A stretch of DNA of 64,000 bases from Paenibacillus hexagrammi (GTDB taxonomy: Bacteria; Bacillota; Bacilli; Paenibacillales; NBRC-103111), in the NCBI RefSeq assembly GCF_021513275.1, contig NZ_CP090978.1, positions 4,402,001-4,466,000 of the forward strand. The letters are read 5' to 3'. A program made the translations under genes and the position numbers. Below, in pieces: positions 1 to 64,000 of this stretch. Within the stretch, counting starts at the first letter, position 1. Each line of letters begins with the position of its first letter. Under the pieces are notes generated by a model. It had not been told where the DNA came from. It was given only the letters and a program-made list of their open reading frames with translations, and did no database searches.

Positions 1-592
1 TGTCGGCGGTGCGGCTCACAATATAGGTGAGCTCGTCCACGGTATAGTATTCGAGCCGGCTCACCACGCCGAAGCGGTCCCGCAGCGGCGCAGAGAGCAG
101 GCCGACGCGCGTTGTGGCGCCGACCAACGTGAAAGCCGGCAAGTCCAGCCGCACCGAGCGGGCGCTCGGGCCCTTGCCGATAATAATATCAAGGGCGTAG
201 TCCTCCATCGCCGGATACAGCACCTCCTCCACCGTACGGTGGAGCCGGTGAATCTCGTCGATGAACAGCACATCCCCCTCCTGCAAATTCGTCAGGAGGG
301 CCGCCAAATCCCCCGGACGCTCAATAGCGGGTCCGGAGGTCGTTCGTATATTCACGCCAAGCTCATTGGCGATAATATTCGAGAGCGTAGTTTTGCCGAG
401 TCCCGGAGGACCGTACAGAAGCACATGATCAAGGGCTTCTTTGCGCATTTTTGCCGCTTCGATATAGATCTTTAAATTCTCCTTGGCCTGCTTTTGACCG
501 ATATATTCAGCCAAATAACGGGGGCGCAAGCTGTACTCGATCGCTTGATCCTCCATCATCAAATTAGCGGAGATAATCCGGTCATTCTCCAT
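1..592 (-). CDS. ruvB: Holliday junction branch migration helicase RuvB (partial, 3' end outside window)
   Basis: RuvB is the AAA+ motor that, with RuvA, drives branch migration of Holliday junctions in recombinational repair. The first 197 codons are present. The Walker A motif GPPGLGKTT lies near residue 60, a Walker B segment ending DEIHR follows, and a GATTR sensor segment comes later. The ATG at 592 has a close AGGAGGAT ribosome site. The gene runs off the left edge, so the winged-helix C-terminus is not seen. It follows ruvA by 31 bp and ruvA overlaps ruvC, so the three form one ruvCAB unit. Family assignment is secure. Confidence 0.96.
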
Positions 593-623
593 GGGTCATC
601 CTCCTTGCTTGCCGCTGTTAAAT

Positions 624-1256
624 TTACATCGTATATAAGGCTTGCAGGGCAAGCTTCATAAGAACATCCACGGAATCAGAATCAGAAACCTTCAGCTTAA
701 TTTGAGCCCATGTTTTATCGGTCTCTGTCTCCGTATATCCAAGCGCCATCAACGCTTCCTTCGCTTCAGACCAGGCTTTACCGCCTTCCATGACTGACGA
801 GCCAGCGGACGCTCCCAAATGAATGGAAGTCTCAAGTACGATCGAGCCGCTGACATGGCTGAGCTTGTCCTTCAGATCCAGAATAATCCGCTGCGCTGTC
901 TTCTTCCCGATGCCAGGCAGCTTCGTCAGAAAAGCAACATTCTCTTGACTAATTGCATTAATCACATTTTCCGGCCTGCCTCCACCTGCCAGTATACCCA
1001 ACGCAACCTTAGGCCCTATGCCTGTAACATCGAGCAATAGCCGAAATAACGACTGCTCCTCACGTGTTGGGAAACCAAACAGCAAATGCGCGTCTTCGCG
1101 CACATGATAATGGATGTACAGCGTAACATCCTCATCTTCTTTATGCGATAGCGCATAAGGATTCGGACAGAACACCCGGTAGCCTACGCCATGCACATCA
1201 ATGACGGCGTATTCGCTTTCGCGAAACGCAACCTTCCCTCGAACAAAATCAATCAT
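624..1256 (-). CDS. ruvA: Holliday junction DNA helicase subunit RuvA
   Basis: RuvA is the tetrameric junction-binding partner that loads RuvB. At 210 residues it has the family's usual length. The N-terminal OB-fold domain starts with the typical MIDFVRGKV. Two helix-hairpin-helix motifs appear around residues 70-130 (VTGIGPKVALGIL and LPGIGKKTAQRIILDLKDK). A small C-terminal RuvB-binding domain contains the EALMALGYTE segment. Its start overlaps the end of ruvC by 4 bp, which implies translational coupling. Confidence 0.97.
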   Translation of the reverse strand: MIDFVRGKVAFRESEYAVIDVHGVGYRVFCPNPYALSHKEDEDVTLYIHYHVREDAHLLFGFPTREEQSLFRLLLDVTGIGPKVALGILAGGGRPENVINAISQENVAFLTKLPGIGKKTAQRIILDLKDKLSHVSGSIVLETSIHLGASAGSSVMEGGKAWSEAKEALMALGYTETETDKTWAQIKLKVSDSDSVDVLMKLALQALYTM

Positions 1257-1756
1257 CGTTTCACGACCTTATTTATCATCGTTTGCATGGAGGATGAGTG
1301 GGCGTGACACACTGCAACAGCAAGTGCATCGGCCACATCATCCGGCTTAGGTACCGCTGAAAGCTTCAGGAACATCTTTACCATTTCCTGAACCTGATGC
1401 TTCTCTGCTTTCCCGTAGCCAACTACTGCTTGCTTCACCTGCAGAGGTGTATATTCGGCAATCGTGAGTCCTGCCTGGACACCTGCCAAAATCATAACCC
1501 CTCTAGCCTGAGCAACCGTAAAAGCCGTTGTCACGTTGCGGTTAAAAAATAATTTCTCTATCGCCATCGCATCCGGCTTGTATTTGTCGATTAGCTGCTG
1601 AGTCGCCTCATATACTTCCCTCAAACGAATGGAGGGGTCCGTATGCGCTTCCGTCTGAATGGATCCATACTGTACAGGAACCAGCTTGCTGCCGAGCTTG
1701 TCGATAAAGCCAAAACCAACGATGGCTATCCCCGGATCAATTCCTAGAATGCGCAC
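1253..1756 (-). CDS. ruvC: Crossover junction endodeoxyribonuclease RuvC
   Basis: RuvC resolves Holliday junctions by paired nicks. The 167-residue protein shows the RNase H-like catalytic acids: Asp7 in GIDPG, Glu67 in AIEKLFF, and the Asp cluster at 139-143 in PDDVADALA. It starts with GTG, preceded by AGGAGA at 7 nt. A terminator separates it from bofC. The -10 region upstream overlaps a good match to the Gram-positive LexA box, so damage induction of ruvCAB is likely (inference). Bacillus subtilis itself lacks this RuvC, so its presence is a lineage marker. Confidence 0.96.
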   Translation of the reverse strand: MRILGIDPGIAIVGFGFIDKLGSKLVPVQYGSIQTEAHTDPSIRLREVYEATQQLIDKYKPDAMAIEKLFFNRNVTTAFTVAQARGVMILAGVQAGLTIAEYTPLQVKQAVVGYGKAEKHQVQEMVKMFLKLSAVPKPDDVADALAVAVCHAHSSSMQTMINKVVKR

Positions 1757-1781
1757 AAGCTTCTCTCCTATCCCAAAAAAG

Positions 1782-1807
1782 CGAACATATGTATCATTGT
1801 CATTATA
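1782..1807 (-). promoter_or_regulatory. ruvCAB promoter with LexA/DinR-like box
   Basis: On the minus strand an extended -10, TGC-TATAAT, lies at 1802-1807. Immediately downstream, at 1782-1795, is CGAACATATGTATC. It matches the Bacillus LexA consensus CGAACRNRYGTTYC at 13 of 14 positions. The box would cover the first transcribed bases, a good place for repression. No convincing -35 is seen. LexA control of ruvAB is known in B. subtilis; here it is inferred from the motif. Confidence 0.6.
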
Positions 1808-1816
1808 GCAGATAAC

Positions 1817-1857
1817 AAAAAAAGAGATAGACCAGGTACAAGTCCCTGGCTATCTCA
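1817..1857 (-). terminator. Rho-independent terminator after bofC
   Basis: Read on the minus strand, GAGATA and CCAGG arms pair with CCTGG and TATCTC, followed by seven T. It ends bofC transcription just upstream of the ruvC promoter. Confidence 0.85.
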
Positions 1858-1919
1858 GACTGTTGATAAACGAAATGGAAGGCTCAGTAGTTGTCGGAAT
1901 GGCGTAGTGGTGAGCAGCA

Positions 1920-2603
1920 TTACTTCTCAACTGGATGGGACATAGCCCCTGCGCTTTCTTCGACCGCATAATCGCTGAATGTTGAAATCACACTATTATA
2001 TTCTTCCATATCCGAGATGCGAATGCCCTCTCTTAGCTGTTTGACCGTCTCGCTAGGCAGGCTGCTCTCCAAATGTTGGATGTTTAGCTGGAAAAACGTT
2101 CGAATCACATTCTCCTTGCTTGGTGTCCCCTGAAATAATGACAAATTGCCGCTCTCGTCTAAGCTGAACACTGCATTTTCCTTGCAATTCGGAGACAAGT
2201 CTTCGACCTGCTCGGTAAAGGTCACTTCTCCCTGCGCGTTAATATCAAGTGTCCAATCGGGATGCTTGGTAAACTCCGACAGCATTTGCTCAGATGTCAG
2301 ATGACCCAATGCTTGCCGTTCCTCACCGCATACATACGATTTAAGCAGATAGGTATCCCGGCTGTCCGTAATTCCTTTTATGGCGGCAATGGACTTTTGC
2401 CATTTCAAATCTTCCTCCGGCTTCACCGAGCCCATCGTCATGCGGGCCAGAATCCCAGGCTTATCCCTCTGCTGCCCCTCGAACCCAGAAGCAACCAGCA
2501 AATAGCCAGCCCCGCAAACGAATACAAACATACCCAGCGCCAACCAATTCCGTTTCCAACGCAGCTTTTTTTTCAAATGCTTAAAGAACCTCTGTACATT
2601 CAA
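1920..2603 (-). CDS. bofC: BofC-like forespore intercompartmental signalling protein
   Basis: BofC is made in the forespore and restrains the SpoIVB signal that triggers pro-sigma-K processing in the mother cell. The 227-residue product has one N-terminal membrane segment around residues 19-39 and an extracytoplasmic domain with the SYVCGEE segment, close to the YLCGEE of B. subtilis BofC. The identity rests on this motif, on position next to ruvA/ruvC as in B. subtilis, and on a clear forespore-type promoter upstream. SpoIVFA/FB, the end point of the same pathway, are encoded 15 kb away. Confidence 0.8.
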   Translation of the reverse strand: MNVQRFFKHLKKKLRWKRNWLALGMFVFVCGAGYLLVASGFEGQQRDKPGILARMTMGSVKPEEDLKWQKSIAAIKGITDSRDTYLLKSYVCGEERQALGHLTSEQMLSEFTKHPDWTLDINAQGEVTFTEQVEDLSPNCKENAVFSLDESGNLSLFQGTPSKENVIRTFFQLNIQHLESSLPSETVKQLREGIRISDMEEYNSVISTFSDYAVEESAGAMSHPVEK

Positions 2604-2633
2604 CTGAATCCCCTTCTATTCTTGTTTTTCTGG

Positions 2634-2663
2634 TATTCTTTCCATTTGCGTTGCCCTGTATAC
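2634..2663 (-). promoter_or_regulatory. Sigma-F/sigma-G type promoter for bofC
   Basis: On the minus strand GTATA (2659-2663) is followed after 15 bp by GGAAAGAATA (2634-2643). The -10 element fits the forespore pattern GGNRANAHTR at every position and the -35 fits GYWTA. This agrees with forespore expression of bofC in B. subtilis. Confidence 0.65.
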
Positions 2664-2817
2664 ATCATTTACCATAAGAAAATACCTTTTGAGTTTATTA
2701 GAAGCAGGCTCACTTCGAATTTCACTTTATCGCTAGCTGCCTTTTGTAACTTTTTTGTAAACAATCTCGTAAAATATAGGAAGCCTACTTAGAAAAGAAG
2801 AGGGACGGTGAGTACCG

Positions 2818-2952
2818 ATGAACCGTGGAAAACGAATGAAGCGTACAACGCTTCTGGTCATCGGCGTAATCCTGTTATGGGGGATAGTAGCTCTTTGGAA
2901 TGAATACAAGCGGGAAGAAAGCGGTCTGGCTTCCCCCATTCAACAATGGTAA
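2818..2952 (+). CDS. Small membrane peptide, 44 residues, unknown
   Basis: I do not recognise this gene. It encodes a basic N-terminus (MNRGKRMKR), one hydrophobic segment around residues 10-27 and a charged tail ending in PIQQW. A purine-rich AGAAGAGGGACGGTGAG stretch lies just upstream of the ATG. It sits divergently from bofC and 170 bp before the ECF sigma gene on the same strand. It could be a single-pass small membrane protein; a chance reading frame is not excluded. Confidence 0.45.
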   Translation: MNRGKRMKRTTLLVIGVILLWGIVALWNEYKREESGLASPIQQW

Positions 2953-3018
2953 AAATCCCGTATTCAGGAAGCCATGACACGGAAAAGAGCATTCACGCCG
3001 CTTCGCGGTAACAGGAAT

Positions 3019-3046
3019 TTGACTGTTGCTGTAGAAATGATATAGT
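3019..3046 (+). promoter_or_regulatory. Sigma-A type promoter for the ECF sigma gene
   Basis: TTGACT at 3019-3024 and TATAGT at 3041-3046 are spaced by 16 bp. The start codon follows 78 bp later with GGAGGGG at a normal distance. I could not place a TGAAAC-type autoregulatory ECF promoter here. Confidence 0.55.
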
Positions 3047-3123
3047 CAAAGATAGATGAACTTTTCTCATACAATTTCAGCAATATCGATATACATGGTA
3101 TATGAGCTAAGGAGGGGAACAGC

Positions 3124-3735
3124 ATGAACGTAGCAGAGCTTCAATTGATACAGCTGTCGCGTACAGGTGACAGAAATGCTTTCGTAGAATTGGTGGAATT
3201 GTATCGCAGTAAAATCCAGAGACTTGCCTTTCGGATGCTGCATAACAAACCGGATTCAGAGGACATCGTACAGGAGACTTTTATCCGCGTCTATTTGAAT
3301 TTGAACCATTACGATGAGAGTCAAAGCTTCTCCACCTGGATCTACAGGATCGGCAAGAACGTATGCATTGACCTGCTTCGCAAAAAGAAACCCGTCCATT
3401 CACTAGACGCAGAATTATCGGAGCAGGATGACGATTACAGTTATTACAGCAAGCTGGCCAGCGGTGACATATCTCCCGAGCACGCGGTGCTGCAATCCGA
3501 AGTTCAGGAGCATGTACAGAAATCGATCAGCAAGCTGGCCGACAAGTACAAGAGCGTCATCACTTTGTATTATCTAGAGGAGTTGTCCTTGCAGGAAATA
3601 AGCGAGAAGCTGGACCTGCCTGTTACTACAGTGAAAACGCGTCTGCACCGTGGACGCGAGCTGCTTCGGAAGAAATGGGGCATGAACTTTATTGTAAGTC
3701 TTCTTACCTTCTTCACAATCGGAGTTTTTGTATAA
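3124..3735 (+). CDS. sigW: ECF RNA polymerase sigma factor, SigW-like, with hydrophobic tail
   Basis: This is a group IV sigma factor that would direct core polymerase to an envelope-stress type regulon. Sigma region 2 is at about residues 22-90 (DSEDIVQETFIRVY, STWIYRIGKNVCIDLLRKK). Region 4 is at about 130-185 (ITLYYLEELSLQEISEKLDLPVTTVKTRLHRGRELLRKK). At 203 residues it is longer than typical SigW. The extra end is a hydrophobic stretch of about 15 residues (FIVSLLTFFTIGVFV). No anti-sigma gene follows: a terminator comes 19 bp after the stop, then a convergent gene. The SigW name is by resemblance only. Confidence 0.85.
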   Translation: MNVAELQLIQLSRTGDRNAFVELVELYRSKIQRLAFRMLHNKPDSEDIVQETFIRVYLNLNHYDESQSFSTWIYRIGKNVCIDLLRKKKPVHSLDAELSEQDDDYSYYSKLASGDISPEHAVLQSEVQEHVQKSISKLADKYKSVITLYYLEELSLQEISEKLDLPVTTVKTRLHRGRELLRKKWGMNFIVSLLTFFTIGVFV

Positions 3736-3753
3736 TCGTCATATAGGCAAACG

Positions 3754-3800
3754 AAAGCAGCAGGCAAGAGCGACCTCCGTCGCTGCGCCTGCTGCTTTTT
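3754..3800. terminator. Bidirectional terminator between sigW-like and safA-like genes
   Basis: A long stem (AAAGCAGCAGGC pairing with GCCTGCTGCTTT) is flanked by A-rich sequence on the left and T5 on the right. It can serve both convergent genes. Confidence 0.85.
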
Positions 3801-3807
3801 GCTTGCA

Positions 3808-5487
3808 CTACACGTTAATCCACGGTAGGTTCGGTTTTGGTTCTACTCTCTCCGTACGAAACTGCTGTTTATTTACAAAATTTTGTAATGGGGATTTGCT
3901 GGAGCTTCTCGCTTTCCTTGTACTGTTCGCTCCGCTCCTGGCTGCTTTCCCGCTCTTTTTATCTTCTCGAATATCAATTTCTATTGTTTCTTCCTTGTTC
4001 GTCTCTTCTGCGAGCTCGTGAGTCTGGACCTGTGGCATGTGCGCAGCTCCAGCTTCCTGAGCAGGCGGGTAATAAGGCATTTGGTATGGATATTGATGCG
4101 TCGCGCCATATGCCGGCATCATTCCAGGGGGATATGCCGCTCCATCGTGCGACATAGGGAAGCCAGCAGGCGGGAATGGACTTTGCGGCATGCCCATCGG
4201 CATCACAACTGGCGGATAATGAGTTACCATACCCGGCTGCTGACCTTGCCAAGGCTCCGCAGGTGTCATGTGTCCGCCACAACCACATCCTCCGTCGCTA
4301 AATGGAAATGCCCCTGCTGGCCCTTCTGCCGGAACACCTGACCACGGAGCCTCATCGTGCGGCATTTCCGGCCACGGCATTTGTCCTGCTGGGTTCCATG
4401 GCGTATGCAGCATGTCATCGGTCGACTTCACTTCTGCGCCTTCCCATGGCATCTGCTGCATGTGCGCTGCTTGCGTCATATCCGGCATTTCCGGCATCTG
4501 CTGCATATTCGGCATCTGTTGCATCTGCTGCATGTGAGGCATCTGTTGCATCTGTTGCATCTGCTGCATGTGCGGCATTTGCGGCATTTGGGGCATAGCC
4601 GGCATTTGCTGCGCCTGCTGCATGTGCGACATTTCCGCCCAGTCAGGCAGAGCACCAGCTTCAACAGGCTCTTCCGATTCAGGGTAAGCGATCACTTCTG
4701 TCGCTTTTATGTGGAAGCTTTTGAAAGGATGTACCGCTTGTGTATAGGGTTCACTTAGTCCGAATTCCATATCGGGCTGAGACTGGCTCTCCGCAACAGG
4801 AGGTGTTACATTCCAGTCCGGTGTTTGCTGATAAGGCGTATGATCCATCATCGGTGCTAAAGGCATCGTAGAAGGCTGCATTGGTGACATCGGCATCATA
4901 GGGTTTTGCATGGACATCGACGGCGTCATCGGCATCATAGGATTCTGCATGGACATCGACGGTGTCATCGGCATCATAGGGTTTTGCATGGGCATCGAAG
5001 GTGTCATCGGCATGGACGGAGGCATAATCGGTGCTGTTCCCATGCTTGGTGTCATCGGCACAGGACTCTCAGCTATCGGCATCTGCTCCACGGGCTGCTG
5101 CACGATGGGCTCTGTCGACGGCTTGGATGGAGACGGCTGCCCAGCCTCCCCTGCTCCCATTTTAGGGATGTACACGACCTCTCCGGTCATTAATACATTC
5201 GGGTTTTTCAATTGGGGATTCGCTTTAATCATTTCATGAAGCGGAATATCCCATGCCTTTCCAAGCTTCCATAAGCTATCCCCTTGCTGAACAACATGCT
5301 TATACGCGAAGTCAACAGGCGGCGCCATCGGCTTCGGCTTGGAAGGTATTTTCACTTTCATGCCGACATCAATGGCATTTGGGTCCGCGATCTGCGGATT
5401 CAGAGCGATGATTTCATCCAGCTCCACGTTATACTTTTTAGCAAGTTCGTACAGGGTATCGCCTTTTTTGACAATATGGATTTTCAA
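3808..5487 (-). CDS. safA: SafA-like LysM spore coat/cortex-interface protein, Met/Gln-rich
   Basis: SafA anchors the inner coat to the spore cortex through LysM. The 559-residue product has two N-terminal LysM modules (residues about 2-48 and 63-110, each opening with a VxxGDTL or VQQGDSL motif). A Pro/Met-rich region follows with a tandem repeat around SMSMQNPMMPMTP, then a Met/Gln tract of MQQM units, a GGCGCGGH cysteine cluster, and a basic tail. It starts with TTG, preceded by AAGGAGG at 8 nt. B. subtilis SafA has one LysM and sits close to ruv/bofC, which supports the name. The middle region evolves by repeat expansion. Confidence 0.8.
   Translation of the reverse strand: MKIHIVKKGDTLYELAKKYNVELDEIIALNPQIADPNAIDVGMKVKIPSKPKPMAPPVDFAYKHVVQQGDSLWKLGKAWDIPLHEMIKANPQLKNPNVLMTGEVVYIPKMGAGEAGQPSPSKPSTEPIVQQPVEQMPIAESPVPMTPSMGTAPIMPPSMPMTPSMPMQNPMMPMTPSMSMQNPMMPMTPSMSMQNPMMPMSPMQPSTMPLAPMMDHTPYQQTPDWNVTPPVAESQSQPDMEFGLSEPYTQAVHPFKSFHIKATEVIAYPESEEPVEAGALPDWAEMSHMQQAQQMPAMPQMPQMPHMQQMQQMQQMPHMQQMQQMPNMQQMPEMPDMTQAAHMQQMPWEGAEVKSTDDMLHTPWNPAGQMPWPEMPHDEAPWSGVPAEGPAGAFPFSDGGCGCGGHMTPAEPWQGQQPGMVTHYPPVVMPMGMPQSPFPPAGFPMSHDGAAYPPGMMPAYGATHQYPYQMPYYPPAQEAGAAHMPQVQTHELAEETNKEETIEIDIREDKKSGKAARSGANSTRKARSSSKSPLQNFVNKQQFRTERVEPKPNLPWINV
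4449..4640 (-). repeat. Short tandem repeats encoding MQQM/MPxM units
   Basis: Inside the safA-like gene, triplets CAT, CTG, TTG and CGG recur in 9-15 bp units. The encoded protein is almost only Met, Gln and Pro with a few His. The tract is prone to length variation. Confidence 0.85.
4888..5004 (-). repeat. 39-bp tandem repeat, three copies, in safA-like gene
   Basis: Three copies at 4888-4926, 4927-4965 and 4966-5004 differ at a few bases. Each encodes 13 residues of the SMSMQNPMMPMTP type. The unit is a multiple of three, so copy-number change keeps the frame. Confidence 0.85.
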
Positions 5488-5582
5488 GCCCTATACCTCC
5501 TTTAGTGGGTTCCACTCCGGGTACTGATTTCAACATGACATTACAGTTTATGCACAGATCTAGGCTTTTGACCTTCTTTCGG

Positions 5583-5632
5583 ACAAAAAAATCCCTCACG
5601 TGCGTCATTCACACGAAAGGGATTCCTTTTTA
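5583..5632 (-). terminator. Terminator after pheA
   Basis: On the minus strand AATCCCT, CGTG and their complements form a stem that ends in a run of T. It closes the pheB-hom-thrB-pheA unit. A-rich sequence on the other side could also allow function in the other direction. Confidence 0.8.
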
Positions 5633-5671
5633 AGGGTTCAAATTCCGAATTAGCGGTCGAGATTATGATGA

Positions 5672-6550
5672 TCACGCCTCGGATTTACTTGTAAACAAAT
5701 AGCTGGGATAGCTTCCCAAAATTCGCGATTGGCAGCCAATTGCCTCGATTTCCTGTATAGCTGCTTGCAGAAGCACAGAGTCTAAAGCTCCTTGAATATC
5801 AATGTAAAAGTAGTAATTGCCAAGCTTCTTCTTCGTTGGCTTTGATTCGATCTTGGATAGATTGATTCGTCTCCAGGCGAAGGCAGACAATACTTGATGC
5901 AGCGCGCCTGGGTAATCTTCAGGCAAAGTCACCAGTATCGTCGTCTTCATCTTGTCCGATTCCGGAAGCTCCTCGGCTTCCTTGCCTACTAACAGGAATC
6001 GGGTCATGTTGTCTTTGTGATCTTGAATTTCCTTTTGCAGGATGGGCACCTTGTAGCTCGCAGCTGCAACTGCAGGGCCGATAGCCGCAACCGTCGAGTC
6101 ATTTTGAACCGTCGCTAGCCTTACACCTTCAGCCGTACTGCTCACTGCCTCAAATTCCGCACCACTTAAATACTTCTTAAAAAATTTGCTGCACTGCGCA
6201 GGCACGACATGGTGGGAAAGCACTTTGCGAATGTGCGAATAAGGATTAGAAGCATCCGGCTCCGGGTTTGGCTGAGGAAAACCGATCAAGTTCATGTCAA
6301 TCGGGAATACATATTCAGCACGGATCGGCAAATCGACTTCATGAACCAGCCAGTCCACATGCAAATGCACGGATCCCTCCAGCGTATTCTCTATAGGAAT
6401 GACGCTGAGGTCGGTTTCTCCGGATGCCGTAGCCATAAATACATCGGAAATCAGTTTAAACGGAACGTACTCAAATGCTTCTTCTCCGAGGAAATGCCGA
6501 GTTGCTTCCTCCGAGAATGTATTCGGACCTAAGAGCGCGACTTTTTTCAT
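5672..6550 (-). CDS. pheA: Prephenate dehydratase PheA
   Basis: The enzyme converts prephenate to phenylpyruvate in phenylalanine synthesis. The 292-residue protein has the dehydratase domain at about residues 1-185 (opening VALLGPNTFSEEA, with the PIENTLEGSVH segment and the STAEGVR region). A C-terminal ACT domain follows, with the ESKPTKKKLGNYYFYID motif that senses phenylalanine. The frame stays open for 16 more codons, but AAGGAG lies 9 nt before the ATG at 6550, so that start is chosen. It is the last gene of the unit; feedback inhibition by Phe is expected from the ACT domain. Confidence 0.95.
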   Translation of the reverse strand: MKKVALLGPNTFSEEATRHFLGEEAFEYVPFKLISDVFMATASGETDLSVIPIENTLEGSVHLHVDWLVHEVDLPIRAEYVFPIDMNLIGFPQPNPEPDASNPYSHIRKVLSHHVVPAQCSKFFKKYLSGAEFEAVSSTAEGVRLATVQNDSTVAAIGPAVAAASYKVPILQKEIQDHKDNMTRFLLVGKEAEELPESDKMKTTILVTLPEDYPGALHQVLSAFAWRRINLSKIESKPTKKKLGNYYFYIDIQGALDSVLLQAAIQEIEAIGCQSRILGSYPSYLFTSKSEA

Positions 6551-6598
6551 TGTCTGTTTCTCCTTAGAGCGTTCTTGGTAGTGCCCTGCTTGTAACAA

Positions 6599-7582
6599 CT
6601 AACAACGCACACCTTGATTCTTAATCATCTCACTTAGCTGAGCATCATCAGCTCCGATGAATTGTACCGTAACCCCTTCACGGCTAGGCTTCAGCCATAA
6701 CGCCTCAGCTTCAATATGTTCCGCTTTCAACGTATCCTTCAGGAACGCTTCCAGCTCTTCCTTGCGGCCGCTGCGGCTGTCCATAAGCGTTAGGATCGTC
6801 GGACCCGCACCGCTAAGAGCCGCGCCTAAGGCTCCGTGCTGAACCGCTTCTTCCAGTATTTTGCTCATACCGGGAATCAGTGGCGCACGGTATGGCTGAT
6901 GCAGCGCATCCTTCATCGCGTGGCGAATCATATCCAGATTGCCTGTGCTTAGCGCTGCGACAAGCAGCGAAGAATGACTGAGGTTGAATACGGCATCTTT
7001 CATGGAAACCTGCTGTGGCATGACGCCTCTCGCCTTTTCGGTAGACAGCTGAAAGGCCGGAATGGCCACTAGGGCTTCCAAGTGTTCGTCAGGCTCTAAA
7101 CGAATGTACTCCGCCCGGTCTCCATCCCAGAAAGCAACCACGATACCTCCAAACAAGCTGGCCCCTACATTGTCAGGGTGCTTCTCCAATCGGGTCGCAA
7201 TCTGAAACAGCTGATCGTTTGAGAGCTTGTTATCAACTAATGCATTAGCTGCTGCCAACGCACCGACAATGGCGGAAGCGCTGCTGCCTAGTCCGCGTGT
7301 GAGCGGGATGTCGCTGTACATGGCAATCTCAAGCTCGGGGTGATGAACCCCGGCCTCTTCAAACACCATTTGAGCTACTTTGTAGATTAAATTGCTTTTG
7401 TCAGTTGGAAGTCCTTTCATTTGATCACCGATCAAGTGAAAGGATGTTTTCTCCGCAATCGCCATATCGATCCAGGCATATAAATTTAATGCCATACCTA
7501 AAGAATCAAATCCCGGTCCCAAATTAGCAGTGCTGGCTGGAACCTTCACTCTTACCTTACGCATACTCACTGGCCGGCTCAC
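6599..7582 (-). CDS. thrB: Homoserine kinase ThrB
   Basis: ThrB is a GHMP kinase that phosphorylates homoserine for threonine synthesis. Motifs include VKVPASTANLGPGFDSLG near the N-terminus, the ATP loop GLGSSASAIVG around residue 95, and a C-terminal GAALSGAGPTI. A GTG at 7582 overlaps the hom stop codon by 4 bp (GTGA); an ATG at 7564 is an alternative start. Threonine synthase (thrC) is not next to it, unlike in B. subtilis hom-thrC-thrB. Confidence 0.94.
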   Translation of the reverse strand: MSRPVSMRKVRVKVPASTANLGPGFDSLGMALNLYAWIDMAIAEKTSFHLIGDQMKGLPTDKSNLIYKVAQMVFEEAGVHHPELEIAMYSDIPLTRGLGSSASAIVGALAAANALVDNKLSNDQLFQIATRLEKHPDNVGASLFGGIVVAFWDGDRAEYIRLEPDEHLEALVAIPAFQLSTEKARGVMPQQVSMKDAVFNLSHSSLLVAALSTGNLDMIRHAMKDALHQPYRAPLIPGMSKILEEAVQHGALGAALSGAGPTILTLMDSRSGRKEELEAFLKDTLKAEHIEAEALWLKPSREGVTVQFIGADDAQLSEMIKNQGVRC

Positions 7583-8865
7583 CCCTCTACGCGATAAACG
7601 CTTTTGATGGAATGAATCACGTCCATGGATTCAAATTGCTTAAGCACGTTCTTCATGCTGGCCTGGTTCGCGTCGTGCGTAATGATAATGATTTCCGCTT
7701 TCGGATTGCTCGTATTCGGATGCTGGAACACAGACTCCAGACTAACGTCATGCTGGGCAAAAATTTGTGTAATTTGAGCCAGAACGCCGGCCTTATCCTC
7801 AACATGCAGCAGGATGAAGTTCTTGGATTCAATTTGTTCGTCCGTTTTGAGCTTCTTTTCTTTATAAGGAGCCAGAACCGTTCTTCCGTTAACGCCCAGC
7901 TTGATATTTCTGGCAACAGCAACTAAATCCGCAACTACGGAAGTAGCGGTCGGAAGCTCTCCGGCACCCGGACCGTAAAACATGGTTTCCCCCACAGCTT
8001 CACCGTACACGTATACGGCATTGAATACGCCGTTAACCGAAGCGATTGGATGCGAGCTCTTCACCATAGTCGGCTGAACACTTACGGAAATATGTCCGTC
8101 ATGATTTTCAGCGATTCCGAGCAGCTTTACTTCATAACCCAGCTTTTTACCGTATTGGATATCCTCTTTGCTTACTTGCGAAATTCCTTTTACCTCTACA
8201 TCACTGAGTGCTACATTCGCATGGAAACCCAGTGTCGAAAGGATCGTCATTTTACGTGCTGCATCCAAGCCTTCCACATCAGAAGTCGGGTCAGCTTCGG
8301 CGTAACCAAGCTCCTGAGCTTCTTTCAGGACATCGGCATAAGCCGCCCCTTCTTGACTCATTTTCGTTAAAATGTAGTTGGTTGTGCCGTTCACGATTCC
8401 CATAATTTTTGTGATACGATCGGAAGAGAAGCCCTCTACCAGCGCACGGATAATCGGGATGCCTCCAGCAACGCTCGCTTCATAGAAGACATCGCAGCCT
8501 TTTTCAGCAGCCTTAGCCAAAATTTCGGCGCCGTGCAGCGCCATCAAATCTTTATTAGCTGTAACGATGTGCTTACCGTTATTGAGTGCTGTCAGGATGT
8601 GCTCTTTCGTTGAGCTCACTCCGCCCATTACTTCTACGACAACATCAATGTCCGGATCATTAATGACATCCCATGCGTTCTCTGTGAGCTTGTCCTGATC
8701 AACAGTAATACTCCGGCTCTTGCTTTTATCTTGAACAAGAATTTTGGCAATCTCAATCGGTGAGCCTGTTTGGCGCAGTAAATCCTCCTGATGTCCTTCT
8801 ACGATTCGGACTACACCAGTTCCAACAGTGCCCAGTCCAAGCAATCCTACTTTAATCGGTTTCAT
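7579..8865 (-). CDS. hom: Homoserine dehydrogenase
   Basis: This enzyme reduces aspartate semialdehyde to homoserine for Thr and Met. The 428-residue protein has the nucleotide-binding GLLGLGTVGTGV at the N-terminus, an NGTTNYILTKM segment and a GYAEADPTSDVEG substrate motif. A C-terminal ACT domain (about 350-428) is the likely allosteric site. GGAGGT lies 7 nt before the ATG at 8865, so the six preceding in-frame codons are left out. It is coupled to thrB by overlap and follows pheB by 27 bp. Confidence 0.95.
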   Translation of the reverse strand: MKPIKVGLLGLGTVGTGVVRIVEGHQEDLLRQTGSPIEIAKILVQDKSKSRSITVDQDKLTENAWDVINDPDIDVVVEVMGGVSSTKEHILTALNNGKHIVTANKDLMALHGAEILAKAAEKGCDVFYEASVAGGIPIIRALVEGFSSDRITKIMGIVNGTTNYILTKMSQEGAAYADVLKEAQELGYAEADPTSDVEGLDAARKMTILSTLGFHANVALSDVEVKGISQVSKEDIQYGKKLGYEVKLLGIAENHDGHISVSVQPTMVKSSHPIASVNGVFNAVYVYGEAVGETMFYGPGAGELPTATSVVADLVAVARNIKLGVNGRTVLAPYKEKKLKTDEQIESKNFILLHVEDKAGVLAQITQIFAQHDVSLESVFQHPNTSNPKAEIIIITHDANQASMKNVLKQFESMDVIHSIKSVYRVEG

Positions 8866-8892
8866 ATGACATACCTCCATCAAATTAGTAAT

Positions 8893-9378
8893 CTAGCTGC
8901 CCTGACCAATAATGACAGCGCGTCTTACGCCTTCTTGCGCCTCAAAGCGATTCAGTAGCTCACGTATTTCTTCCCCCATCGAAGAGGTTTCTACGGAAAT
9001 CACAACGTTAGCCATTCCTTGCAAGGGAATCGTCTGATGAATCGTTAGCACGTTTCCTTCCAGCTGGGCAATCATCGCAAGCACTCGAGAAAGAATGCCA
9101 GACCTGTGCTCCAGGTCCATGGAAATAGTGACGATGCGCTCCCTTTCCAGCTTGCTTAACGTGTGTATACCGTCCCTGTATTTATAAAAAGCGCTGCGGC
9201 TCAAACCAACCTGCTCAACGGCATCGTGAATGGTCTTCACTTCCCCGCGTGCAAGAAGCTCCTTGGCCTGCACGGTCTTCAGCACACCTTCGGGCAATAT
9301 ATCCTCCCGGATCAAATAATACCGTTCGTGACCCGCCTGTTTACTAGGATCAAATAGTTCCTTACTGTCAGATACCAA
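8893..9378 (-). CDS. pheB: ACT domain protein PheB (UPF0735 family)
   Basis: This is a small regulatory-type protein of 161 residues. An N-terminal segment with helix-turn-helix character (residues about 37-70, AVEQVGLSRSAFYKYRDGI) is followed by one ACT domain (about 80-158). The family is conserved next to pheA in Firmicutes and probably senses an amino acid; its exact role is not established. A TTG start is chosen because AGAGAGG lies 9 nt upstream. It is the first gene of the pheB-hom-thrB-pheA unit. Confidence 0.88.
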   Translation of the reverse strand: MVSDSKELFDPSKQAGHERYYLIREDILPEGVLKTVQAKELLARGEVKTIHDAVEQVGLSRSAFYKYRDGIHTLSKLERERIVTISMDLEHRSGILSRVLAMIAQLEGNVLTIHQTIPLQGMANVVISVETSSMGEEIRELLNRFEAQEGVRRAVIIGQGS

Positions 9379-9423
9379 GGCAATCGTCCTCTCTAGAAAG
9401 ACTGCTGTTTCTCTATAGTGGAC

Positions 9424-9452
9424 ATTATATCGAATTCACACGCTCGAAGCAA
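9424..9452 (-). promoter_or_regulatory. Sigma-A promoter of pheB-hom-thrB-pheA
   Basis: On the minus strand TTGCTT (9447-9452) and a perfect TATAAT (9424-9429) are separated by 17 bp, about 45 bp before the pheB start. Confidence 0.65.
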
Positions 9453-9562
9453 TAGGCAATCCTTATTCCTTCCAACCTTCATTGCCGCTTCCGCTTTCCT
9501 TATGGTAAGCTGAATGAAATTCGGATTCAAGTTTACCTATGATAACAAGGAGGCTCCTGCTA

Positions 9563-10072
9563 TTGATTACACTGCGCTTGATGTCCACGGCGCTCTTATG
9601 GAACAGCCGCAATGAGCTTCTTATGATGAAACGATCTTTAACCCGTACCTTGTCCCCCGGACTTTGGGCCGCTGTCGGAGGCCATCTTGAGCCGTCAGAG
9701 CTCAGTGATCCTCGGACTGCATGCTTAAGAGAAATTTATGAGGAAACCGGCATCGAAGCCGATGAAATCGCCGATTTGCATATGCAATACGTTCTGCTTC
9801 GGCTTAACGGACAAGAAATTCGCCAGCAGTTTTTCTATATCGGGTACACCGATAGTAACCCTCGAATTGTGACGCACGAAGGAGACCTATTCTGGATACC
9901 CCGGGATGAGGTCCTGGAACGACCCATGCCTTTTATTTTCCGGCGTCTCCTTGAACACTATTTTCAGACAGGCGACACCTCTCACCCTTGGGTCGGGAGC
10001 GCCGGTCTCGACGAGCAGCATGGAGATCCTACCGTTCATTGGAAGCCGCTGCTTGATCCATCACAAGTATAA
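9563..10072 (+). CDS. Nudix hydrolase
   Basis: This is a nucleoside-diphosphate-X pyrophosphatase-like protein of 169 residues. The Nudix box is visible (GGHLEPSE followed by REIYEETGI), but the stretch between the first Glu and the REUxEE part is nine residues, not the canonical seven. The substrate cannot be told. The longest frame begins at 9539, but AAGGAGG lies 9 nt before a TTG at 9563, which is the better start. It stands alone between a minus-strand unit and a convergent hydrolase gene. Confidence 0.85.
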   Translation: MITLRLMSTALLWNSRNELLMMKRSLTRTLSPGLWAAVGGHLEPSELSDPRTACLREIYEETGIEADEIADLHMQYVLLRLNGQEIRQQFFYIGYTDSNPRIVTHEGDLFWIPRDEVLERPMPFIFRRLLEHYFQTGDTSHPWVGSAGLDEQHGDPTVHWKPLLDPSQV

Positions 10073-10076
10073 ATAC

Positions 10077-10118
10077 AAAAGGACAGACAACGGAAACATT
10101 CCGAAGCCTGTCCTTTTG
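10077..10118. terminator. Bidirectional terminator between Nudix and NlpC/P60 genes
   Basis: AAAAGGACAG and CTGTCCTTTT form the stem, with a CGGAAACATTCCG inner hairpin. A and T runs on either side suit both convergent genes. Confidence 0.85.
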
Positions 10119-10140
10119 TTGTTGTCTGCTGAATCTTCTC

Positions 10141-11166
10141 TTACATGGCGCTTCCACCGAAGAGGAATCTGTACTCCCAATGGCGTCCTTCAATGGAGTC
10201 AATGCGAACTCCACCGCTATCCTTGGAATACGTATGAAGAATTTTACCGTCTCCCAGATAGATGGCCACGTGGGATATAGTAGCTTTTGATTTGTTAACT
10301 CCTGAATACGCGGATGCGCTTGTTCCTTTGTAATCCATAAAGAACATCAGATCTCCGGGCTTCAAGTTGTGCCAATCCGTCGTTGTTGACCCATTGGCTT
10401 TCACATAATTCCCTTGTGCTCTCGAGTCGCTTGGCAGTGTCAAGCCAATTCCATCCAGGAACGCTTGTCTGACAAAATCGGAGCAATCAAACGTGCTGGT
10501 ATTGGATCTGCTTGAACCATATTCATAAGGTGTGCCCAGATACTTCTTGCCCGCTGCAATAACCTTCTGTGCTTTCTCACTGACAGACAAGTTACTCGAG
10601 CTTGAACCGGAATTAGAGCTCCCTCCGCTAGAGCCGCCAGACGCCACACCTGACGTCTGTATGTATTTTGAACTGGTGCTGATGTAGCCTTCACGGCCGT
10701 CGGATGCCTTGACCTTATACCACCAATCGTTCACCTTCTCCAAAACTTGAACAGTCTCTCCAGTCTTCAAATAGCGGATACGGCTGGAATTTGCATTTGG
10801 TTCAGTATGGAAATTCACGCTAGATACGATCCGTCCATTGCCCGATGCGGCTTGACTGGAGGATGAGCTTTGCGAGCTTGTGCTGGCATGGATATATTTA
10901 TCGCTTGTAGAAACGTAACCGACTCGACCGGTTGAATCTTGAACCTTATACCACCAATTGTTCGTCTTCTCCAGGATGGTTACCTGCTCGCCTGCTTTCA
11001 AATAACGAATACGAGAGGAATTCTGATCAGGACTTTGTCTGAAACTTACGCTGCTTACAATCTGCCCCGATGTAGATGCAGCTAATGCCTGCTTAGGCGG
11101 AGCTGCCGTAATGGCTCCAAACGCAAGTGCGGGAACGAGCATAAACGTCAACAGTTGTTTTTTCAT
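10141..11166 (-). CDS. Secreted SH3b-SH3b-NlpC/P60 peptidoglycan endopeptidase
   Basis: This is a cell wall hydrolase that would cleave stem peptides. The 341-residue precursor has a signal peptide ending near QALAAS. Two bacterial SH3 domains (about residues 35-95 and 110-170) share a VSSVxFxxxPxxNSSRIRYLK pattern. A Ser/Gly linker leads to a C-terminal NlpC/P60 domain with the catalytic Cys in TFDCSDFVRQ and His in ISHVAIYLGDG. The ATG at 11166 has AGGAGG 9 nt upstream. It is a single-gene unit. Confidence 0.92.
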   Translation of the reverse strand: MKKQLLTFMLVPALAFGAITAAPPKQALAASTSGQIVSSVSFRQSPDQNSSRIRYLKAGEQVTILEKTNNWWYKVQDSTGRVGYVSTSDKYIHASTSSQSSSSSQAASGNGRIVSSVNFHTEPNANSSRIRYLKTGETVQVLEKVNDWWYKVKASDGREGYISTSSKYIQTSGVASGGSSGGSSNSGSSSSNLSVSEKAQKVIAAGKKYLGTPYEYGSSRSNTSTFDCSDFVRQAFLDGIGLTLPSDSRAQGNYVKANGSTTTDWHNLKPGDLMFFMDYKGTSASAYSGVNKSKATISHVAIYLGDGKILHTYSKDSGGVRIDSIEGRHWEYRFLFGGSAM

Positions 11167-11644
11167 GATGAAAAGCCTCCTCAAGAAGTTTGGTCAATAT
11201 TCAGCTTGCTTCATATGGGGATTCTGAATGGCTGTCGCCAATTGTTGAAACAGGGTATGGTAAAAGCATGTACTACATACATCGGAATCGCATGCACAAT
11301 CTGATATACATAAATGTTGGTAGTTAATCTGGTAATCTAGTATGAATCCCGCTACTACATGGTAGCATAACCATTCTAAATCCTTTAGCTGTAACTTTTA
11401 CCATTAGCGATAAATCAGCGCCAATTCTAGCTTTTTAAGCAATTTTTGAAGCAGCTTTTTATAGTATTCGTACGCTAAATCAGGTTTCAGAGGTTGCTAG
11501 AAAAACGGTTCCTATATACGACAGTTCCTATCCTCTACCCAGTGAAAATATTCCAAATATCCAAGACTAAGAATCTATCAATCGAAAATAATAGACATAA
11601 ATTCAACAGAAGGGTTCCCATTTTATAGCGAAAAATAGCAAAAA
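11167..11644. other. Intergenic stretch with no recognised gene
   Basis: About 480 bp upstream of the NlpC/P60 gene hold no convincing reading frame. I looked for a cyclic-di-AMP (ydaO-type) riboswitch, which can precede such hydrolases, and did not find its conserved blocks. A small stem-loop, GCTAC-TACATG-GTAGC, lies near 11351-11366. The leader of the hydrolase gene probably occupies part of this region. Confidence 0.5.
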
Positions 11645-11684
11645 AGCTGCCCACTAAGTGCATAGTCACTTAATAGAACAGCTC
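11641..11684 (-). terminator. Terminator after the TrpD-like gene
   Basis: On the minus strand AGCTG and AAGTG arms pair with CACTTAG and CAGCT, followed by six T. The stem begins at the stop codon. Confidence 0.8.
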
Positions 11685-12757
11685 TAACCTGTTTGCTCCG
11701 AAGAGCTCTCGTCCTTCCGATGGAGGAAATCCTTGTATCGATTGGTTTGCTCCACCCAGCGCGTCAGCACCTTCTGAGCTTCCCTGCGTCTAAGCAGTGA
11801 ATCCGCCAACTGGAAGCCCTCTTCGTAGCTTCCCACCTTGTCAAACCATTTCAACCGAAGTCCCGCGTTGAAAATGATATGGTCCCTCTCTCTTTTCAGC
11901 TCTGGCGAGTCGTCTCCGGCAATAATCCGCTGTAGGATCACCAGCTGCTCTTCTAGTTCCAGCGGAATCAATGGGGCGCTTTGAAAGCCGAATTTTTGCG
12001 GCTCGATCAGCAGAGATTCATCCCCCCAAGGCGTAACAATCCGAATTACGCTGTTCTGGGAAATAGGTAGATCCTCGGAGCCGTCAATGCCTTGAATCAG
12101 GTACGAATTTTGAAAGCCTGAGCGTACGGAAATGGGGACTAGCGCTTCCATTCCTTTTTTCTGATGAACACCAATAATCGCATTCGATGCAGATACCGGA
12201 TTCAGAACCTGCTCAACCGTATTCATTATGGTTCGTAAGCCAATTTGTTCACGAACCTGCTTCAACCGTCCCATAGGTGGACATAGATGCTCAGTTCTTA
12301 TAAATCCGATATGCGTGTGAAAAAGAATCGTCTCCCATGCCTTCGTAGGCAAATCCAATTCAACCCCAAAACTTTCCAGCATGGTCGTCATCGATATTCC
12401 CTGCTTTGGAGGAAGTGCATCCCCTCCTTGCAGGACCTGCGGGAACCCAACAGAAGCGAGCAAGAGGCTAACAGGCAAAGTAAGGGGGAGCGAGTGTCTG
12501 CCCTCAGATGGACCGGCACAAACAAGCGAGTCCTTGAAAGCTTGGTACCTCTTCGCATGACTGCGAAATACATCAACAAAGGCGGCTAGCTCCTCATGGA
12601 CCTCCCCCTTCATGCAAAGGGCTATTAGAAAGGCGGCGCACTGCGCATCCGTAGATTCGCCACTCGCCATCACCCCCGCAGCCTGCACAGCCTCTTCATA
12701 GGTCAAATTTCTTAATGGAGATTGCCCGGAACCTATAGCTTGAATCCACTCCTTCAC
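11684..12757 (-). CDS. TrpD-like glycosyltransferase family 3 protein lacking the PRPP motif
   Basis: This 357-residue protein has the fold signature of anthranilate phosphoribosyltransferase. The N-terminal helical domain is at residues about 1-70 (LTYEEAVQAAGVMASGESTDAQCAAFLIALCMKGE has the family pattern). The middle carries LGxRT-like (GLRTIMNTVEQVLNPVSA) and GVHQKKGME segments. The glycine-rich GTGGD PRPP-binding motif, expected near residue 80, is absent, so TrpD activity is unlikely. It may be a TrpD2/YbiB-like paralogue; its function is unknown. GTG at 12757 has GGAGG about 10 nt upstream. There are no trp genes nearby. Confidence 0.75.
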   Translation of the reverse strand: MKEWIQAIGSGQSPLRNLTYEEAVQAAGVMASGESTDAQCAAFLIALCMKGEVHEELAAFVDVFRSHAKRYQAFKDSLVCAGPSEGRHSLPLTLPVSLLLASVGFPQVLQGGDALPPKQGISMTTMLESFGVELDLPTKAWETILFHTHIGFIRTEHLCPPMGRLKQVREQIGLRTIMNTVEQVLNPVSASNAIIGVHQKKGMEALVPISVRSGFQNSYLIQGIDGSEDLPISQNSVIRIVTPWGDESLLIEPQKFGFQSAPLIPLELEEQLVILQRIIAGDDSPELKRERDHIIFNAGLRLKWFDKVGSYEEGFQLADSLLRRREAQKVLTRWVEQTNRYKDFLHRKDESSSEQTG

Positions 12758-12789
12758 CCGATTACCCCCTCCAGTCAACTCTTTTCAAA

Positions 12790-12806
12790 TGTTATATTAT
12801 ATAACA
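12790..12806. promoter_or_regulatory. GlnR/TnrA-type box, downstream site
   Basis: TGTTATATTATATAACA is a perfect dyad and fits the TnrA/GlnR consensus TGTNANAWWWTNTNACA at every defined position. It lies about +17 to +33 relative to the predicted transcription start of the TrpD-like gene and just before its ribosome site. Confidence 0.65.
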
Positions 12807-12828
12807 TACCGTTTTCATGTTTATAAAA

Positions 12829-12857
12829 ATGGTATTATTTTTATAAAAATATGTCAA
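12829..12857 (-). promoter_or_regulatory. Sigma-A promoter of the TrpD-like gene
   Basis: On the minus strand a perfect TTGACA (12852-12857), a 17-bp spacer and TACCAT (12829-12834) are seen. The -35 hexamer is part of the upstream GlnR/TnrA box. Confidence 0.6.
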
Positions 12858-12868
12858 GTTTAGTTACA
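12852..12868. promoter_or_regulatory. GlnR/TnrA-type box overlapping the -35 element
   Basis: TGTCA-N7-TTACA fits the core TGTNA-N7-TNACA. It is 62 bp from the second box, about six helical turns, so both would face the same side of the DNA. Confidence 0.55.
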
Positions 12869-12889
12869 TATAATCTATAATTGGAGCAA

Positions 12890-12922
12890 AAAAAAGCGCC
12901 CACCCTAAGAAGGCGAGCACTT
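12890..12922 (-). terminator. Terminator after obgE
   Basis: On the minus strand AGTGCTCGCC pairs, with G-T wobbles, to GTGGGCGCT, followed by eight T. Confidence 0.75.
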
Positions 12923-12926
12923 CATG

Positions 12927-14237
<1,311 letters not shown>

Positions 14238-14240
14238 TCA

Positions 14241-14996
14241 TTATGATGGGAACGGCAGTCGTATAGCGAGAACCACTTCTTCCGAGTGCAGCTCAAGCTC
14301 GTCCACCTTATATTCATTTGATTCTTTCTTCCGTTCAGTTTCGATCGCCTGACTCAATTCCGCCTCCCGATAAGGTCCTTGGTAGACAAAATCAAGCAAT
14401 AGATGATCGTCCTGAATATCGAACTCTAGGCTGATGACGCCTATTTCCTCATCGCCTGCCATGGAATACCTTTGAAGCAGCTCGACCGTCTTTTGCACTA
14501 CTTGCTGGATCAGACTGCTGCGGACAGGGAGCTGTTGGAGATTCACTTCTTGATCCAGTCCGATCTCAAGCTGTAACGACTTGGATTGGACGCGAAACAT
14601 AAATAAATATGTAATAAGCGCAGGGATACCCAGCTTGGATAGGTTGCTTTCCTGCTGCATGCTTGTCTTTATTTTTTCCATATATGGCTGTAAATTATCA
14701 AACTTCTTTAACTGAATATATCCAAATAAAATTTGTATATCGTTCATCCAGTCATGGCGCATACGATTCACGATTTGCAAAACGTTCGAATGGTACTCTG
14801 TTTCTTTTCTCCGCTGTTCTTCTATCGCCGCTTCCTGCACCCTGCTGACCTGCATCTTCATCGCCGTATACCCGCTGATGACCGTAATGAGCAGCAAGCC
14901 TGTTCGAATCACCCAGGACTCCATGAAGAGAAGCCCCGTCAATGCAAGGAGTGTAATAGCCATTAAATAAATCTGCGCGCTGCTTGCTCGTTTCAT
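14241..14996 (-). CDS. spo0B: Sporulation initiation phosphotransferase Spo0B, membrane-anchored form
   Basis: Spo0B passes phosphate from Spo0F to Spo0A. The phospho-accepting His lies in RMRHDWMNDIQILFGYIQLKKFD (His81), followed by a degenerate kinase-like C-terminal domain. At 251 residues it is longer than B. subtilis Spo0B (about 190). The extra N-terminus holds two hydrophobic segments, about residues 8-27 and 31-50, suggesting membrane attachment. The ATG at 14996 has GGAG 9 nt upstream; a TTG at 15017 is an alternative. Position before obgE supports the identity. Confidence 0.88.
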   Translation of the reverse strand: MKRASSAQIYLMAITLLALTGLLFMESWVIRTGLLLITVISGYTAMKMQVSRVQEAAIEEQRRKETEYHSNVLQIVNRMRHDWMNDIQILFGYIQLKKFDNLQPYMEKIKTSMQQESNLSKLGIPALITYLFMFRVQSKSLQLEIGLDQEVNLQQLPVRSSLIQQVVQKTVELLQRYSMAGDEEIGVISLEFDIQDDHLLLDFVYQGPYREAELSQAIETERKKESNEYKVDELELHSEEVVLAIRLPFPS

Positions 14997-15085
14997 GCCG
15001 CTTCGCTCCGTTTCCAACTGCTATGTAACCGTCACTCCAGTATATCATGTCATCTGGAAAAGTTCACCACTGGCTTCATTGAAAA

Positions 15086-15121
15086 TAAAAATCCCCAGCG
15101 AACTTACCGCTCGCCAGGGAT
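15086..15121 (-). terminator. Terminator after rpmA
   Basis: On the minus strand ATCCC and GCGA arms pair with TCGC and GGGAT, then five T. It separates the rplU-prp-rpmA unit from spo0B-obgE. Confidence 0.8.
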
Positions 15122-15126
15122 CGTTA

Positions 15127-15438
15127 TTAAACTTCTACAGCAGCAGCTACTGGAGCTACATCAACTGGGTATACGCTCACTTTTTTGCGATCGCGACCCC
15201 AACGTTCGAACTTCACAACGCCTTGCACCAAAGCGAACAGCGTATCATCGGAACCGATTCCTACGTTGTTACCTGGGTGAATTTTCGTTCCGCGTTGACG
15301 AACGAGAATGCTTCCTGCAGTTACAGTTTGTCCGTCAGCACGCTTTACGCCAAGACGTTTTGCGATACTGTCACGACCGTTCTTTGTAGAACCCACTCCC
15401 TTTTTGGAAGCGAATAACTGAAGATCCAATTTCAACAT
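15127..15438 (-). CDS. rpmA: 50S ribosomal protein L27
   Basis: L27 sits near the peptidyl transferase centre. The 103-residue precursor begins [14 protein letters not shown]. The segment before SKKG is the N-terminal extension found in Firmicutes, which must be cut after LQLFA by the protease Prp. That protease is encoded directly upstream, so substrate and processing enzyme are made from one transcript. Confidence 0.98.
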
Positions 15439-15450
15439 GGTGTCATCCTC

Positions 15451-15795
15451 CTATTCTATCAATGTTTCAATCGTTATATATGCCCCGTAGGTTTCTTCTA
15501 TCGACCTTAGCATGACAACCATCGATTCCAGAATCAACTGAACTTGGTTCACCTTATCTTGATTGGAACTCGCGATTTCCGGAATCGTAATATCCAGGAA
15601 GCCGGTCTCCATTTCATGAATAGGGATGATGCCGGTTAGTGCTTCTATCGAATTCACCGTACCAACTGCGACAGCTGATACAGCGGAGCAGACAATGTCT
15701 TTTCCAGGGTCATCATAGTAGGCATGGCCTTCTACGACATAAGAAGTGATGTGAGAGTTATCTTTCGCTAGCCGCTTTATGGTCACATGGATCAT
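15451..15795 (-). CDS. prp: Ribosomal-processing cysteine protease Prp
   Basis: This small cysteine protease (formerly YsxB) trims the N-terminus of L27. The 114-residue protein shows the catalytic His24 in the VEGHA motif and Cys36 in VCSAVSA. It lies between rplU and rpmA with gaps of about 11-12 bp, the conserved Firmicute arrangement. Confidence 0.95.
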   Translation of the reverse strand: MIHVTIKRLAKDNSHITSYVVEGHAYYDDPGKDIVCSAVSAVAVGTVNSIEALTGIIPIHEMETGFLDITIPEIASSNQDKVNQVQLILESMVVMLRSIEETYGAYITIETLIE

Positions 15796-15806
15796 AAAAC
15801 AACCTA

Positions 15807-16118
15807 TTACGCTTGGATTTTCTCAACAACTACTCTTGTGTACGGTTGACGATGGCCTTGCTTTTTGTGGTAGTTCTTTTTAGGTTTGTATTTATACACG
15901 ATGATTTTCTTGCCTCTGCCGTGCTTTTCCACTTTCGCGGATACTGCAGCGCCGGAAACCAATGGTGCACCTACAACCAGACCTTCTCCTTTGGATACCG
16001 CAAGAACACGGTCAAAAGAAACTACATCACCTTCAGCTGCGTTCAATTTTTCGATATAAAGAACATCGCCTTCTTGAACTTTGTACTGTTTACCGCCTGT
16101 TTCAATAATTGCGTACAT
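15807..16118 (-). CDS. rplU: 50S ribosomal protein L21
   Basis: L21 is a 103-residue 23S rRNA-binding protein. It opens [14 protein letters not shown] and ends with the basic [19 protein letters not shown] segment. It is the first gene of rplU-prp-rpmA, preceded by a structured leader and a good promoter. Confidence 0.98.
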
Positions 16119-16119
16119 T

Positions 16120-16234
16120 TCCCTTACCTCCTCATGTCTCAGACTCGCCTTGTCCAGGTGACGGACGCCTTTAAAAAGCCTTACCCGTGCTTATACCCGA
16201 CTCGAGCGGTTACAGCATGCCTAAACAACACACT
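16120..16234 (-). ncRNA. L21 leader-type structured 5' untranslated region
   Basis: About 115 nt lie between the predicted transcription start and rplU. The segment contains GC-rich paired elements (for example GGCGTCC-GTCACCTGGACAAGGC) and a GTTTAGGCATGC stretch. Firmicute rplU genes often carry an autoregulatory L21 leader RNA here. Assignment is by position and general structure, not by covariance search. Confidence 0.5.
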
Positions 16235-16240
16235 TCGAAC

Positions 16241-16270
16241 AGTATATCATACACGCAGCCTATGTTGCAA
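16241..16270 (-). promoter_or_regulatory. Sigma-A promoter of rplU-prp-rpmA
   Basis: On the minus strand TTGCAA (16265-16270) and TATACT (16241-16246) are separated by 18 bp. It lies at the end of the RNase G gene. Confidence 0.65.
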
Positions 16271-16275
16271 TGTAT

Positions 16276-17439
16276 TTATTTGCGTTTTCGGGTCATCTCC
16301 AGCAGTCCCAGCTTCGTCCATCCAACGATCACCGTTTTGGAACGGTCCTTGCGAACCTCCTGAGTCATAATTTCCATGACTGCCATCCTATTTTTGTCCA
16401 AATTCATATCAATAAAATCAACAATGATGATGCCTCTGACATTACGAAGCCGCAGCAAACGCGGAATCTCACTGGCCGCTTCTCTGTTGATATCGAACAC
16501 CGTTTGCTCCAAATTGACGGAGCCGGTATATCGCCCTGTGTTCACATCAATTACCGTCAATGCCTCTGTCTGATCAACAACCAGATAACCGCCGCTTGGC
16601 AGCCATATTTTGCGCCTCAGGCTCCGGTTCAGCTCTTCCGTTACACCAAAATGATCAAATAAAGGAATTTTACGGTCATAAAAAGCTACACGCCCGCGCC
16701 AGCTTTGGTTTTGCTTGCGCAGCAGGTGCTTCATTTCTTCGTAGGTCTTTTGTTCATTAATCCAAACTTCTTTCACGTCATCGCCGATCACATCTCTAAC
16801 CAGTCGTGGCAGCAAGTCCAAATCCTGATATAGCTGTTCAGGTGCTGAAGCCTCTTCAGCTTTCGTTACAATCGTGTGCCAGAGGTCACGGAGATTTTGC
16901 AAATCATCATGGAGGTTCTCTTCACTTTGGCCTACAGCGCCAGTGCGAATAATGACTCCCTCTTGTGGGAGCAGCATTCCTTCTGTGATTTGTTTCAATC
17001 GTCCGCGCTCTGCATCCAAATCAATTTTGCGGGAAATTGCGATGTAATCTGCGTCAGGCATGTACACAATCCAGCGGCCGGGTATCGAGATATGCGTCGT
17101 CACCCTGGCACCTTTTGTACCTTGCGGATCCTTGGTCACCTGAACCATGAGGGATTGTCCGACAGTTACCAGTTCGGTTATGGAAGGCTTCACTTTGGGC
17201 TGTTTGTCCATATGGACGGGGAGCAAGTCATCTATATATAAGAATGCGTTCTTGGCTAAACCGATATCGACAAATGCAGCTTGCATGCCGGGTAGCACAT
17301 TGACGACGCGGCCCATATAGATGCTGCCAGCCCTTTGGGAATCGAGCGGATACTGCGTGTCGTACTCCACCAGCCGACCATCCTCCAGCAGTGCCGCTTG
17401 AGTAAGTTCGGGTGCGCAGTGGATAATGAGCTGCTTCAT
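16276..17439 (-). CDS. rng: RNase E/G family ribonuclease, short form
   Basis: This is an endoribonuclease of the RNase E/G family. The 387-residue protein has the N-terminal S1 domain (about 37-120), the RNase H/DNase I-like core, and the catalytic Asp pair in ALTVIDVNTGRYTG and GIIIVDFIDM. It stops directly after the conserved GLLEMTRKRK. Full-length family members go on with a CPxCxG zinc-link and an extra domain used for dimerisation; these are absent. I found no frame that would restore them, and the rplU promoter starts right after the stop. Confidence 0.88.
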   Translation of the reverse strand: MKQLIIHCAPELTQAALLEDGRLVEYDTQYPLDSQRAGSIYMGRVVNVLPGMQAAFVDIGLAKNAFLYIDDLLPVHMDKQPKVKPSITELVTVGQSLMVQVTKDPQGTKGARVTTHISIPGRWIVYMPDADYIAISRKIDLDAERGRLKQITEGMLLPQEGVIIRTGAVGQSEENLHDDLQNLRDLWHTIVTKAEEASAPEQLYQDLDLLPRLVRDVIGDDVKEVWINEQKTYEEMKHLLRKQNQSWRGRVAFYDRKIPLFDHFGVTEELNRSLRRKIWLPSGGYLVVDQTEALTVIDVNTGRYTGSVNLEQTVFDINREAASEIPRLLRLRNVRGIIIVDFIDMNLDKNRMAVMEIMTQEVRKDRSKTVIVGWTKLGLLEMTRKRK

Positions 17440-17460
17440 GCTTTCACCTCAACAGTTATT

Positions 17461-18348
17461 TTACATGAAAAGTTCGGAAACTGCACTCCCCGGTTTTTTT
17501 CCGTCCAAATAACTGCTAACGAGCCGCTGCTCCGGCAGCACCGCCTGGATGCGTCCCTTTTCGTTGACTACGTAAATCAGATGATATTTTTCCCTCATAA
17601 ACAATTTTAATGTATCCGCCATCGTCCTGTTCCTTGATACCACGATAGGCTGGGCCACTGTCCCCTTGGTGAGGAGCTGACTAATTCTGCTGCTGCGTCC
17701 TACCAAGAATCGGATAAAGTGGTAAGGGAGCTGGCGGTAAGATACCCAATTGGAAATCAGCAGAAAAATGCCGATAACGAGCAAATTCAGCTGAAGTTGG
17801 CCGTGAATGAGTAGATGTGCCGCCTCCACAATAATCCCCGCACTTAACACCATACTGATCCAAACTGAGCAAATGATCGTGCTGTGATAAGAGAGAAAAT
17901 AGCCTAACAAACATTGCATGACTTTGCCCCCATCTAAGGGCAGTACTGGAAGCAAATTAAATAAACCGATCATCATATTGGCTTGAATAAAATAGTCCCA
18001 CCATTCTATAGATCCAATCTGCAGCCATTTCATCAGCATTGCCAATGCAATCATCCATACATGCTGGAGCGGTCCGGATAGTGCCACTATCAATTCCTCA
18101 CGTGCAGGGGGCGTACCCAATTCATCGACGATAACCACACCGCCAAATGGGAGCAGCTGTACCTCTTTCACCCTCCAACCGAAGCCGTTTGCCGCGGCTA
18201 AATGACCAAGCTCATGAATCAGTACGATCGCAAAAAGTGTAATGGCCTCCAGGAAATAGCCTGTTATGGCCGATCCGATCATTACTAACGTAAACAAAGG
18301 GTGAAACCGGTATGTTGTGCCTGCCCATTTAATCAAATGTAACCACAT
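17461..18348 (-). CDS. spoIVFB: SpoIVFB-like site-2 intramembrane metalloprotease
   Basis: SpoIVFB cuts pro-sigma-K in the mother-cell membrane around the forespore. The 295-residue protein has several membrane segments, the zinc motif HELGH at residues 45-49, and the second metal site in LLPVLPLDGGKVM. A C-terminal region (about 225-290) looks like a CBS domain, as in B. subtilis SpoIVFB. It overlaps spoIVFA by 20 bp, implying coupled synthesis of the complex. Confidence 0.9.
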   Translation of the reverse strand: MWLHLIKWAGTTYRFHPLFTLVMIGSAITGYFLEAITLFAIVLIHELGHLAAANGFGWRVKEVQLLPFGGVVIVDELGTPPAREELIVALSGPLQHVWMIALAMLMKWLQIGSIEWWDYFIQANMMIGLFNLLPVLPLDGGKVMQCLLGYFLSYHSTIICSVWISMVLSAGIIVEAAHLLIHGQLQLNLLVIGIFLLISNWVSYRQLPYHFIRFLVGRSSRISQLLTKGTVAQPIVVSRNRTMADTLKLFMREKYHLIYVVNEKGRIQAVLPEQRLVSSYLDGKKPGSAVSELFM

Positions 18349-19213
18349 CCGTCGGATTGACAGGATGCCCGTCCTTCGTTACAGCAAAATAGATTGTGCT
18401 TTTTGACTGATCCTCCTTCGATGCTTTGCCAACCGCTTCACCGCCTTTGATCCAGTCGTTGACGTGGACCTGAGCTTCACTAATCGAGCCGTAGATCGAT
18501 TCCAAGCCTCCGGGGTGACGGATAATAATCGTAAAGCCTGTATCCTCTTTCATTCCTGCAAATATAATTTGGCCGGTGTCCAGTGCATAAACTGGGGCTG
18601 AAGCCTCTGTTTGGAGAAGCACCCCCATGCTGGCCGACCCGTCGTACGGCTTCACAATCTGTCCGTGGACCGGGGAAAACATGGTTCGTTTTGCCGCGTT
18701 CACTTTAACTGCCTCATCCGCCGTGCTTCCATGAAAGCTAGGGATAAACGAAGGAGAGCCTCCGAAACGCTCCGAATACCATGCAGACAGCTTGGCAAAA
18801 TCGTAGGATTCGCTGAGTGCGCCTGTTACGAATTGCTTTCCCTTCGCCGCCCATGGCTGCTCACTGTGGAACAGCCCCCAAAGGCAGCCAAAAAGCACAG
18901 CGCTGATCATCAGCTTTACAGTAAATGAACGAGGTGATACTGGCAGGAATGGTCCTCCTCCCTCGTCCCGATCATCCCTGCCGCTTAGTGTTGGATCCGT
19001 CCGCAGCTTATGCCTCCAGGCATATTCCGGGTCTTCCATACGCCGTTTCCATTCCGAATCTACATATAGTGGAAGCTCATCCTCTTCGAGAGCAGCGTTA
19101 TGAATCGGCAGCGGTTGGTTCCGCTGATCCCGCATATAAACCGGCTCCGAAGCGTCGCGTATACTGCGCAGCCTCTGATGACGCCGCTGTTTTACCTTAT
19201 CCTTGACTTCCAT
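18329..19213 (-). CDS. spoIVFA: SpoIVFA-like regulator with degenerate M23 peptidase domain
   Basis: SpoIVFA holds BofA and SpoIVFB together and keeps the protease off until the forespore signal. The 294-residue protein has a long charged cytoplasmic N-terminus, one membrane segment around residues 96-116, and an extracytoplasmic LytM/M23-like domain (about 180-290). GGLESIYGSISEAQVHVNDWIKGGEAVG has the fold pattern but lacks the usual HxH zinc ligands. A sigma-E type promoter lies upstream. Confidence 0.87.
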   Translation of the reverse strand: MEVKDKVKQRRHQRLRSIRDASEPVYMRDQRNQPLPIHNAALEEDELPLYVDSEWKRRMEDPEYAWRHKLRTDPTLSGRDDRDEGGGPFLPVSPRSFTVKLMISAVLFGCLWGLFHSEQPWAAKGKQFVTGALSESYDFAKLSAWYSERFGGSPSFIPSFHGSTADEAVKVNAAKRTMFSPVHGQIVKPYDGSASMGVLLQTEASAPVYALDTGQIIFAGMKEDTGFTIIIRHPGGLESIYGSISEAQVHVNDWIKGGEAVGKASKEDQSKSTIYFAVTKDGHPVNPTDVVTFD

Positions 19214-19249
19214 GGAAGTCCCCCTCCTGATCGATAGCTTGCATACTAC

Positions 19250-19278
19250 AGACTATGAGGACAAGGACAGGATTATGA
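19250..19278 (-). promoter_or_regulatory. Sigma-E type promoter of spoIVFA-spoIVFB
   Basis: On the minus strand TCATAAT (19272-19278) is followed after 14 bp by CATAGTCT (19250-19257). These match KMATATT at 6 of 7 and CATACAHT at 6 of 8 positions with the sigma-E spacing. Mother-cell expression of spoIVF is established in B. subtilis. Confidence 0.55.
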
Positions 19279-19290
19279 GGACAAGACAAA

Positions 19291-19326
19291 GAAAAGAGTC
19301 CTTCAGCCCATAAGCCGAAGAACTCT
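19291..19326 (-). terminator. Terminator after rodA
   Basis: On the minus strand AGAGTTCTTCGGC pairs with GCTGAAGGACTCT, followed by TTTTCTTT. It ends the mre-min-rodA unit before the spoIVF promoter. Confidence 0.8.
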
Positions 19327-19346
19327 ATAAGAGGTAGACTCTATAC

Positions 19347-20495
19347 TTAAAACAACTCAGGCTCCTTATCCTGATGCAGCTTAACGCTCATCACAAGCCC
19401 CAGTGACAGCATGTTGATTAAGAGCGAGGTACCTCCATAACTGACAAAAGGAAGTGTAATCCCGGTAAGCGGCATAATGCCGATCATCATTCCGACGTTC
19501 TCAAAGATTTGAAAAACAAACATCGAAACAACGCCGACAACGATGTACGCCCCGCTAAGGTGAGTGCTCTGGATGGAGATCAAAATCATCCGGTAAATCA
19601 GCAGAAAATAGATCAGCAGGAGCAGCGCCGAGCCTCGAAAGCCGAATTCCTCTCCAACAACAACAAATATAGAATCGGAATAAGCAAACGGGATAAAATT
19701 ACTGTGAACGGACGTCCCCTTCAGGTAGCCCTCCCCTTCCAGACCGCCAGAGCCAATAGCCCTGATTGCATTACGAACCTGGTAGCTGTCGTCTTCCGAT
19801 ACTTCCTGCGGGTACAAGTACGTATCGATTCGGTCCATCCAGTGACTGAAATGGTACTTACTTAAGAATTCATATAACTGACTGTGAAAATGCATGTAGA
19901 GCGTTAGGCACAAGTAGCCCAGTCCAGCCAAAACCACCAAGCTGATCAAGACATGCGTGTACTTAATATTCCCGATCCAGAACATGCCGACCAGTATAAT
20001 CACAAAAATAATGGCGTTCCCCAAGTCGGGCTGAATGAGTACGAGCAAAAAAGGAAGAAGGACGGTCAGTCCTACGGGAATCACATCTCTCGTCAGTCCC
20101 AACGGCTCGCCGTTCCTTCTGGTTAAGATAGCGGTCACGGCGATAATCAGAATCAGCTTCACCAGTTCGGCAGGCTGAAAGGTCATTCCGCCGGGCAGCT
20201 CGAACCAGCCCTTGGCCCCATGGATCTCCGTTCCAAAGAAATAAACAACGATCAAGGATAGCACACCGGCGGCGTACAAATACGTCGCTACACGAACCAG
20301 CACGCGAAAATCAAACAAACTCATCGCAAGAAACGCGACAAGTCCTACCGCATACAGCGCCAGAACTTTGCCCACTCCAATATGAATCTTCGGATGGTCT
20401 ACCGACGAACTGTACACCATCATGGAACTAATGACCATAAATGCAATCAAAATGCCGACAATCGGTAAATCAATGTTTTTCAGTTTAGCAAGCAA
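19347..20495 (-). CDS. rodA: SEDS-family peptidoglycan glycosyltransferase RodA
   Basis: This polytopic SEDS protein polymerises glycan strands for cell elongation with class B PBPs. The 382 residues form about ten membrane segments. Family motifs include AELVKL, QPDLGNA and the C-terminal PLTGITLPFVSYGGTSLL. RodA is preferred over FtsW or SpoVE because it is encoded with mreBCD and minCD. It follows minD by 6 bp. Confidence 0.9.
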   Translation of the reverse strand: MLAKLKNIDLPIVGILIAFMVISSMMVYSSSVDHPKIHIGVGKVLALYAVGLVAFLAMSLFDFRVLVRVATYLYAAGVLSLIVVYFFGTEIHGAKGWFELPGGMTFQPAELVKLILIIAVTAILTRRNGEPLGLTRDVIPVGLTVLLPFLLVLIQPDLGNAIIFVIILVGMFWIGNIKYTHVLISLVVLAGLGYLCLTLYMHFHSQLYEFLSKYHFSHWMDRIDTYLYPQEVSEDDSYQVRNAIRAIGSGGLEGEGYLKGTSVHSNFIPFAYSDSIFVVVGEEFGFRGSALLLLIYFLLIYRMILISIQSTHLSGAYIVVGVVSMFVFQIFENVGMMIGIMPLTGITLPFVSYGGTSLLINMLSLGLVMSVKLHQDKEPELF

Positions 20496-20501
20496 GAAGG
20501 A

Positions 20502-21296
20502 TCATCCTATCCCGATAAACTTTTTCATACGCGTCAGGAACCCTGTCTTGTCGTCGAGCGGCATAAGCGGCACCGTGTCTCCCAGAATGCGCCTTGCGAT
20601 ATTCCGGTAGGCGATCGCTGCGCGCGATGTCGGGTTCATAACTGTTGGCTCACCTGTATTCGCCGCCTTGATGACGTGTTCGTCATCCGGCACAATACCC
20701 AGCAGATCAATGGCAAGCACGGAGCAAATCTCATCAATATCGAGCATTTCACCCTTTTTGACCATATTCGGCCGAATCCGGTTTATGACCAACTTAGGCG
20801 AAGATATTTTTTCATTTTCAAGCAATCCGATAATTCGATCTGCGTCCCGTACAGCTGCATTCTCCGGAGTGGTGACCACAACGGCTTTGTCAGCTCCAGC
20901 GACTGCATTCTTAAATCCCTGCTCAATACCTGCGGGACAATCTATGATAACGAAATCAAAATCCTTTTTCAATTCCAAGATAATGGCTTTCACATCTTCC
21001 GGTGATACGGCGTGCTTGTCCTTCGTTTGAGCAGCAGGTAGCAAGTAAAGCTCGTCAAACCGCTTGTCTTTGATCAGAGCCTGCGGAAGTCTGCAACGTC
21101 CTTCAACGACGTCAACCAAGTCATAGATAATCCGGTTCTCGAGCCCCATAACGACGTCCAGATTGCGCAGTCCGATGTCCGTATCAACCATGCAAACCTT
21201 CTTGCCCTGAAGCGCTAATGCCGTACCTAAATTGGCCGAAGTCGTTGTTTTGCCGACGCCGCCTTTACCTGAAGTGACTACGATTGCTTCTCCCAT
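20502..21296 (-). CDS. minD: Septum site-determining ATPase MinD
   Basis: MinD places MinC at the membrane to block division at the poles. The 264-residue protein has the deviant Walker A GKGGVGKTT, the DTDIGLRNLD motif and the DCPAGIE Walker B. The C-terminal FLTRMKKFIGIG tail is the amphipathic membrane-targeting helix. It follows minC by 34 bp. Confidence 0.97.
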   Translation of the reverse strand: MGEAIVVTSGKGGVGKTTTSANLGTALALQGKKVCMVDTDIGLRNLDVVMGLENRIIYDLVDVVEGRCRLPQALIKDKRFDELYLLPAAQTKDKHAVSPEDVKAIILELKKDFDFVIIDCPAGIEQGFKNAVAGADKAVVVTTPENAAVRDADRIIGLLENEKISSPKLVINRIRPNMVKKGEMLDIDEICSVLAIDLLGIVPDDEHVIKAANTGEPTVMNPTSRAAIAYRNIARRILGDTVPLMPLDDKTGFLTRMKKFIGIG

Positions 21297-21330
21297 ATAT
21301 TCTCACTCCCACTTTTCCATTTTCCATCTA

Positions 21331-21996
21331 TCAGCTTTGCCCTTGCACAGCTTCCGGCCATAGTCGGTGAATCTGATGTAGCTTGTCGATTTCCATTTTT
21401 CCGTCTTTTATATAGGCGAATTCCATGAACGCCTCTTCAATTCCCCATTCATCGGGAGGACGGCTAATAATTCCCGCGATTCGCAGTTGAGTGGGGCGCA
21501 TATGGGACGCCGCGATAATCGCTGTTTCATCACCGTCGACTCCAGCATGCGCCATTCCGCGCAGTGAACCCATTACATAAATGTTTCCCGTGCTGATGAT
21601 GGTTCCCCCCGGATTCACGTCGCCAAGGAAGAGCAGATTACCCTCATGCCTGAGCGTCTGCCCTGAGCGAACCATCCCTTTGAGCATTTTAATCGCCGCT
21701 TCCTCCGATTCCAAGTCCTCTTGTGCCGGAAGCTCGCTATCTATTGATTGAATGAGCAGATTACCTTTTTGCCGAATAATCGCCCGAATTTCTTCCTTTT
21801 GCTCCTCAGTGGCTTCCCTTGCTCCAAGTTTAACATGTACATGGATGATGGGCCCTGTCAAGATTTGCTGATGTGTTTTCTCAAGCTTGTGCTGAAGTTC
21901 ACGGAGCAGATCATTCCACTCACATGTATCATTTAGCAGAAATACAAGGCCGTCTTTGACCCCTTTTATCGTAACATGATGTTTGATCGCAGTCAT
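21331..21996 (-). CDS. minC: Septum site-determining protein MinC
   Basis: MinC inhibits FtsZ assembly. The 221-residue protein has the N-terminal FtsZ-binding domain (HHVTIKGVKDGLVFLLND) and the C-terminal beta-helix domain (about 105-200, LLFLGDVNPGGTIISTGNIYVMGSLRGMAHAG as family pattern). The ATG at 21996 aligns with the usual MinC N-terminus; an in-frame TTG seven codons earlier is less likely. Confidence 0.94.
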   Translation of the reverse strand: MTAIKHHVTIKGVKDGLVFLLNDTCEWNDLLRELQHKLEKTHQQILTGPIIHVHVKLGAREATEEQKEEIRAIIRQKGNLLIQSIDSELPAQEDLESEEAAIKMLKGMVRSGQTLRHEGNLLFLGDVNPGGTIISTGNIYVMGSLRGMAHAGVDGDETAIIAASHMRPTQLRIAGIISRPPDEWGIEEAFMEFAYIKDGKMEIDKLHQIHRLWPEAVQGQS

Positions 21997-22068
21997 AAGC
22001 GCGTTCCGACCCCCCAACCTATAGATTTCGGTTCGCGTTCTGGAATTTCCTTCTTTGCTCTTATTTTT

Positions 22069-22599
22069 TTAATCATCTTCTCCACTTTTGGGCGTTAGCA
22101 TGGATTCGAGCAGCTTGCGGATCGGAACGTAGCAAATAAGCGCAAAAAGCAGGTTAAACAAAACGCTGGGGAGCATGTAATGGGTGAGGGCGAATTCAAA
22201 GCTTACGTCGATCAATTTAAACAACCGGTTAATACCGTAATTTATAGCCTCAAATAAGCACAATCCCAAGCCTGTAATCAGCAAATTGTAAAAGATCAGA
22301 TTCGGTTGTCTTCTCTGGACAAGCCCTGCTAAATATGCTGTGAGCCCCATGCCGAACGAATACACGCCCAGCATGGAAGTATAATAATCAAAATCCTGTA
22401 AAAGTCCGAATAAAAGACCATAAATCAAGGCAGAATGGCGATGATGGAACAAGGCTATGTAAATAACAAATACTAAGGTTAAATGCGGGCTGACGTATAC
22501 CTGATCCATCCAGGAGGAAGGAATGAGCAGCGGTACGATCGAACCTTGCAAGACAAAGAGTGCAAATAAAATGATCCAGAGCAAATGCCGCGTCACCAA
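22069..22599 (-). CDS. mreD: Rod shape-determining membrane protein MreD
   Basis: This is the membrane component of the elongation complex, 176 residues with five or six hydrophobic segments and the typical FGLLQDFDYY-type loop. The start is TTG at 22599 with GAGGTGA 7 nt upstream; a GTG one codon later is possible. It follows mreC by 12 bp. Confidence 0.9.
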   Translation of the reverse strand: MVTRHLLWIILFALFVLQGSIVPLLIPSSWMDQVYVSPHLTLVFVIYIALFHHRHSALIYGLLFGLLQDFDYYTSMLGVYSFGMGLTAYLAGLVQRRQPNLIFYNLLITGLGLCLFEAINYGINRLFKLIDVSFEFALTHYMLPSVLFNLLFALICYVPIRKLLESMLTPKSGEDD

Positions 22600-22611
22600 G
22601 TTACCGTCACC

Positions 22612-23478
22612 TCATTTCACTTCCGGGACTTCGACGACAAACACTTCACGGATATGAGTAAATGAAGCCTTCGGCTTCACCATGACCTTCTGTGTAATGC
22701 CGAATTCCCCGGGTCCGATGGATGTAACGGTGCCGACCTCAATTCCTTTTGGGAAGACTTGGCCCAAGCCCGATGTGATGATCGTGTCTCCGACTTTGAT
22801 TTGATCACCTTGATCCACTTTATTCATGACAAGCTCTCCGCTCTTATCATAGGACTCAATCATGCCGAATACATCATCATTTCCTTTTACCGTTACGGCA
22901 ATCGCCTTGGAATTGTTATCCGTATCGGTAATTTCCTTAAGCAGCTGTACATTGGAATGAAAGCCAAAAACCTTGCTCACCCTTCCAACCAAGCCGTCAA
23001 CCGTCATAACCGCCATATTTTCCTTAATGCCGTCCGTATCCCCTAAATTAATGGTTGTTGCGCTGTTGTATGGGTCCGTGCTTACGGTGACGACTTCGGC
23101 AATCCGATAGATGTAGTTATTCGTTTGCCTTTGGCGTTCTGTAAAGCCGAGAGCTTCCATTAGCCGCTTGTTTTGCGCCTCCAACTCATTGAGACGCTGC
23201 GTATCCCTGGCATATTGCGTTAATGTTAGCTTCAACGTCTTGTTCTCTTCATAGATGACACGAAGCTCGCGGATATCCTCAAAGAAACCCGCTATCGCAG
23301 CAGCGGGCTTGTAGAAAAGACCTTGCGTCCACGATACCGAATCTTTGACGAATTTCTCCGGCCAGGTCATCGGCACACGTGGACCAAGCGTCAGTCCCAT
23401 TAAGATAAAAAAGCAGATCAGGCCGAACATCAGAAAGATCAGCCTCTTATTCCCCAAAAATTTAAACAAAGTAAACAC
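22612..23478 (-). CDS. mreC: Rod shape-determining protein MreC
   Basis: MreC links MreB filaments to the extracellular synthesis machinery. The 288-residue protein has one N-terminal membrane segment (about 12-30), a coiled coil (about 65-105, rich in EENKTLKLTL and NELEAQNKRLME) and a beta-rich C-terminal domain. It is encoded 99 bp after mreB. Confidence 0.95.
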   Translation of the reverse strand: MFTLFKFLGNKRLIFLMFGLICFFILMGLTLGPRVPMTWPEKFVKDSVSWTQGLFYKPAAAIAGFFEDIRELRVIYEENKTLKLTLTQYARDTQRLNELEAQNKRLMEALGFTERQRQTNNYIYRIAEVVTVSTDPYNSATTINLGDTDGIKENMAVMTVDGLVGRVSKVFGFHSNVQLLKEITDTDNNSKAIAVTVKGNDDVFGMIESYDKSGELVMNKVDQGDQIKVGDTIITSGLGQVFPKGIEVGTVTSIGPGEFGITQKVMVKPKASFTHIREVFVVEVPEVK

Positions 23479-23577
23479 CTTCTAGGGCCATTTTAACGGA
23501 TTCATCCGTTCAGATTGTCGATAAAGCAGGTCCAATACCTTCCCTTTACCGACAGTCTAGATGGAGTCATCCGTTTG

Positions 23578-24612
23578 TTATCTCTTATATCTAGACGTTG
23601 GTCCAGATCTTGTCTTGAACAGATGAATGTTTTCCAGCGCACGTCCGGTTCCCACCGCTACGCAGTCCAAAGGATTCTCTGCAACCAGCACAGGCATACC
23701 GGTCTCTCTGGCAAGCAACCTGTCCAGATTACGGAGCAAGCCGCCTCCACCGGTTAGTACGATACCTCTATCCATAATATCTGCCGAAAGCTCCGGAGGA
23801 CATTTTTCCAATGTTACCTTGACGGCGTCTACGATCGCATTTACTGTATCCTGAAGCGCTTCGGAAATCTCATCGGAAGAAACACTAAGCGTCTTCGGCA
23901 GGCCTGTAACGAGGTCGCGTCCACGAATTTCAATCGTTTCTGGACGGTCCATCGGCAGCGCAGACCCAATCTCCATCTTCAGGAGCTCAGCCGTTCTTTC
24001 GCCGATCATCAGATTATATGTACGTTTGACGTATTGAATGATTGCATCGTCCATCTCATCCCCAGCAATCCGAATCGAGCGGCTGGTTACGATTCCTCCT
24101 AGTGAGATAACCGCCACCTCGGTCGTTCCTCCACCGATATCCACAACCATGCTGCCTGTCGGCTCCCATACCGGCAGATCGGCTCCTATAGCGGCTGCGA
24201 ACGGCTCCTCAATGGTGTATGCGTCCCTGGCGCCCGCCTGCTTGGTAGCATCCTCAACAGCGCGTTTTTCGACGGCTGTAATGCCGGAAGGCACGCAAAC
24301 CATAACGTTCGGATGTCTTTGGAATAGCCATCTTTGCTTCTGAGCCTGCTTTAAAAAATATTTAATCATTGTAGAAGTTGTTTCGAAATCAGCGATCACA
24401 CCGTCTTTCATGGGGCGAATAGCCCGAATGTTGCCGGGTGTTCGACCAATCATTTTTTTTGCGGCATCTCCTACAGCTTCAATTGTTTTTGTATCCGTAC
24501 GCAGGGCAACGACCGACGGCTCCCTGACAATAATTCCTCTGCCTTTCACATACACCAATGTGTTCGCAGTGCCTAAATCAATACCTAAATCCTTCGTAAA
24601 ACCACCGAACAT
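23578..24612 (-). CDS. mreB: Actin-like cell shape protein MreB
   Basis: MreB forms filaments that organise lateral wall growth. The 344-residue protein has the actin-fold phosphate loops [10 protein letters not shown] and [11 protein letters not shown] and the adenosine motif [17 protein letters not shown] lies 8 nt before the ATG at 24612, so 13 earlier in-frame codons are excluded. It is 52 bp after radC with no terminator between. Confidence 0.97.
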
Positions 24613-24664
24613 GGTTGTTGCTCCTTTCCTGTTATGCCTGACAATGAGCATAATGATTATTATA

Positions 24665-25354
24665 TTACATAAAACCTTGTTCCTTCAAACTTATGAATCT
24701 TTGATCACCAATGATAACATGATCCAGCACTTCAATGCCGATAATTGAGCCTGCTTCCACCAGCCTCTGGGTTAGCGATACATCCTCCGGACTCGGCGTC
24801 GGATCGCCGCTTGGATGATTGTGAACACAAACAATGGACGCACTGCTTCGTTTGATTGCAGCCCGGAACACCTCTCTCGGATGAACGATAGACGCATTCA
24901 AGCTTCCCATTGACAGCGTCTCCTGAGCGAGCACATGGTTTTTCGTATTCAAAAATAAACAAACAAAGTGCTCCTTCTGTAGATATCTTAACTCCTCGCT
25001 AAGCAGCTCCGCTACATCCTTAGGTGAACGAATGGTGACTCTCTCTGTTAACGCAGATTTAGCCAATCTACGGCCTAGCTCAATTCCTGCGAGAATCTGC
25101 AGCGCTTTGGCATCTCCGATCCCCTTAATTCCGGTTAACTGCTCTCTGCTCATATCCACTAAGCCGCGCAGCCCCCCGCTTTCACATAAGATTCGACGGG
25201 CAAGCCCCACCGCCGACTCAGCTAAAGTCCCCGTGCGAAGCAAGATAGCCAGCAGCTCAGCATGGCTAAGAGCCTCCGCTCCATATTGCAGCATTCGCTC
25301 TCTCGGCCGTTCATCAGCAGGCACCTCTCTGATTAACATGTTCATTACTTCCAT
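24665..25354 (-). CDS. radC: RadC/JAB-domain protein
   Basis: This 229-residue protein has an N-terminal helix-hairpin-helix part ([24 protein letters not shown] pattern) and a C-terminal JAB/MPN domain with the metal motif [14 protein letters not shown]. It was named for DNA repair, but its true biochemical role is unsettled. Position before mreB matches B. subtilis (ysxA). Confidence 0.92.
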
Positions 25355-25429
25355 GAATTCCCCTCTTCCCTCCTGTAGATTGTGTCACAAGCTTGCATCC
25401 CATTCATAATCGGACAGCCTGCTTGAACA

Positions 25430-25466
25430 AAATAAAAAAGCCCTGGATGTTGAGATCCAAGGGCTT
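25430..25466 (-). terminator. Terminator after the Rrf2-family gene
   Basis: On the minus strand AAGCCCT-GGAT pairs with ATCC-AGGGCTT, followed by six T. Confidence 0.85.
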
Positions 25467-25919
25467 CTAGGATAAATGTTGTATAGGCTTCGAATTGGAG
25501 CAGCCAAATGAATGAAGGCGACTAAGCAGGCTGCCAATCGTATGTTGTTCAAAATAGGCCTCCATCTGTTTCTCCGCATCAGCGAACACATGACTCATTA
25601 ATTTATCCATTTGTGAGGATATCATGCAGCTTTTGCTCGCGTCGCCGGAGCACCAGCTTGGCTTAAGTGTACCTTGACTGGTGATACGATAAATTTCTGC
25701 AAGGGTTACTTGACTGGGATCGCACTTCAGAATGAATCCCCCGCCAATCCCTTCTTTGGTTTCTACATATCCGGCTTTGCGAAGACAGCCCATTACTTTG
25801 CGAATCCTAGCTGAGTGCGTAGATACATTCGCTGCGATTTCTTCGCTGGTTGCCATATGCTCAGGCAAATGGGCCAGCAACACGAGGCTGTGCACGGCTA
25901 TCGTAAATTCGCTGTTCAT
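25467..25919 (-). CDS. Rrf2-family transcriptional regulator
   Basis: This 150-residue winged-helix regulator has an N-terminal HTH (about 10-60, with ATSEEIAANVSTHSARIRKVMGCLRKAGYV as pattern) and the GIGGGFIL wing. Only two cysteines (WCSGDASKSC) lie in the region where IscR-type members carry three cluster ligands. It is therefore closer to YwnA-type thiol sensors than to Fe-S regulators (inference). AGGAGGGG precedes the ATG at 25919. A palindrome upstream may be its own operator. Confidence 0.85.
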   Translation of the reverse strand: MNSEFTIAVHSLVLLAHLPEHMATSEEIAANVSTHSARIRKVMGCLRKAGYVETKEGIGGGFILKCDPSQVTLAEIYRITSQGTLKPSWCSGDASKSCMISSQMDKLMSHVFADAEKQMEAYFEQHTIGSLLSRLHSFGCSNSKPIQHLS

Positions 25920-25975
25920 GACAGCTCCCCTCCTAGAAGAATTGTAGCGCTTCATTTTTTAGTTCTTTCTGTCAT

Positions 25976-25988
25976 TGTAACCGTTACA
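25976..25988. promoter_or_regulatory. Palindrome upstream of the Rrf2-family gene
   Basis: TGTAAC-C-GTTACA is a perfect dyad, extended outward by GTCA and TGAC with one extra base on one side. It lies about 57 bp before the start codon, a typical place for an autorepressor site. Confidence 0.5.
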
Positions 25989-26013
25989 GATTGACGAGTC
26001 AATGAAAGTCTTG

Positions 26014-26616
26014 TCACAGTACACGGATATCAAAGGTCAGGAGCATATCGCTGAGCATGGATATGGGCAAACCCACCACATTAAAATAATCACCCTCTAT
26101 TGATTTTACAATGGTAGCGCCCAAGCCTTGAATAGCATAGGACCCCGCTTTGTCCTTTGGCTCACCTGTAGCAATATAGTTCCAGATCTGTTCATCCGTT
26201 AACGGCTTCATACTCACCTTGGTTACTTGATGAGAAACTGTCATCTTACCGGATTTCGCATCGATACAAGCTACTCCACTAAATACCTCATGCACTGCGC
26301 CCTGGAGGCCCTTTAGCATTCGGAAGGAATCCTCCTCGTTGACCGGCTTGCCAAGTACTTCGCCTTGATGCACCACAACGGTATCCGATCCGATAATCAC
26401 GCCTTCTATATCCTCACTCTGGATCATCTCCCGAACTGTGGACGCTTTGCGAACCGATAGCATTTCTACCATTTCCGCGGGAGTTATTTGACCCTCCACG
26501 GACTCATCCGCGTCACTGACACGAATGATATAAGGAAGTCCGAGCGATTGGATCAGCTCCTGCCTACGCGGCGAGGATGAAGCAAGTATAAGGGTGGGAA
26601 GCTTAGCAGCACTCAT
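26014..26616 (-). CDS. maf: Maf-like nucleotide pyrophosphatase
   Basis: Maf proteins hydrolyse non-canonical or specific nucleoside triphosphates and have been linked to septum inhibition. The 200-residue protein has LASSSPRRQELI at the N-terminus, a GSDTVV motif and DKAGSYAIQGLG near the C-terminus. It lies between spoIIB and radC as in B. subtilis, though here a divergent amidase gene is inserted. Confidence 0.93.
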   Translation of the reverse strand: MSAAKLPTLILASSSPRRQELIQSLGLPYIIRVSDADESVEGQITPAEMVEMLSVRKASTVREMIQSEDIEGVIIGSDTVVVHQGEVLGKPVNEEDSFRMLKGLQGAVHEVFSGVACIDAKSGKMTVSHQVTKVSMKPLTDEQIWNYIATGEPKDKAGSYAIQGLGATIVKSIEGDYFNVVGLPISMLSDMLLTFDIRVL

Positions 26617-26668
26617 ATGTATAACATCTCCTATCCGTTTTATGTTCTCATTCTATTTTTGCCCAGAC

Positions 26669-26910
26669 TTACAGCTTGCGGAATAAAAAGAAACCGCCTG
26701 TCAACCCAAGGATACTGCACAAATTGAGTTTAATCTGAAGGTGCAGCTCGTACTTTAACACTTGCAAATCCGCTTTGGGCTCCCACGTGATTTGCGCAGA
26801 CTTAGTCAGGAAAGAAAGCGCGGAAACCGGCATGAGCAACTGCCCGACGATAATTCCTGTAATAAGTCCGATTACCAAAAACAGTATAAGGGTTAGCGTG
26901 TTTTTTTCAT
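26669..26910 (-). CDS. DUF4321-type small membrane protein, frameshifted at its start
   Basis: The product is about 80 residues with one or two membrane segments (TLILFLVIGLITGIIVGQLL and LNLCSILGLTGGFFLF). The family is widespread in spore formers and its function is unknown. The ATG at 26910 has GGAGAGG 9 nt upstream and a promoter 32 bp away, but its frame stops after five codons. Adding one A to the A7 run (26901-26907) gives MKKNTLTLIL and joins the body of the protein. The other in-frame start, GTG at 26983, lies upstream of the promoter and is unlikely. Confidence 0.7.
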
Positions 26911-26941
26911 GAATGGCATCCTCTCCAGAAGGTACAAGCCT

Positions 26942-26971
26942 ATTATACTTGCAAGTTCTTATATGGATCAA
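26942..26971 (-). promoter_or_regulatory. Sigma-A promoter of the DUF4321 gene
   Basis: On the minus strand TTGATC (26966-26971) and a perfect TATAAT (26942-26947) are separated by 18 bp. Confidence 0.6.
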
Positions 26972-27066
26972 ACGAAACTGCACAGCCCGTTAGCCCAATA
27001 CCGTATCTTACCTGCTTACACAGAGAGCTGATCCTAGTAAGATAGTGTGTGGAGGGACAGCCTAAG

Positions 27067-28340
27067 ATGAACCTGCGAAAAAAACTGCTCATTTTGTCAT
27101 CCGTATTTATGCTTTCATTTCCTTATCAGGCATTCGCCTACAAAGTTGTTGTCGACGCCGGACATGGCGGCTCTGATCCTGGAGCGATAGGCGTTAATGG
27201 CCTGCAAGAAAAAGATGTGACTCTCGATATTGCGCAACGACTGCGAGACGATCTTGCTCGCAGCGGCTATGAAGTAGCGATGACACGTACCGACGACCGG
27301 TATATCTCTCTTGCGGATCGCGTTGCTTTTACCAATCAGCAGAATGCCGATCTTTTCGTATCTGTCCATGCGAATTCTATTAATAATTCGAAAACTAACG
27401 GGACTATGGTTCTCTACTACGACAAGGATTATCCGCAGGAGGATTATCCGGCAAGCGAAGAAATGAAAATCATGACCCCTTATAGCAAGGATCTGGCGCA
27501 AAAAGTGCTGAACTCTCTTGTAACCGCAGCCGGAACCAAGAATCTTGGACTAGTTCCCAGCGCAGTCTATGTGGCGAGAATGGGGAAGATTCCTAGTATT
27601 CTTGTGGAAACTGCATTCTTGAGCAGCTACACCGATTCGGCTTTACTTGCCGATCCATCGATCCGGCCGCTATGGCGGAACACATTGAGAAAGGAATCGA
27701 AGCCTACGCTCCTCCTGTCTTCACCGACACGATCGGACATTGGGCCCGGGAAGCGATCCTAAGAATGAAGGATAAGGGATTGGTAGAAGGCATCGGGAAT
27801 CTATATGAGCCTAATCGCGCATTGACCCGAGCGGAATTTGTAACCATTATGGACCGTGCCTTTGACTTCTCCAAGCTTTTGCAAGCTTGCTCAAGCACTG
27901 TATCCGTGACATCCTCCGTGTATGGTTGCAAACCAGCGACTAGCGGGACAAGGACAAGCCAAGCAGCATCGTACAAAGACCTGCCTGCAACGCATTGGGC
28001 AAGCACCACGATGCGAAAAGCAGCTCAGCTAGGCTTACTGCAGGGATATTCGGATGGAACGATTGGGCCGGATAAACCGATCTCAAGAGCCGAGGTAGCT
28101 GTCCTTTTCAACCGTTTACTACAGGTTGGAAAATCAGCTTCTATAACAAAAGCTGTAATAACTCCTTCTTTTTCAGATGTGCCTGCCTCGCTTTGGAGCG
28201 CGGACGCCATTTATTCTCTGAAGAAGCAAGGTATCATTAACGGTGTGACAGACCGAGATTTTAAACCGGATCTCCCTATCAGCAGAGCTGAAACGGCTGT
28301 CATGATGGATCGTTATTTCAGCACGCTTAGCGCCAAATAG
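27067..28340 (+). CDS. N-acetylmuramoyl-L-alanine amidase with three SLH domains, frameshifted
   Basis: This secreted Amidase_3 enzyme cleaves the glycan-peptide bond and would be held at the wall by SLH domains. A signal peptide ends near AFA. The zinc motifs DAGHGGSDPGA, VSVHAN and the catalytic Glu in ILVETAFLS are visible. Three SLH repeats follow (around HWAREAILRMKDKGLV, HWASTTMRKAAQLGLL and LWSADAIYSLKKQGII). The reading frame breaks at 27664-27668. One extra G restores SIRAAMAEHIEKG and a 424-residue protein. The ATG at 27067 has GGAGGG 10 nt upstream. Confidence 0.85.
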
Positions 28341-28377
28341 CTTAGCCTTATGTACATGGGAGCATGAGGTTTAAAAG

Positions 28378-28424
28378 AAAAAGAAGCATTCAATTCCGTT
28401 GCGAGGGAATTGAATGCTTCTTTA
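28378..28424. terminator. Bidirectional terminator between SLH amidase and spoIIB-like gene
   Basis: GAAGCATTCAATTCC pairs perfectly with GGAATTGAATGCTTC around an eight-base loop, flanked by A- and T-rich sequence. Confidence 0.9.
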
Positions 28425-28521
28425 GTTTGCTGATCAGGCTGGGTCCGTTACGAGCTTTAGCAGCATTTCTCCGATCACTGTGTTTTCCATTAAAATGCTG
28501 AGTTTCATCTTTTTCTACGAT

Positions 28522-29826
28522 TTAAGAAGCAGCAATTTCTTTCAGTAAGGCCTTCTCTGCGATGATATATTGCATCATGGATGTCTGAGCCTGCCACAGC
28601 ATAGCGGTTGATGGTGCTTTCTTATACTCTTCCATGGATTGCACGGCGCTGTTAGCAGCTGTAATCATTTTTTGCACATATGGCTTCAATGGATCAGCCA
28701 GACCTTCATTCATTGATGCCGCAAGACCTGTCATCGTCTGGTGGCTGGTTCGAATCGCTTGCAGCGAAGTATCGCTTAAGGAAGTAAGCTTGGCTTCCGG
28801 CAGATGCACTACCGTCAGTCCGCTTATCGTTTGGACCAGCTTATCCCCTTCAGTCAAAAACGGTGCTACCGAGTCTGGCTTAGACCCGCTCCAACGAATG
28901 CCGGATACGGCCGGGATATCCATACTTTTCACATAAACCTCCACTTGTTTATCTTGCAGTTGCTGACTTAATGCCAGCGCATCGTCGCGGCTCGGAGCGA
29001 AGCCTACGAAGACAGTAAGCTTATCACTCTCATCCAATGCGGAGGCTAGTCCAAGCTTCTTCAAGCCGTCTTGTGCGGAAACTGCGCTCTGTTTCGTGCT
29101 GAACACGCCGTTTTGCAGGAAAGCGTAGGATTTGGCAGAAAGTTGAACAGGTGTTACTGCAATGCCCGCCGAAACTGGCACAGCAGCATCCCCCGCAGCG
29201 TTCGCGTTAGCCGGAACTGCAGACGCACCAACCGCTTTGTCTTGTACAGCTGTTTGTGTATTGGCTGCCGACTGAACAATTTTACCTGGCTGTCCGTCTG
29301 TGGAGTCCGAAAACATGGAAAGAACAAAAAATCCAAAAGCAACACCGGTGATTACGGCCCCCGCCACAGAAGTAGCGATTCGGCCCCAAGACGTAACGGT
29401 CGTCTTCGCATAGCGAGTCCCTACTTCAGGCTCAATATACGGCCCTTTGCGCGACCAAGAGGCCCAGTCATCAGAATCTCCTTGAATTGGCGCTTTAGGT
29501 TGTTCCTCTCTGCTTCGCTCTGCCTGTGAATCTCGAATGATTCGCTCTACTCGTTCACTTTCGCTCTCAATCGGGCTGTTCCAACTCCCAAAATCCGTCG
29601 TGAAGGTGTTGAGTGCATGCGGTTCAAACATACTCTCCACCTGTTCACGCTCGGCTCTATGCAAATGAGTGATCTGTTCCGCAGTATCTTCCACTTGTGT
29701 TTCTACAACTTCAAACTCCTCCTGATGAAGCGGAATCACTTTTTCCTCTTTCTTAGATGCTCTTCGAGTGGGCTCCTGACGGTCCTGTTCATTAAAACGA
29801 TATGTAATTCTTCCTTTATTCATCAT
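28522..29826 (-). CDS. spoIIB: SpoIIB-like SPOR-domain membrane protein
   Basis: SpoIIB localises to the sporulation septum and helps recruit the engulfment machinery. The 434-residue protein has a long acidic cytoplasmic N-terminus, one membrane segment (about 150-172) and an Ala-rich linker. A SPOR-like domain follows (about 225-300, SYAFLQNGVFSTKQSA and LTVFVGFAPSRDDA), then a helical C-terminal region. Sequence is divergent; the name rests on the SPOR domain, topology and position between folC and maf as in B. subtilis. Confidence 0.75.
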   Translation of the reverse strand: MMNKGRITYRFNEQDRQEPTRRASKKEEKVIPLHQEEFEVVETQVEDTAEQITHLHRAEREQVESMFEPHALNTFTTDFGSWNSPIESESERVERIIRDSQAERSREEQPKAPIQGDSDDWASWSRKGPYIEPEVGTRYAKTTVTSWGRIATSVAGAVITGVAFGFFVLSMFSDSTDGQPGKIVQSAANTQTAVQDKAVGASAVPANANAAGDAAVPVSAGIAVTPVQLSAKSYAFLQNGVFSTKQSAVSAQDGLKKLGLASALDESDKLTVFVGFAPSRDDALALSQQLQDKQVEVYVKSMDIPAVSGIRWSGSKPDSVAPFLTEGDKLVQTISGLTVVHLPEAKLTSLSDTSLQAIRTSHQTMTGLAASMNEGLADPLKPYVQKMITAANSAVQSMEEYKKAPSTAMLWQAQTSMMQYIIAEKALLKEIAAS

Positions 29827-29860
29827 ATCTTCTCTCCTTGTCCAACATCATCTTGATACT

Positions 29861-29889
29861 AAAATATGATAGAGAGAATTGAATTATGA
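29861..29889 (-). promoter_or_regulatory. Possible sigma-E type promoter of the spoIIB-like gene
   Basis: On the minus strand TCATAAT (29883-29889), a 14-bp spacer and CATATTTT (29861-29868) resemble the spoIVFA promoter element. The -10 matches CATACAHT at 6 of 8 positions. This is motif evidence only. Confidence 0.35.
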
Positions 29890-29965
29890 CTGGCAAATCT
29901 ATAAAACTTGCAAATCTTGCAGCCTACTTCCTATTTATCAATAGTTTGACTCATGTGCATACAGA

Positions 29966-29999
29966 CAAAAAAATGCTGCAAGCCTAATGCCTGCAGCAT
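29966..29999 (-). terminator. Terminator after murC
   Basis: On the minus strand ATGCTGCAGGC pairs with GCTTGCAGCAT, then seven T. It ends the valS-folC-murC unit. Confidence 0.88.
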
Positions 30000-30010
30000 A
30001 TCTCTATCCA

Positions 30011-31393
30011 TTATGTCTCATACTTTCCGCGGAGTACTTTAGCTAATCCGTCCGCAGCCTTCCAAATATCCCCTGCCCCCATAGTCAGCACCAAATCTCC
30101 AGGTGCGACGTGGCCGATTACATATTCGAGCACTTCATCCCTCGTCGGAATATGCTGCACGTTCGGGTTACTATTGCTGCGGATCAACTCCACCAATTTG
30201 GCGGAATCGACGCCCTCGATCCGTTTCTCTCCGGCAGGAGAATAAATATCGGTTATGATGACTTCGTCAGCCTCTTCAAACGAGCGGCTGAACTGCTCGA
30301 ATAAATAATACGTTCTCGTATACCGCTGTGGCTGGAACACGGCAATAATTCGCTTGCCCGTTGCCTTAGCCGCGCTTATCGTCGCTTGAATTTCTGTCGG
30401 GTGGTGCGCATAATCGTCAATGACAAGAATGTTATTGACTTCTCCGAGCACCTGAAATCGGCGCTTAGCCCCACGGAATTCGCGAATGGCTTCGGCGACT
30501 TGCTCAAACGTTAAACCTGCTTCCAAGCAAGTGATCAAGGTTGCAAGCGCATTATATACATTATGCTTGCCTGGCACCGAGAGAGCCAGCTGACCAAGCT
30601 CTTTGCCTTGGTAATGAACAGTGAACGTCACTTTTCGGTCACCAAGTGAGATGTCAGAAGCCATATAATCGGAATCAGTGTGAATACCATAGGTAATCAC
30701 ATCGCTTTGAATTTGCGGAATCATTTCACGCAGGAAACCATCGTCATTGCAGACAACGGCCTTTCCACCGGGACGAACCTGGCTCAAGAATTGCGCATAG
30801 GCCTTCTTTAAATTTTCAAAATCGCCGTTGTAATTCTCCAGGTGATCTGCTTCAATGTTGTTCACGAGAGCTACCGTAGGGTGATACTGTAAGAACGTAC
30901 CGTCGCTCTCATCCGCTTCGGCAACGACAAATTCCCCTTTGCCGGCCTTGGCGTTACTGCCGACGTTCATGATTTCTCCGCCAATAATGTATGTCGGGTC
31001 TAGTCCCGTATTCTCCATAACAAGCGCAATCATGGAAGAAGTTGTCGTCTTGCCGTGCGCCCCGGCAACCGCGATGCCCTTGCGTTCATTCATGAGTCTT
31101 GCAAGCATCTGTGAGCGGTGAATAATGGGAATGTTAAGCTCCTCAGCAGCCTGCATCTCTACATTATCTTTCGATAAGGCCGTAGAATACACTACAAGAT
31201 CCGCACCGGATACATTCCTCGCTTCATGTCCGATGAATACTTGAGCCCCTTTGGCTTTCAGCTTTGCAGTTAAATCCTGCTCAGCTAAGTCGGAACCGGA
31301 AATTCGATAACCCATTTCAAGCATTACCTTGGCAATGGCACTCATTCCGTATCCGCCGATGCCGATAAAATGTACGTGTTGATCTTGACTCAC
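30011..31393 (-). CDS. murC: UDP-N-acetylmuramate-L-alanine ligase MurC
   Basis: MurC adds L-Ala to UDP-MurNAc in peptidoglycan precursor synthesis. The 460-residue protein has HFIGIGGYGMSAIA at the N-terminus, the ATP motif GAHGKTTTSSMIA, and the Mur-family DDYAHHPTEI segment. The frame is open further upstream into folC, but GTG at 31393 has GGTGAG at 6 nt and fits the usual N-terminus. It begins 7 bp after folC ends. Confidence 0.95.
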   Translation of the reverse strand: MSQDQHVHFIGIGGYGMSAIAKVMLEMGYRISGSDLAEQDLTAKLKAKGAQVFIGHEARNVSGADLVVYSTALSKDNVEMQAAEELNIPIIHRSQMLARLMNERKGIAVAGAHGKTTTSSMIALVMENTGLDPTYIIGGEIMNVGSNAKAGKGEFVVAEADESDGTFLQYHPTVALVNNIEADHLENYNGDFENLKKAYAQFLSQVRPGGKAVVCNDDGFLREMIPQIQSDVITYGIHTDSDYMASDISLGDRKVTFTVHYQGKELGQLALSVPGKHNVYNALATLITCLEAGLTFEQVAEAIREFRGAKRRFQVLGEVNNILVIDDYAHHPTEIQATISAAKATGKRIIAVFQPQRYTRTYYLFEQFSRSFEEADEVIITDIYSPAGEKRIEGVDSAKLVELIRSNSNPNVQHIPTRDEVLEYVIGHVAPGDLVLTMGAGDIWKAADGLAKVLRGKYET

Positions 31394-31400
31394 GTCGTTC

Positions 31401-32777
31401 TCACCATCCTTTTTCAGAATCGGTTTGATTGGTAATCCAAGAACGAACATCGGAGATTAAATACAGCGTGCCGGATACGACCGCCAGATCATCCTGCTCT
31501 GTTCTGCTTGTCAGGGCTTCCAAAGCACGCTTCCAGTCGCGCTCCACCACAATATCCACCTTTCGGTCCATATCATGCATGAGTTCCCGCGCCAGGTCTG
31601 CGAGTTCGGAGGCATCCCCTTTTTTATGAAAATCTGGTTCGGTAAGGATGAGAGTATCCACCAATGGTAGTATATGCCTCAGATAGCCCGTATGATTCTT
31701 AGTAGATAGCATCCCCATCATAAAATGAAGCCGCTTGTACGAGTACAGGCTGCGAAGCGCTTCCGCTAAAGTTTCGGCGCCTTCCGGGTTATGCGCACCG
31801 TCAAGCACAATCCGAGGATGACTCGAAACCATCTCCAGACGCCCCGGCCAACGTGTTTGCTCTAAGCCTTTGAATAAATCCTCGTCGTCAACGATGCAAG
31901 CGTAGTACTGGCGCAGCACTTCAAGGGTCATCACAGCAACAGCAGCGTTCGTTACCTGGTGGGCGCCGTTTAGCGATATTGGAACTTCCTTCAGCGCTCG
32001 GAAAGGACCTTCGAAATCGAATGTTTGGCGATCGAGCCTACTTGTGACAACGGAATAGCGAAATTGGGTTCCTAGTGTGTACAGTGTAGCTTTCTTTTCC
32101 TTCGCAGCTTGTTCAATAACCTTCCAGACTTCCGGCTGATGAACAGCTGTAATGACAGGCACTCCGGCTTTAATAATTCCAGCCTTCTCCGCCGCCACTT
32201 GTTCAAGCGTATCTCCCAAAATCTCCATGTGGTCGTGTCCAACATTGGTAATGACGGAAACAACAGGATTCACGATATTCGTGCAGTCCAATCTTCCGCC
32301 TAGTCCTGTCTCCCACACCACATAATCCGGGTAAGTCACTTTGGCAAAATAGAGGATCGCCAGAGCCGTGGAAATTTCAAACATGGACGGAGCGCCAAGC
32401 TCCGTCTCTGCAATTTCGTCCACAATCGGCTTCATCTCATTCACCAGCTTCAGCAGCGAAGCATCGTCAATATCCGTACCGTTGACCTGAATACGATTTG
32501 TATATTTCTCCAAATATGGAGAAGTAAACGTTCCGACATCGTATCCACAAGTCTGAAGTACCGATGCCAAGTAGGCACATGTAGAGCCTTTACCATTCGT
32601 CCCGGCTACATGGATAAACTTCAGTCTCCGCTCGGGATGACCAAGCTTCTCCATAAGAAGCTGCATCCGTGAAAGACCCGGCTTGATTCCCAGCTTTTCC
32701 ATTCGACCGACGATCCAATCAATCGCCTCTTGAGCGCTTTCGAAAGCCCCACGCGCCACAGTATCTTCTTTCATCAT
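31401..32777 (-). CDS. folC: Folylpolyglutamate synthase / dihydrofolate synthase FolC
   Basis: FolC adds glutamate to dihydropteroate and folates. The 458-residue protein shows the Mur-ligase-like ATP motif GTNGKGSTCAYLA, TSPYLEKYTNRIQ, and the GAHNPEGAETLAEAL C-terminal domain signature. It lies 69 bp after valS, as in B. subtilis, and should be co-transcribed under the valine T-box. Confidence 0.96.
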   Translation of the reverse strand: MMKEDTVARGAFESAQEAIDWIVGRMEKLGIKPGLSRMQLLMEKLGHPERRLKFIHVAGTNGKGSTCAYLASVLQTCGYDVGTFTSPYLEKYTNRIQVNGTDIDDASLLKLVNEMKPIVDEIAETELGAPSMFEISTALAILYFAKVTYPDYVVWETGLGGRLDCTNIVNPVVSVITNVGHDHMEILGDTLEQVAAEKAGIIKAGVPVITAVHQPEVWKVIEQAAKEKKATLYTLGTQFRYSVVTSRLDRQTFDFEGPFRALKEVPISLNGAHQVTNAAVAVMTLEVLRQYYACIVDDEDLFKGLEQTRWPGRLEMVSSHPRIVLDGAHNPEGAETLAEALRSLYSYKRLHFMMGMLSTKNHTGYLRHILPLVDTLILTEPDFHKKGDASELADLARELMHDMDRKVDIVVERDWKRALEALTSRTEQDDLAVVSGTLYLISDVRSWITNQTDSEKGW

Positions 32778-32845
32778 TTCTCATCCTCATTTACTATATG
32801 AATCGCCGTGCTGATGCAACTAGGCAACCGTACATTTTTCCATCT

Positions 32846-35512
32846 TTATCCTTTTAATTCCGCTAAACGAGCTATCACTTTATCTCTCTTATCCGCATAA
32901 TCTGCTAGCTTCGCCTTCTCTTCCTCAATCACCTTGGCAGGCGCTTTGGCAACAAAGCCTTCGTTAGCGAGCTTTTTCTCAATTCGGGCTACTTCGCCAT
33001 GTAGAGTTTGCAGCTCCTTATCCAGTCTGGCCAGCTCCTGCGTGATGTCAATGAGACCTGCAAGCGGCAGATACAGCTCTGCGCCGGTTACGACAGCGGT
33101 CATAGCTTTCTCAGGAGCGGACAGCTCTGTGTCGATTTCCAGCAAGGATGTGTTGCAGAAGCGTCTCAAGTATTCTTCGTTGCTGCGTAAAATCGCTTGC
33201 GTCTCCGCACTAGCTGGTTTAACAAGCAGTTCGATTTTTTTGCTCATCGGCACATTCACTTCAGCACGAATATTACGCACGGAACGGATCGCATCCATGA
33301 GCAGTTCCATCTCACGAACCGCGTCAGGCGCCGCGAAGTCTGGGTTCTCTTTCGGCCATGGAGCAAGCGTAATCGTCTCGCCTTCATGAGGCAGATGCTG
33401 CCAAATTTCTTCACTAATGAATGGCATAAACGGATGGATCAGGCGCTGTGTTTGATCAAGCACATAGGCAAGAACGGACTGCGTCTTCTTCTTAGCTTCA
33501 GTATCCGTACCGTAGAGGCTCAGCTTGCTGAACTCGATATACCAGTCACACAGGTCATCCCAAATAAAGTTATACAGCAGGCGTCCCGTTTCCCCGAACT
33601 CATAGCTGTCGATCAAGCGAGTTACTTCGCGAACCGTCTCATTTAAGCGGTGCAAGATCCAACGATCTGCTGTACCCAATTTACCGGACAAATCAATATC
33701 GGCTGCTGTTACATCCGTCAAATTCATCAAAGCAAAGCGCGACGCATTCCAGATCTTATTGGCAAAATTCCTCGCCTGCTCTACGCGCTCCCAGCGGAAA
33801 CGCAAATCCTGCCCCGGCGTGCTGCTTGTAGAAATCATATATCTCATCGCATCTGCGCCGTATTTCTCAATGACTTCCAGCGGATCGACGCCGTTGCCGA
33901 GCGATTTGGACATTTTGCGTCCTTCAGAATCACGCACAAGACCGTGCATCAACACATCTTTAAACGGAATTTGCTCCGTAAACTCAAGCGCCGTGAAAAT
34001 CATTCGAGCAACCCAGAAATAGATGATGTCGTAGCCGGTAACCAGAACGTTCGTTGGGTAGAAACGCTGCAAGTCCGCTGTTTTTTCCGGCCAGCCGAGC
34101 GTCGAGAACGGCCACAAACCGGAGCTGAACCACGTATCTAGAACATCATTATCTTGATTAATATTCGCGCTTTGGCAGTGCGAGCACACTGCAGCATCTT
34201 CACGAGAAACCGTCACTTGACCGCAATCCGAGCAGTGCCATGCCGGAATTCGGTGTCCCCACCACAATTGACGGGAAATACACCAGTCGCGCACATTTTC
34301 GATCCAGTTCAAGTACGTTCTTTCAAAACGGTCCGGCACAAAGTTCACGCCTTTGCCGGATTTTTGTGCTTCGATCGCTTTGTCGGCAAGCGGCTGCATC
34401 TTCACAAACCACTGCGTGGACAGATATGGCTCGATAACCGCACCGCTGCGCTCACTGTGTCCGACTTGATGCACGTGCTCTTCGATTTTCAGAAGAACGC
34501 CCTGCTCCTTCAGGTCACTAACAAGCTTCTTACGGCAATCAAAACGGTCCAGCCCTTGGTATGGCCCTGCGTTGGCATTCATCGTGCCTGATTCGTCCAT
34601 GACAAGAACCTGCGGCAGATCGTGGCGCTTACCCACTTCAAAGTCGTTCGGATCATGAGCAGGCGTAATCTTCACCGCACCGGTCCCGAATTCTTTTTCT
34701 ACATACTCGTCGCCAATAATAGGAATTTCACGATTTACGACCGGAAGCAGCAGCATCTTACCGATGAGGTGCTTGTAACGCTCATCCTCCGGATGAACAG
34801 CAACCGCTGTATCACCGAGCATTGTTTCCGGACGCGTCGTAGCTACCACGATGGAGCCTGTGCCGTCCGTAGTTTTATATTCCAAATGATAGAGATTCCC
34901 TTGAACCTCTTTGTACTCCACTTCAATATCGGAGAGCGCCGTGCGTGCCGCCGGGTCCCAGTTAATAATGTAATTGCCGCGATAGATCAGGCCTTTTTCA
35001 TAGAGACTGACGAACACTTCGCGTACTGCTTTGGACAGCCCTTCGTCCAAAGTAAAACGCTCGCGTGAATAGTCAAGCGAGAAGCCCATTTTCGCCCATT
35101 GCTCGCGGATCGTGCCAGCATAATGCTCTTTCCACTCCCAGACTTTTTCCAGGAACTTCTCGCGCCCCAGGTCATAGCGAGACTGGCCTTCCTCGCGCAG
35201 CTTTTGCTCCACTTTAGTTTGGGTTGCAATCCCCGCGTGGTCCGAACCAGGCAGCCATAGCGTGTCATAGCCTTGCATCCGCTTCGTGCGGACCAGAATA
35301 TCCTGCAGCGTAAAATCCAGGGCATGCCCGATGTGCAGCATTCCTGTTACGTTAGGAGGAGGAATGACAATCGTGTACGGCTCCGCGTCAGGACGGTTGC
35401 CTGCTTTAAAGAACTCATTCTTGATCCAGTAGTCGTACCACTTGCGCTCCGCTTCCTTCGGGTCGTAGGTGGTAGGCATTTGTAATTGCTCTGCTTGATT
35501 CGTTTCGCTCAT
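32846..35512 (-). CDS. valS: Valyl-tRNA synthetase
   Basis: ValS charges tRNA-Val. The 888-residue class I enzyme has the HIGH-type signature [15 protein letters not shown] near residue 50, an editing domain, the KMSKSLGN motif and a C-terminal coiled coil. The ATG at 35512 has GGAGGT 6 nt upstream; nine earlier in-frame codons are excluded. Expression is governed by the T-box at 36079-36357. The leader between the T-box and this gene is unusually long and repeat-rich. Confidence 0.98.
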
Positions 35513-35582
35513 ATGTTTACCTCCGTGGTTTTGCAGCACGCCGCAAAACCTGTATTTTAATGTATTTGTTCTCCGCTTCTAC

Positions 35583-35762
35583 GAGCTTCATTCCCGTCAG
35601 GGAACGAGCTTGGCACTTATGAGCTTCGTTCCCTTCAGGGAACGAGCTTGGCACTTATGAGCTTCGTTCCCTTCAGGGAACGAGCTTGGCACTTATGAGC
35701 TTCGTTCCCTTCAGGGAACGGGCTTGGCACTTATGAGCTTCGTTCCCGTAGGGAACGGGCTC
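35583..35762. repeat. 38-bp tandem hairpin repeat in the valS leader
   Basis: Four complete 38-bp units start at 35583, 35621, 35659 and 35697, with a partial fifth at 35735. Each has an inverted repeat (GTTCCCT-TC-AGGGAAC, extended by AGCT arms) followed by a GGCACTTAT spacer. Units 2 and 3 are identical. The unit length is not a multiple of three and no credible protein is encoded. Confidence 0.92.
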
Positions 35763-35885
35763 CCACGTTTTCCGTAGGAAAACTTCCGCTTCCGGCTCTT
35801 GCGCTCTTTGCCCTTGCAAGCTTCGTTCCCGTAGGAACGGGCTCCCCTGTTTTCCGTAGGAAAACTTCCGCTTCCGGCTCTTGCG
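35737..35885. repeat. Larger direct repeat in the valS leader, two copies
   Basis: About 66 bp occur at 35737-35803 and again at 35820-35885 with few differences. Each copy contains two small hairpins, GTTCCCGTAGG(G)AAC and TTTTCCGTAGGAAAA, followed by a shared CTTCCGCTTCCGGCTCTTGCG end. Confidence 0.9.
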
Positions 35886-35899
35886 TCTAGCGTGCAAGC

Positions 35900-36060
35900 G
35901 TGTCCTGCGGAGGAAGTGTCCTTGGACACTCCTCCGCAGGACGAAAGCGCTCCTAGCAGCCGCTATTCACCAACAAGCACCTACCTATCCCCCTGCTCCA
36001 ATCGCTCGTGGTCCAGGGGGCGAAACCCCTGGGGCCCTCCTATTAGGAGGGTTTGGGAGG
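35900..36060. repeat. Further strong hairpins in the valS leader
   Basis: Three more stem-loops follow the tandem array: a stem of about 19 bp around GTCCTGCGGAGGA and its complement (35900-35942), CCAGGGG-GCGAAA-CCCCTGG (36013-36032), and CCCTCC-TATTA-GGAGGG (36035-36051). No protein-coding gene is supported between 35513 and 36452. Confidence 0.8.
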
Positions 36061-36078
36061 TGAAAATACAAATAAGCC

Positions 36079-36357
36079 TTTCGCCGCAAAGGACGAAAGG
36101 CTTGCTTCCGTGGTACCACCTTCATTCCATGTCACCTCGAAAAGCGTTACATGGCTCTCAAACAGATAACGGCTGTGGCCGGCAAACGCTGAAGACGCTG
36201 CGGCTGAAAGCCGTACGGTCCAATCACGTTCACAACTCCAGGGCGACTTCAATCGGCTGTTACCTATGGAACCTTTCAGCGCTGCAGTTCCACTCTCTGA
36301 AGGGCATACCGCTTACTACTCCCTTTCAACGTTTCCAATATTGCTCAAAATGATTTA
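36079..36357 (-). promoter_or_regulatory. T-box riboswitch (valine) upstream of valS
   Basis: On the minus strand the T-box core GGTGGTACCACGG (about 36107-36121) is followed by a terminator stem, AAGCCTTTCG with CGAAAGGCTT. Stem I elements are seen upstream: GGGAGTAGTAAGCGG, an AGAGAGTGG motif, and GAAGTCGCCCTGG. The GTC triplet at 36245-36247 is a valine codon in the expected specifier position. Uncharged tRNA-Val would favour antitermination. The terminator's T tract is interrupted (ATTTGTATTTT). Confidence 0.88.
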
Positions 36358-36363
36358 CACCAT

Positions 36364-36392
36364 ATGATAACGAACATTTTCAATAGAGTCAA
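36364..36392 (-). promoter_or_regulatory. Sigma-A promoter of the valS T-box transcript
   Basis: On the minus strand TTGACT (36387-36392) and TATCAT (36364-36369) have a 17-bp spacer. Transcription would start just before the T-box. Confidence 0.65.
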
Positions 36393-36452
36393 TATACACC
36401 GCGATAGTTGCCTATCTTTTCGTATTTTCCAGTATAACCGAATATTTGCTCT

Positions 36453-36860
36453 TTATGCTTCATCCGCGAAGATCATGGGGTCTTGAAGAAGCTTTTCATA
36501 ATATTCCGTCTTCACGTCGACGGCTGCAAGTAATGCCTCAAGCTCTTTTTGCTGCTGAAGCAGCTGTTTTTTATGATGGTCAAGCAGCTCAATACGCTCC
36601 TTCACAATTCTTGCAGGAATTTTGCCATTCTTGGCTCGCTCCACAAGACAGCCCTCCTGCAAAAACAGGATGATGTTCTCAAGGGTCATTCCTGTTTTCT
36701 TCAAAGACGCAACGAAGGTCAAGAAGCGCACATCCGCTTCAGTAAACTGCCGAACGCCGCTAGCAGAGCGAGAGACAGCAGGCAGCAACCCTAATTTTTC
36801 ATAATATCGGATCGTATGGGACGAGAGTCCCGTCAACTCCTCCACATCTCGTATAAACAT
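36453..36860 (-). CDS. MerR-family regulator, AdhR/NmlR type
   Basis: This 135-residue regulator has the N-terminal MerR winged helix (FIRDVEELTGLSSHTIRYYEKLGLLP pattern) and a coiled-coil dimerisation helix (about 80-115). A single cysteine lies in LQEGC, which might act in electrophile sensing as in AdhR-type members (inference). AGGAGG precedes the ATG at 36860. It is 15 bp after the alcohol dehydrogenase gene, whose promoter has the AdhR-type dyad, so it probably controls its own operon. Confidence 0.85.
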   Translation of the reverse strand: MFIRDVEELTGLSSHTIRYYEKLGLLPAVSRSASGVRQFTEADVRFLTFVASLKKTGMTLENIILFLQEGCLVERAKNGKIPARIVKERIELLDHHKKQLLQQQKELEALLAAVDVKTEYYEKLLQDPMIFADEA

Positions 36861-36875
36861 AGACAATACCTCCTT

Positions 36876-37906
36876 TTAGAAGGTTAAAATAATTTTGCCG
36901 ACGCTATCGTGGCTGTGCAAATAAACGTGGGCTTGTTCAATGTCCTCAAGCGAAAAGCATCGTGCAATCTGCGGGTGAATCTGTCCATCTGCAAGTAATT
37001 GAAACACAGCTTCCAAATCGGTCCTGAAAGCTTCCGGATCCTGCTGTTTGCCTCCGGTTATGCTGTAGGTCACAGCCTTGCGCTGAACCGCGCCGGATTC
37101 CACCGATCCATCTAGCGCCTTCCAGCCTTCCACGTATTTATGCGACTCTGCTTCTGACGCTTGCAAAATGGAGGTAAATCCGTAGCCGACCAGCACGCCA
37201 TCAGGCCCAAGAACTTGTAGCGAGCGTCCCCAATTTTCATAACCAATAGGATCAAATACTGCTTTAACGCCCTTCGGCACGTGCTCCCGCATATGTTCTA
37301 CAAAGTCCTCTTTATGATAATCGATGAGTCTGACCCCGTAACACTCCAACGCGGCATGTTTGCGCGAAGAAGCCGTGCCAAACATACGAAGCTCGAACAA
37401 TCTGCCCAAATCAAGCAAGGCTGTGCCAACACCGCCTGATGCGCCATGGATCAGGACAGTGTCTCCTGCGACCAAACTAGCGCATCGGCACAGCAGCTGA
37501 TAGGCCGTTACGTAATTCAGAATAACTGCGGCCGCATCAATAGCAGGAACCACCTCAGGCACAAGAATGACCTCTTCTACCGGCACACATACATACCGGC
37601 TGTATCCGCCTACGCCAGGAAAAAAGCTGCAGCTTTCGTGCCAAGCCCGATCCGCGGGTCTACCTGAATACCGATGGCATCTATGATTCCTACTATATCA
37701 TATCCCGGTGTAAATGGTGTGGAAGGCGAACCAGGGTATCGGCCTTCTCTCCTCATGGCATCAGCTAGTGCGACTCCAGCGGCTTGCACTTTGATGCGTA
37801 CCTCCCCTGCAAGGGGCTGTGGCATAGCTTCTTCGATCAGCTTCAACACACCCGGGCCTCCATACTGCGTGACGACTACTCTTTCATTCGATTGTTTATC
37901 TTTCAT
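36876..37906 (-). CDS. Zinc-type alcohol dehydrogenase / quinone oxidoreductase family, frameshifted
   Basis: This is a medium-chain dehydrogenase/reductase using NAD(P)H, probably in aldehyde or quinone detoxification. The N-terminal GroES-like part (to about residue 97) and the Rossmann part (HGASGGVGTALLDLGR) are both intact, but the frame breaks at the A6 run 37620-37625. One more base restores AAFFPGVGGYSRYVCVPVEE and a 343-residue protein. AAAGGAG lies 10 nt before the ATG. No structural zinc cysteine cluster is visible. Confidence 0.82.
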
Positions 37907-37929
37907 CCTACATCAGCTCCTTTGAAAAC

Positions 37930-37960
37930 ACAGTACTCCTTAGAGCTGACTCTAAGTCAA
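37930..37960 (-). promoter_or_regulatory. MerR-type promoter and AdhR-like operator
   Basis: On the minus strand TTGACT (37955-37960) and TACTGT (37930-37935) are 19 bp apart, the long spacing of MerR-activated promoters. The spacer holds the dyad CTTAGAG-TCAG-CTCTAAG (37939-37956), close to the known AdhR/NmlR-type operator. Confidence 0.75.
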
Positions 37961-37966
37961 GTGAAA

Positions 37967-38014
37967 ACAAAAAAAGAACCCCCGACTGCTTCACTCAGCA
38001 GCCGGAGGCCCTTG
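37967..38014 (-). terminator. Terminator after the spoVID-like gene
   Basis: On the minus strand CCTCCGGCTGCT pairs with AGCAGTCGGGGG, followed by TTCTTTTTTT. Confidence 0.8.
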
Positions 38015-38040
38015 TAGCTTACATCTATGTACACCTTGCT

Positions 38041-39120
38041 TTACGGGAGATAAATCACTTGCCCGGTAGTAAGCTCTTGCTCACCAAGGCGGTTAAACAG
38101 CTGGAGTTCTCGTGGATTTAGCTCGTAACGCTTAGCAATCGTCTCGAGCGTTTCCTCCCGCTGCACAATGCACATTCTTACTTTGCGGAATTCTTGAGAA
38201 CCCGATTCCGAATTGAGGAACAATCGTTTCCACTCTACAGCGTCAATTTTCGTTTCTTCCTGCGGCGCCGCTTTGGTTTCAGGGTCTCTCTTATCCTGAA
38301 AGAAAGAACCTGCCTTCGAAATGAGCGACTTAATGCCGTACGGTTGGATATCCACAGCCTCGTTCGCTTTTTTGCCGAATGCGACCTTGAGCTCCTTCTT
38401 TTCCTCCGTAACGACCGTGCTATCCGGATGGGGAGTCACCTTCAATTCGGTGATCTCTGCTTGGATCGATTCCAAGCCTACAGCATCCGTATCGTGCATG
38501 GGCTCCATGCTTACCGGCGATGGTTCCGCGATCGGCTGCTCTTGAACATCTGGAGCCTCATATACGGGCTGCTCTCCCTGCACGGGTGGCTGTACTGGTG
38601 CTGGTACGGCAGGTTCAACGGGTACAGGCTCAGCAGGAACCTCCGCTGCCGGCTCCGGAGCCGCTTCAACGGCTGGAGGAGGTACTTCGTTGCGGTAAGT
38701 CTCAGCTTCATGAACGAATGTCAATTCCTCGTCGTCTTTCCAATCGTCAGCAGGCGTTGATACCATTTCAACACCTTGAAGGGACAGTACTCCAGTGACA
38801 TTCAAGCTTCTGGCTGACAGTAGATCAACATCAAAATTCTCAATCTCGACTAAAATGTCTTCAACCCGATGAATTCGGTTTAGCGGAAGCGTGATTTCAA
38901 CGGGAATTAGATGCTCCAGCGTCCTATTCTCTTCTTGCTCTGTGGAATAACTCCCCGTTAACATCAGGTTACCTTTTAAAATCGCTTGGTCCTCTAACGT
39001 CAGCACTTGGATATGCGGCACCAGCTCTATATCATTGAGCTCCTGAATGCCTGCGAGCTGCTCCTGCAGATGAACACGCTCATAAATATCAAACCTTAAA
39101 CCTGGTTGTTGTTCAGTCAC
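38041..39120 (-). CDS. spoVID: SpoVID-like spore coat assembly protein with C-terminal LysM
   Basis: SpoVID drives encasement of the spore by the coat and binds SafA. The 359-residue protein has a conserved N-terminal domain (about 1-150, GLRFDIYERVHL and ILKGNLMLTGSY), an acidic Pro/Glu/Val-rich middle, and a C-terminal LysM (about 312-358, opening VQREETLETIAKRYEL). A SafA-like gene is in the same window. The neighbourhood with hem genes and valS also fits B. subtilis spoVID. Confidence 0.85.
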   Translation of the reverse strand: MTEQQPGLRFDIYERVHLQEQLAGIQELNDIELVPHIQVLTLEDQAILKGNLMLTGSYSTEQEENRTLEHLIPVEITLPLNRIHRVEDILVEIENFDVDLLSARSLNVTGVLSLQGVEMVSTPADDWKDDEELTFVHEAETYRNEVPPPAVEAAPEPAAEVPAEPVPVEPAVPAPVQPPVQGEQPVYEAPDVQEQPIAEPSPVSMEPMHDTDAVGLESIQAEITELKVTPHPDSTVVTEEKKELKVAFGKKANEAVDIQPYGIKSLISKAGSFFQDKRDPETKAAPQEETKIDAVEWKRLFLNSESGSQEFRKVRMCIVQREETLETIAKRYELNPRELQLFNRLGEQELTTGQVIYLP

Positions 39121-39195
39121 TGACTAAATCCTCCCTTCCTCCATCCCCGCTGTAAGCCGATAAGGATGTTTAACCAATACCTTGATCTGTCTCTA

Positions 39196-39224
39196 AAGTA
39201 TATGGGTGAAAGAGAGACGGCATG
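39196..39224 (-). promoter_or_regulatory. Possible sigma-E type promoter of the spoVID-like gene
   Basis: On the minus strand CATATACT matches the sigma-E -10 CATACAHT at 7 of 8 positions, and TCATGCC lies 14 bp upstream as a weak -35. Position is approximate. Confidence 0.35.
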
Positions 39225-39233
39225 ACTACATTT

Positions 39234-40121
39234 TTAAGTTCGTCTAAGCTTCTCTATGAAAAGCTGCAAATCTTTTGGTAGCGGAGCATGGATGTCAAGC
39301 TTTTCCAAAGTTACAGGATGTTCAAACAGAAGCTGTTCTCCGTGCAGTGCTTGTCTGTGAAACAAAGCGGAGGAGCCTCCATACAGCGTGTCGCCGGCAA
39401 GCGGATGCCCCATGTAGCTTAGATGTACCCTTATCTGATGCGTCCTGCCGGTTTCGAGTCTCAGTCCTACCATGGTGGCATTCTTCAGAGCTTCTAGGAC
39501 CTTATAATGAGTGACAGCGTCATCTCCTCCGGGCGAAACCCTTCTTTTGCCGGAATGATGGCGGTCTTTGCCAATTGGCTGCTTGATCGTTCCCTGCCGC
39601 GCTCGTAAAACGCCTTGTGCAACCGCTACGTATCTCCGATCAATCCGCTTCTCCCGCATGGCCTCATCGAGAAGCACATGAGCCCATTCATTCTTTGCGT
39701 ACAGCACCGCTCCGGTCGTTTCCTTGTCCAAACGGTGTATATGCCGAATAGCATGCGCTTGTCCGGAGGAGGCATAATAGTGTGCTACGGCAGCGGCAAG
39801 GCTGCCCTTCTGTCCATGCTCCGAAGGATGGATCGACATCCCTGCAGGTTTATTCACAACCAGACAAAAGTCATCCTCGTAAAGAATTTCGATTTCTTGG
39901 TACTCAGGTTCGATACCGGTTTTTTCTTCCGGAAACAGTTTTATCAAGATACTGCTCCCCTGAACCTTCACAGCTCCCTGAGACGCAAGGCGCAAAAAAA
40001 GCTTCCTAGGCACAGGAATCAGCACACTCAGGGCATCGATTGCACCTGGAGCCAAAGGCTTCCAATCCTCATGCGGAGCAGGAAGTTCCATCCATTCACC
40101 TTTGCGAATCCAATGCTTCAT
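39234..40121 (-). CDS. RluA-family pseudouridine synthase
   Basis: This enzyme isomerises uridine in rRNA or tRNA. The 295-residue protein has the catalytic motif HRLDKETTGAVLYAK near residue 132 and GRTHQIRVHLSYMGHPLAGD in the C-terminal half. The N-terminal S4-type region is weak. The RNA target cannot be told. Its ATG overlaps the stop of the small upstream gene (ATGA), so translation is coupled. Confidence 0.92.
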   Translation of the reverse strand: MKHWIRKGEWMELPAPHEDWKPLAPGAIDALSVLIPVPRKLFLRLASQGAVKVQGSSILIKLFPEEKTGIEPEYQEIEILYEDDFCLVVNKPAGMSIHPSEHGQKGSLAAAVAHYYASSGQAHAIRHIHRLDKETTGAVLYAKNEWAHVLLDEAMREKRIDRRYVAVAQGVLRARQGTIKQPIGKDRHHSGKRRVSPGGDDAVTHYKVLEALKNATMVGLRLETGRTHQIRVHLSYMGHPLAGDTLYGGSSALFHRQALHGEQLLFEHPVTLEKLDIHAPLPKDLQLFIEKLRRT

Positions 40122-40228
40122 GAGCGCCTGCCTCTATGAGCATAAATAATCCAAGCAAGCACCAGTAAGAAGACAAACACAACTGCCATCAAATCTATGG
40201 GAAAGTCAAAAAAGTAGTAACGTTTCAC
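40118..40228 (-). CDS. Small membrane peptide, 36 residues, coupled to the RluA-family gene
   Basis: This peptide is too short for most gene finders. It starts with GTG preceded by AAGGAG at 8 nt, has one hydrophobic segment (LMAVVFVFLLVLAWIIYA) and ends in a basic RGRRS. Its TGA overlaps the ATG of the RluA-family gene. The ribosome site and the overlap argue for real translation; the function is unknown. Confidence 0.6.
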   Translation of the reverse strand: MKRYYFFDFPIDLMAVVFVFLLVLAWIIYAHRGRRS

Positions 40229-40381
40229 GTCCAAAGCTCCTTATCAAGCGGAATAAAGTACACTTTATTTTAACAATTACCAATAACCGTTGCACACAAA
40301 AATATGATACTATAACTCTTGTATTGTGTTTTTTTCGACAAATTTTATATAGAGATAAAAAGAGATCAGGAGAGGAACTCA

Positions 40382-41938
40382 TTGAGTACTGCATTTATGA
40401 ACCATCTACGAAGTTGGGGCTGGATGAAACGGCTGCTGCTTCTTATTGCCGCGCTTACATTTCTATGTTCAAGCTTTCTGTTTCTGACTCCCATAGGCGA
40501 ATCCATTCGCGTATACTTGGCGAAGACCGTCATCACTACTCAGCACCGTGATTGGGCTTGGATTTTTGTCGGAGCTCAGCGGAGGGATCAGCTTGTTAAG
40601 GAAGTACAGGATCTTACCGAGATCAATTCAATGGAAAAACAGGATCTGCAAGCTGTTAAGTACGAGAAAAACCGCTCTATGGAAAGTCTTATTAAAGTCG
40701 AGGATATCTCGGGACAGTTCTGGAAAGGTAAAAAAATGTATGTTTACGATCCGACAACTATTCGGGTCGTCGTTCCGGCCAAGCAAGGTGAAGGCGAGCG
40801 TATTACATCGATGGTCCAACGGACCGGGGCTGTCGCAGGCGTGAACGGCGGAGGATTCAATGACCCAGACGGATTGGGCAACGGCTTTGCCCCAATTGGA
40901 GCTATTATGTCTGGCGGAAACATCCTATACACCGACCAGGAAGGTTCCATTCCTCAGCAGATCGTCGGCTTTACCAAAGAGGGCACACTCATTATTGGCA
41001 AATACAGCATTAATGAATTGTTAAAGCTTAATGTAACCGAAGCGGTTTCCTTCTATCCGCGGGTCATTGCTAACGGCAAAGGACTCATCACAAGCGGTGA
41101 CGGTGGCTGGGGTAGAGCCCCTAGAACAGCAGTCGGTCAAAAAGCGGACGGAACGGTCATCTTTATCGTGATCGACGGCCGACAGGCACAAAGTGTCGGA
41201 GCTACGCTGAAAGAAGTACAGGATTTATTTCTTGCTGAAGGTGTCATTAATGCCGGTTTCCTTGACGGTGGGGCATCCTCCGAGATGGTTGTGGACGATC
41301 AATTAGTCACCAGTCCTTCCAGCCGTTACGGGGAACGCCGATTACCATCCGCTTTCCTTGTCTTCGATCATCCGGACGAAATTCAAGTCGATAATGTGTG
41401 GGCAGGCCTTACAGAGATTGACCCGGGTGGCGCCTATGATCATCCCGATTATTTGAGAGAACAAGCGCTGAAAAAAGCCAATCAGGCGAAAGCGACACCT
41501 GCGCCTACTGCTAAACCGAAAGCGACTGTATCACCAAGTCCTTCGGCGTCCGTGAACCCGGATGGCTCAGTGAAGCCTAGTGCATCGAACGCTCCGGGCA
41601 GTACACCAGCAGCTTCCGTTCAGCCCGGCGCATCGGCTAAACCAGGCGAGTCACCTGTTCCTCAAACCACACCGAAGGCAGGGGCAACGTCAAGCGCTGC
41701 ACCAGCAGCAGGGACCGGCCAAGCGGCCGATCCTGCTGCTGGCACAGGCAGTGCCGGCACGGCTCCCATGCAATCAACAGCACCGAAGCAGTCGGATACG
41801 CCTGCTGCAGTGACAGATCCTGCCCCGAAGCCTGCAGGTGCAGCAAGCCAAGCGGCTGGCGGCGCAGCAGCACCTACTGGGACAGCGTCCGAACAAGAGC
41901 AAGCTCCAGCTTCTGCTGCTCAGTCAAATAATAAATAA
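40382..41938 (+). CDS. Phosphodiester glycosidase (NAGPA-domain) family surface protein
   Basis: Members of this family cleave GlcNAc-type phosphodiesters and are often envelope-associated. The 518-residue protein has one N-terminal membrane anchor (about 18-38), a NAGPA/DUF2233 domain (about 130-340, with GVNGGGFNDPDG, PRTAVGQKADGTVIFIVIDG and AGFLDGGASSEMV), and a tail of about 140 residues made of Ala, Pro, Thr, Ser and Gly. TTG at 40382 has AGGAG 9 nt upstream; an ATG five codons later is possible. Single-gene unit. Confidence 0.85.
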   Translation: MSTAFMNHLRSWGWMKRLLLLIAALTFLCSSFLFLTPIGESIRVYLAKTVITTQHRDWAWIFVGAQRRDQLVKEVQDLTEINSMEKQDLQAVKYEKNRSMESLIKVEDISGQFWKGKKMYVYDPTTIRVVVPAKQGEGERITSMVQRTGAVAGVNGGGFNDPDGLGNGFAPIGAIMSGGNILYTDQEGSIPQQIVGFTKEGTLIIGKYSINELLKLNVTEAVSFYPRVIANGKGLITSGDGGWGRAPRTAVGQKADGTVIFIVIDGRQAQSVGATLKEVQDLFLAEGVINAGFLDGGASSEMVVDDQLVTSPSSRYGERRLPSAFLVFDHPDEIQVDNVWAGLTEIDPGGAYDHPDYLREQALKKANQAKATPAPTAKPKATVSPSPSASVNPDGSVKPSASNAPGSTPAASVQPGASAKPGESPVPQTTPKAGATSSAAPAAGTGQAADPAAGTGSAGTAPMQSTAPKQSDTPAAVTDPAPKPAGAASQAAGGAAAPTGTASEQEQAPASAAQSNNK

Positions 41939-41948
41939 TGTCTACATA

Positions 41949-41993
41949 AAAGGGGATATCCTCCGCTGCCTGGGCAGCGAAGGATATCCCCTC
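41949..41993. terminator. Bidirectional terminator between NAGPA gene and hemL
   Basis: AGGGGATATCCT and CGCTGCC arms pair with GGCAGCG and AGGATATCCCCT, one of the strongest stems in the window. Confidence 0.9.
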
Positions 41994-42009
41994 TCATCTT
42001 TATACAAGC

Positions 42010-43308
42010 TTATAATCGTTTCAAAGCTTCGCGGTGAGCTGCAATCGTCTCCTCGATATCCTCGTTCGTGTGAACTGTTGATATGAACATACCTTCGAAT
42101 TGAGATGGAGCAACCGAGACGCCTAAATCCAGCAAATGACCAAAATATGCGTTAAATCGGCCTAAGTCGGATGTTTTGGCTGTTTCATAGTTAACCACCT
42201 GCTGCTCAGTAAAGAATGGGCATAGCATGGAGCCTACACGATTAATCGTGCTGGGAATGCCAAATTCAGCAGCGTTCTTCTTGAAGCCTTCCTCCAACCT
42301 AGCAGACTTACGTTCAAGCTCCTCATATACCCCAGGCTCGCCAAGAAGCTTCAAAGTCGTATATCCAGCAGCCATAGCAAGAGGATTTCCCGACAATGTG
42401 CCGGCTTGATAAATCGATCCCGCAGGTGCGATATGTTCCATAATATCCAGTCTACCGCCATAAGCGCCGACCGGAAGTCCACCGCCAATTACCTTTCCCA
42501 TGCAAGTAAGATCTGGAGTAACACCATATAGCCCTTGTGCGCAATTCTTATGTACACGGAAGCCCGTCATCACCTCGTCAAAAATAAGCAAGCTTCCGTA
42601 CTGCTTCGTTACGTCTCTTAGTCCTTGCAAGAAGCCTTCCGCAGGCGGCACGACGCCCATATTTCCGGCTACAGGCTCTACAATCACTGCTGCGATATCC
42701 TCTCCGAATTTCTCAAAAACGACGCGAATTGATTCTAAATCGTTATATGGAACCGTTATCGTATTCACAGCGACGCTCTCAGGAACGCCAGGACTGTCAG
42801 GAAGCCCTAGTGTAGCGACACCTGAGCCTGCTTTAATCAGCAGCGAATCCGCATGTCCGTGATAGCTGCCTTCGAACTTGACGATTTTGTTGCGTTTGGT
42901 GTAGCCGCGGGCCAGTCGGAGCGCACTCATGGTCGCTTCTGTACCTGAGTTGACCATGCGAACCATCTCAACAGACGGCACCCTTTCAATAACGAGACGT
43001 GCCATTTCCGTTTCCAGCTCGGTAGGAGCGCCAAAGCTTGTGCCCTTTTCCGCGGTTGTACGGATAGCTTCTAATACAGCTGGATGCGCGTGCCCTACAA
43101 TTAGCGGTCCCCATGATCCTACATAGTCAATAAAGGTATTTCCGTCAATATCCGTAACCCGGGAGCCAGCCCCTCTGTCGATAAATAACGGAGTCAGGCC
43201 AACCGATTTAAACGCCCTTACAGGACTGTTGACACCGCCAGGAATAATCTTCTTTGCCTCGCTGAACGCGGCAGCGGATTTTTTGTCGATTCTGCTCGAA
43301 TTATTCAT
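42010..43308 (-). CDS. hemL: Glutamate-1-semialdehyde 2,1-aminomutase HemL
   Basis: This PLP enzyme makes 5-aminolevulinate. The 432-residue protein has [16 protein letters not shown] at the N-terminus, the GSYHGHADS motif, and the PLP region around DEVMTGFRV with the Lys in [25 protein letters not shown] lies about 9 nt before the ATG at 43308; 22 earlier in-frame codons are excluded. It is separated from the other hem genes by a Crp-type gene on the opposite strand. Confidence 0.97.
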
Positions 43309-43362
43309 TTTTTTCTTACCTCCACAAAGGGGATATATGGTAAAATAAATCCGAAACCATAC

Positions 43363-43391
43363 TTGATAAAACATAGAAAAAGGCGGTCCAA
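43363..43391 (-). promoter_or_regulatory. Possible sigma-A promoter of hemL
   Basis: On the minus strand TTGGAC (43386-43391) and TATCAA (43363-43368) are 17 bp apart. The element overlaps the ribosome site of the divergent Crp-type gene, so the two genes may interfere. Confidence 0.4.
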
Positions 43392-43392
43392 C

Positions 43393-44052
43393 ATGATCGA
43401 ATTCGTCAAACGTGTCCCTTTATTTTCTCAGCTTACGGAAGCTCAGCTCCAAGCAGTTGCTCAAATCTGCTCGAAAAGAACCTACAAAGCTAACACCGTA
43501 TTGTTTGCTGAAAAAGACATGGGCTCCGTATTCTATATCGTTCTCAGCGGTTCCGTCAAAATCTATACAACAAGCAACACCGGTGAAGAAAAAATATTGT
43601 CCATTTGCAAAGCCGGAGAAAGCTTCGGCGAGCTCTCTTTAATCGACGGCAAGCCTCGCTCGGCCTCAGCACAGACACTCGAGGATAGCGTCCTCATTAC
43701 GCTTACCGGGCAAAACTTTCTTGAGCTGCTGCGCAGCCATTTCGATATGACGCTCGGAATCATGCGAGAGCTAAGTAATAGGCTTCGGGACACGAACCAG
43801 CATGTCTACGACCTTACCTTTCTCGACGCCAGAACTAGAGTCATTAAGAGCCTCATCAAAATGGCGAACAAGCACGGCATGCGCAGCGGCAACATCATCA
43901 CGATCAAGCTTGTCCTTAACTTTGATGAAATCTCCCAGCTTGCAGGTGTCCAGAAGGTCACACTCATGCAAGTTATCCGAGATTTGGAGGAGAAGGAAAT
44001 CCTCAGCATCTCCCCAAGTGACTTTAAGCTAGACCTTGCCAAGCTAAGATAG
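43393..44052 (+). CDS. Crp/Fnr-family transcriptional regulator
   Basis: This 219-residue regulator has a cyclic-nucleotide-binding-type beta barrel (about 10-120, [15 protein letters not shown] and [12 protein letters not shown]), a long dimer helix, and a C-terminal winged helix ([30 protein letters not shown]). The N-terminal Fnr four-cysteine cluster is not present, so an Fe-S oxygen sensor is unlikely. It is divergent from hemL and abuts cgoX at the stop codon, so control of heme genes is a reasonable guess only. Confidence 0.88.
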
Positions 44053-45509
44053 CTATACGACAGTCACAGCCTGCAGTATTTGCTCCTTAACATGCTGCGC
44101 CACTTGCTCGCCGGCATCCTGCCCTTGCTTGATACAATCGGGAATACCCACGCCAAGCAATCCTGCCCCCGCGAGATAGACTCCAGGCAGCTGCTCGGTC
44201 ATCTGCATACGCAGCAGCTTCAGCTTCTCCAAATGATGAACCGGATATTGCGGCATAGATTTGGGCATTCTCGTAATTTCCGTAAATAGAGGTTCCGCAT
44301 GCAGCCCAAGCAGCTCGCCAAGATCATGGCGGGCTTTTTGCACGAGCTGCTCATCAGACCAGCCAAGCCACTCCTGTTCACCGGAACGGCCAATGTAGCA
44401 GCGCAGCAGCACTTTGTCCTCCGGTGCTGTATGCAGCCACTTGGCTGAAGTCAACGTACAAGCGGTTATCGTTCTTCCTTCGTTGCGCGGTACGAGGAAC
44501 CCGGATGCATCCAATGCAAATGGAATGTCCTTTTATGAAATCCCATAATGACATTAGCTACCGATATATATTCAATCTTCCCTAAATCTGCTGCTACTGG
44601 CAAACGTCCCAGGCATTCGGCAGCCTGATAGGTAGGTGTGGTAATAACCACGCCGTCTACAATCTCTCTGTCTCCATTATCCAAAACGACCTCGGTTCTA
44701 CCTTCCGCAGTCTTTAGAATCGATACGGCGCCAACTCCAGTCCGGAGATCTTCCCCCGACAAATGCTCCACTAGCGCATCCACCACCGTTTGGAGCCCTT
44801 TTTTAAAGGTCACAAATGCCGAGGATTTCAACCGATCAGGCACATGGGCGTTCTCCGTCGTGGCGTTTTTTCTACTCGCCATCATGCCGAGAATCAAGCT
44901 CTTATACTTCTGCTCCATGGCTTGAAACTGCGGAAAAGTCGCTTTTAAACTTAGATGAAATGTATCTCCAGCGTAGATACCTGCAAGCAAAGGCTCAACG
45001 ACATTGTCGAGCACCTCTTTCCCCAATCTCCGCTGCAGAAAACGTCCTAGCGATTCGTCAGAGGAAGCCTCACGCTTAGGCAGTAATAGGTCCATGGCCG
45101 CGCGCACTTTCCCCATTGGGCTAATGAGACCCGTCTTCATGAAAGGCGTGATTTGCGTAGGGATGCCGAGCACTAGTCCCTGCGGCATCCGGTGCATCTT
45201 TCCTTTGCGCACGATATACGTCTTCTTCGCCTCCGGATTTAGGCCCGTCAACTCATTTTCCAGCCCAAGCTCTTTAGCCAAATCAATAGTGGGACGCTTT
45301 CGCGCTAACACGGAATCGGGTCCCTTTTCAATCACAAAGCCATCACGTTCAATTGTATGAATTTTACCGCCGAAAGAGGGGGATTTCTCCACGATGGTCA
45401 ACCGCGCGTCAATCCCCTCGGCAGCCAGCTTCTTCTTGGCGTAATATGCAGCGCTGAGTCCTGTAATGCCTCCACCGATAATCATGATATGCGGCCGATT
45501 TGCCTTCAT
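44053..45509 (-). CDS. cgoX: Coproporphyrinogen III oxidase (protoporphyrinogen oxidase family), frameshifted
   Basis: This FAD enzyme is HemY/CgoX, which oxidises coproporphyrinogen III in the Gram-positive heme route. The N-terminal FAD motif IIGGGITGLSAAYYAKK and the C-terminal GVYLAGAGLLGVGIPDCI are both present, but in different frames. The break is at the T4 run 44531-44534; one more base gives HKKDIPFALDASGFLVPR and a protein of 485 residues. AGGGGGAG precedes the ATG. It follows cpfC with a 40-bp gap. Confidence 0.88.
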
Positions 45510-45549
45510 GGAAAATCTCCCCCTCTTGTTAGCTCACTAGACTTGAGTT

Positions 45550-46494
45550 TTACCCGTTCGTGACTTCTTTCACTTTCTCATATACTACATCGCTAAGCGT
45601 ACGCATGTAGAGCGGATCGGTGTTTAGTGATTCCGTGCGTTCCAGGTGGATACCCAGCTCTTTAGCCAGTGCCTGAGCCTCGATATCAATGTCGTACAGC
45701 ACTTCCAAATGGTCGGAAACGAATCCGATTGGGCAGAGCAGCACATTGGCAACATTCTCTTCCTTGCGTATGGTTTGCAGAACATCCAGAATGTCCGGTC
45801 CTAGCCATGGCATAGCGGTTTGTCCCGCACTCTGCCAGCCGAACTGCCAGTTGGTCAGACCCACTTGTTCCGCAATCGCTTTGGATGTCGCCAATAGCTG
45901 ATCCGGATACGGGTCTTTCATCTCGAGAATTTTCTCAGGCAGGCTGTGTGCCGTGAAAATTACGCGGACATCATTTTTATCCACACCTGCAAACTTGCCA
46001 AGCGCTTTTTCTACCCGTTCCGTCAATGCTTGAAGAAGCAGCGGATGCAGATGGTAGCTAAGTACAAAGTCAATCTTCAGTCCAAGCTCAGCTGCCTTAT
46101 CCTTGGCTCTTTTGACATAACCGCCTACACTCATGGTGGAGTAATGAGGCGCGAGGACGATGCCGATCGCTTCCTGAATGCCGTCCTTCACCATTTGTTC
46201 AACACCGTCTTCTACGTAAGGCTGTGCATGCTTCAAGCCCTGATAGCAAACAAATTCCATGTCAGTGTGCTCCTGATTGAGCGTTTGCTCTAAGCCCTGC
46301 ACTTGCTTGTTCGTGTTCTCACGCAGCGGAAAGAAACCACCAACAATAGCCTCATAACGTGAGGTCAGCTCATGCAGCTGTTCAGGAGTCGGAGGATTGC
46401 CTCGTCTGATATGCGTGTAATACGCCTCCACCTGATCAAGACTCTCCGGAGTTCCGTATGACATTACCAATACACCAATACGGCGCTTTGTCAT
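45550..46494 (-). CDS. cpfC: Coproporphyrin III ferrochelatase (HemH/CpfC)
   Basis: This enzyme inserts iron into the porphyrin. The 314-residue protein has GVLVMSYGTPESLDQVE at the N-terminus, the catalytic His in IVLAPHYSTMSVGGY, FTAHSLPEK and the FVSDHLEVLYDID motif with its conserved Glu. The ATG at 46494 lies two bases after the hemE stop, so translation is coupled. In Firmicutes the substrate is coproporphyrin III. Confidence 0.95.
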   Translation of the reverse strand: MTKRRIGVLVMSYGTPESLDQVEAYYTHIRRGNPPTPEQLHELTSRYEAIVGGFFPLRENTNKQVQGLEQTLNQEHTDMEFVCYQGLKHAQPYVEDGVEQMVKDGIQEAIGIVLAPHYSTMSVGGYVKRAKDKAAELGLKIDFVLSYHLHPLLLQALTERVEKALGKFAGVDKNDVRVIFTAHSLPEKILEMKDPYPDQLLATSKAIAEQVGLTNWQFGWQSAGQTAMPWLGPDILDVLQTIRKEENVANVLLCPIGFVSDHLEVLYDIDIEAQALAKELGIHLERTESLNTDPLYMRTLSDVVYEKVKEVTNG

Positions 46495-46495
46495 C

Positions 46496-47560
46496 TTAAA
46501 CACCACTCTTTTCTGTTTGCTTGGTGAGCAAGGAATGTGAATACTCATGAATGAAGACAGTCAATTCTTTCAACTTCTCCAGAGATGCCTCTGGGAATAA
46601 ACCATGGCCGAGATTGAAAATATATCCAGGCTGCTGCGTACCTTCGTCTATGATGGCCTTCGCCTGTCTTTCAATAACACTCATAGGCGCAGTAAGCACA
46701 TAAGGGTCCAAATTGCCCTGAACGGCAAACTTTTCACCGACCCTCCGTCTACCCTCGGAGATCGGAATTCTCCAGTCGAGTCCAATCACATCTGCTTGCA
46801 GATCGCTCAGATAAGGGAGAAGCTCACCAGAGCTAACACCTGGAAAATAAATCTTCGGCTCCTTTAGATCCGCCAGTTCTTTAAAAATCCGCTTCATCGT
46901 AGGAAGCACATAGATCTGAAAATCAGAGGGCGAAAGTGCTCCCACCCAGCTGTCAAATACTTGAACAGCCTTAGCTCCCGCAGCAATATGAGATCTTAAG
47001 TACGTAATGACCATATCGCCTAGCTTATCCATCAAGGCATACCACACCTTAGGCTCGCTGTACATCAGCTGCTTCGTACGAATATAGCTCTTGGAGGGCT
47101 TTCCTTCAATCAGATAGCTGGCAATCGTGAATGGCGCTCCGGCAAAAGAAATCAGAGGCACCTCCAATTGCTTATCCAAGATGCGGATCGTTTCAATAAT
47201 ATGAGACAAGTCCTTCTCTACATCGATAGGACGGAGCGCTTCAACGTCCTGAGCGGTTCGAATCGGGTTATGAATCACAGGCCCAATATTTTTTACAATA
47301 TCAAAATCGATTCCAAGTGAAGCTACCGGATTCATAATATCCGAATACAAAATGGCCGCATCTACGCCTAGCTTCTTGATCGGCATCATCGTCACTTCGG
47401 CTGCTAACTCAGGCTGCTTGCAGATTTCGAGCAGCGAATATTTTTCTTTAATTTTCCGGTAATCGGGGTCATAGCGCCCTGCCTGGCGCATATACCAGAC
47501 AGGCAGCGTATCGACCTGCTCCTTCCGGCAAGCTTTAATAAAATTATCGTTATAACTCAC
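46496..47560 (-). CDS. hemE: Uroporphyrinogen decarboxylase HemE
   Basis: HemE converts uroporphyrinogen III to coproporphyrinogen III. The 354-residue protein has the signature PVWYMRQAGRYDPDYR near the N-terminus and ILYSDIMNP with the catalytic Asp. Later conserved segments are AGAPFTIASYLIEG and FNLGHGL. Start is GTG with GAGGAAGG upstream. It is the first gene of the hemE-cpfC-cgoX unit. Confidence 0.96.
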   Translation of the reverse strand: MSYNDNFIKACRKEQVDTLPVWYMRQAGRYDPDYRKIKEKYSLLEICKQPELAAEVTMMPIKKLGVDAAILYSDIMNPVASLGIDFDIVKNIGPVIHNPIRTAQDVEALRPIDVEKDLSHIIETIRILDKQLEVPLISFAGAPFTIASYLIEGKPSKSYIRTKQLMYSEPKVWYALMDKLGDMVITYLRSHIAAGAKAVQVFDSWVGALSPSDFQIYVLPTMKRIFKELADLKEPKIYFPGVSSGELLPYLSDLQADVIGLDWRIPISEGRRRVGEKFAVQGNLDPYVLTAPMSVIERQAKAIIDEGTQQPGYIFNLGHGLFPEASLEKLKELTVFIHEYSHSLLTKQTEKSGV

Positions 47561-47609
47561 GAGGCACCTTCCTCTTTATACCATCCATAATGTTTCCTGC
47601 TATTCCATC

Positions 47610-47638
47610 ATTATGCCCTAATTATACCCCTGTCACAA
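47610..47638 (-). promoter_or_regulatory. Sigma-A promoter of hemE-cpfC-cgoX
   Basis: On the minus strand TTGTGA (47633-47638) and CATAAT (47610-47615) are separated by 17 bp. A second TATAAT lies within the spacer. Confidence 0.5.
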
Positions 47639-47669
47639 CTGATGTTAGCTTTCGCTTTCCGACAAATGT

Positions 47670-47719
47670 ATGACAAAAGAACCATCCAGCGCCTAGACGC
47701 TCTAGGGTGAATGGTTCTC
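47670..47719 (-). terminator. Terminator after hemB
   Basis: On the minus strand AGAACCATTCA pairs with TGGATGGTTCT around a CTAGAGCGTCTAGG inner hairpin, then TTTTG. It splits the hem genes into two transcription units. Confidence 0.8.
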
Positions 47720-47724
47720 CAATT

Positions 47725-48726
47725 CTAGTTTCCGCCGCGGAGCCATCTTGCGATATCTTTGGCAAAATAAGTGAGAATGATATCAGCTCCCGCACGTTTA
47801 AAGCTGGTCATCGTCTCCATGACAATCGCCTTCTCGTCTACCCAGCCTTGGATAGCTGCAGCCTTGATCATGGAATACTCAGCACTCACATTGTACGCTA
47901 CAACAGGAAGGTCAAAGTTGTCCTTCAGCATACGAATGACGTCCATATAAGCAAGCGCCGGCTTCACCATAAGGAAATCGGCTCCTTCGATCACATCGCT
48001 CTCCGCCTCGCGCAGCGCTTCGCGTCCGTTGGCCGGATCCATCTGATAGGTCTTGCGGTCTCCAAACTGCGGAGCCGAATGAGCGGCATCACGGAATGGA
48101 CCATAGTACGCCGATGCGTACTTCACGGAGTATGCCATGATTGGCACGTGCTCATAGCCTTCCTCATCCAAAGCCGTACGGATTGCATGTACGTAGCCAT
48201 CCATCATATTGGAAGGCGCGATGATGTCCGCTCCTGCTTTAGCTTGGGATACCGCTGCTTTAGCCAAAAGCTCCAAAGATGGATCGTTAGCTACATCAGC
48301 TTGTCCGGTAATCGGGTGGTGATGGATAATCCCGCAATGACCGGTATCGGTAAATTGGCACAAACACGTATCCGCGATGATCAATAAATTCGGATTCAGC
48401 TCTTTAATCCGTTTCGTCGCACGTTGAACGATTCCGTTCTCTTCAAAAGCCGAAGTACCAACCGAATCTTTGTGGTCCGGCACACCGAACAACAGAATCG
48501 CTTGAATGCCAAGCTCTGTAATTTCTTTAATTTCCTCTTCCAGTCTGTGATCCAACGAGAGATGGAACACGCCCGGCATCGAAGAAATCTCCGATTTCAC
48601 ATCAGACCCTTCGGTCACAAATACCGGTTGAACCAAATCATGAACCGTAACTTGATTCTCACGGACTAAATTACGAATCGCTGCGGTTCCGCGCAGACGG
48701 CGGTTTCTTACGATAGGAAAACTCAT
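47725..48726 (-). CDS. hemB: Porphobilinogen synthase HemB
   Basis: HemB condenses two 5-aminolevulinate molecules. The 333-residue protein has the metal-site cluster [14 protein letters not shown] (two zinc-type cysteines and a third nearby), the Schiff-base Lys in [18 protein letters not shown] and the second Lys in [10 protein letters not shown]. It is last in hemA-hemX-sirC-hemC-cobA/hemD-hemB. Confidence 0.96.
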
Positions 48727-48761
48727 GAAGCTGCTCCTCCTTGATGGAAAATCTGTTCACT

Positions 48762-50308
48762 TTATTCTGTCTTACTGCCACAAAGGCTATTAGCTAACGA
48801 AGCAACCGTTGCTTCATCCGCCATATATGTTATCGGCAGGCCGTATTGCCGTACCGTTTCGGCTGTTTTGGGACCGATGCATGCAATTTCTACGCCCTCA
48901 AGCAAGCTAACAGGGTTTTCCGCTCCTGAGAGGCGTAAAGCTTCTAACAAATTAGTAACCGTTGATGAACTGGTAAAAGTAACGATATGAATGCCTTTTT
49001 GGTTCAAAAGATCAATGATCTCTTCGCCGCCTTCGGCTTCGAGCACATTCTCGTACACATCCACTTCTGTGACTTGAAGTCCAAGCTCCTTTAGTCTCGC
49101 CGGTACATACTCCTTCGCAATGTCGGCAGTAGGCAGCAGTACGCGCTGACCGGTCTTCAGTTCGTCTTGAATGGCATCCAGCAGGCCGTCTCCCTGGAAT
49201 TTTGTCGGCAGCACGTCCGCTAGCAATCCGCGTTCTGCCAATGCTTCCGCTGTTTTCGGACCGACAGCCGCAATCCGCGCATGGCCCAAGCGTCTAATAT
49301 CCAATCGCATTTCGCGGAGCTTGCGGAAGAAATAGTCTACTCCGTTGACACTTGTGAAGAGCAGCCAATCAAATCCCTCTAGACGGCCCATAGCCTCCTC
49401 AAGCTCCATAACCGATTCCGGAGTACTTGTCGGCTGCATGCGAATAACCGGGAACTCTATAGGTTCCCCGCCCATTTCGTCAATAAGGTCAACCAGCTCG
49501 CTGGCTTGACTTCTGGCGCGTGTGACCAGCACTCTACGTCCGAACAAAGGCTTTTTTCAATCCACGCCAGCTTCTCCCGGAGCTTCACCACCTCGCCGAC
49601 GATAATAACCGCTGGCGATTGAAAATTGGCTTGTTTAACCTTTTCGGCAATATCTTCAAGGGTACCGGTGATCGTCCTCTGGTCCGTCCAGGTTCCCCAG
49701 CGTACCAATGCAACAGGCATCTGCGGAGGCTTACCGCAACGGATCAACTCCCGGCAAATCTGCTCTAGATTGGCTACTCCCATCAAGAACACCATGGTCC
49801 CGATGGCCTTGGCCAGATGCTCCCAATTGAGGCTTGAATATGTTTTATTCGGATACTCATGGCCGGTCACGATGGCAACCGATGAGGTGAAATCCCGATG
49901 TGTCACGGGAATTCCTGCATAGGCCGGAACAGCAATGGATGAAGTAATTCCTGGAATAATGTCATAAGTAATGCCGTTCTCGGCGAGCAGCTCCGCTTCT
50001 TCACCAACACGCCCGAAGACACTTGGATCGCCGCCTTTGAGCCTGGTGACGACCTTGCCTTGCAGTGCCAAATCAACCAAGAGCTGATTGATTTCTTCTT
50101 GCTTCAACATATGTTTATCCGGCAGCTTGCCTACAAATATAAGCTCTGTGCCAGGCTTCCGATGCTTTAATAATCTTGGACTCGCCAGCCGATCATACAC
50201 GATCACATCCGCTTTTTGGAGCGCCTCCATGCCGCGGATCGTGATGAGCTTCGGATCTCCGGGGCCGGCGCCCACCAGGTATACCCTGCCTTTGCCTTTA
50301 GTCGTCAT
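48762..50308 (-). CDS. cobA-hemD: Fused uroporphyrinogen-III C-methyltransferase / uroporphyrinogen-III synthase, frameshifted
   Basis: Restored, this is one protein of 515 residues. The N-terminal methyltransferase (CobA/SUMT, about 1-245) has VYLVGAGPGDPKLIT and RLKGGDPSVFGR and starts siroheme synthesis. The C-terminal uroporphyrinogen-III synthase (HemD, about 255-515) opens GRRVLVTRARSQASELVDLI and feeds heme. The frame breaks at the T6 run 49552-49557; one more base gives LAWIEKKPLFGRR and joins the two. As read, the HemD part would need an unsupported internal TTG start. Fused CobA-HemD proteins are known in Firmicutes. Confidence 0.85.
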
Positions 50309-50315
50309 ACGCGGA

Positions 50316-51269
50316 TCACTCCTTCACTTCCGCAAGTATGCGGTCAGCGCCTTGCGCGACCAGCTTCTCGGCGATGAGAAGTCCCAGCGCCTCTGGATCG
50401 CTTCCGCTCGCCGATTCCTTCAAGAGCGTCGTACCGTCCGGCGTGCCGACCATGCCGGTGAGCGTCAGCAGCGGCTGTCCGTCGCCGCTGTCACCGTTAT
50501 CAGTGCTTACCGTCGCGTAAGCGCCGATCGGCACCTGGCAGCCTCCGTTGAGTCTGCCGAGAAAGCTTCGTTCCGCGCGCACCGCCAGCGCGGTAGGCTC
50601 ATGCTGGAACTTGCCGAGCAATTCCAGCACAAAGTCGTCGCCGCCCCGGCACTCGATGCACAGCGCTCCCTGCCCTACGGCAGGGAGGCAGGTCTCGGGC
50701 GGCAAGTACGCCGTGATGCGATCCTGCCAACCGATCCGGTGTAAACCGGCGGACGCCAGCAATATCGCATCGAAGTTGCCCTCTTCGAGCTTGCGCAGCC
50801 TCGAATCAATGTTGCCGCGGATCGACTCGACCCGCAGGTCCGGGCGCGCGTGCTGCAGCTGGCTGGCGCGGCGCAGCGAGCTTGTTCCGACGAGCGCGCC
50901 CTGCGGCAGCTCGTCCAGTGAAGCAGGGCCGCGCGTGATAAGCGCATCGCGCGCATCTTCCCGCTTCGGCACAGCTCCGATGACCAGCCCTTCAGGAAGC
51001 TCGAAGGGCATATCCTTCATACTGTGAACAGCCATATCGATGTCACCGTCTAGCAAAGCCTGCTCAATTTCTTTTACGAACAAACCTTTACCGCCAACCT
51101 TGGACAGCGTGACATCCAGGATTCGGTCTCCCTTGGTCACAATTTTCTTGATTTCAAATTCACATTCGATACCGTGCTCAGCGGCAAGCTTTTTCAACTT
51201 TTCCACAGCTTGACCGGTTTGCGTTAACGCCAATGCGCTTTGTCTGGTTCCTACAATTATGGTTCTCAT
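50316..51269 (-). CDS. hemC: Hydroxymethylbilane synthase HemC
   Basis: HemC polymerises four porphobilinogens. The 317-residue protein has [12 protein letters not shown] at the N-terminus, [19 protein letters not shown] with substrate-binding arginines, and the dipyrromethane-cofactor Cys in [13 protein letters not shown]. Its first two thirds by coordinate (50316-51000) are richer in G and C than neighbouring genes. It lies 7 bp before cobA-hemD. Confidence 0.97.
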
Positions 51270-51288
51270 CTATTTACCCGCCTCTCTT

Positions 51289-51984
51289 TTAGCGACCACT
51301 GAAAGCCTGTATCGTTTCTATATCCGGCTTTCTTGCAAGTGCAGCGAACATCTCTTGCTTCCATATCCCAAAAGAGCCGGAGCGAATTTTATCAAGCACA
51401 TCCCACTCCAGCATCTCTTTAAACATTCTCTGTCTCATCGTTTTGTCATCAACCCGCTGCTGCACGTATTGACGAACCTCGCTTAAAAAATCAAGATACA
51501 TTTCGTACTCATCCCCATAAGAGAGCTCGATTTCTTTTGCAATTCGTCTTGCTGCGGAGGGGCTAGCCCCTCCAGTCGAAACGGCGATCAGCAGCTTGCC
51601 TCGTCGCACGACAGAAGGAACAATAAAGCGGCTGAGCTCCGGCTGATCGACAATATTAACCGGAATCCCGAGCGCAGCCATATCTTCATACACAAGATGG
51701 TTCACCGCTTGATCATTGGTCGCTGCAATGGCTAGCAAAAACCTCGGTGTACGGCTGGATACTACGCTGCTTAGTAATTCCGCCTGATAGTTCTGCCTGA
51801 ACAAGACGATCTCACCGCGTACTTCCAGATCTTCAAGTTCACTAGTCAATGTCGGGCTAATGACGGTAATCTTGGCTCCTGCCTCTAGTAAAGCACGTAC
51901 CTTACGCAGAGCAACGGCTCCACCGCCAACAATCAGAACGTGCTGATTCCTTACATCTAGCAAAATCGGATAAGGATGCCTCAT
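51289..51984 (-). CDS. sirC: Precorrin-2 dehydrogenase / sirohydrochlorin ferrochelatase family
   Basis: This enzyme oxidises precorrin-2 on the way to siroheme, using NAD. The 231-residue protein has PILLDVRNQHVLIVGGGAVALRKV at the N-terminus and a STGGASPSAARRIAKEIE segment. AAGGGAG lies 8 nt before the ATG at 51984; a 34-codon upstream extension overlaps hemX and is rejected. With the CobA part of the fusion it allows siroheme synthesis for sulfite or nitrite reductases. Confidence 0.9.
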   Translation of the reverse strand: MRHPYPILLDVRNQHVLIVGGGAVALRKVRALLEAGAKITVISPTLTSELEDLEVRGEIVLFRQNYQAELLSSVVSSRTPRFLLAIAATNDQAVNHLVYEDMAALGIPVNIVDQPELSRFIVPSVVRRGKLLIAVSTGGASPSAARRIAKEIELSYGDEYEMYLDFLSEVRQYVQQRVDDKTMRQRMFKEMLEWDVLDKIRSGSFGIWKQEMFAALARKPDIETIQAFSGR

Positions 51985-51998
51985 GAGCGTAACTCCCT

Positions 51999-52829
51999 TT
52001 AGCTCCAAATCCAACTGTGAAAGCCGGAGAAGAAATTGGATACTACAAAATTGAGCATGACAATAATAAATGCTGCTATATTCCAAAGCGCCAACCGGTT
52101 ACCGGAAATCCTCATGGACAGACGCTGGAACAAATAAAACCCATAAGCAGCCAAAACGAAAACGGAATTAACGACCTTCGGATCGTAAAACAAATTCCCA
52201 TCACCTTGAAGGGAGATCCACACAATCCCCAAACAGAGTGCAAGCAGCAGCAAAGGTCCTCCGATGATGACCGACCTATAGCTGTACTGCTCCATCTTCT
52301 CCAAGGATGGCAGACGCATAACAGTATCCGAGAATTGTTTTACTTTCAATTTACGATGCAAAAATATGTACATCCCTGAGAATATTGCAGCCGCTGTAAA
52401 TGCAGCGTAGCTGCCCACGGCCATGGTGATATGTATGAATAGCAGTTCGCTGTTTACATCCCAGTTACTGGATACCGGCATCATCTGCGGGTTACCGAAC
52501 ACATTGAGCGCGAGCAGCGCGAAACCGAATACGTTGATGAAGAAGACGAAAAGTTCAATCCGGATAAACCGGTTGATAATCAGCGACATCGTAATCAATA
52601 GCCAAGTGAAGAAGTATAAAATATCCGACCTCGAGAACGCCAATTCCGATGAATGCGTATATAAGCTGAAAGCGAGATAGGCGGTTTGCAAAACCCATAC
52701 AAACAAAAGGAGCCCCGTCCCCATCCGTTTTGCCTTCTTATTCGCGCTAGCGAAGTCCGAAAAGTAAAACAGCAGGCTCAGGGCATATATATAAATCATC
52801 GCATCGAGCAGCAAGCTACGTGTGACCAT
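51999..52829 (-). CDS. hemX: HemX/CcsA-family membrane protein
   Basis: This polytopic protein of 276 residues has about eight hydrophobic segments and the cytochrome c assembly (CcsA/ResC-like) fold pattern. In B. subtilis HemX lowers the level of HemA protein. It is encoded 36 bp after hemA, the position of hemX in the B. subtilis hemAXCDBL operon. Confidence 0.88.
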   Translation of the reverse strand: MVTRSLLLDAMIYIYALSLLFYFSDFASANKKAKRMGTGLLLFVWVLQTAYLAFSLYTHSSELAFSRSDILYFFTWLLITMSLIINRFIRIELFVFFINVFGFALLALNVFGNPQMMPVSSNWDVNSELLFIHITMAVGSYAAFTAAAIFSGMYIFLHRKLKVKQFSDTVMRLPSLEKMEQYSYRSVIIGGPLLLLALCLGIVWISLQGDGNLFYDPKVVNSVFVLAAYGFYLFQRLSMRISGNRLALWNIAAFIIVMLNFVVSNFFSGFHSWIWS

Positions 52830-52865
52830 GGCACCTCTCCTAGGCGAATGTGGTCGCTGAACCCC

Positions 52866-54269
52866 TTAGGAACGCGCCAAAGGGTCAGCGGTCTTTAGTC
52901 CGATTGCAAGCAGCTTCTCTTCTTGCATGCGAAGCATTTCCGCTTCAATCTCTTTCCTCTGCGCTTCTTGTGCAAGCTCGTTAGCTTTATCTTGTTGTTC
53001 CAGCACTTCTTCCAGAGCAAACAGCTTGGTGAACATATCAAGCGCTTCTTCGCCATGACGTTCTCCAGCCATCTCTTTAATGCGAAGGATTGGATCCCGC
53101 AGCATTTGATTCACAATACTTTTTGTTAACTTGCGAATTACTTTTACTTCCCTCTCCTCGAGATCAGGAAGCTTCTTCAGCATGCTTTCCATGGTTTCTT
53201 CATGGACCTGGTTTGCTTTCAATTGCAGAGCCTGAATGACCGGGCTCACGCCAAGCGTTCGGGTCCACTGCTCAAAAGCAGCAATCTCCGCGGATATCAT
53301 AGTTTCGATTTTGGCCGCTTCCTTCTTCCTCTCCTGCAAATGCTTATCGACGATCATTTCCAAATCGTCAATGTCATAGAGGAACACATTAGCGAGTTCA
53401 CTAATCTGTGGGTCCAAGTCGCGCGGCACCGCAATATCCATCATGAAGAGCGGACGGGACTTTCTTTTCGTTAATACCGCTTGAAGATCCGGCTTTGTAA
53501 GCACATACCCCGGCGCTCCGGTCGAGCTAATAATAATATCTACATCCGACAAGCGTTCAAGCATTTGATCAGCCGCGCACGGAATTCCGTTAAACTTGGC
53601 TGCCAGCTCTACGGCCCGCTCATACGTCCGGTTCACAACGATCACTTTGTTCGCTCCGTTAGCATACAGATGCTTAACCGTTAGCTCACTCATTTTACCA
53701 GCGCCAATAATCATAACCGTTTTATTCGTGTAGGATCCGAAAATTCTCTTACCCAGCTCTACGGCCGCGTAACTAACAGACACCGGATTATCATTAATCC
53801 CAGTTTCGGAATGAGCCTTCTTGGCGAGCGTCACAGCCTGCTTGAAGAGTGTATTGAAAAAAGTTCCGGTCGCTTTCATTTGTTGCGATAATAAAAAAGC
53901 ATCCCGCACTTGGCCGAGGATCTGTGTTTCGCCGATTACCATCGAATCAAGTCCGCTAGTTACCCGGAATAGATGTTCAATCGCCTTATCGTTTTCATAC
54001 GTATATAAATGCTTTTGGAATTGATCCTTCGGCACGTTAAACCATTTTTCGATGAAGCTCATCAAATAGTGACTGCACAAATGCGATCGATCGACGACTG
54101 CATAGATTTCCGTGCGGTTGCAGGTAGCCACAATCACACATTCCAGTATGCTTTTGGTGTCTTTAAGCTCTGTAAGTGCCAACGAGAGCTCTTCTGCAGA
54201 GAACGTAAACTTCTCTCTGATCTCTACCGGCGCTGTGCGATAGTTCAGCCCTACTGTGATAATATGCAT
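52866..54269 (-). CDS. hemA: Glutamyl-tRNA reductase HemA
   Basis: HemA makes glutamate-1-semialdehyde from Glu-tRNA, the committed step of heme synthesis. The 467-residue protein has HIITVGLNYRTAPVEIREK, the catalytic Cys in VIVATCNRTEIY, and the NADP site MIIGAGKMSELTVKHL. A helical dimerisation domain is C-terminal. ATG at 54269 is chosen with AGGTGG at 5 nt; a GTG three codons earlier is possible. Confidence 0.96.
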   Translation of the reverse strand: MHIITVGLNYRTAPVEIREKFTFSAEELSLALTELKDTKSILECVIVATCNRTEIYAVVDRSHLCSHYLMSFIEKWFNVPKDQFQKHLYTYENDKAIEHLFRVTSGLDSMVIGETQILGQVRDAFLLSQQMKATGTFFNTLFKQAVTLAKKAHSETGINDNPVSVSYAAVELGKRIFGSYTNKTVMIIGAGKMSELTVKHLYANGANKVIVVNRTYERAVELAAKFNGIPCAADQMLERLSDVDIIISSTGAPGYVLTKPDLQAVLTKRKSRPLFMMDIAVPRDLDPQISELANVFLYDIDDLEMIVDKHLQERKKEAAKIETMISAEIAAFEQWTRTLGVSPVIQALQLKANQVHEETMESMLKKLPDLEEREVKVIRKLTKSIVNQMLRDPILRIKEMAGERHGEEALDMFTKLFALEEVLEQQDKANELAQEAQRKEIEAEMLRMQEEKLLAIGLKTADPLARS

Positions 54270-54305
54270 GTGATCCACCTGCCCTTCCCTTAAATTCTAA
54301 GACTC

Positions 54306-54314
54306 ATTATAGCA
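54306..54314 (-). promoter_or_regulatory. Extended -10 promoter of the hemA operon
   Basis: On the minus strand TGC-TATAAT lies about 40 bp before the hemA start. No good -35 is visible. Confidence 0.45.
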
Positions 54315-54323
54315 CAGCAAAAC

Positions 54324-54363
54324 AAGCATTCCGACATTTTTTTTGACTAATTTATGAATGCTT
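54324..54363 (-). terminator. Possible terminator after the 178-residue hypothetical gene
   Basis: On the minus strand AAGCATTC pairs with GAATGCTT around a 24-base loop, followed by GTTTTG. The long loop makes this a weak candidate. Confidence 0.4.
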
Positions 54364-54426
54364 CCCGCTGCTCGTTAGTTTTCACACGAAATTGCTTGGT
54401 TATACCAAATTGTGTGCAAGTACTGG

Positions 54427-54963
54427 TTACTCAAGGAGCTTTTTCCTGATCGTCTCCGAAAGATCTTGGTCAGCTTTGGTCAATTCTTCATTTTGCGAAG
54501 TAATGATCTGTCCGTCCGAGGACATTAGTTTTTCATAAACCTCATAGATACGTTTAAACTTTTCTGCCGTTTCTTGCAGTGTCGCTATTTCTTCCGTTTT
54601 CAGTTTCCGCTCTCCGCCAATTTGCAGTCTCTGTATGTACTGCATCAACTGCGGGATACTTTCCAGCGAGTCTAGCTTTTCGCTTCCTCCAGCCGCCAGC
54701 ACCAGCCTCTCATGCGTATAACCCGCGGAGTATAAGGCTTGCTTGCACGCATCAAGTTCTGATGTATCCTTCAGACTGCCAGCTTGACCCAGATAGCTAT
54801 TTAGAAGCTCTATTTGAAACAACGATACCTGATAAAGCAGATGCTCCGCATTATGCTCTTCCTTGGGCTCACCGAATGTGTGAAAGATTTGGTACAAAGG
54901 CCATCCAATCAGGAACAGCACCAATACGTAGAATAGTGCTTTGGGCAAAAGCTTTTTCTTCAT
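54427..54963 (-). CDS. Hypothetical membrane-anchored protein
   Basis: I do not recognise this 178-residue protein. A basic MKKKLLPK start and one hydrophobic segment (about 9-25) suggest a signal anchor. The rest is mostly helical and charged, with a possible coiled coil near residues 115-175. It lies between speD and hemA on the same strand with its own ribosome site. No catalytic motif is seen. Confidence 0.7.
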   Translation of the reverse strand: MKKKLLPKALFYVLVLFLIGWPLYQIFHTFGEPKEEHNAEHLLYQVSLFQIELLNSYLGQAGSLKDTSELDACKQALYSAGYTHERLVLAAGGSEKLDSLESIPQLMQYIQRLQIGGERKLKTEEIATLQETAEKFKRIYEVYEKLMSSDGQIITSQNEELTKADQDLSETIRKKLLE

Positions 54964-55021
54964 CCCTTAATCCCCTCCCATGACAAGGACATGTACAGCA
55001 GTATCATTGTATGGGACGGAA

Positions 55022-55053
55022 TGAAAACAAATAACCACGGATTTCTCCGTGGC
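55022..55053 (-). terminator. Terminator after speD
   Basis: On the minus strand CCACGGA-GAAA-TCCGTGG is followed by TTATTTGTTTT. Confidence 0.75.
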
Positions 55054-55070
55054 TATCACAATACAGATTC

Positions 55071-55477
55071 TTATTTTACAAGCTCCGCTTGCTTAATGAC
55101 TGGATTTTCTACTTGCAACTCACCGACGCCGCGTACTAATTTCTTCGCATACACAGTATCTGGTTTCAATACGGATACCATGAAGTCAATTGCTAATTGA
55201 GGGTCAACTGTTTCACCGCAAGTATAACAGTCAAGCGCGGCAAAACCTCTCTCAGGATAAGTATGAATGGAGAGATGACTCTCGGACAACATGACTAGCA
55301 CTGTTGCTCCTTGTGGTTCAAATTGCTTGGATTGTACAGATAATACGGTTGCTCCGCATACCTCGGCAGCTTCTACCATCTGAGCCTGCAGCCATTCTGC
55401 ATTGTTCAGAAGCTCGAATTCTACCCCCAAGTATCTACAGCAACGTGTCTTCCGAAAGTTGAGTATTCCATTTCCAT
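55071..55477 (-). CDS. speD: S-adenosylmethionine decarboxylase proenzyme SpeD, frameshifted near the N-terminus
   Basis: SpeD supplies the aminopropyl group for spermidine. It self-cleaves before the Ser in ESHLSIHTYPERG to form the pyruvoyl cofactor, and CYTCG carries the catalytic Cys. The readable frame starts late with an odd TTG. The true start, ATG at 55477 with GGGGG 9 nt upstream, gives MEMEYSTFGRHVAVDTWG and then hits a stop. One more base in the C5 run 55424-55428 joins it to GVEFELLN and yields 135 residues, the normal length. Confidence 0.88.
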
Positions 55478-55737
55478 CTTTCGGTTCCCCCTTCCTAGGA
55501 ATAAAATGTTTGTAAAAATTTCATCCGCTAGGACCTACGTCATTCACTTCCCGAGGGAATAATCTCTCGCAACATTCAATGTCCTGAGTGAATCCTGGTT
55601 CCTATATTGTTGTCAACGAAAATAAAAATAACATCTATCGACTATAAATGCAATAGTTTTTTTTTGCCAGAGATAGGAAAGAGCTCCGACACGATTATTA
55701 CATTATGAACCCATGACAGAAAGAGTTCCTTTCAAAC
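55478..55737. other. speD upstream region without a gene
   Basis: This stretch before the next terminator holds no reading frame I can support. A promoter candidate for speD is listed separately. T- and A-rich sequence dominates. Confidence 0.5.
55625..55653 (-). promoter_or_regulatory. Possible sigma-A promoter of speD
   Basis: On the minus strand TTGCAT (55648-55653) and TATTTT (55625-55630) are separated by 17 bp. The leader would be about 140 nt. Confidence 0.4.
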
Positions 55738-55765
55738 AAAAAAGACCCTGAAAAAGGGCCTTTAT
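55738..55765 (-). terminator. Terminator after the 195-residue hypothetical gene
   Basis: On the minus strand AGGCCCT pairs with AGGGTCT (one G-T pair), followed by six T. Confidence 0.75.
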
Positions 55766-55788
55766 CCTGATTTTTCGTCTATGTTGAA

Positions 55789-56376
55789 TTAAGCTTCTAA
55801 TAAGAACAGTCGATGTGTTAATTTTTCGAGACGTGCGTCTATTTGCTGCTCGATAAGCCGGTCCTGCATTGCATTGCGCAGATCCAATAGATGATTGATT
55901 TCGTTATAAATCCCTTCAATCTCGCGCTCTACTTCATTTTTTTTGAACAGTTGTTCCAGTTGTCCGATCGTATCCTTATACTCATAGATAACTGATGTGA
56001 CGGAGCCTTTTTGCTCCACGATCTTAACAACCGTGCCGTGTTCATAGTAATACACCATTGTATAGCCGGTATAAATTCGATTGACAATTGCGCTTCCTTT
56101 AAATTCGGAAACCGCTTTGCGCATCAAATTAGCCAGAAGCGTGTTGCTTAATCGACAGGATCCCGTGCATTCATATAGGCCTGATTTCTGTTCAAATGAC
56201 AGGACGATCTCTTGACCCTCTCCGTCTTGAAAGACAACCTCTTGATTGCCGTTTTCCAAAACCTTGACTTGCAGCGTCACTTGATGATCCACGAACATTT
56301 GAAAAAACTTGAACATCTCGGCTTCTGTTAACTGGAGGCAGGTTTTGACATATTCAGTCGCTAACCTTTGTGCCAT
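55789..56376 (-). CDS. Hypothetical protein
   Basis: I do not recognise this 195-residue protein. It has no signal or membrane segment. An N-terminal half rich in beta-type sequence is followed by a helical C-terminal third (about 140-195) with coiled-coil character. GAGGG precedes the ATG at 56376. It is alone between terminators. No function is proposed. Confidence 0.7.
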   Translation of the reverse strand: MAQRLATEYVKTCLQLTEAEMFKFFQMFVDHQVTLQVKVLENGNQEVVFQDGEGQEIVLSFEQKSGLYECTGSCRLSNTLLANLMRKAVSEFKGSAIVNRIYTGYTMVYYYEHGTVVKIVEQKGSVTSVIYEYKDTIGQLEQLFKKNEVEREIEGIYNEINHLLDLRNAMQDRLIEQQIDARLEKLTHRLFLLEA

Positions 56377-56586
56377 AAAAATCCCTCGATTCTTTGTTTT
56401 CAAGCCATTGTGTTGTCTTTGTTTATTATTATACTACATGAGGGATGAATATTCCTGCGTGACAATCCGTAAATTTCAAGAGTTTTCGGGTAAATTACTG
56501 CCTGAGACATGAAGATGTATGAATTTTATGAAAATAACTCGCAATCCCTTCGTTTCCTACTAACTTCCCACACGATCCTGCTCGAT

Positions 56587-57261
56587 TTATTGATCTTTCC
56601 CCCGTTCAAGCTTGTGGAAAAGGCTGTAGGAATAAACAATCGGAAGCAGAACAGATAAGACAAGAGCAGCCAGAAGAATATATAGGGTATAGCCACTATC
56701 CATAAAAGCGCTGACGATCATGATAACTCCGCAGATCACCCATAGCGGAGCAGCGAACCTGTGAGTTCGGTTCCAAACTTCCTGATTAGCAAGTGTCCAT
56801 GGAGTTCGGATACCGAGTGTAAAGTTAGAACGAATTCTGCCCAAGTAATTGCCGAATACCGTCCATAGAATGCCCAGACTCATGAGCAAAACAGTATTCA
56901 TCGAAATATCGTAACCTACATTATTTAAAAGGACCATAATAAAAATGCTGCTCATAAACAAGGAAATTACAAATCTAAATAATTCATAAACATCCGTAAA
57001 TTTCGCATAATTGTTCGCCCGCGGATCTATTTGTGGAACCACTTTTAAAGTAAACATCAAAAATAAATTAACGCAAGCCATCATAATAAAAAATCCAGTT
57101 TTATTCATGTAACCATTAACATGACCGCTTAAATCATAGTGTGATGCCATCTGTACAGGTAATTTATCGTATACAACGAAACCAACAATAAGCGGAATGA
57201 GCGCTATGAACAAGAGAATAGTATCCTTCCAGCCCCAAAATGATTTTGTATGTTTATTCAT
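56587..57261 (-). CDS. sdpI: SdpI-family (DUF1648) membrane protein
   Basis: SdpI of B. subtilis protects against the SdpC toxin and sequesters the SdpR repressor. The 224-residue protein has about six membrane segments and the DUF1648 region (YDKLPVQMASHYDLSGHVNGYM). It overlaps sdpR by 4 bp (ATGA). No sdpABC toxin genes are in the window, so it may be immunity to a foreign toxin or have another envelope role. Confidence 0.85.
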   Translation of the reverse strand: MNKHTKSFWGWKDTILLFIALIPLIVGFVVYDKLPVQMASHYDLSGHVNGYMNKTGFFIMMACVNLFLMFTLKVVPQIDPRANNYAKFTDVYELFRFVISLFMSSIFIMVLLNNVGYDISMNTVLLMSLGILWTVFGNYLGRIRSNFTLGIRTPWTLANQEVWNRTHRFAAPLWVICGVIMIVSAFMDSGYTLYILLAALVLSVLLPIVYSYSLFHKLERGKDQ

Positions 57262-57530
57262 TGTTCGTCCTCTCCCTTTTGTATAATTTTCATAAACCAT
57301 CCCATGACTTCTTGAACTACGGTCGTATTGAGCGAGTACATAATATTCTGTCCCTGACGTTCGTCTACAATGAGGCGCGCGGCTTTTAAGGTATTCAAGT
57401 GATGAGAGATACTCGGCTTTGTCATTTGAAAGTGGTCGGCAATTTCACCCGCTGTTCGATCTTTTTCTCGAAGAAGCTTGATGATTGCCCTTCGAGTAGG
57501 ATCGGATAGTGCTTTAAATGATTCATTCAT
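57258..57530 (-). CDS. sdpR: ArsR-family autorepressor, SdpR type
   Basis: This 90-residue winged-helix repressor has ALSDPTRRAIIKLLREKDRTAGEIADHFQMTKPSISHHL-type features (HTH about 30-55). No metal-binding cysteine motif is present, in line with SdpR and unlike metal sensors. It is coupled to sdpI by overlap and preceded by a 20-bp palindrome. Confidence 0.9.
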   Translation of the reverse strand: MNESFKALSDPTRRAIIKLLREKDRTAGEIADHFQMTKPSISHHLNTLKAARLIVDERQGQNIMYSLNTTVVQEVMGWFMKIIQKGEDEQ

Positions 57531-57554
57531 ATGTGTGCACCTTTCTTTTTAGAT

Positions 57555-57574
57555 ATTTAGATAATTATCTAAAT
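57555..57574. promoter_or_regulatory. Palindromic operator upstream of sdpR
   Basis: ATTTAGATAATTATCTAAAT is a perfect 20-bp palindrome lying at about +4 to +23 of the predicted transcript. It is the likely binding site of the ArsR-family protein encoded next to it. Confidence 0.7.
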
Positions 57575-57584
57575 GTTTAAATTT

Positions 57585-57613
57585 ATAGTAGTCGATTTTC
57601 TTCCTTATGTCAA
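57585..57613 (-). promoter_or_regulatory. Sigma-A promoter of sdpR-sdpI
   Basis: On the minus strand a perfect TTGACA (57608-57613), a 17-bp spacer and TACTAT (57585-57590) are seen. Confidence 0.6.
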
Positions 57614-57625
57614 TCAGCTAGCAGC

Positions 57626-57672
57626 ACAAACAGCATTTCCACCTATCCCTTCGGATTTAGGCAGAAATGCTG
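57626..57672 (-). terminator. Terminator after engB
   Basis: On the minus strand CAGCATTTC and GCCTA pair with TAGG and GAAATGCTG, then TTTGT. The T tract is short. Confidence 0.6.
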
Positions 57673-57704
57673 AAATGCTGTCTATTTAGCCATGCTTGGA
57701 AGCT

Positions 57705-58334
57705 TTACACATTTGATGTATTTTCTTCCGATTGAGGATCTGTTTGAACGAAGTCCAAATGCTGCATAATCAATGCCCAAAGCTCGTCCTTACCGAGTCC
57801 AAGCTCCGAGGAGAAAAGAAGCGGCTGCTGCCCCTTAGGCATTTCTAACGTCTCACGGATGACCTTGAGATGCTTTGGCAGCTGGGTCTTGGGAACCTTA
57901 TCAGCCTTCGTCGCGACTACAATTACAGGCACTCCATGATGAAGCAGCCACTCATACATCGCTTGGTCGTCCTTGGACGGGGCATGCCGCACATCAACTA
58001 ACTGCATAACCAGCTTCAGCGGTTCACGCTCCAACAGGTAGCTTTCAATAAATTTGCCCCACTCGGCCCGCTTCGTCTTGGATACCTTGGCATAACCGTA
58101 ACCGGGAAGATCTACGAAATATAAGTCCTGATTAATTCGATAATAATTTAATGTTTGTGTTTTTCCGGGCTGCGAGCTGGTTCTGGCCAAATTTTTACGG
58201 TTGATCATTCGATTAATGAGTGATGATTTTCCGACATTAGAACGCCCTGCCAGAGCAATTTCCGGCAAGGCATCCTGTGGATATTGGCCAGGTCCAACCG
58301 CACTGATAACAAATTCAGCTTGATTGACCTTCAT
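57705..58334 (-). CDS. engB: Ribosome biogenesis GTPase YsxC/EngB
   Basis: This GTPase is needed for 50S subunit assembly. The 209-residue protein has Walker [10 protein letters not shown], switch motif DLPGYGYAK and TKADK. It lies 18 bp after lonA, as in B. subtilis lonA-ysxC. Confidence 0.95.
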
Positions 58335-58352
58335 AATAACTCACTACTTTCG

Positions 58353-60700
58353 TTAATTTCCGACCGTCGCCGGCGGCTTGTTGCCCACGAGCGCGTGCTC
58401 CAGCACTTCGTCCATGTGGCTCACCGGTACAAATGTAATTTCATTGCGTACGCTTTCCGGAATCTCTACAATGTCCTTCTCATTATCTTTCGGAAGAAGA
58501 ATTTTGCGGATTCCTGCGCGATGTGCGGCAAGTGATTTTTCTTTCAGACCTCCAATCGGAAGTACCCTTCCGCGGAGCGTAATTTCACCTGTCATTGCGA
58601 CCTGTCGGGATACTGGTATGTTAGTTAGCGCAGATATAAGCGCTGTTCCCATCGTGATCCTGCCGACGGTCCATCCTTAGGAATGGCACCTTCGGGAATG
58701 TGAATATGAATATCGTTCTTCTCATGGAAATCCGCAGGGATACCGAAGTGCTCCGCCCTGGTACGAGTATAACTGAAGGCGGCTTGAGCCGATTCCTTCA
58801 TTACATCTCCCAGCTTACCTGTTAACGTAAGCTTGCCGGACCCTGGCATAACCGTCACTTCGATCACAAGCGTATCTCCGCCAACTTCCGTCCACGCAAG
58901 ACCTGTTACGGCTCCAACCTGATCCTTCTCCTCCGCCATATTGTAACGGAACTTAGCCGGACCCAGGATATCTTTGAGCGTATCCTCTGTGACATGCACC
59001 TTCTCTGTGTCATGAGATACGATTTGTTTTGCAGCCTTCCGGCAGATGCTTGCGACCTGCTGCTCCAGATTCCTGACACCTGACTCTCGGGTATATTCAC
59101 GAATCGTCTTCATTAAAGCCGCTTCATCAACAACAAGCTGGTCTTCCTGTAGGCCATGATCTTTTCTTTGCTTAGGCAGCAAGTATTTTTTCGATATCTG
59201 CAGCTTCTCGATCTCCGTATAGCCCGGAATATAAAGAACTTCCATCCTGTCTAGCAGCGGTCTGGGAATATTATGCACGGCATTGGCCGTGGTAACGAAC
59301 ATCACGCTGGATAAGTCAAAAGGAACTTCGATAAAATGATCGCTAAAAGTGCTGTTTTGTTCAGGGTCCAGTACTTCCAAAAGAGCTGAAGCCGGGTCAC
59401 CGCGAAAATCCATAGCCATCTTGTCGATTTCATCCAGCAAAAAAACCGGATTGTTGGATCCCGCATTTTTCATGCCTTGGATGATACGACCTGGCATCGC
59501 TCCGACATAAGTGCGGCGGTGGCCGCGGATTTCCGCTTCGTCTCTCACTCCGCCTAGAGAAATACGGATAAATTGACGATTAAGCGATCTCGCGATAGAC
59601 CTAGCTATAGAGGTTTTCCCTACTCCCGGAGGACCTACCAAACAGAGGATTGGTCCTTTTAACTGCTGAACCAGCTTCTGTACAGCTAAATATTCAAGCA
59701 CACGTTCCTTCGGCTTCTCCAAGCCGTAATGATCTTCATTCAGAATCTCCTCGGCGCGAGCCAGATCGAGATCATCTTCCGTTGATTTGGACCAAGGCAG
59801 ACCCAAGAGCCAATCAATGTAGTTGCGGATGACTCCGCCTTCGGCAGAAGTAGCAGGCATTTTCTCAAGACGGTCGATTTCCTTTTCGATCTTCTCTCTG
59901 ACCTTGTCCGGGACCTCTGCTTCCGTTAGCTGGTTTCGTAAATCTTCGACCTCGCCAGCTCTTCCTTCCTTGTCGCCGAGCTCCTTCTGAATGGCTTTCA
60001 TCTGCTCCCGGAGATAGTATTCCTTTTGAGTCTTTTCCATCTGTTTTTTGACACGTTGGCTGATTTTGCGTTCCAATTCCAGCACTTCGCGCTCATTATT
60101 CAAGATGGCGAGCATCTTCTCCAGACGTTCACGAACATCTACTGTTTCCAGGATCTCCTGCTTGTCTTTGATTTTTAAGGATAAGTGACTGCAAATCACA
60201 TCGGCAAGCCGCCCTGGCTCATCAATATCCGATACAGCCGCAAGGGTCTCCGGAGTCACTTTCTTGGAAAGGTTAATATAATGCTCGAATTGACTCAGCA
60301 CCGTACGCATAAGCGCATCGATTTCGGGATCTGTAATTTCTTGCTCAGGCAGTTCCTTGACCGTGACTTCATAATATTCGTCATTCACCAGATATTCGCT
60401 GATTTCAGCACGGAGAACACCCTCTACCAGAACACGTATGGTTCCGTTAGGCAGCTTCAGCATTTGCCGTACTCTGGCAATCGTCCCTACACGATAAATA
60501 TCCTCTTTGGAGGGTTCTTCTATGTTGATCTCAGACTGAGAGCAGAGGAGAATCATGCTGTCATCGACCATCGCCCGTTCGAGGGCTTTCACCGATTTCT
60601 CTCGTCCCACATCCAGATGAAGCACCATACTCGGATAGACTAACAATCCCCTTAAGGGCAAAAGCGGCAGTCTGCGCACTTTATTTTTCCCAGGTCCCAT
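58353..60700 (-). CDS. lonA: ATP-dependent protease LonA, frameshifted at the active site
   Basis: Lon degrades misfolded and regulatory proteins. The substrate-binding N domain (about 1-200), the AAA+ module ([15 protein letters not shown]) and the Ser/Lys protease domain are present. The frame breaks near 58657-58658, just after the nucleophile in KDGPSAG. One more base restores [16 protein letters not shown] and a full 782-residue protein with the catalytic Lys in [16 protein letters not shown] lies 8 nt before the ATG at 60700. Confidence 0.9.
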
Positions 60701-60804
60701 CCTCTGCACCTCCTAAAAAATGTATCCCTTTAACGCTTTACCATTTTATCAAAATCGAAATCAAAACACCAATCGCCACTCTAACAATTGATGTCAGGTT
60801 AATC

Positions 60805-62523
60805 CTACGTATCGATGGTGTTGGATGATTTCGCATGAAGAATAGGAAGCGTTGACCCCGAAATCGAACGCTCCTGAGTAAGCGGAATCGGAACCACGTT
60901 GTCTTGAATTTCAATTCCAAGCGCTGATCTCAGCACTTCTTCTATTGAATCAACAGCCGTAACTTCTACTCCAGGCAAATCAGCAAACAATTCCTGCCAG
61001 TTTTCTTTGGGAATCAGCACTCTTGTGGCACCTGCTTGGAAGGCCGCTTCAACCTTGGCTACAACACCGCCTACCGGCTTTACCTTGCCATGGATACTCA
61101 TTTCACCTGTCATAGCCAGCTTATTGTCTACAGGGATCTTATGTATCGCAGAAGCGATCGCCGTTGCCATGGAAATTCCTGCTGAAGGGCCGTCAATCGG
61201 AACGCCGCCTGGGAAATTAATATGAAGATCGTAGTCTTCTGTGTTCATCCCGAGCTTACGAAGTACAGTTAATACATTCTCAACAGAGCCGCGGGCCATA
61301 CTCTTTCTTCGAATCGTGCGTGAACCCCCGCCCATTTCCTCCTCATCCACAACACCGGTTATATTGAATTTCCCAATTCCCGGCATGGATGTCGGTATCG
61401 CAATCACTTCAATTTCGAGCAGGGTTCCTTGATTCGGACCGTATACAGCTAAACCATTCACAAACCCTACTTGAGGTTGAGACGGTATCTTCTTCTCGGG
61501 CCGAGGAGGAATTTGTGAGCTGTTCACTACCCATTCAATATCGGCAGCCGTAATTTCTTCCCGCTTATCAGTTAGAGCTATACCTGCTGCGAGTTGAATG
61601 ATATTAACCGCTTCGCGGCCATTTGTTGCATATTTCGTAATGACATTGATGGCATTAGGGCTTTCTTTGAAGCCGATTTTTTGCAGTGCTTTTTCTGCAA
61701 TTTCTCCAATTTCCTCGGGAAGCAAAGGGCGAAAGAAGATTTCTAAGCACCGTGAACGAATAGCGGGAGGAATTTCGCTAGGCGTACGAGTAGTCGCTCC
61801 TACTAAACGAAAATCAGCCGGAAGTCCGTTTTGGAAAATATCATGGATATAGTTCGGTATATTGGTATCCTCTGAGCTATAATATGCACTTTCCAAAAAC
61901 ACTTTGCGATCTTCGAGCACCTTTAATAACTTGTTCATTTGTACAGGGTGCAATTCGCCGATTTCATCGATAAACAAAATTCCCCCATGAGCTTTGGTCA
62001 CTGCACCCGGTTTGGGCTGAGGAATGCCTGCTACGCCCATGGCTCCGGCTCCTTGATAAATCGGGTCATGGACAGAGCCGATTAATGGGTCCGCAATGCC
62101 TCTTTCATCAAAACGTGCGGTTGTCGCATCAATCTCTGTAAATTTGGATTCAGGGCGAAACGGAGATTCTTGATTCTTCTTTGCTTCTTCCAGAACCACA
62201 CGAGCTGCTGCCGTCTTTCCTACACCAGGAGGACCATAAATGATGACATGCTGGGGATTCGGACCGCAAAGAGCTGCCTTAAGCGCCTTCAATCCTTCCT
62301 TCTGGCCTACAATATCCTGCATGGCTGAAGGTCTGGTCTTCTCCGATAAAGGCTTCGTTAATGAAATGGAGCGCAGCTTTCTCAGCTTTTCCAGTTCTTT
62401 CTTCGATTCTCTATCAACAGCAGAACGATTTGTCTGCTGATTACGAAGTAAATTCCAGAAATACAGGCCGATTACAACAGCAAAAAAAACTTGAATTACC
62501 ATGAGTATAATACTCAAGCTCAT
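60805..62523 (-). CDS. lonB: ATP-dependent protease LonB
   Basis: LonB is a Lon paralogue with one N-terminal membrane segment (about 5-25), made in the forespore in B. subtilis. The 572-residue protein has Walker [25 protein letters not shown], and the catalytic Ser in PIDGPSAGISMA with Lys in VKPVGGVVAKVEAA. It is next to lonA as in B. subtilis. A possible forespore promoter is upstream. Confidence 0.93.
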   Translation of the reverse strand: MSLSIILMVIQVFFAVVIGLYFWNLLRNQQTNRSAVDRESKKELEKLRKLRSISLTKPLSEKTRPSAMQDIVGQKEGLKALKAALCGPNPQHVIIYGPPGVGKTAAARVVLEEAKKNQESPFRPESKFTEIDATTARFDERGIADPLIGSVHDPIYQGAGAMGVAGIPQPKPGAVTKAHGGILFIDEIGELHPVQMNKLLKVLEDRKVFLESAYYSSEDTNIPNYIHDIFQNGLPADFRLVGATTRTPSEIPPAIRSRCLEIFFRPLLPEEIGEIAEKALQKIGFKESPNAINVITKYATNGREAVNIIQLAAGIALTDKREEITAADIEWVVNSSQIPPRPEKKIPSQPQVGFVNGLAVYGPNQGTLLEIEVIAIPTSMPGIGKFNITGVVDEEEMGGGSRTIRRKSMARGSVENVLTVLRKLGMNTEDYDLHINFPGGVPIDGPSAGISMATAIASAIHKIPVDNKLAMTGEMSIHGKVKPVGGVVAKVEAAFQAGATRVLIPKENWQELFADLPGVEVTAVDSIEEVLRSALGIEIQDNVVPIPLTQERSISGSTLPILHAKSSNTIDT

Positions 62524-62573
62524 CTTACATACCTCCCAAATTTAAAAATTGCCAAATCCATCCTGATATCCTC

Positions 62574-62602
62574 CATTATTCCCTCAGGGATGAAGGTTAA
62601 TC
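62574..62602 (-). promoter_or_regulatory. Possible forespore-type promoter of lonB
   Basis: On the minus strand GGGAATAATG (62574-62583) matches GGNRANAHTR fully. GATTA lies 14 bp upstream, one base short of the usual spacing and with one mismatch to GYWTA. Confidence 0.3.
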
Positions 62603-62722
62603 CAAAGTATGTAAACTTTTGCAGGATGAATGCTGAACCATTTTTCGAAGAAAATAAGGATATTCATTTCAATTACGAGAAGATTATGCTTGCATTAAGG
62701 AACTTGATAAGGAAGTGACTTC

Positions 62723-63423
62723 ATGAAGGTTGGAGCCGCAGCCGTATTGCTGTTTGCAGGATTATGTTGTTGGACTGGAGTAACAAACGCACAAGCGACA
62801 CAAGCGCTGAATCCGCTCCTTCCTACTGCAGATGTGCTCATCGATGTTGGTCATGGTGGCATCGACAGCGGAACGATGTTTGGCAAGTACGAAGAAAAAG
62901 AAATTAACTTGGCGGTTTCCAAAAAAACCTACAAACTACTCAGAAAAATGGGCTTCCGCACAGCAATAAACCGAACCACAGACTATGCTTTAAGTGACGA
63001 GAATACATGGTCTTATGGGGGAAGGCATCGCAAGGATTTGGCACAGCGCTCTGGAATTGCCAATACGATTAAGCCCGGTATGATGCTTAGTATGCATGTG
63101 AATTGGTCAGGTAAGCCCGATCGTCATGGCCCGCTGGTTATCAGTCAAAATCAATCAGAAAGCATCCTGTTGGCAAACCTTCTACAGCATTCTTTAAATG
63201 AACTGTACGGGACTCATGAAGAACCCGTTACCAGCAATAAATATTTTGTCTTGCGGTATACGAAGTGTCCGGCTGTAATTATTGAAATGGGCTTTATATC
63301 TAACAAAAAAGACCGCAAACTGCTGAGAGACTCCACCATCAAGCAAAAATCGCGGAAGCTATCAGCAGCGCGGTTGAGCAGTATTTTTCTATGGTACGTC
63401 CAACTTCGCAGGAGGCACGGTGA
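62723..63423 (+). CDS. N-acetylmuramoyl-L-alanine amidase, CwlD-like, frameshifted near the end
   Basis: This exported Amidase_3 enzyme has a signal peptide ending near NAQA. The zinc motifs VGHGGIDSGT, SMHVN and the catalytic Glu in VIIEMGFISN are present. After LLRDS the frame breaks around 63331-63336; one more base gives HQAKIAEAISSAVEQYFSM, the usual C-terminal helix, and a 233-residue protein. Size and compactness resemble CwlD, which makes muramic-delta-lactam in the spore cortex. It overlaps the convergent deacetylase gene by 35 bp. Confidence 0.8.
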
Positions 63424-64000
63424 GCAGCTGTGAGACGGTTACGAATTGGGCTTTCTTTTGAAGCGCAGGAATTGCTTCTTTAATAACTTGAGCCGTTTTC
63501 TTGCCGGGTGGTCCGACGTGTCCTATTGCAATTAATTGCTCGTTGTCTTTGATCAGCTTCTGGAATCTGGTCATTTGCTTGCTAATGTGTCCATAAGTGT
63601 AAATATCATCAAAGAACAATGAATTCTCAGCATAGGAAACACCATTCTCCTTGGCAAGCTTCACAACAACACTTCTAGGTGAAGTGCGGCTATCCAATAG
63701 AAAGAGACCCTTCTCCTTAGCTATATCGACGATAACCTGCATAACACGAGGGTCGGAGGTAGCTTTGGAGCCCATATGGTTATTGATGCCAACTACGTAC
63801 GGCACGTTATCCAGTGCGGCTAAAACGCGTTTCCTTATTTCATCATTGGATAAATCCGTTGTAATCGCACCGGGACCCAGCCAGCTTTTCTTCCCGCGTA
63901 CAGGCTCCATGGGCAAATGTAAGATGACTTCATGCCCTTTGGCATGGGCTGTTTCAGCATCCTGCTTACTACTCGGCAAAAACGGCATCACAGCAATTGT
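63389..64000 (-). CDS. Divergent polysaccharide deacetylase family protein (partial, 5' end outside window)
   Basis: This is a YibQ/DUF610-type protein related to polysaccharide deacetylases. The visible 203 codons show IAVMPFLPSS, HEVILHLPMEP, a NNHMGSKATSD motif and a C-terminal IAIGHVGPPGKKT. The beginning, with any signal peptide, is beyond the right edge. Substrate is unknown. Confidence 0.85.
   Translation of the reverse strand, partial: TIAVMPFLPSSKQDAETAHAKGHEVILHLPMEPVRGKKSWLGPGAITTDLSNDEIRKRVLAALDNVPYVVGINNHMGSKATSDPRVMQVIVDIAKEKGLFLLDSRTSPRSVVVKLAKENGVSYAENSLFFDDIYTYGHISKQMTRFQKLIKDNEQLIAIGHVGPPGKKTAQVIKEAIPALQKKAQFVTVSQLLTVPPAKLDVP

Follow-up and report, generated by a model that had tools for sequence, protein, structure and literature searches.

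The locus raises the question of why valS, a housekeeping gene, should carry a long run of hairpins between its T-box terminator and its start codon, and whether these form a regulatory device or a repeat that the leader tolerates. We address it in a 64,000-nt stretch of Paenibacillus hexagrammi DNA (the window; contig NZ_CP090978.1, positions 4,402,001 to 4,466,000), in which the T-box, the array and valS are all transcribed from the minus strand. The explanation we consider likely is that the valS leader holds one copy of a dispersed repeat behind the T-box terminator, that this element spreads as DNA and is tolerated here, and that its 3' hairpins have been multiplied locally.

Layout of the valS leader

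The features of the leader, in the direction of transcription, are as follows:

36086..36338, minus strand: T-box leader (RF00230; E 1.1e-19, 95.5 bits, gathering score 93)
36074..36103, minus strand: T-box terminator stem-loop, then a T-rich tail
35997..36063, minus strand: 5' module shared with the dispersed family (R1 model, 81.6 bits, a score that is not independent because this sequence is among the 20 that built R1; independent support comes from the BLAST matches)
36035..36060, minus strand: mirror repeat with complement, CCTCCC-AAA-CCCTCC-TAATA-GGAGGG, by sequence a potential intrastrand triplex motif
36013..36032, minus strand: conserved hairpin B, CCAGGGGTTTCGCCCCCTGG
35896..35951, minus strand: hairpin C unit, AGCGC-TTTC-GTCC ... 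GGAC-A-CGCTT (alignment, compensatory changes)
35849..35865, minus strand: hairpin D, first copy, 17 nt (stem search)
35824..35839, minus strand: hairpin E, first copy, ending the first D+E block (repeat and stem search)
35767..35783, minus strand: hairpin D, second copy (repeat and stem search)
35583..35761, minus strand: 38-bp tandem array of five hairpin E units with an imperfect final one at 35588-35607 (Tandem Repeats Finder, stem search)
35527..35550, minus strand: stem-loop just 5' of the ribosome site (GGAGG, 35520-35524)
32846..35512, minus strand: valS, valine--tRNA ligase (TIGR00422, 1239 bits, cut-off 612)

The architecture described in the initial annotation is borne out by this layout, which also supplies the strand that the annotation leaves unnamed. 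Tandem Repeats Finder recovers the 38-bp array with a period of 38, 4.7 copies and 96% matches (score 316, 35583-35761), and a repeat search returns it as four 76-nt copies in register at a spacing of 38. The same search yields a second family of two 52-nt copies (96% alike, spacing 82), which corresponds to the duplicated 66-bp block of that annotation once one base of gap is allowed, with ~66 bp and two hairpins per copy. The ~560 nt from the end of the terminator stem (36074) to the valS ATG (35512), described as gene-free, contain no credible gene in the list of open reading frames. The estimate of about a dozen hairpins also holds, as the 553-nt leader has 11 exact stems (at least 6 bp, loops of 3-10 nt), to which hairpin C, with its bulge, and an array unit with imperfect pairing are to be added. 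The folding proposed as a check on this leader gives a minimum free energy of −258.3 kcal/mol. Its 100 dinucleotide shuffles average −190.4 (sd 7; z = −9.7), and none of them (0/100) is as low as the native sequence. A coding reading of the array was rejected since three does not divide its 38-bp period and since TTG or GTG begins the valS-strand open reading frames that cross it.

The T-box assignment applies to 36086-36338 only, where an RF00230 match above the gathering score is followed by a terminator and then by an aminoacyl-tRNA synthetase gene. Of 80 related valS loci, 69 have a T-box motif less than 1 kb away from the coding match; the distance there is 70-474 nt, as opposed to ~609 nt in the P. 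hexagrammi window. A consensus scan of 35480-36460 finds no internal promoter, and the sole promoter-like site (0.5 expected by chance) lies upstream of the T-box. The element would probably be cotranscribed with the rest of the valS leader, and only upon T-box antitermination.

Elsewhere in the window, a ribosomal protein L21 leader lies at 16131-16221 on the minus strand (RF00559, 42.1 bits), and a quinone-oxidoreductase-like gene at 36876-37906 (minus strand) reads as two adjacent open reading frames (37610-37906 and 36876-37586) in a frameshift-like arrangement. Tandem arrays at 4448-4632 and 4883-5013 have periods of 9/18/27 and 39, all multiples of three, and are possibly coding repeats.

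Local expansion and the dispersed part

The leader repeats had been proposed to be a mobile or expanding family, and each description holds for a different part: expansion for the 38-bp array, dispersal for the leader stretch 5' of it. A search of the same and related genomes, suggested along with that proposal, separates the two. The interval 35583-35900 has no second copy in the 6.64-Mb genome (eight further matches span 15-23 nt, E at least 0.15) and the array unit is therefore attributed to local expansion, while the stretch from ~36064 to 35890 recurs and represents one copy of a structured repeat built from modules. When 35540-36070 is compared by BLAST with 30 genomes of the genus, its own genome gives, besides itself, a 66-nt match at 95%; among the relatives, congener G017 gives three matches and G021 one 30-nt match (E 0.001). 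The recurring copies start directly behind T-box terminators, that of alaS in the P. hexagrammi genome and those of valS, alaS and cysE in G017.

The G017 valS and cysE copies each contain hairpin D once, plus E-like hairpins, which means that the array multiplies hairpins of the element's 3' end in this lineage. In the picture we propose, the conserved 5' module and hairpin C would make up the family part of the valS-leader copy, and local tandem duplication in this species, most simply through replication slippage at the hairpins, would have multiplied its 3'-terminal hairpins D and E to give the 38-bp array. Other tandem hairpin arrays of different sequence lie 3' of the element at loci L104 and L101, so the window is not alone in having expanded hairpins on that side.

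An order-wide repeat family

The spread of the family was followed with a 28-nt core pattern and with R1, a covariance model of the 5' module built from 20 aligned copies (the valS copy included) with 68 positions and 14 pairs, in samples of one genome per species. With up to 3 mismatches the core pattern matches in 23 of 104 genomes of the taxonomic family, and a reversed control pattern in none. R1 at E 0.01 finds 43 of these 104 (10 of 22 genera) and, across the order, 237 of 392 sampled genomes (19 of 49 genera), where counts from searches over more than 40 genomes are lower bounds owing to stricter filters. At E 0.001 only 6 of 398 genomes from the phylum match, all six within the order; among the genomes listed, one genome of the order has no match. 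The order is one that we take to be Paenibacillales, from the named Paenibacillus and Cohnella relatives of valS. G044 has at least 130 R1 matches (from 150 scored candidates), and congener G016 has a weak match (E 0.0014).

From 5' to 3' the element consists of a mirror repeat of pyrimidines centered on AAA, together with its purine complement, then a GC hairpin (either CCAGGGG..CCCCTGG or the GGCGC variant), then a stretch that varies and usually at least one hairpin C unit. By a loose pattern the C unit is absent in 2 of 42 G044 matches and 60 of 114 others, so that the 3' part is variable or diverged. Two-sided changes affect 6 of the 14 pairs in the 5' module, among 20 sequences, and 8 of the 12 in hairpin C, among 21. 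At G044 loci L213 and L215 an extra insert lies inside hairpin B, and the R1 match is 104 nt long instead of the usual ~67.

Among the 4227 models of Rfam the element itself has no match at the gathering score, nor at E up to 0.01 on 15 loci; the Rfam matches at element loci are T-boxes, apart from one P10 match (E 0.0049, below the gathering score). The accessible literature, mainly open-access papers and including PMC12306157 in the part available, yielded no description of the repeat family, which appears to be undescribed, although this does not prove its absence in print.

The mirror repeat and a possible triplex

The arms around AAA mirror each other over at least 5 nt in 116 of 134 distinct 45-mers and over at least 4 nt in 117. 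Arm length and T positions covary, as in CCTCCC|CCCTCC, CCCTCC|CCTCCC, CCCCTCCT|TCCTCCCC and CCCCT|TCCCC. A permutation test used the 118 parsable sequences among 126 distinct 40-mers. They contain 28 different arm pairs, including three in which AAA was read inside the hairpin loop. The mirror score of 5.14 out of 7 exceeds both the permuted mean of 4.17 and the maximum of 4.75 over 2000 shuffles, in which sequences are treated as unrelated, and the direct-repeat score of 4.93 is inside its own permuted range.

A published rule for intrastrand triplex motifs asks for three blocks of 6-15 nt in triplex register with loops of 1-6 nt (PMC4666352, in the part available). Positions 36060-36035 agree with it (arms of 6, loops of 3 and 5), and the mirror repeat with its complement fits a potential intrastrand triplex motif by this sequence rule. 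Like the motifs described in the available portion of that paper (TM, and TMECO of E. coli), the element has two mirror-related arms and a complement of at least 6 nt with short loops; its C-rich strand fits their pyrimidine class and its complement the purine class, and inverted pairs and instability are likewise reported in that paper (PMC4666352). Unlike TMECO, a 37-nt motif described there as having no strand bias in E. coli, the element is longer, modular and, in G044, orientation-biased. The portion of PMC4666352 available describes a stable triplex for the E. coli motif in vitro, regards one in vivo as unsupported and reports increased local variability; the main text, to that extent, does not mention Paenibacillus.

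Dispersal, orientation and mobility

In G044, 70 of 78 among the matches listed fit two strand zones, with breakpoints fitted to the same data, and dnaA at 6.86 Mb coincides with the gap at one breakpoint. At 34 of 40 fetched loci the element is oriented head-on to the replication fork, while 68 of the 88 genes that codon usage identifies there run with the fork. The gene 5' of the element is on the same strand in 17 cases and on the opposite strand in 23. Orientation in G044 follows replication rather than transcription. This independence from transcription argues against a general role in host transcripts; the mixed orientation of neighbors (17 vs. 23) likewise led us to reject a fixed 3'-UTR role, to which copies shortly after the stop codons of icd-like genes (a label from reading alone) had pointed.

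At five of five alignable G044 loci the orthologous site in congener G045 lacks the element (six were searched; the flanks of L231 were unmatched), and the flanks are too diverged for a junction to be read. Taken together, the empty sites, the copy number and the replication-linked orientation argue for a dispersed element that spreads as DNA. Among the points against this explanation, the orientation bias comes from one genome, and neither a target-site duplication nor a terminal inverted repeat nor a mobilizing enzyme was identified. Carriage by plasmids or phages was rejected, as the plasmid and phage collections have no match to 35870-36064 at E 1e-3 and the viral contigs no exact match to the 25-nt core.

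Whole elements also occur in tandem, with seven at L117 and more at L176-L178, and as facing inverted pairs (e.g., L159-L163). Those of L117 (1467-2700, in G094) are spaced by ~185 nt behind the end of an icd-like gene. Short 5' stubs are repeated upstream in 21 of 42 G044 matches and 16 of 108 others (by a loose pattern that includes some false cases), which suggests recurrent slippage at the hairpin boundary.

The mirror arms, the mirror score beyond its permuted maximum, the head-on orientation of the G044 loci and the repeated stubs are what might be expected if the element were at bottom a replication-linked DNA structure, such as a candidate intrastrand triplex that stalls forks, with its position relative to genes incidental. 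We hold this to be possible, although rather doubtful: the triplex fold is predicted from sequence, the mirror statistics ignore relatedness, the bias is that of G044, and the available account of a published motif of the same type has no stable triplex in vivo (PMC4666352).

Movement as a REP-type element by a Y1 (RAYT) transposase would account for short palindromes, a high copy number and, in one genome, replication-linked orientation, and the element shares with REP/BIME sequences its character as dispersed palindromic intergenic repeats. Against this, PF01797 has no match (E 1e-5) in the genomes of P. hexagrammi, G017, G045, G092, G098 and G100, the last four of which hold 21 to 44 R1 matches, and it does match in genomes without R1 (e.g., G004, G006, G012 and G022). 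The presence of Y1 genes is uncorrelated with that of the repeat, which distinguishes the element from REP/BIME and RAYT systems; we therefore did not assign it to them and consider this route very improbable.

Association with T-box leaders

All elements of the P. hexagrammi genome (2 of 2) and of G017 (3 of 3) lie directly behind T-box terminators. Overall, at least 14 copies in ten genomes adjoin T-boxes (a minimum, as Rfam was run on a subset of loci), all 14 in sense, in leaders of valS, alaS, cysE, ileS and hisS. A motif scan of 156 R1 match rows (42 + 114, some from overlapping loci) places a T-box just 5' of the element at L139, L145, L186, L187, L193, L247, L248 (a partial R1 match, 31.8 bits) and L199. 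Rfam on 15 chosen loci adds L162, L163, L168, L172, L173 and L175, and gives T-box E-values of 6.4e-11 for L186, 3.1e-12 for L187 and 2.8e-18 for L199 (on the sense strand), with a further T-box at L011; a T-box scan of G047 confirms both of its cases.

The downstream genes are identified by NCBIfam as alaS at L187 and L247, cysE at L199, ileS at L248 and hisS at L193 (the last case combining this gene with the T-box motif). That of L168 is ileS over the cut-off, truncated by the locus edge; L172 and L175 hold ileS-like fragments below it, for which the MupA/MupB exception models rank top, far under their own cut-offs. The genes at L162, L163 and L173 were read as ileS by likeness, and the alaS of P. 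hexagrammi and the valS of G017 were named in the same way. Between the facing elements at L162 (1497-2384) and L163 (1571-2322), with T-box leaders of ileS type, lie tandem GC-rich units of another hairpin repeat.

Constant sense orientation and recurrence over several genes and genera leave room for co-option, in which the element would be a second, selected module acting after antitermination, its stacked hairpins stabilizing the readthrough mRNA or limiting ribosome access. The exclusive placement behind T-boxes in the P. hexagrammi genome and G017 is in line with this, as are the stems of hairpin C and the 5' module, kept by two-sided changes, although DNA-level processes can also preserve palindromes. 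At E 1e-5 the P. hexagrammi genome has 24 T-boxes, G017 27, G047 23 and G044 29; no R1 match lies beside 22 of the 24 and 24 of the 27 in the first two, most of the 13 R1 matches of G047 are away from T-boxes, and in G044 a T-box motif adjoins none of the 40 fetched loci. The element is also missing from most valS relatives, and we regard co-option as unlikely overall.

Tolerance of a repeat copy, the reading we prefer, does not on its own predict adjacency that is always in sense (14/14). It is plausible because an element behind the terminator spares the promoter, the T-box and the ribosome site, and the copy in the valS leader is probably tolerated. The leader 36338-36086 is itself a T-box (RF00230), whereas the element begins past the terminator, outside the Rfam model.

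By analogy, the element would work most like pneumococcal BOX elements, a likeness of architecture as described, with sequences not compared. Both have a fixed end module and a variable number of internal hairpin units, and BOX of S. pneumoniae and S. suis is, in the part of PMC3049150 available, likewise modular, interspersed, intergenic and present in many copies. The present element differs in belonging to another bacterial order, in starting with a mirror-repeat hairpin and in having no recognized 3' module like boxC (PMC3049150, same part). In the pneumococcal trp leader, BOX separates two T-boxes and is cotranscribed with both, which the authors conclude still function as switches (PMC3049150, as far as available); our element instead sits behind the terminator.

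Implications

In its most far-reaching form, which we put forward as speculative and improbable as a whole, the account would be of an undescribed, order-wide composite family with a triplex-motif head, inserting in an orientation that depends on replication and repeatedly docking in sense directly behind T-box terminators, with some copies, such as that of valS, serving as a second control module of aminoacyl-tRNA synthetase genes. The finding brings together palindromic repeats scattered through genomes, intrastrand triplex motifs and T-box leaders, which are usually separate fields. If docking behind T-boxes is targeted or selected, the leaders of valS, alaS, cysE, ileS and hisS in several genera would offer natural replicates for the effect of such an element on riboswitch output, and a copy-rich genome with a congener that is empty at the compared sites makes the route of spreading testable.
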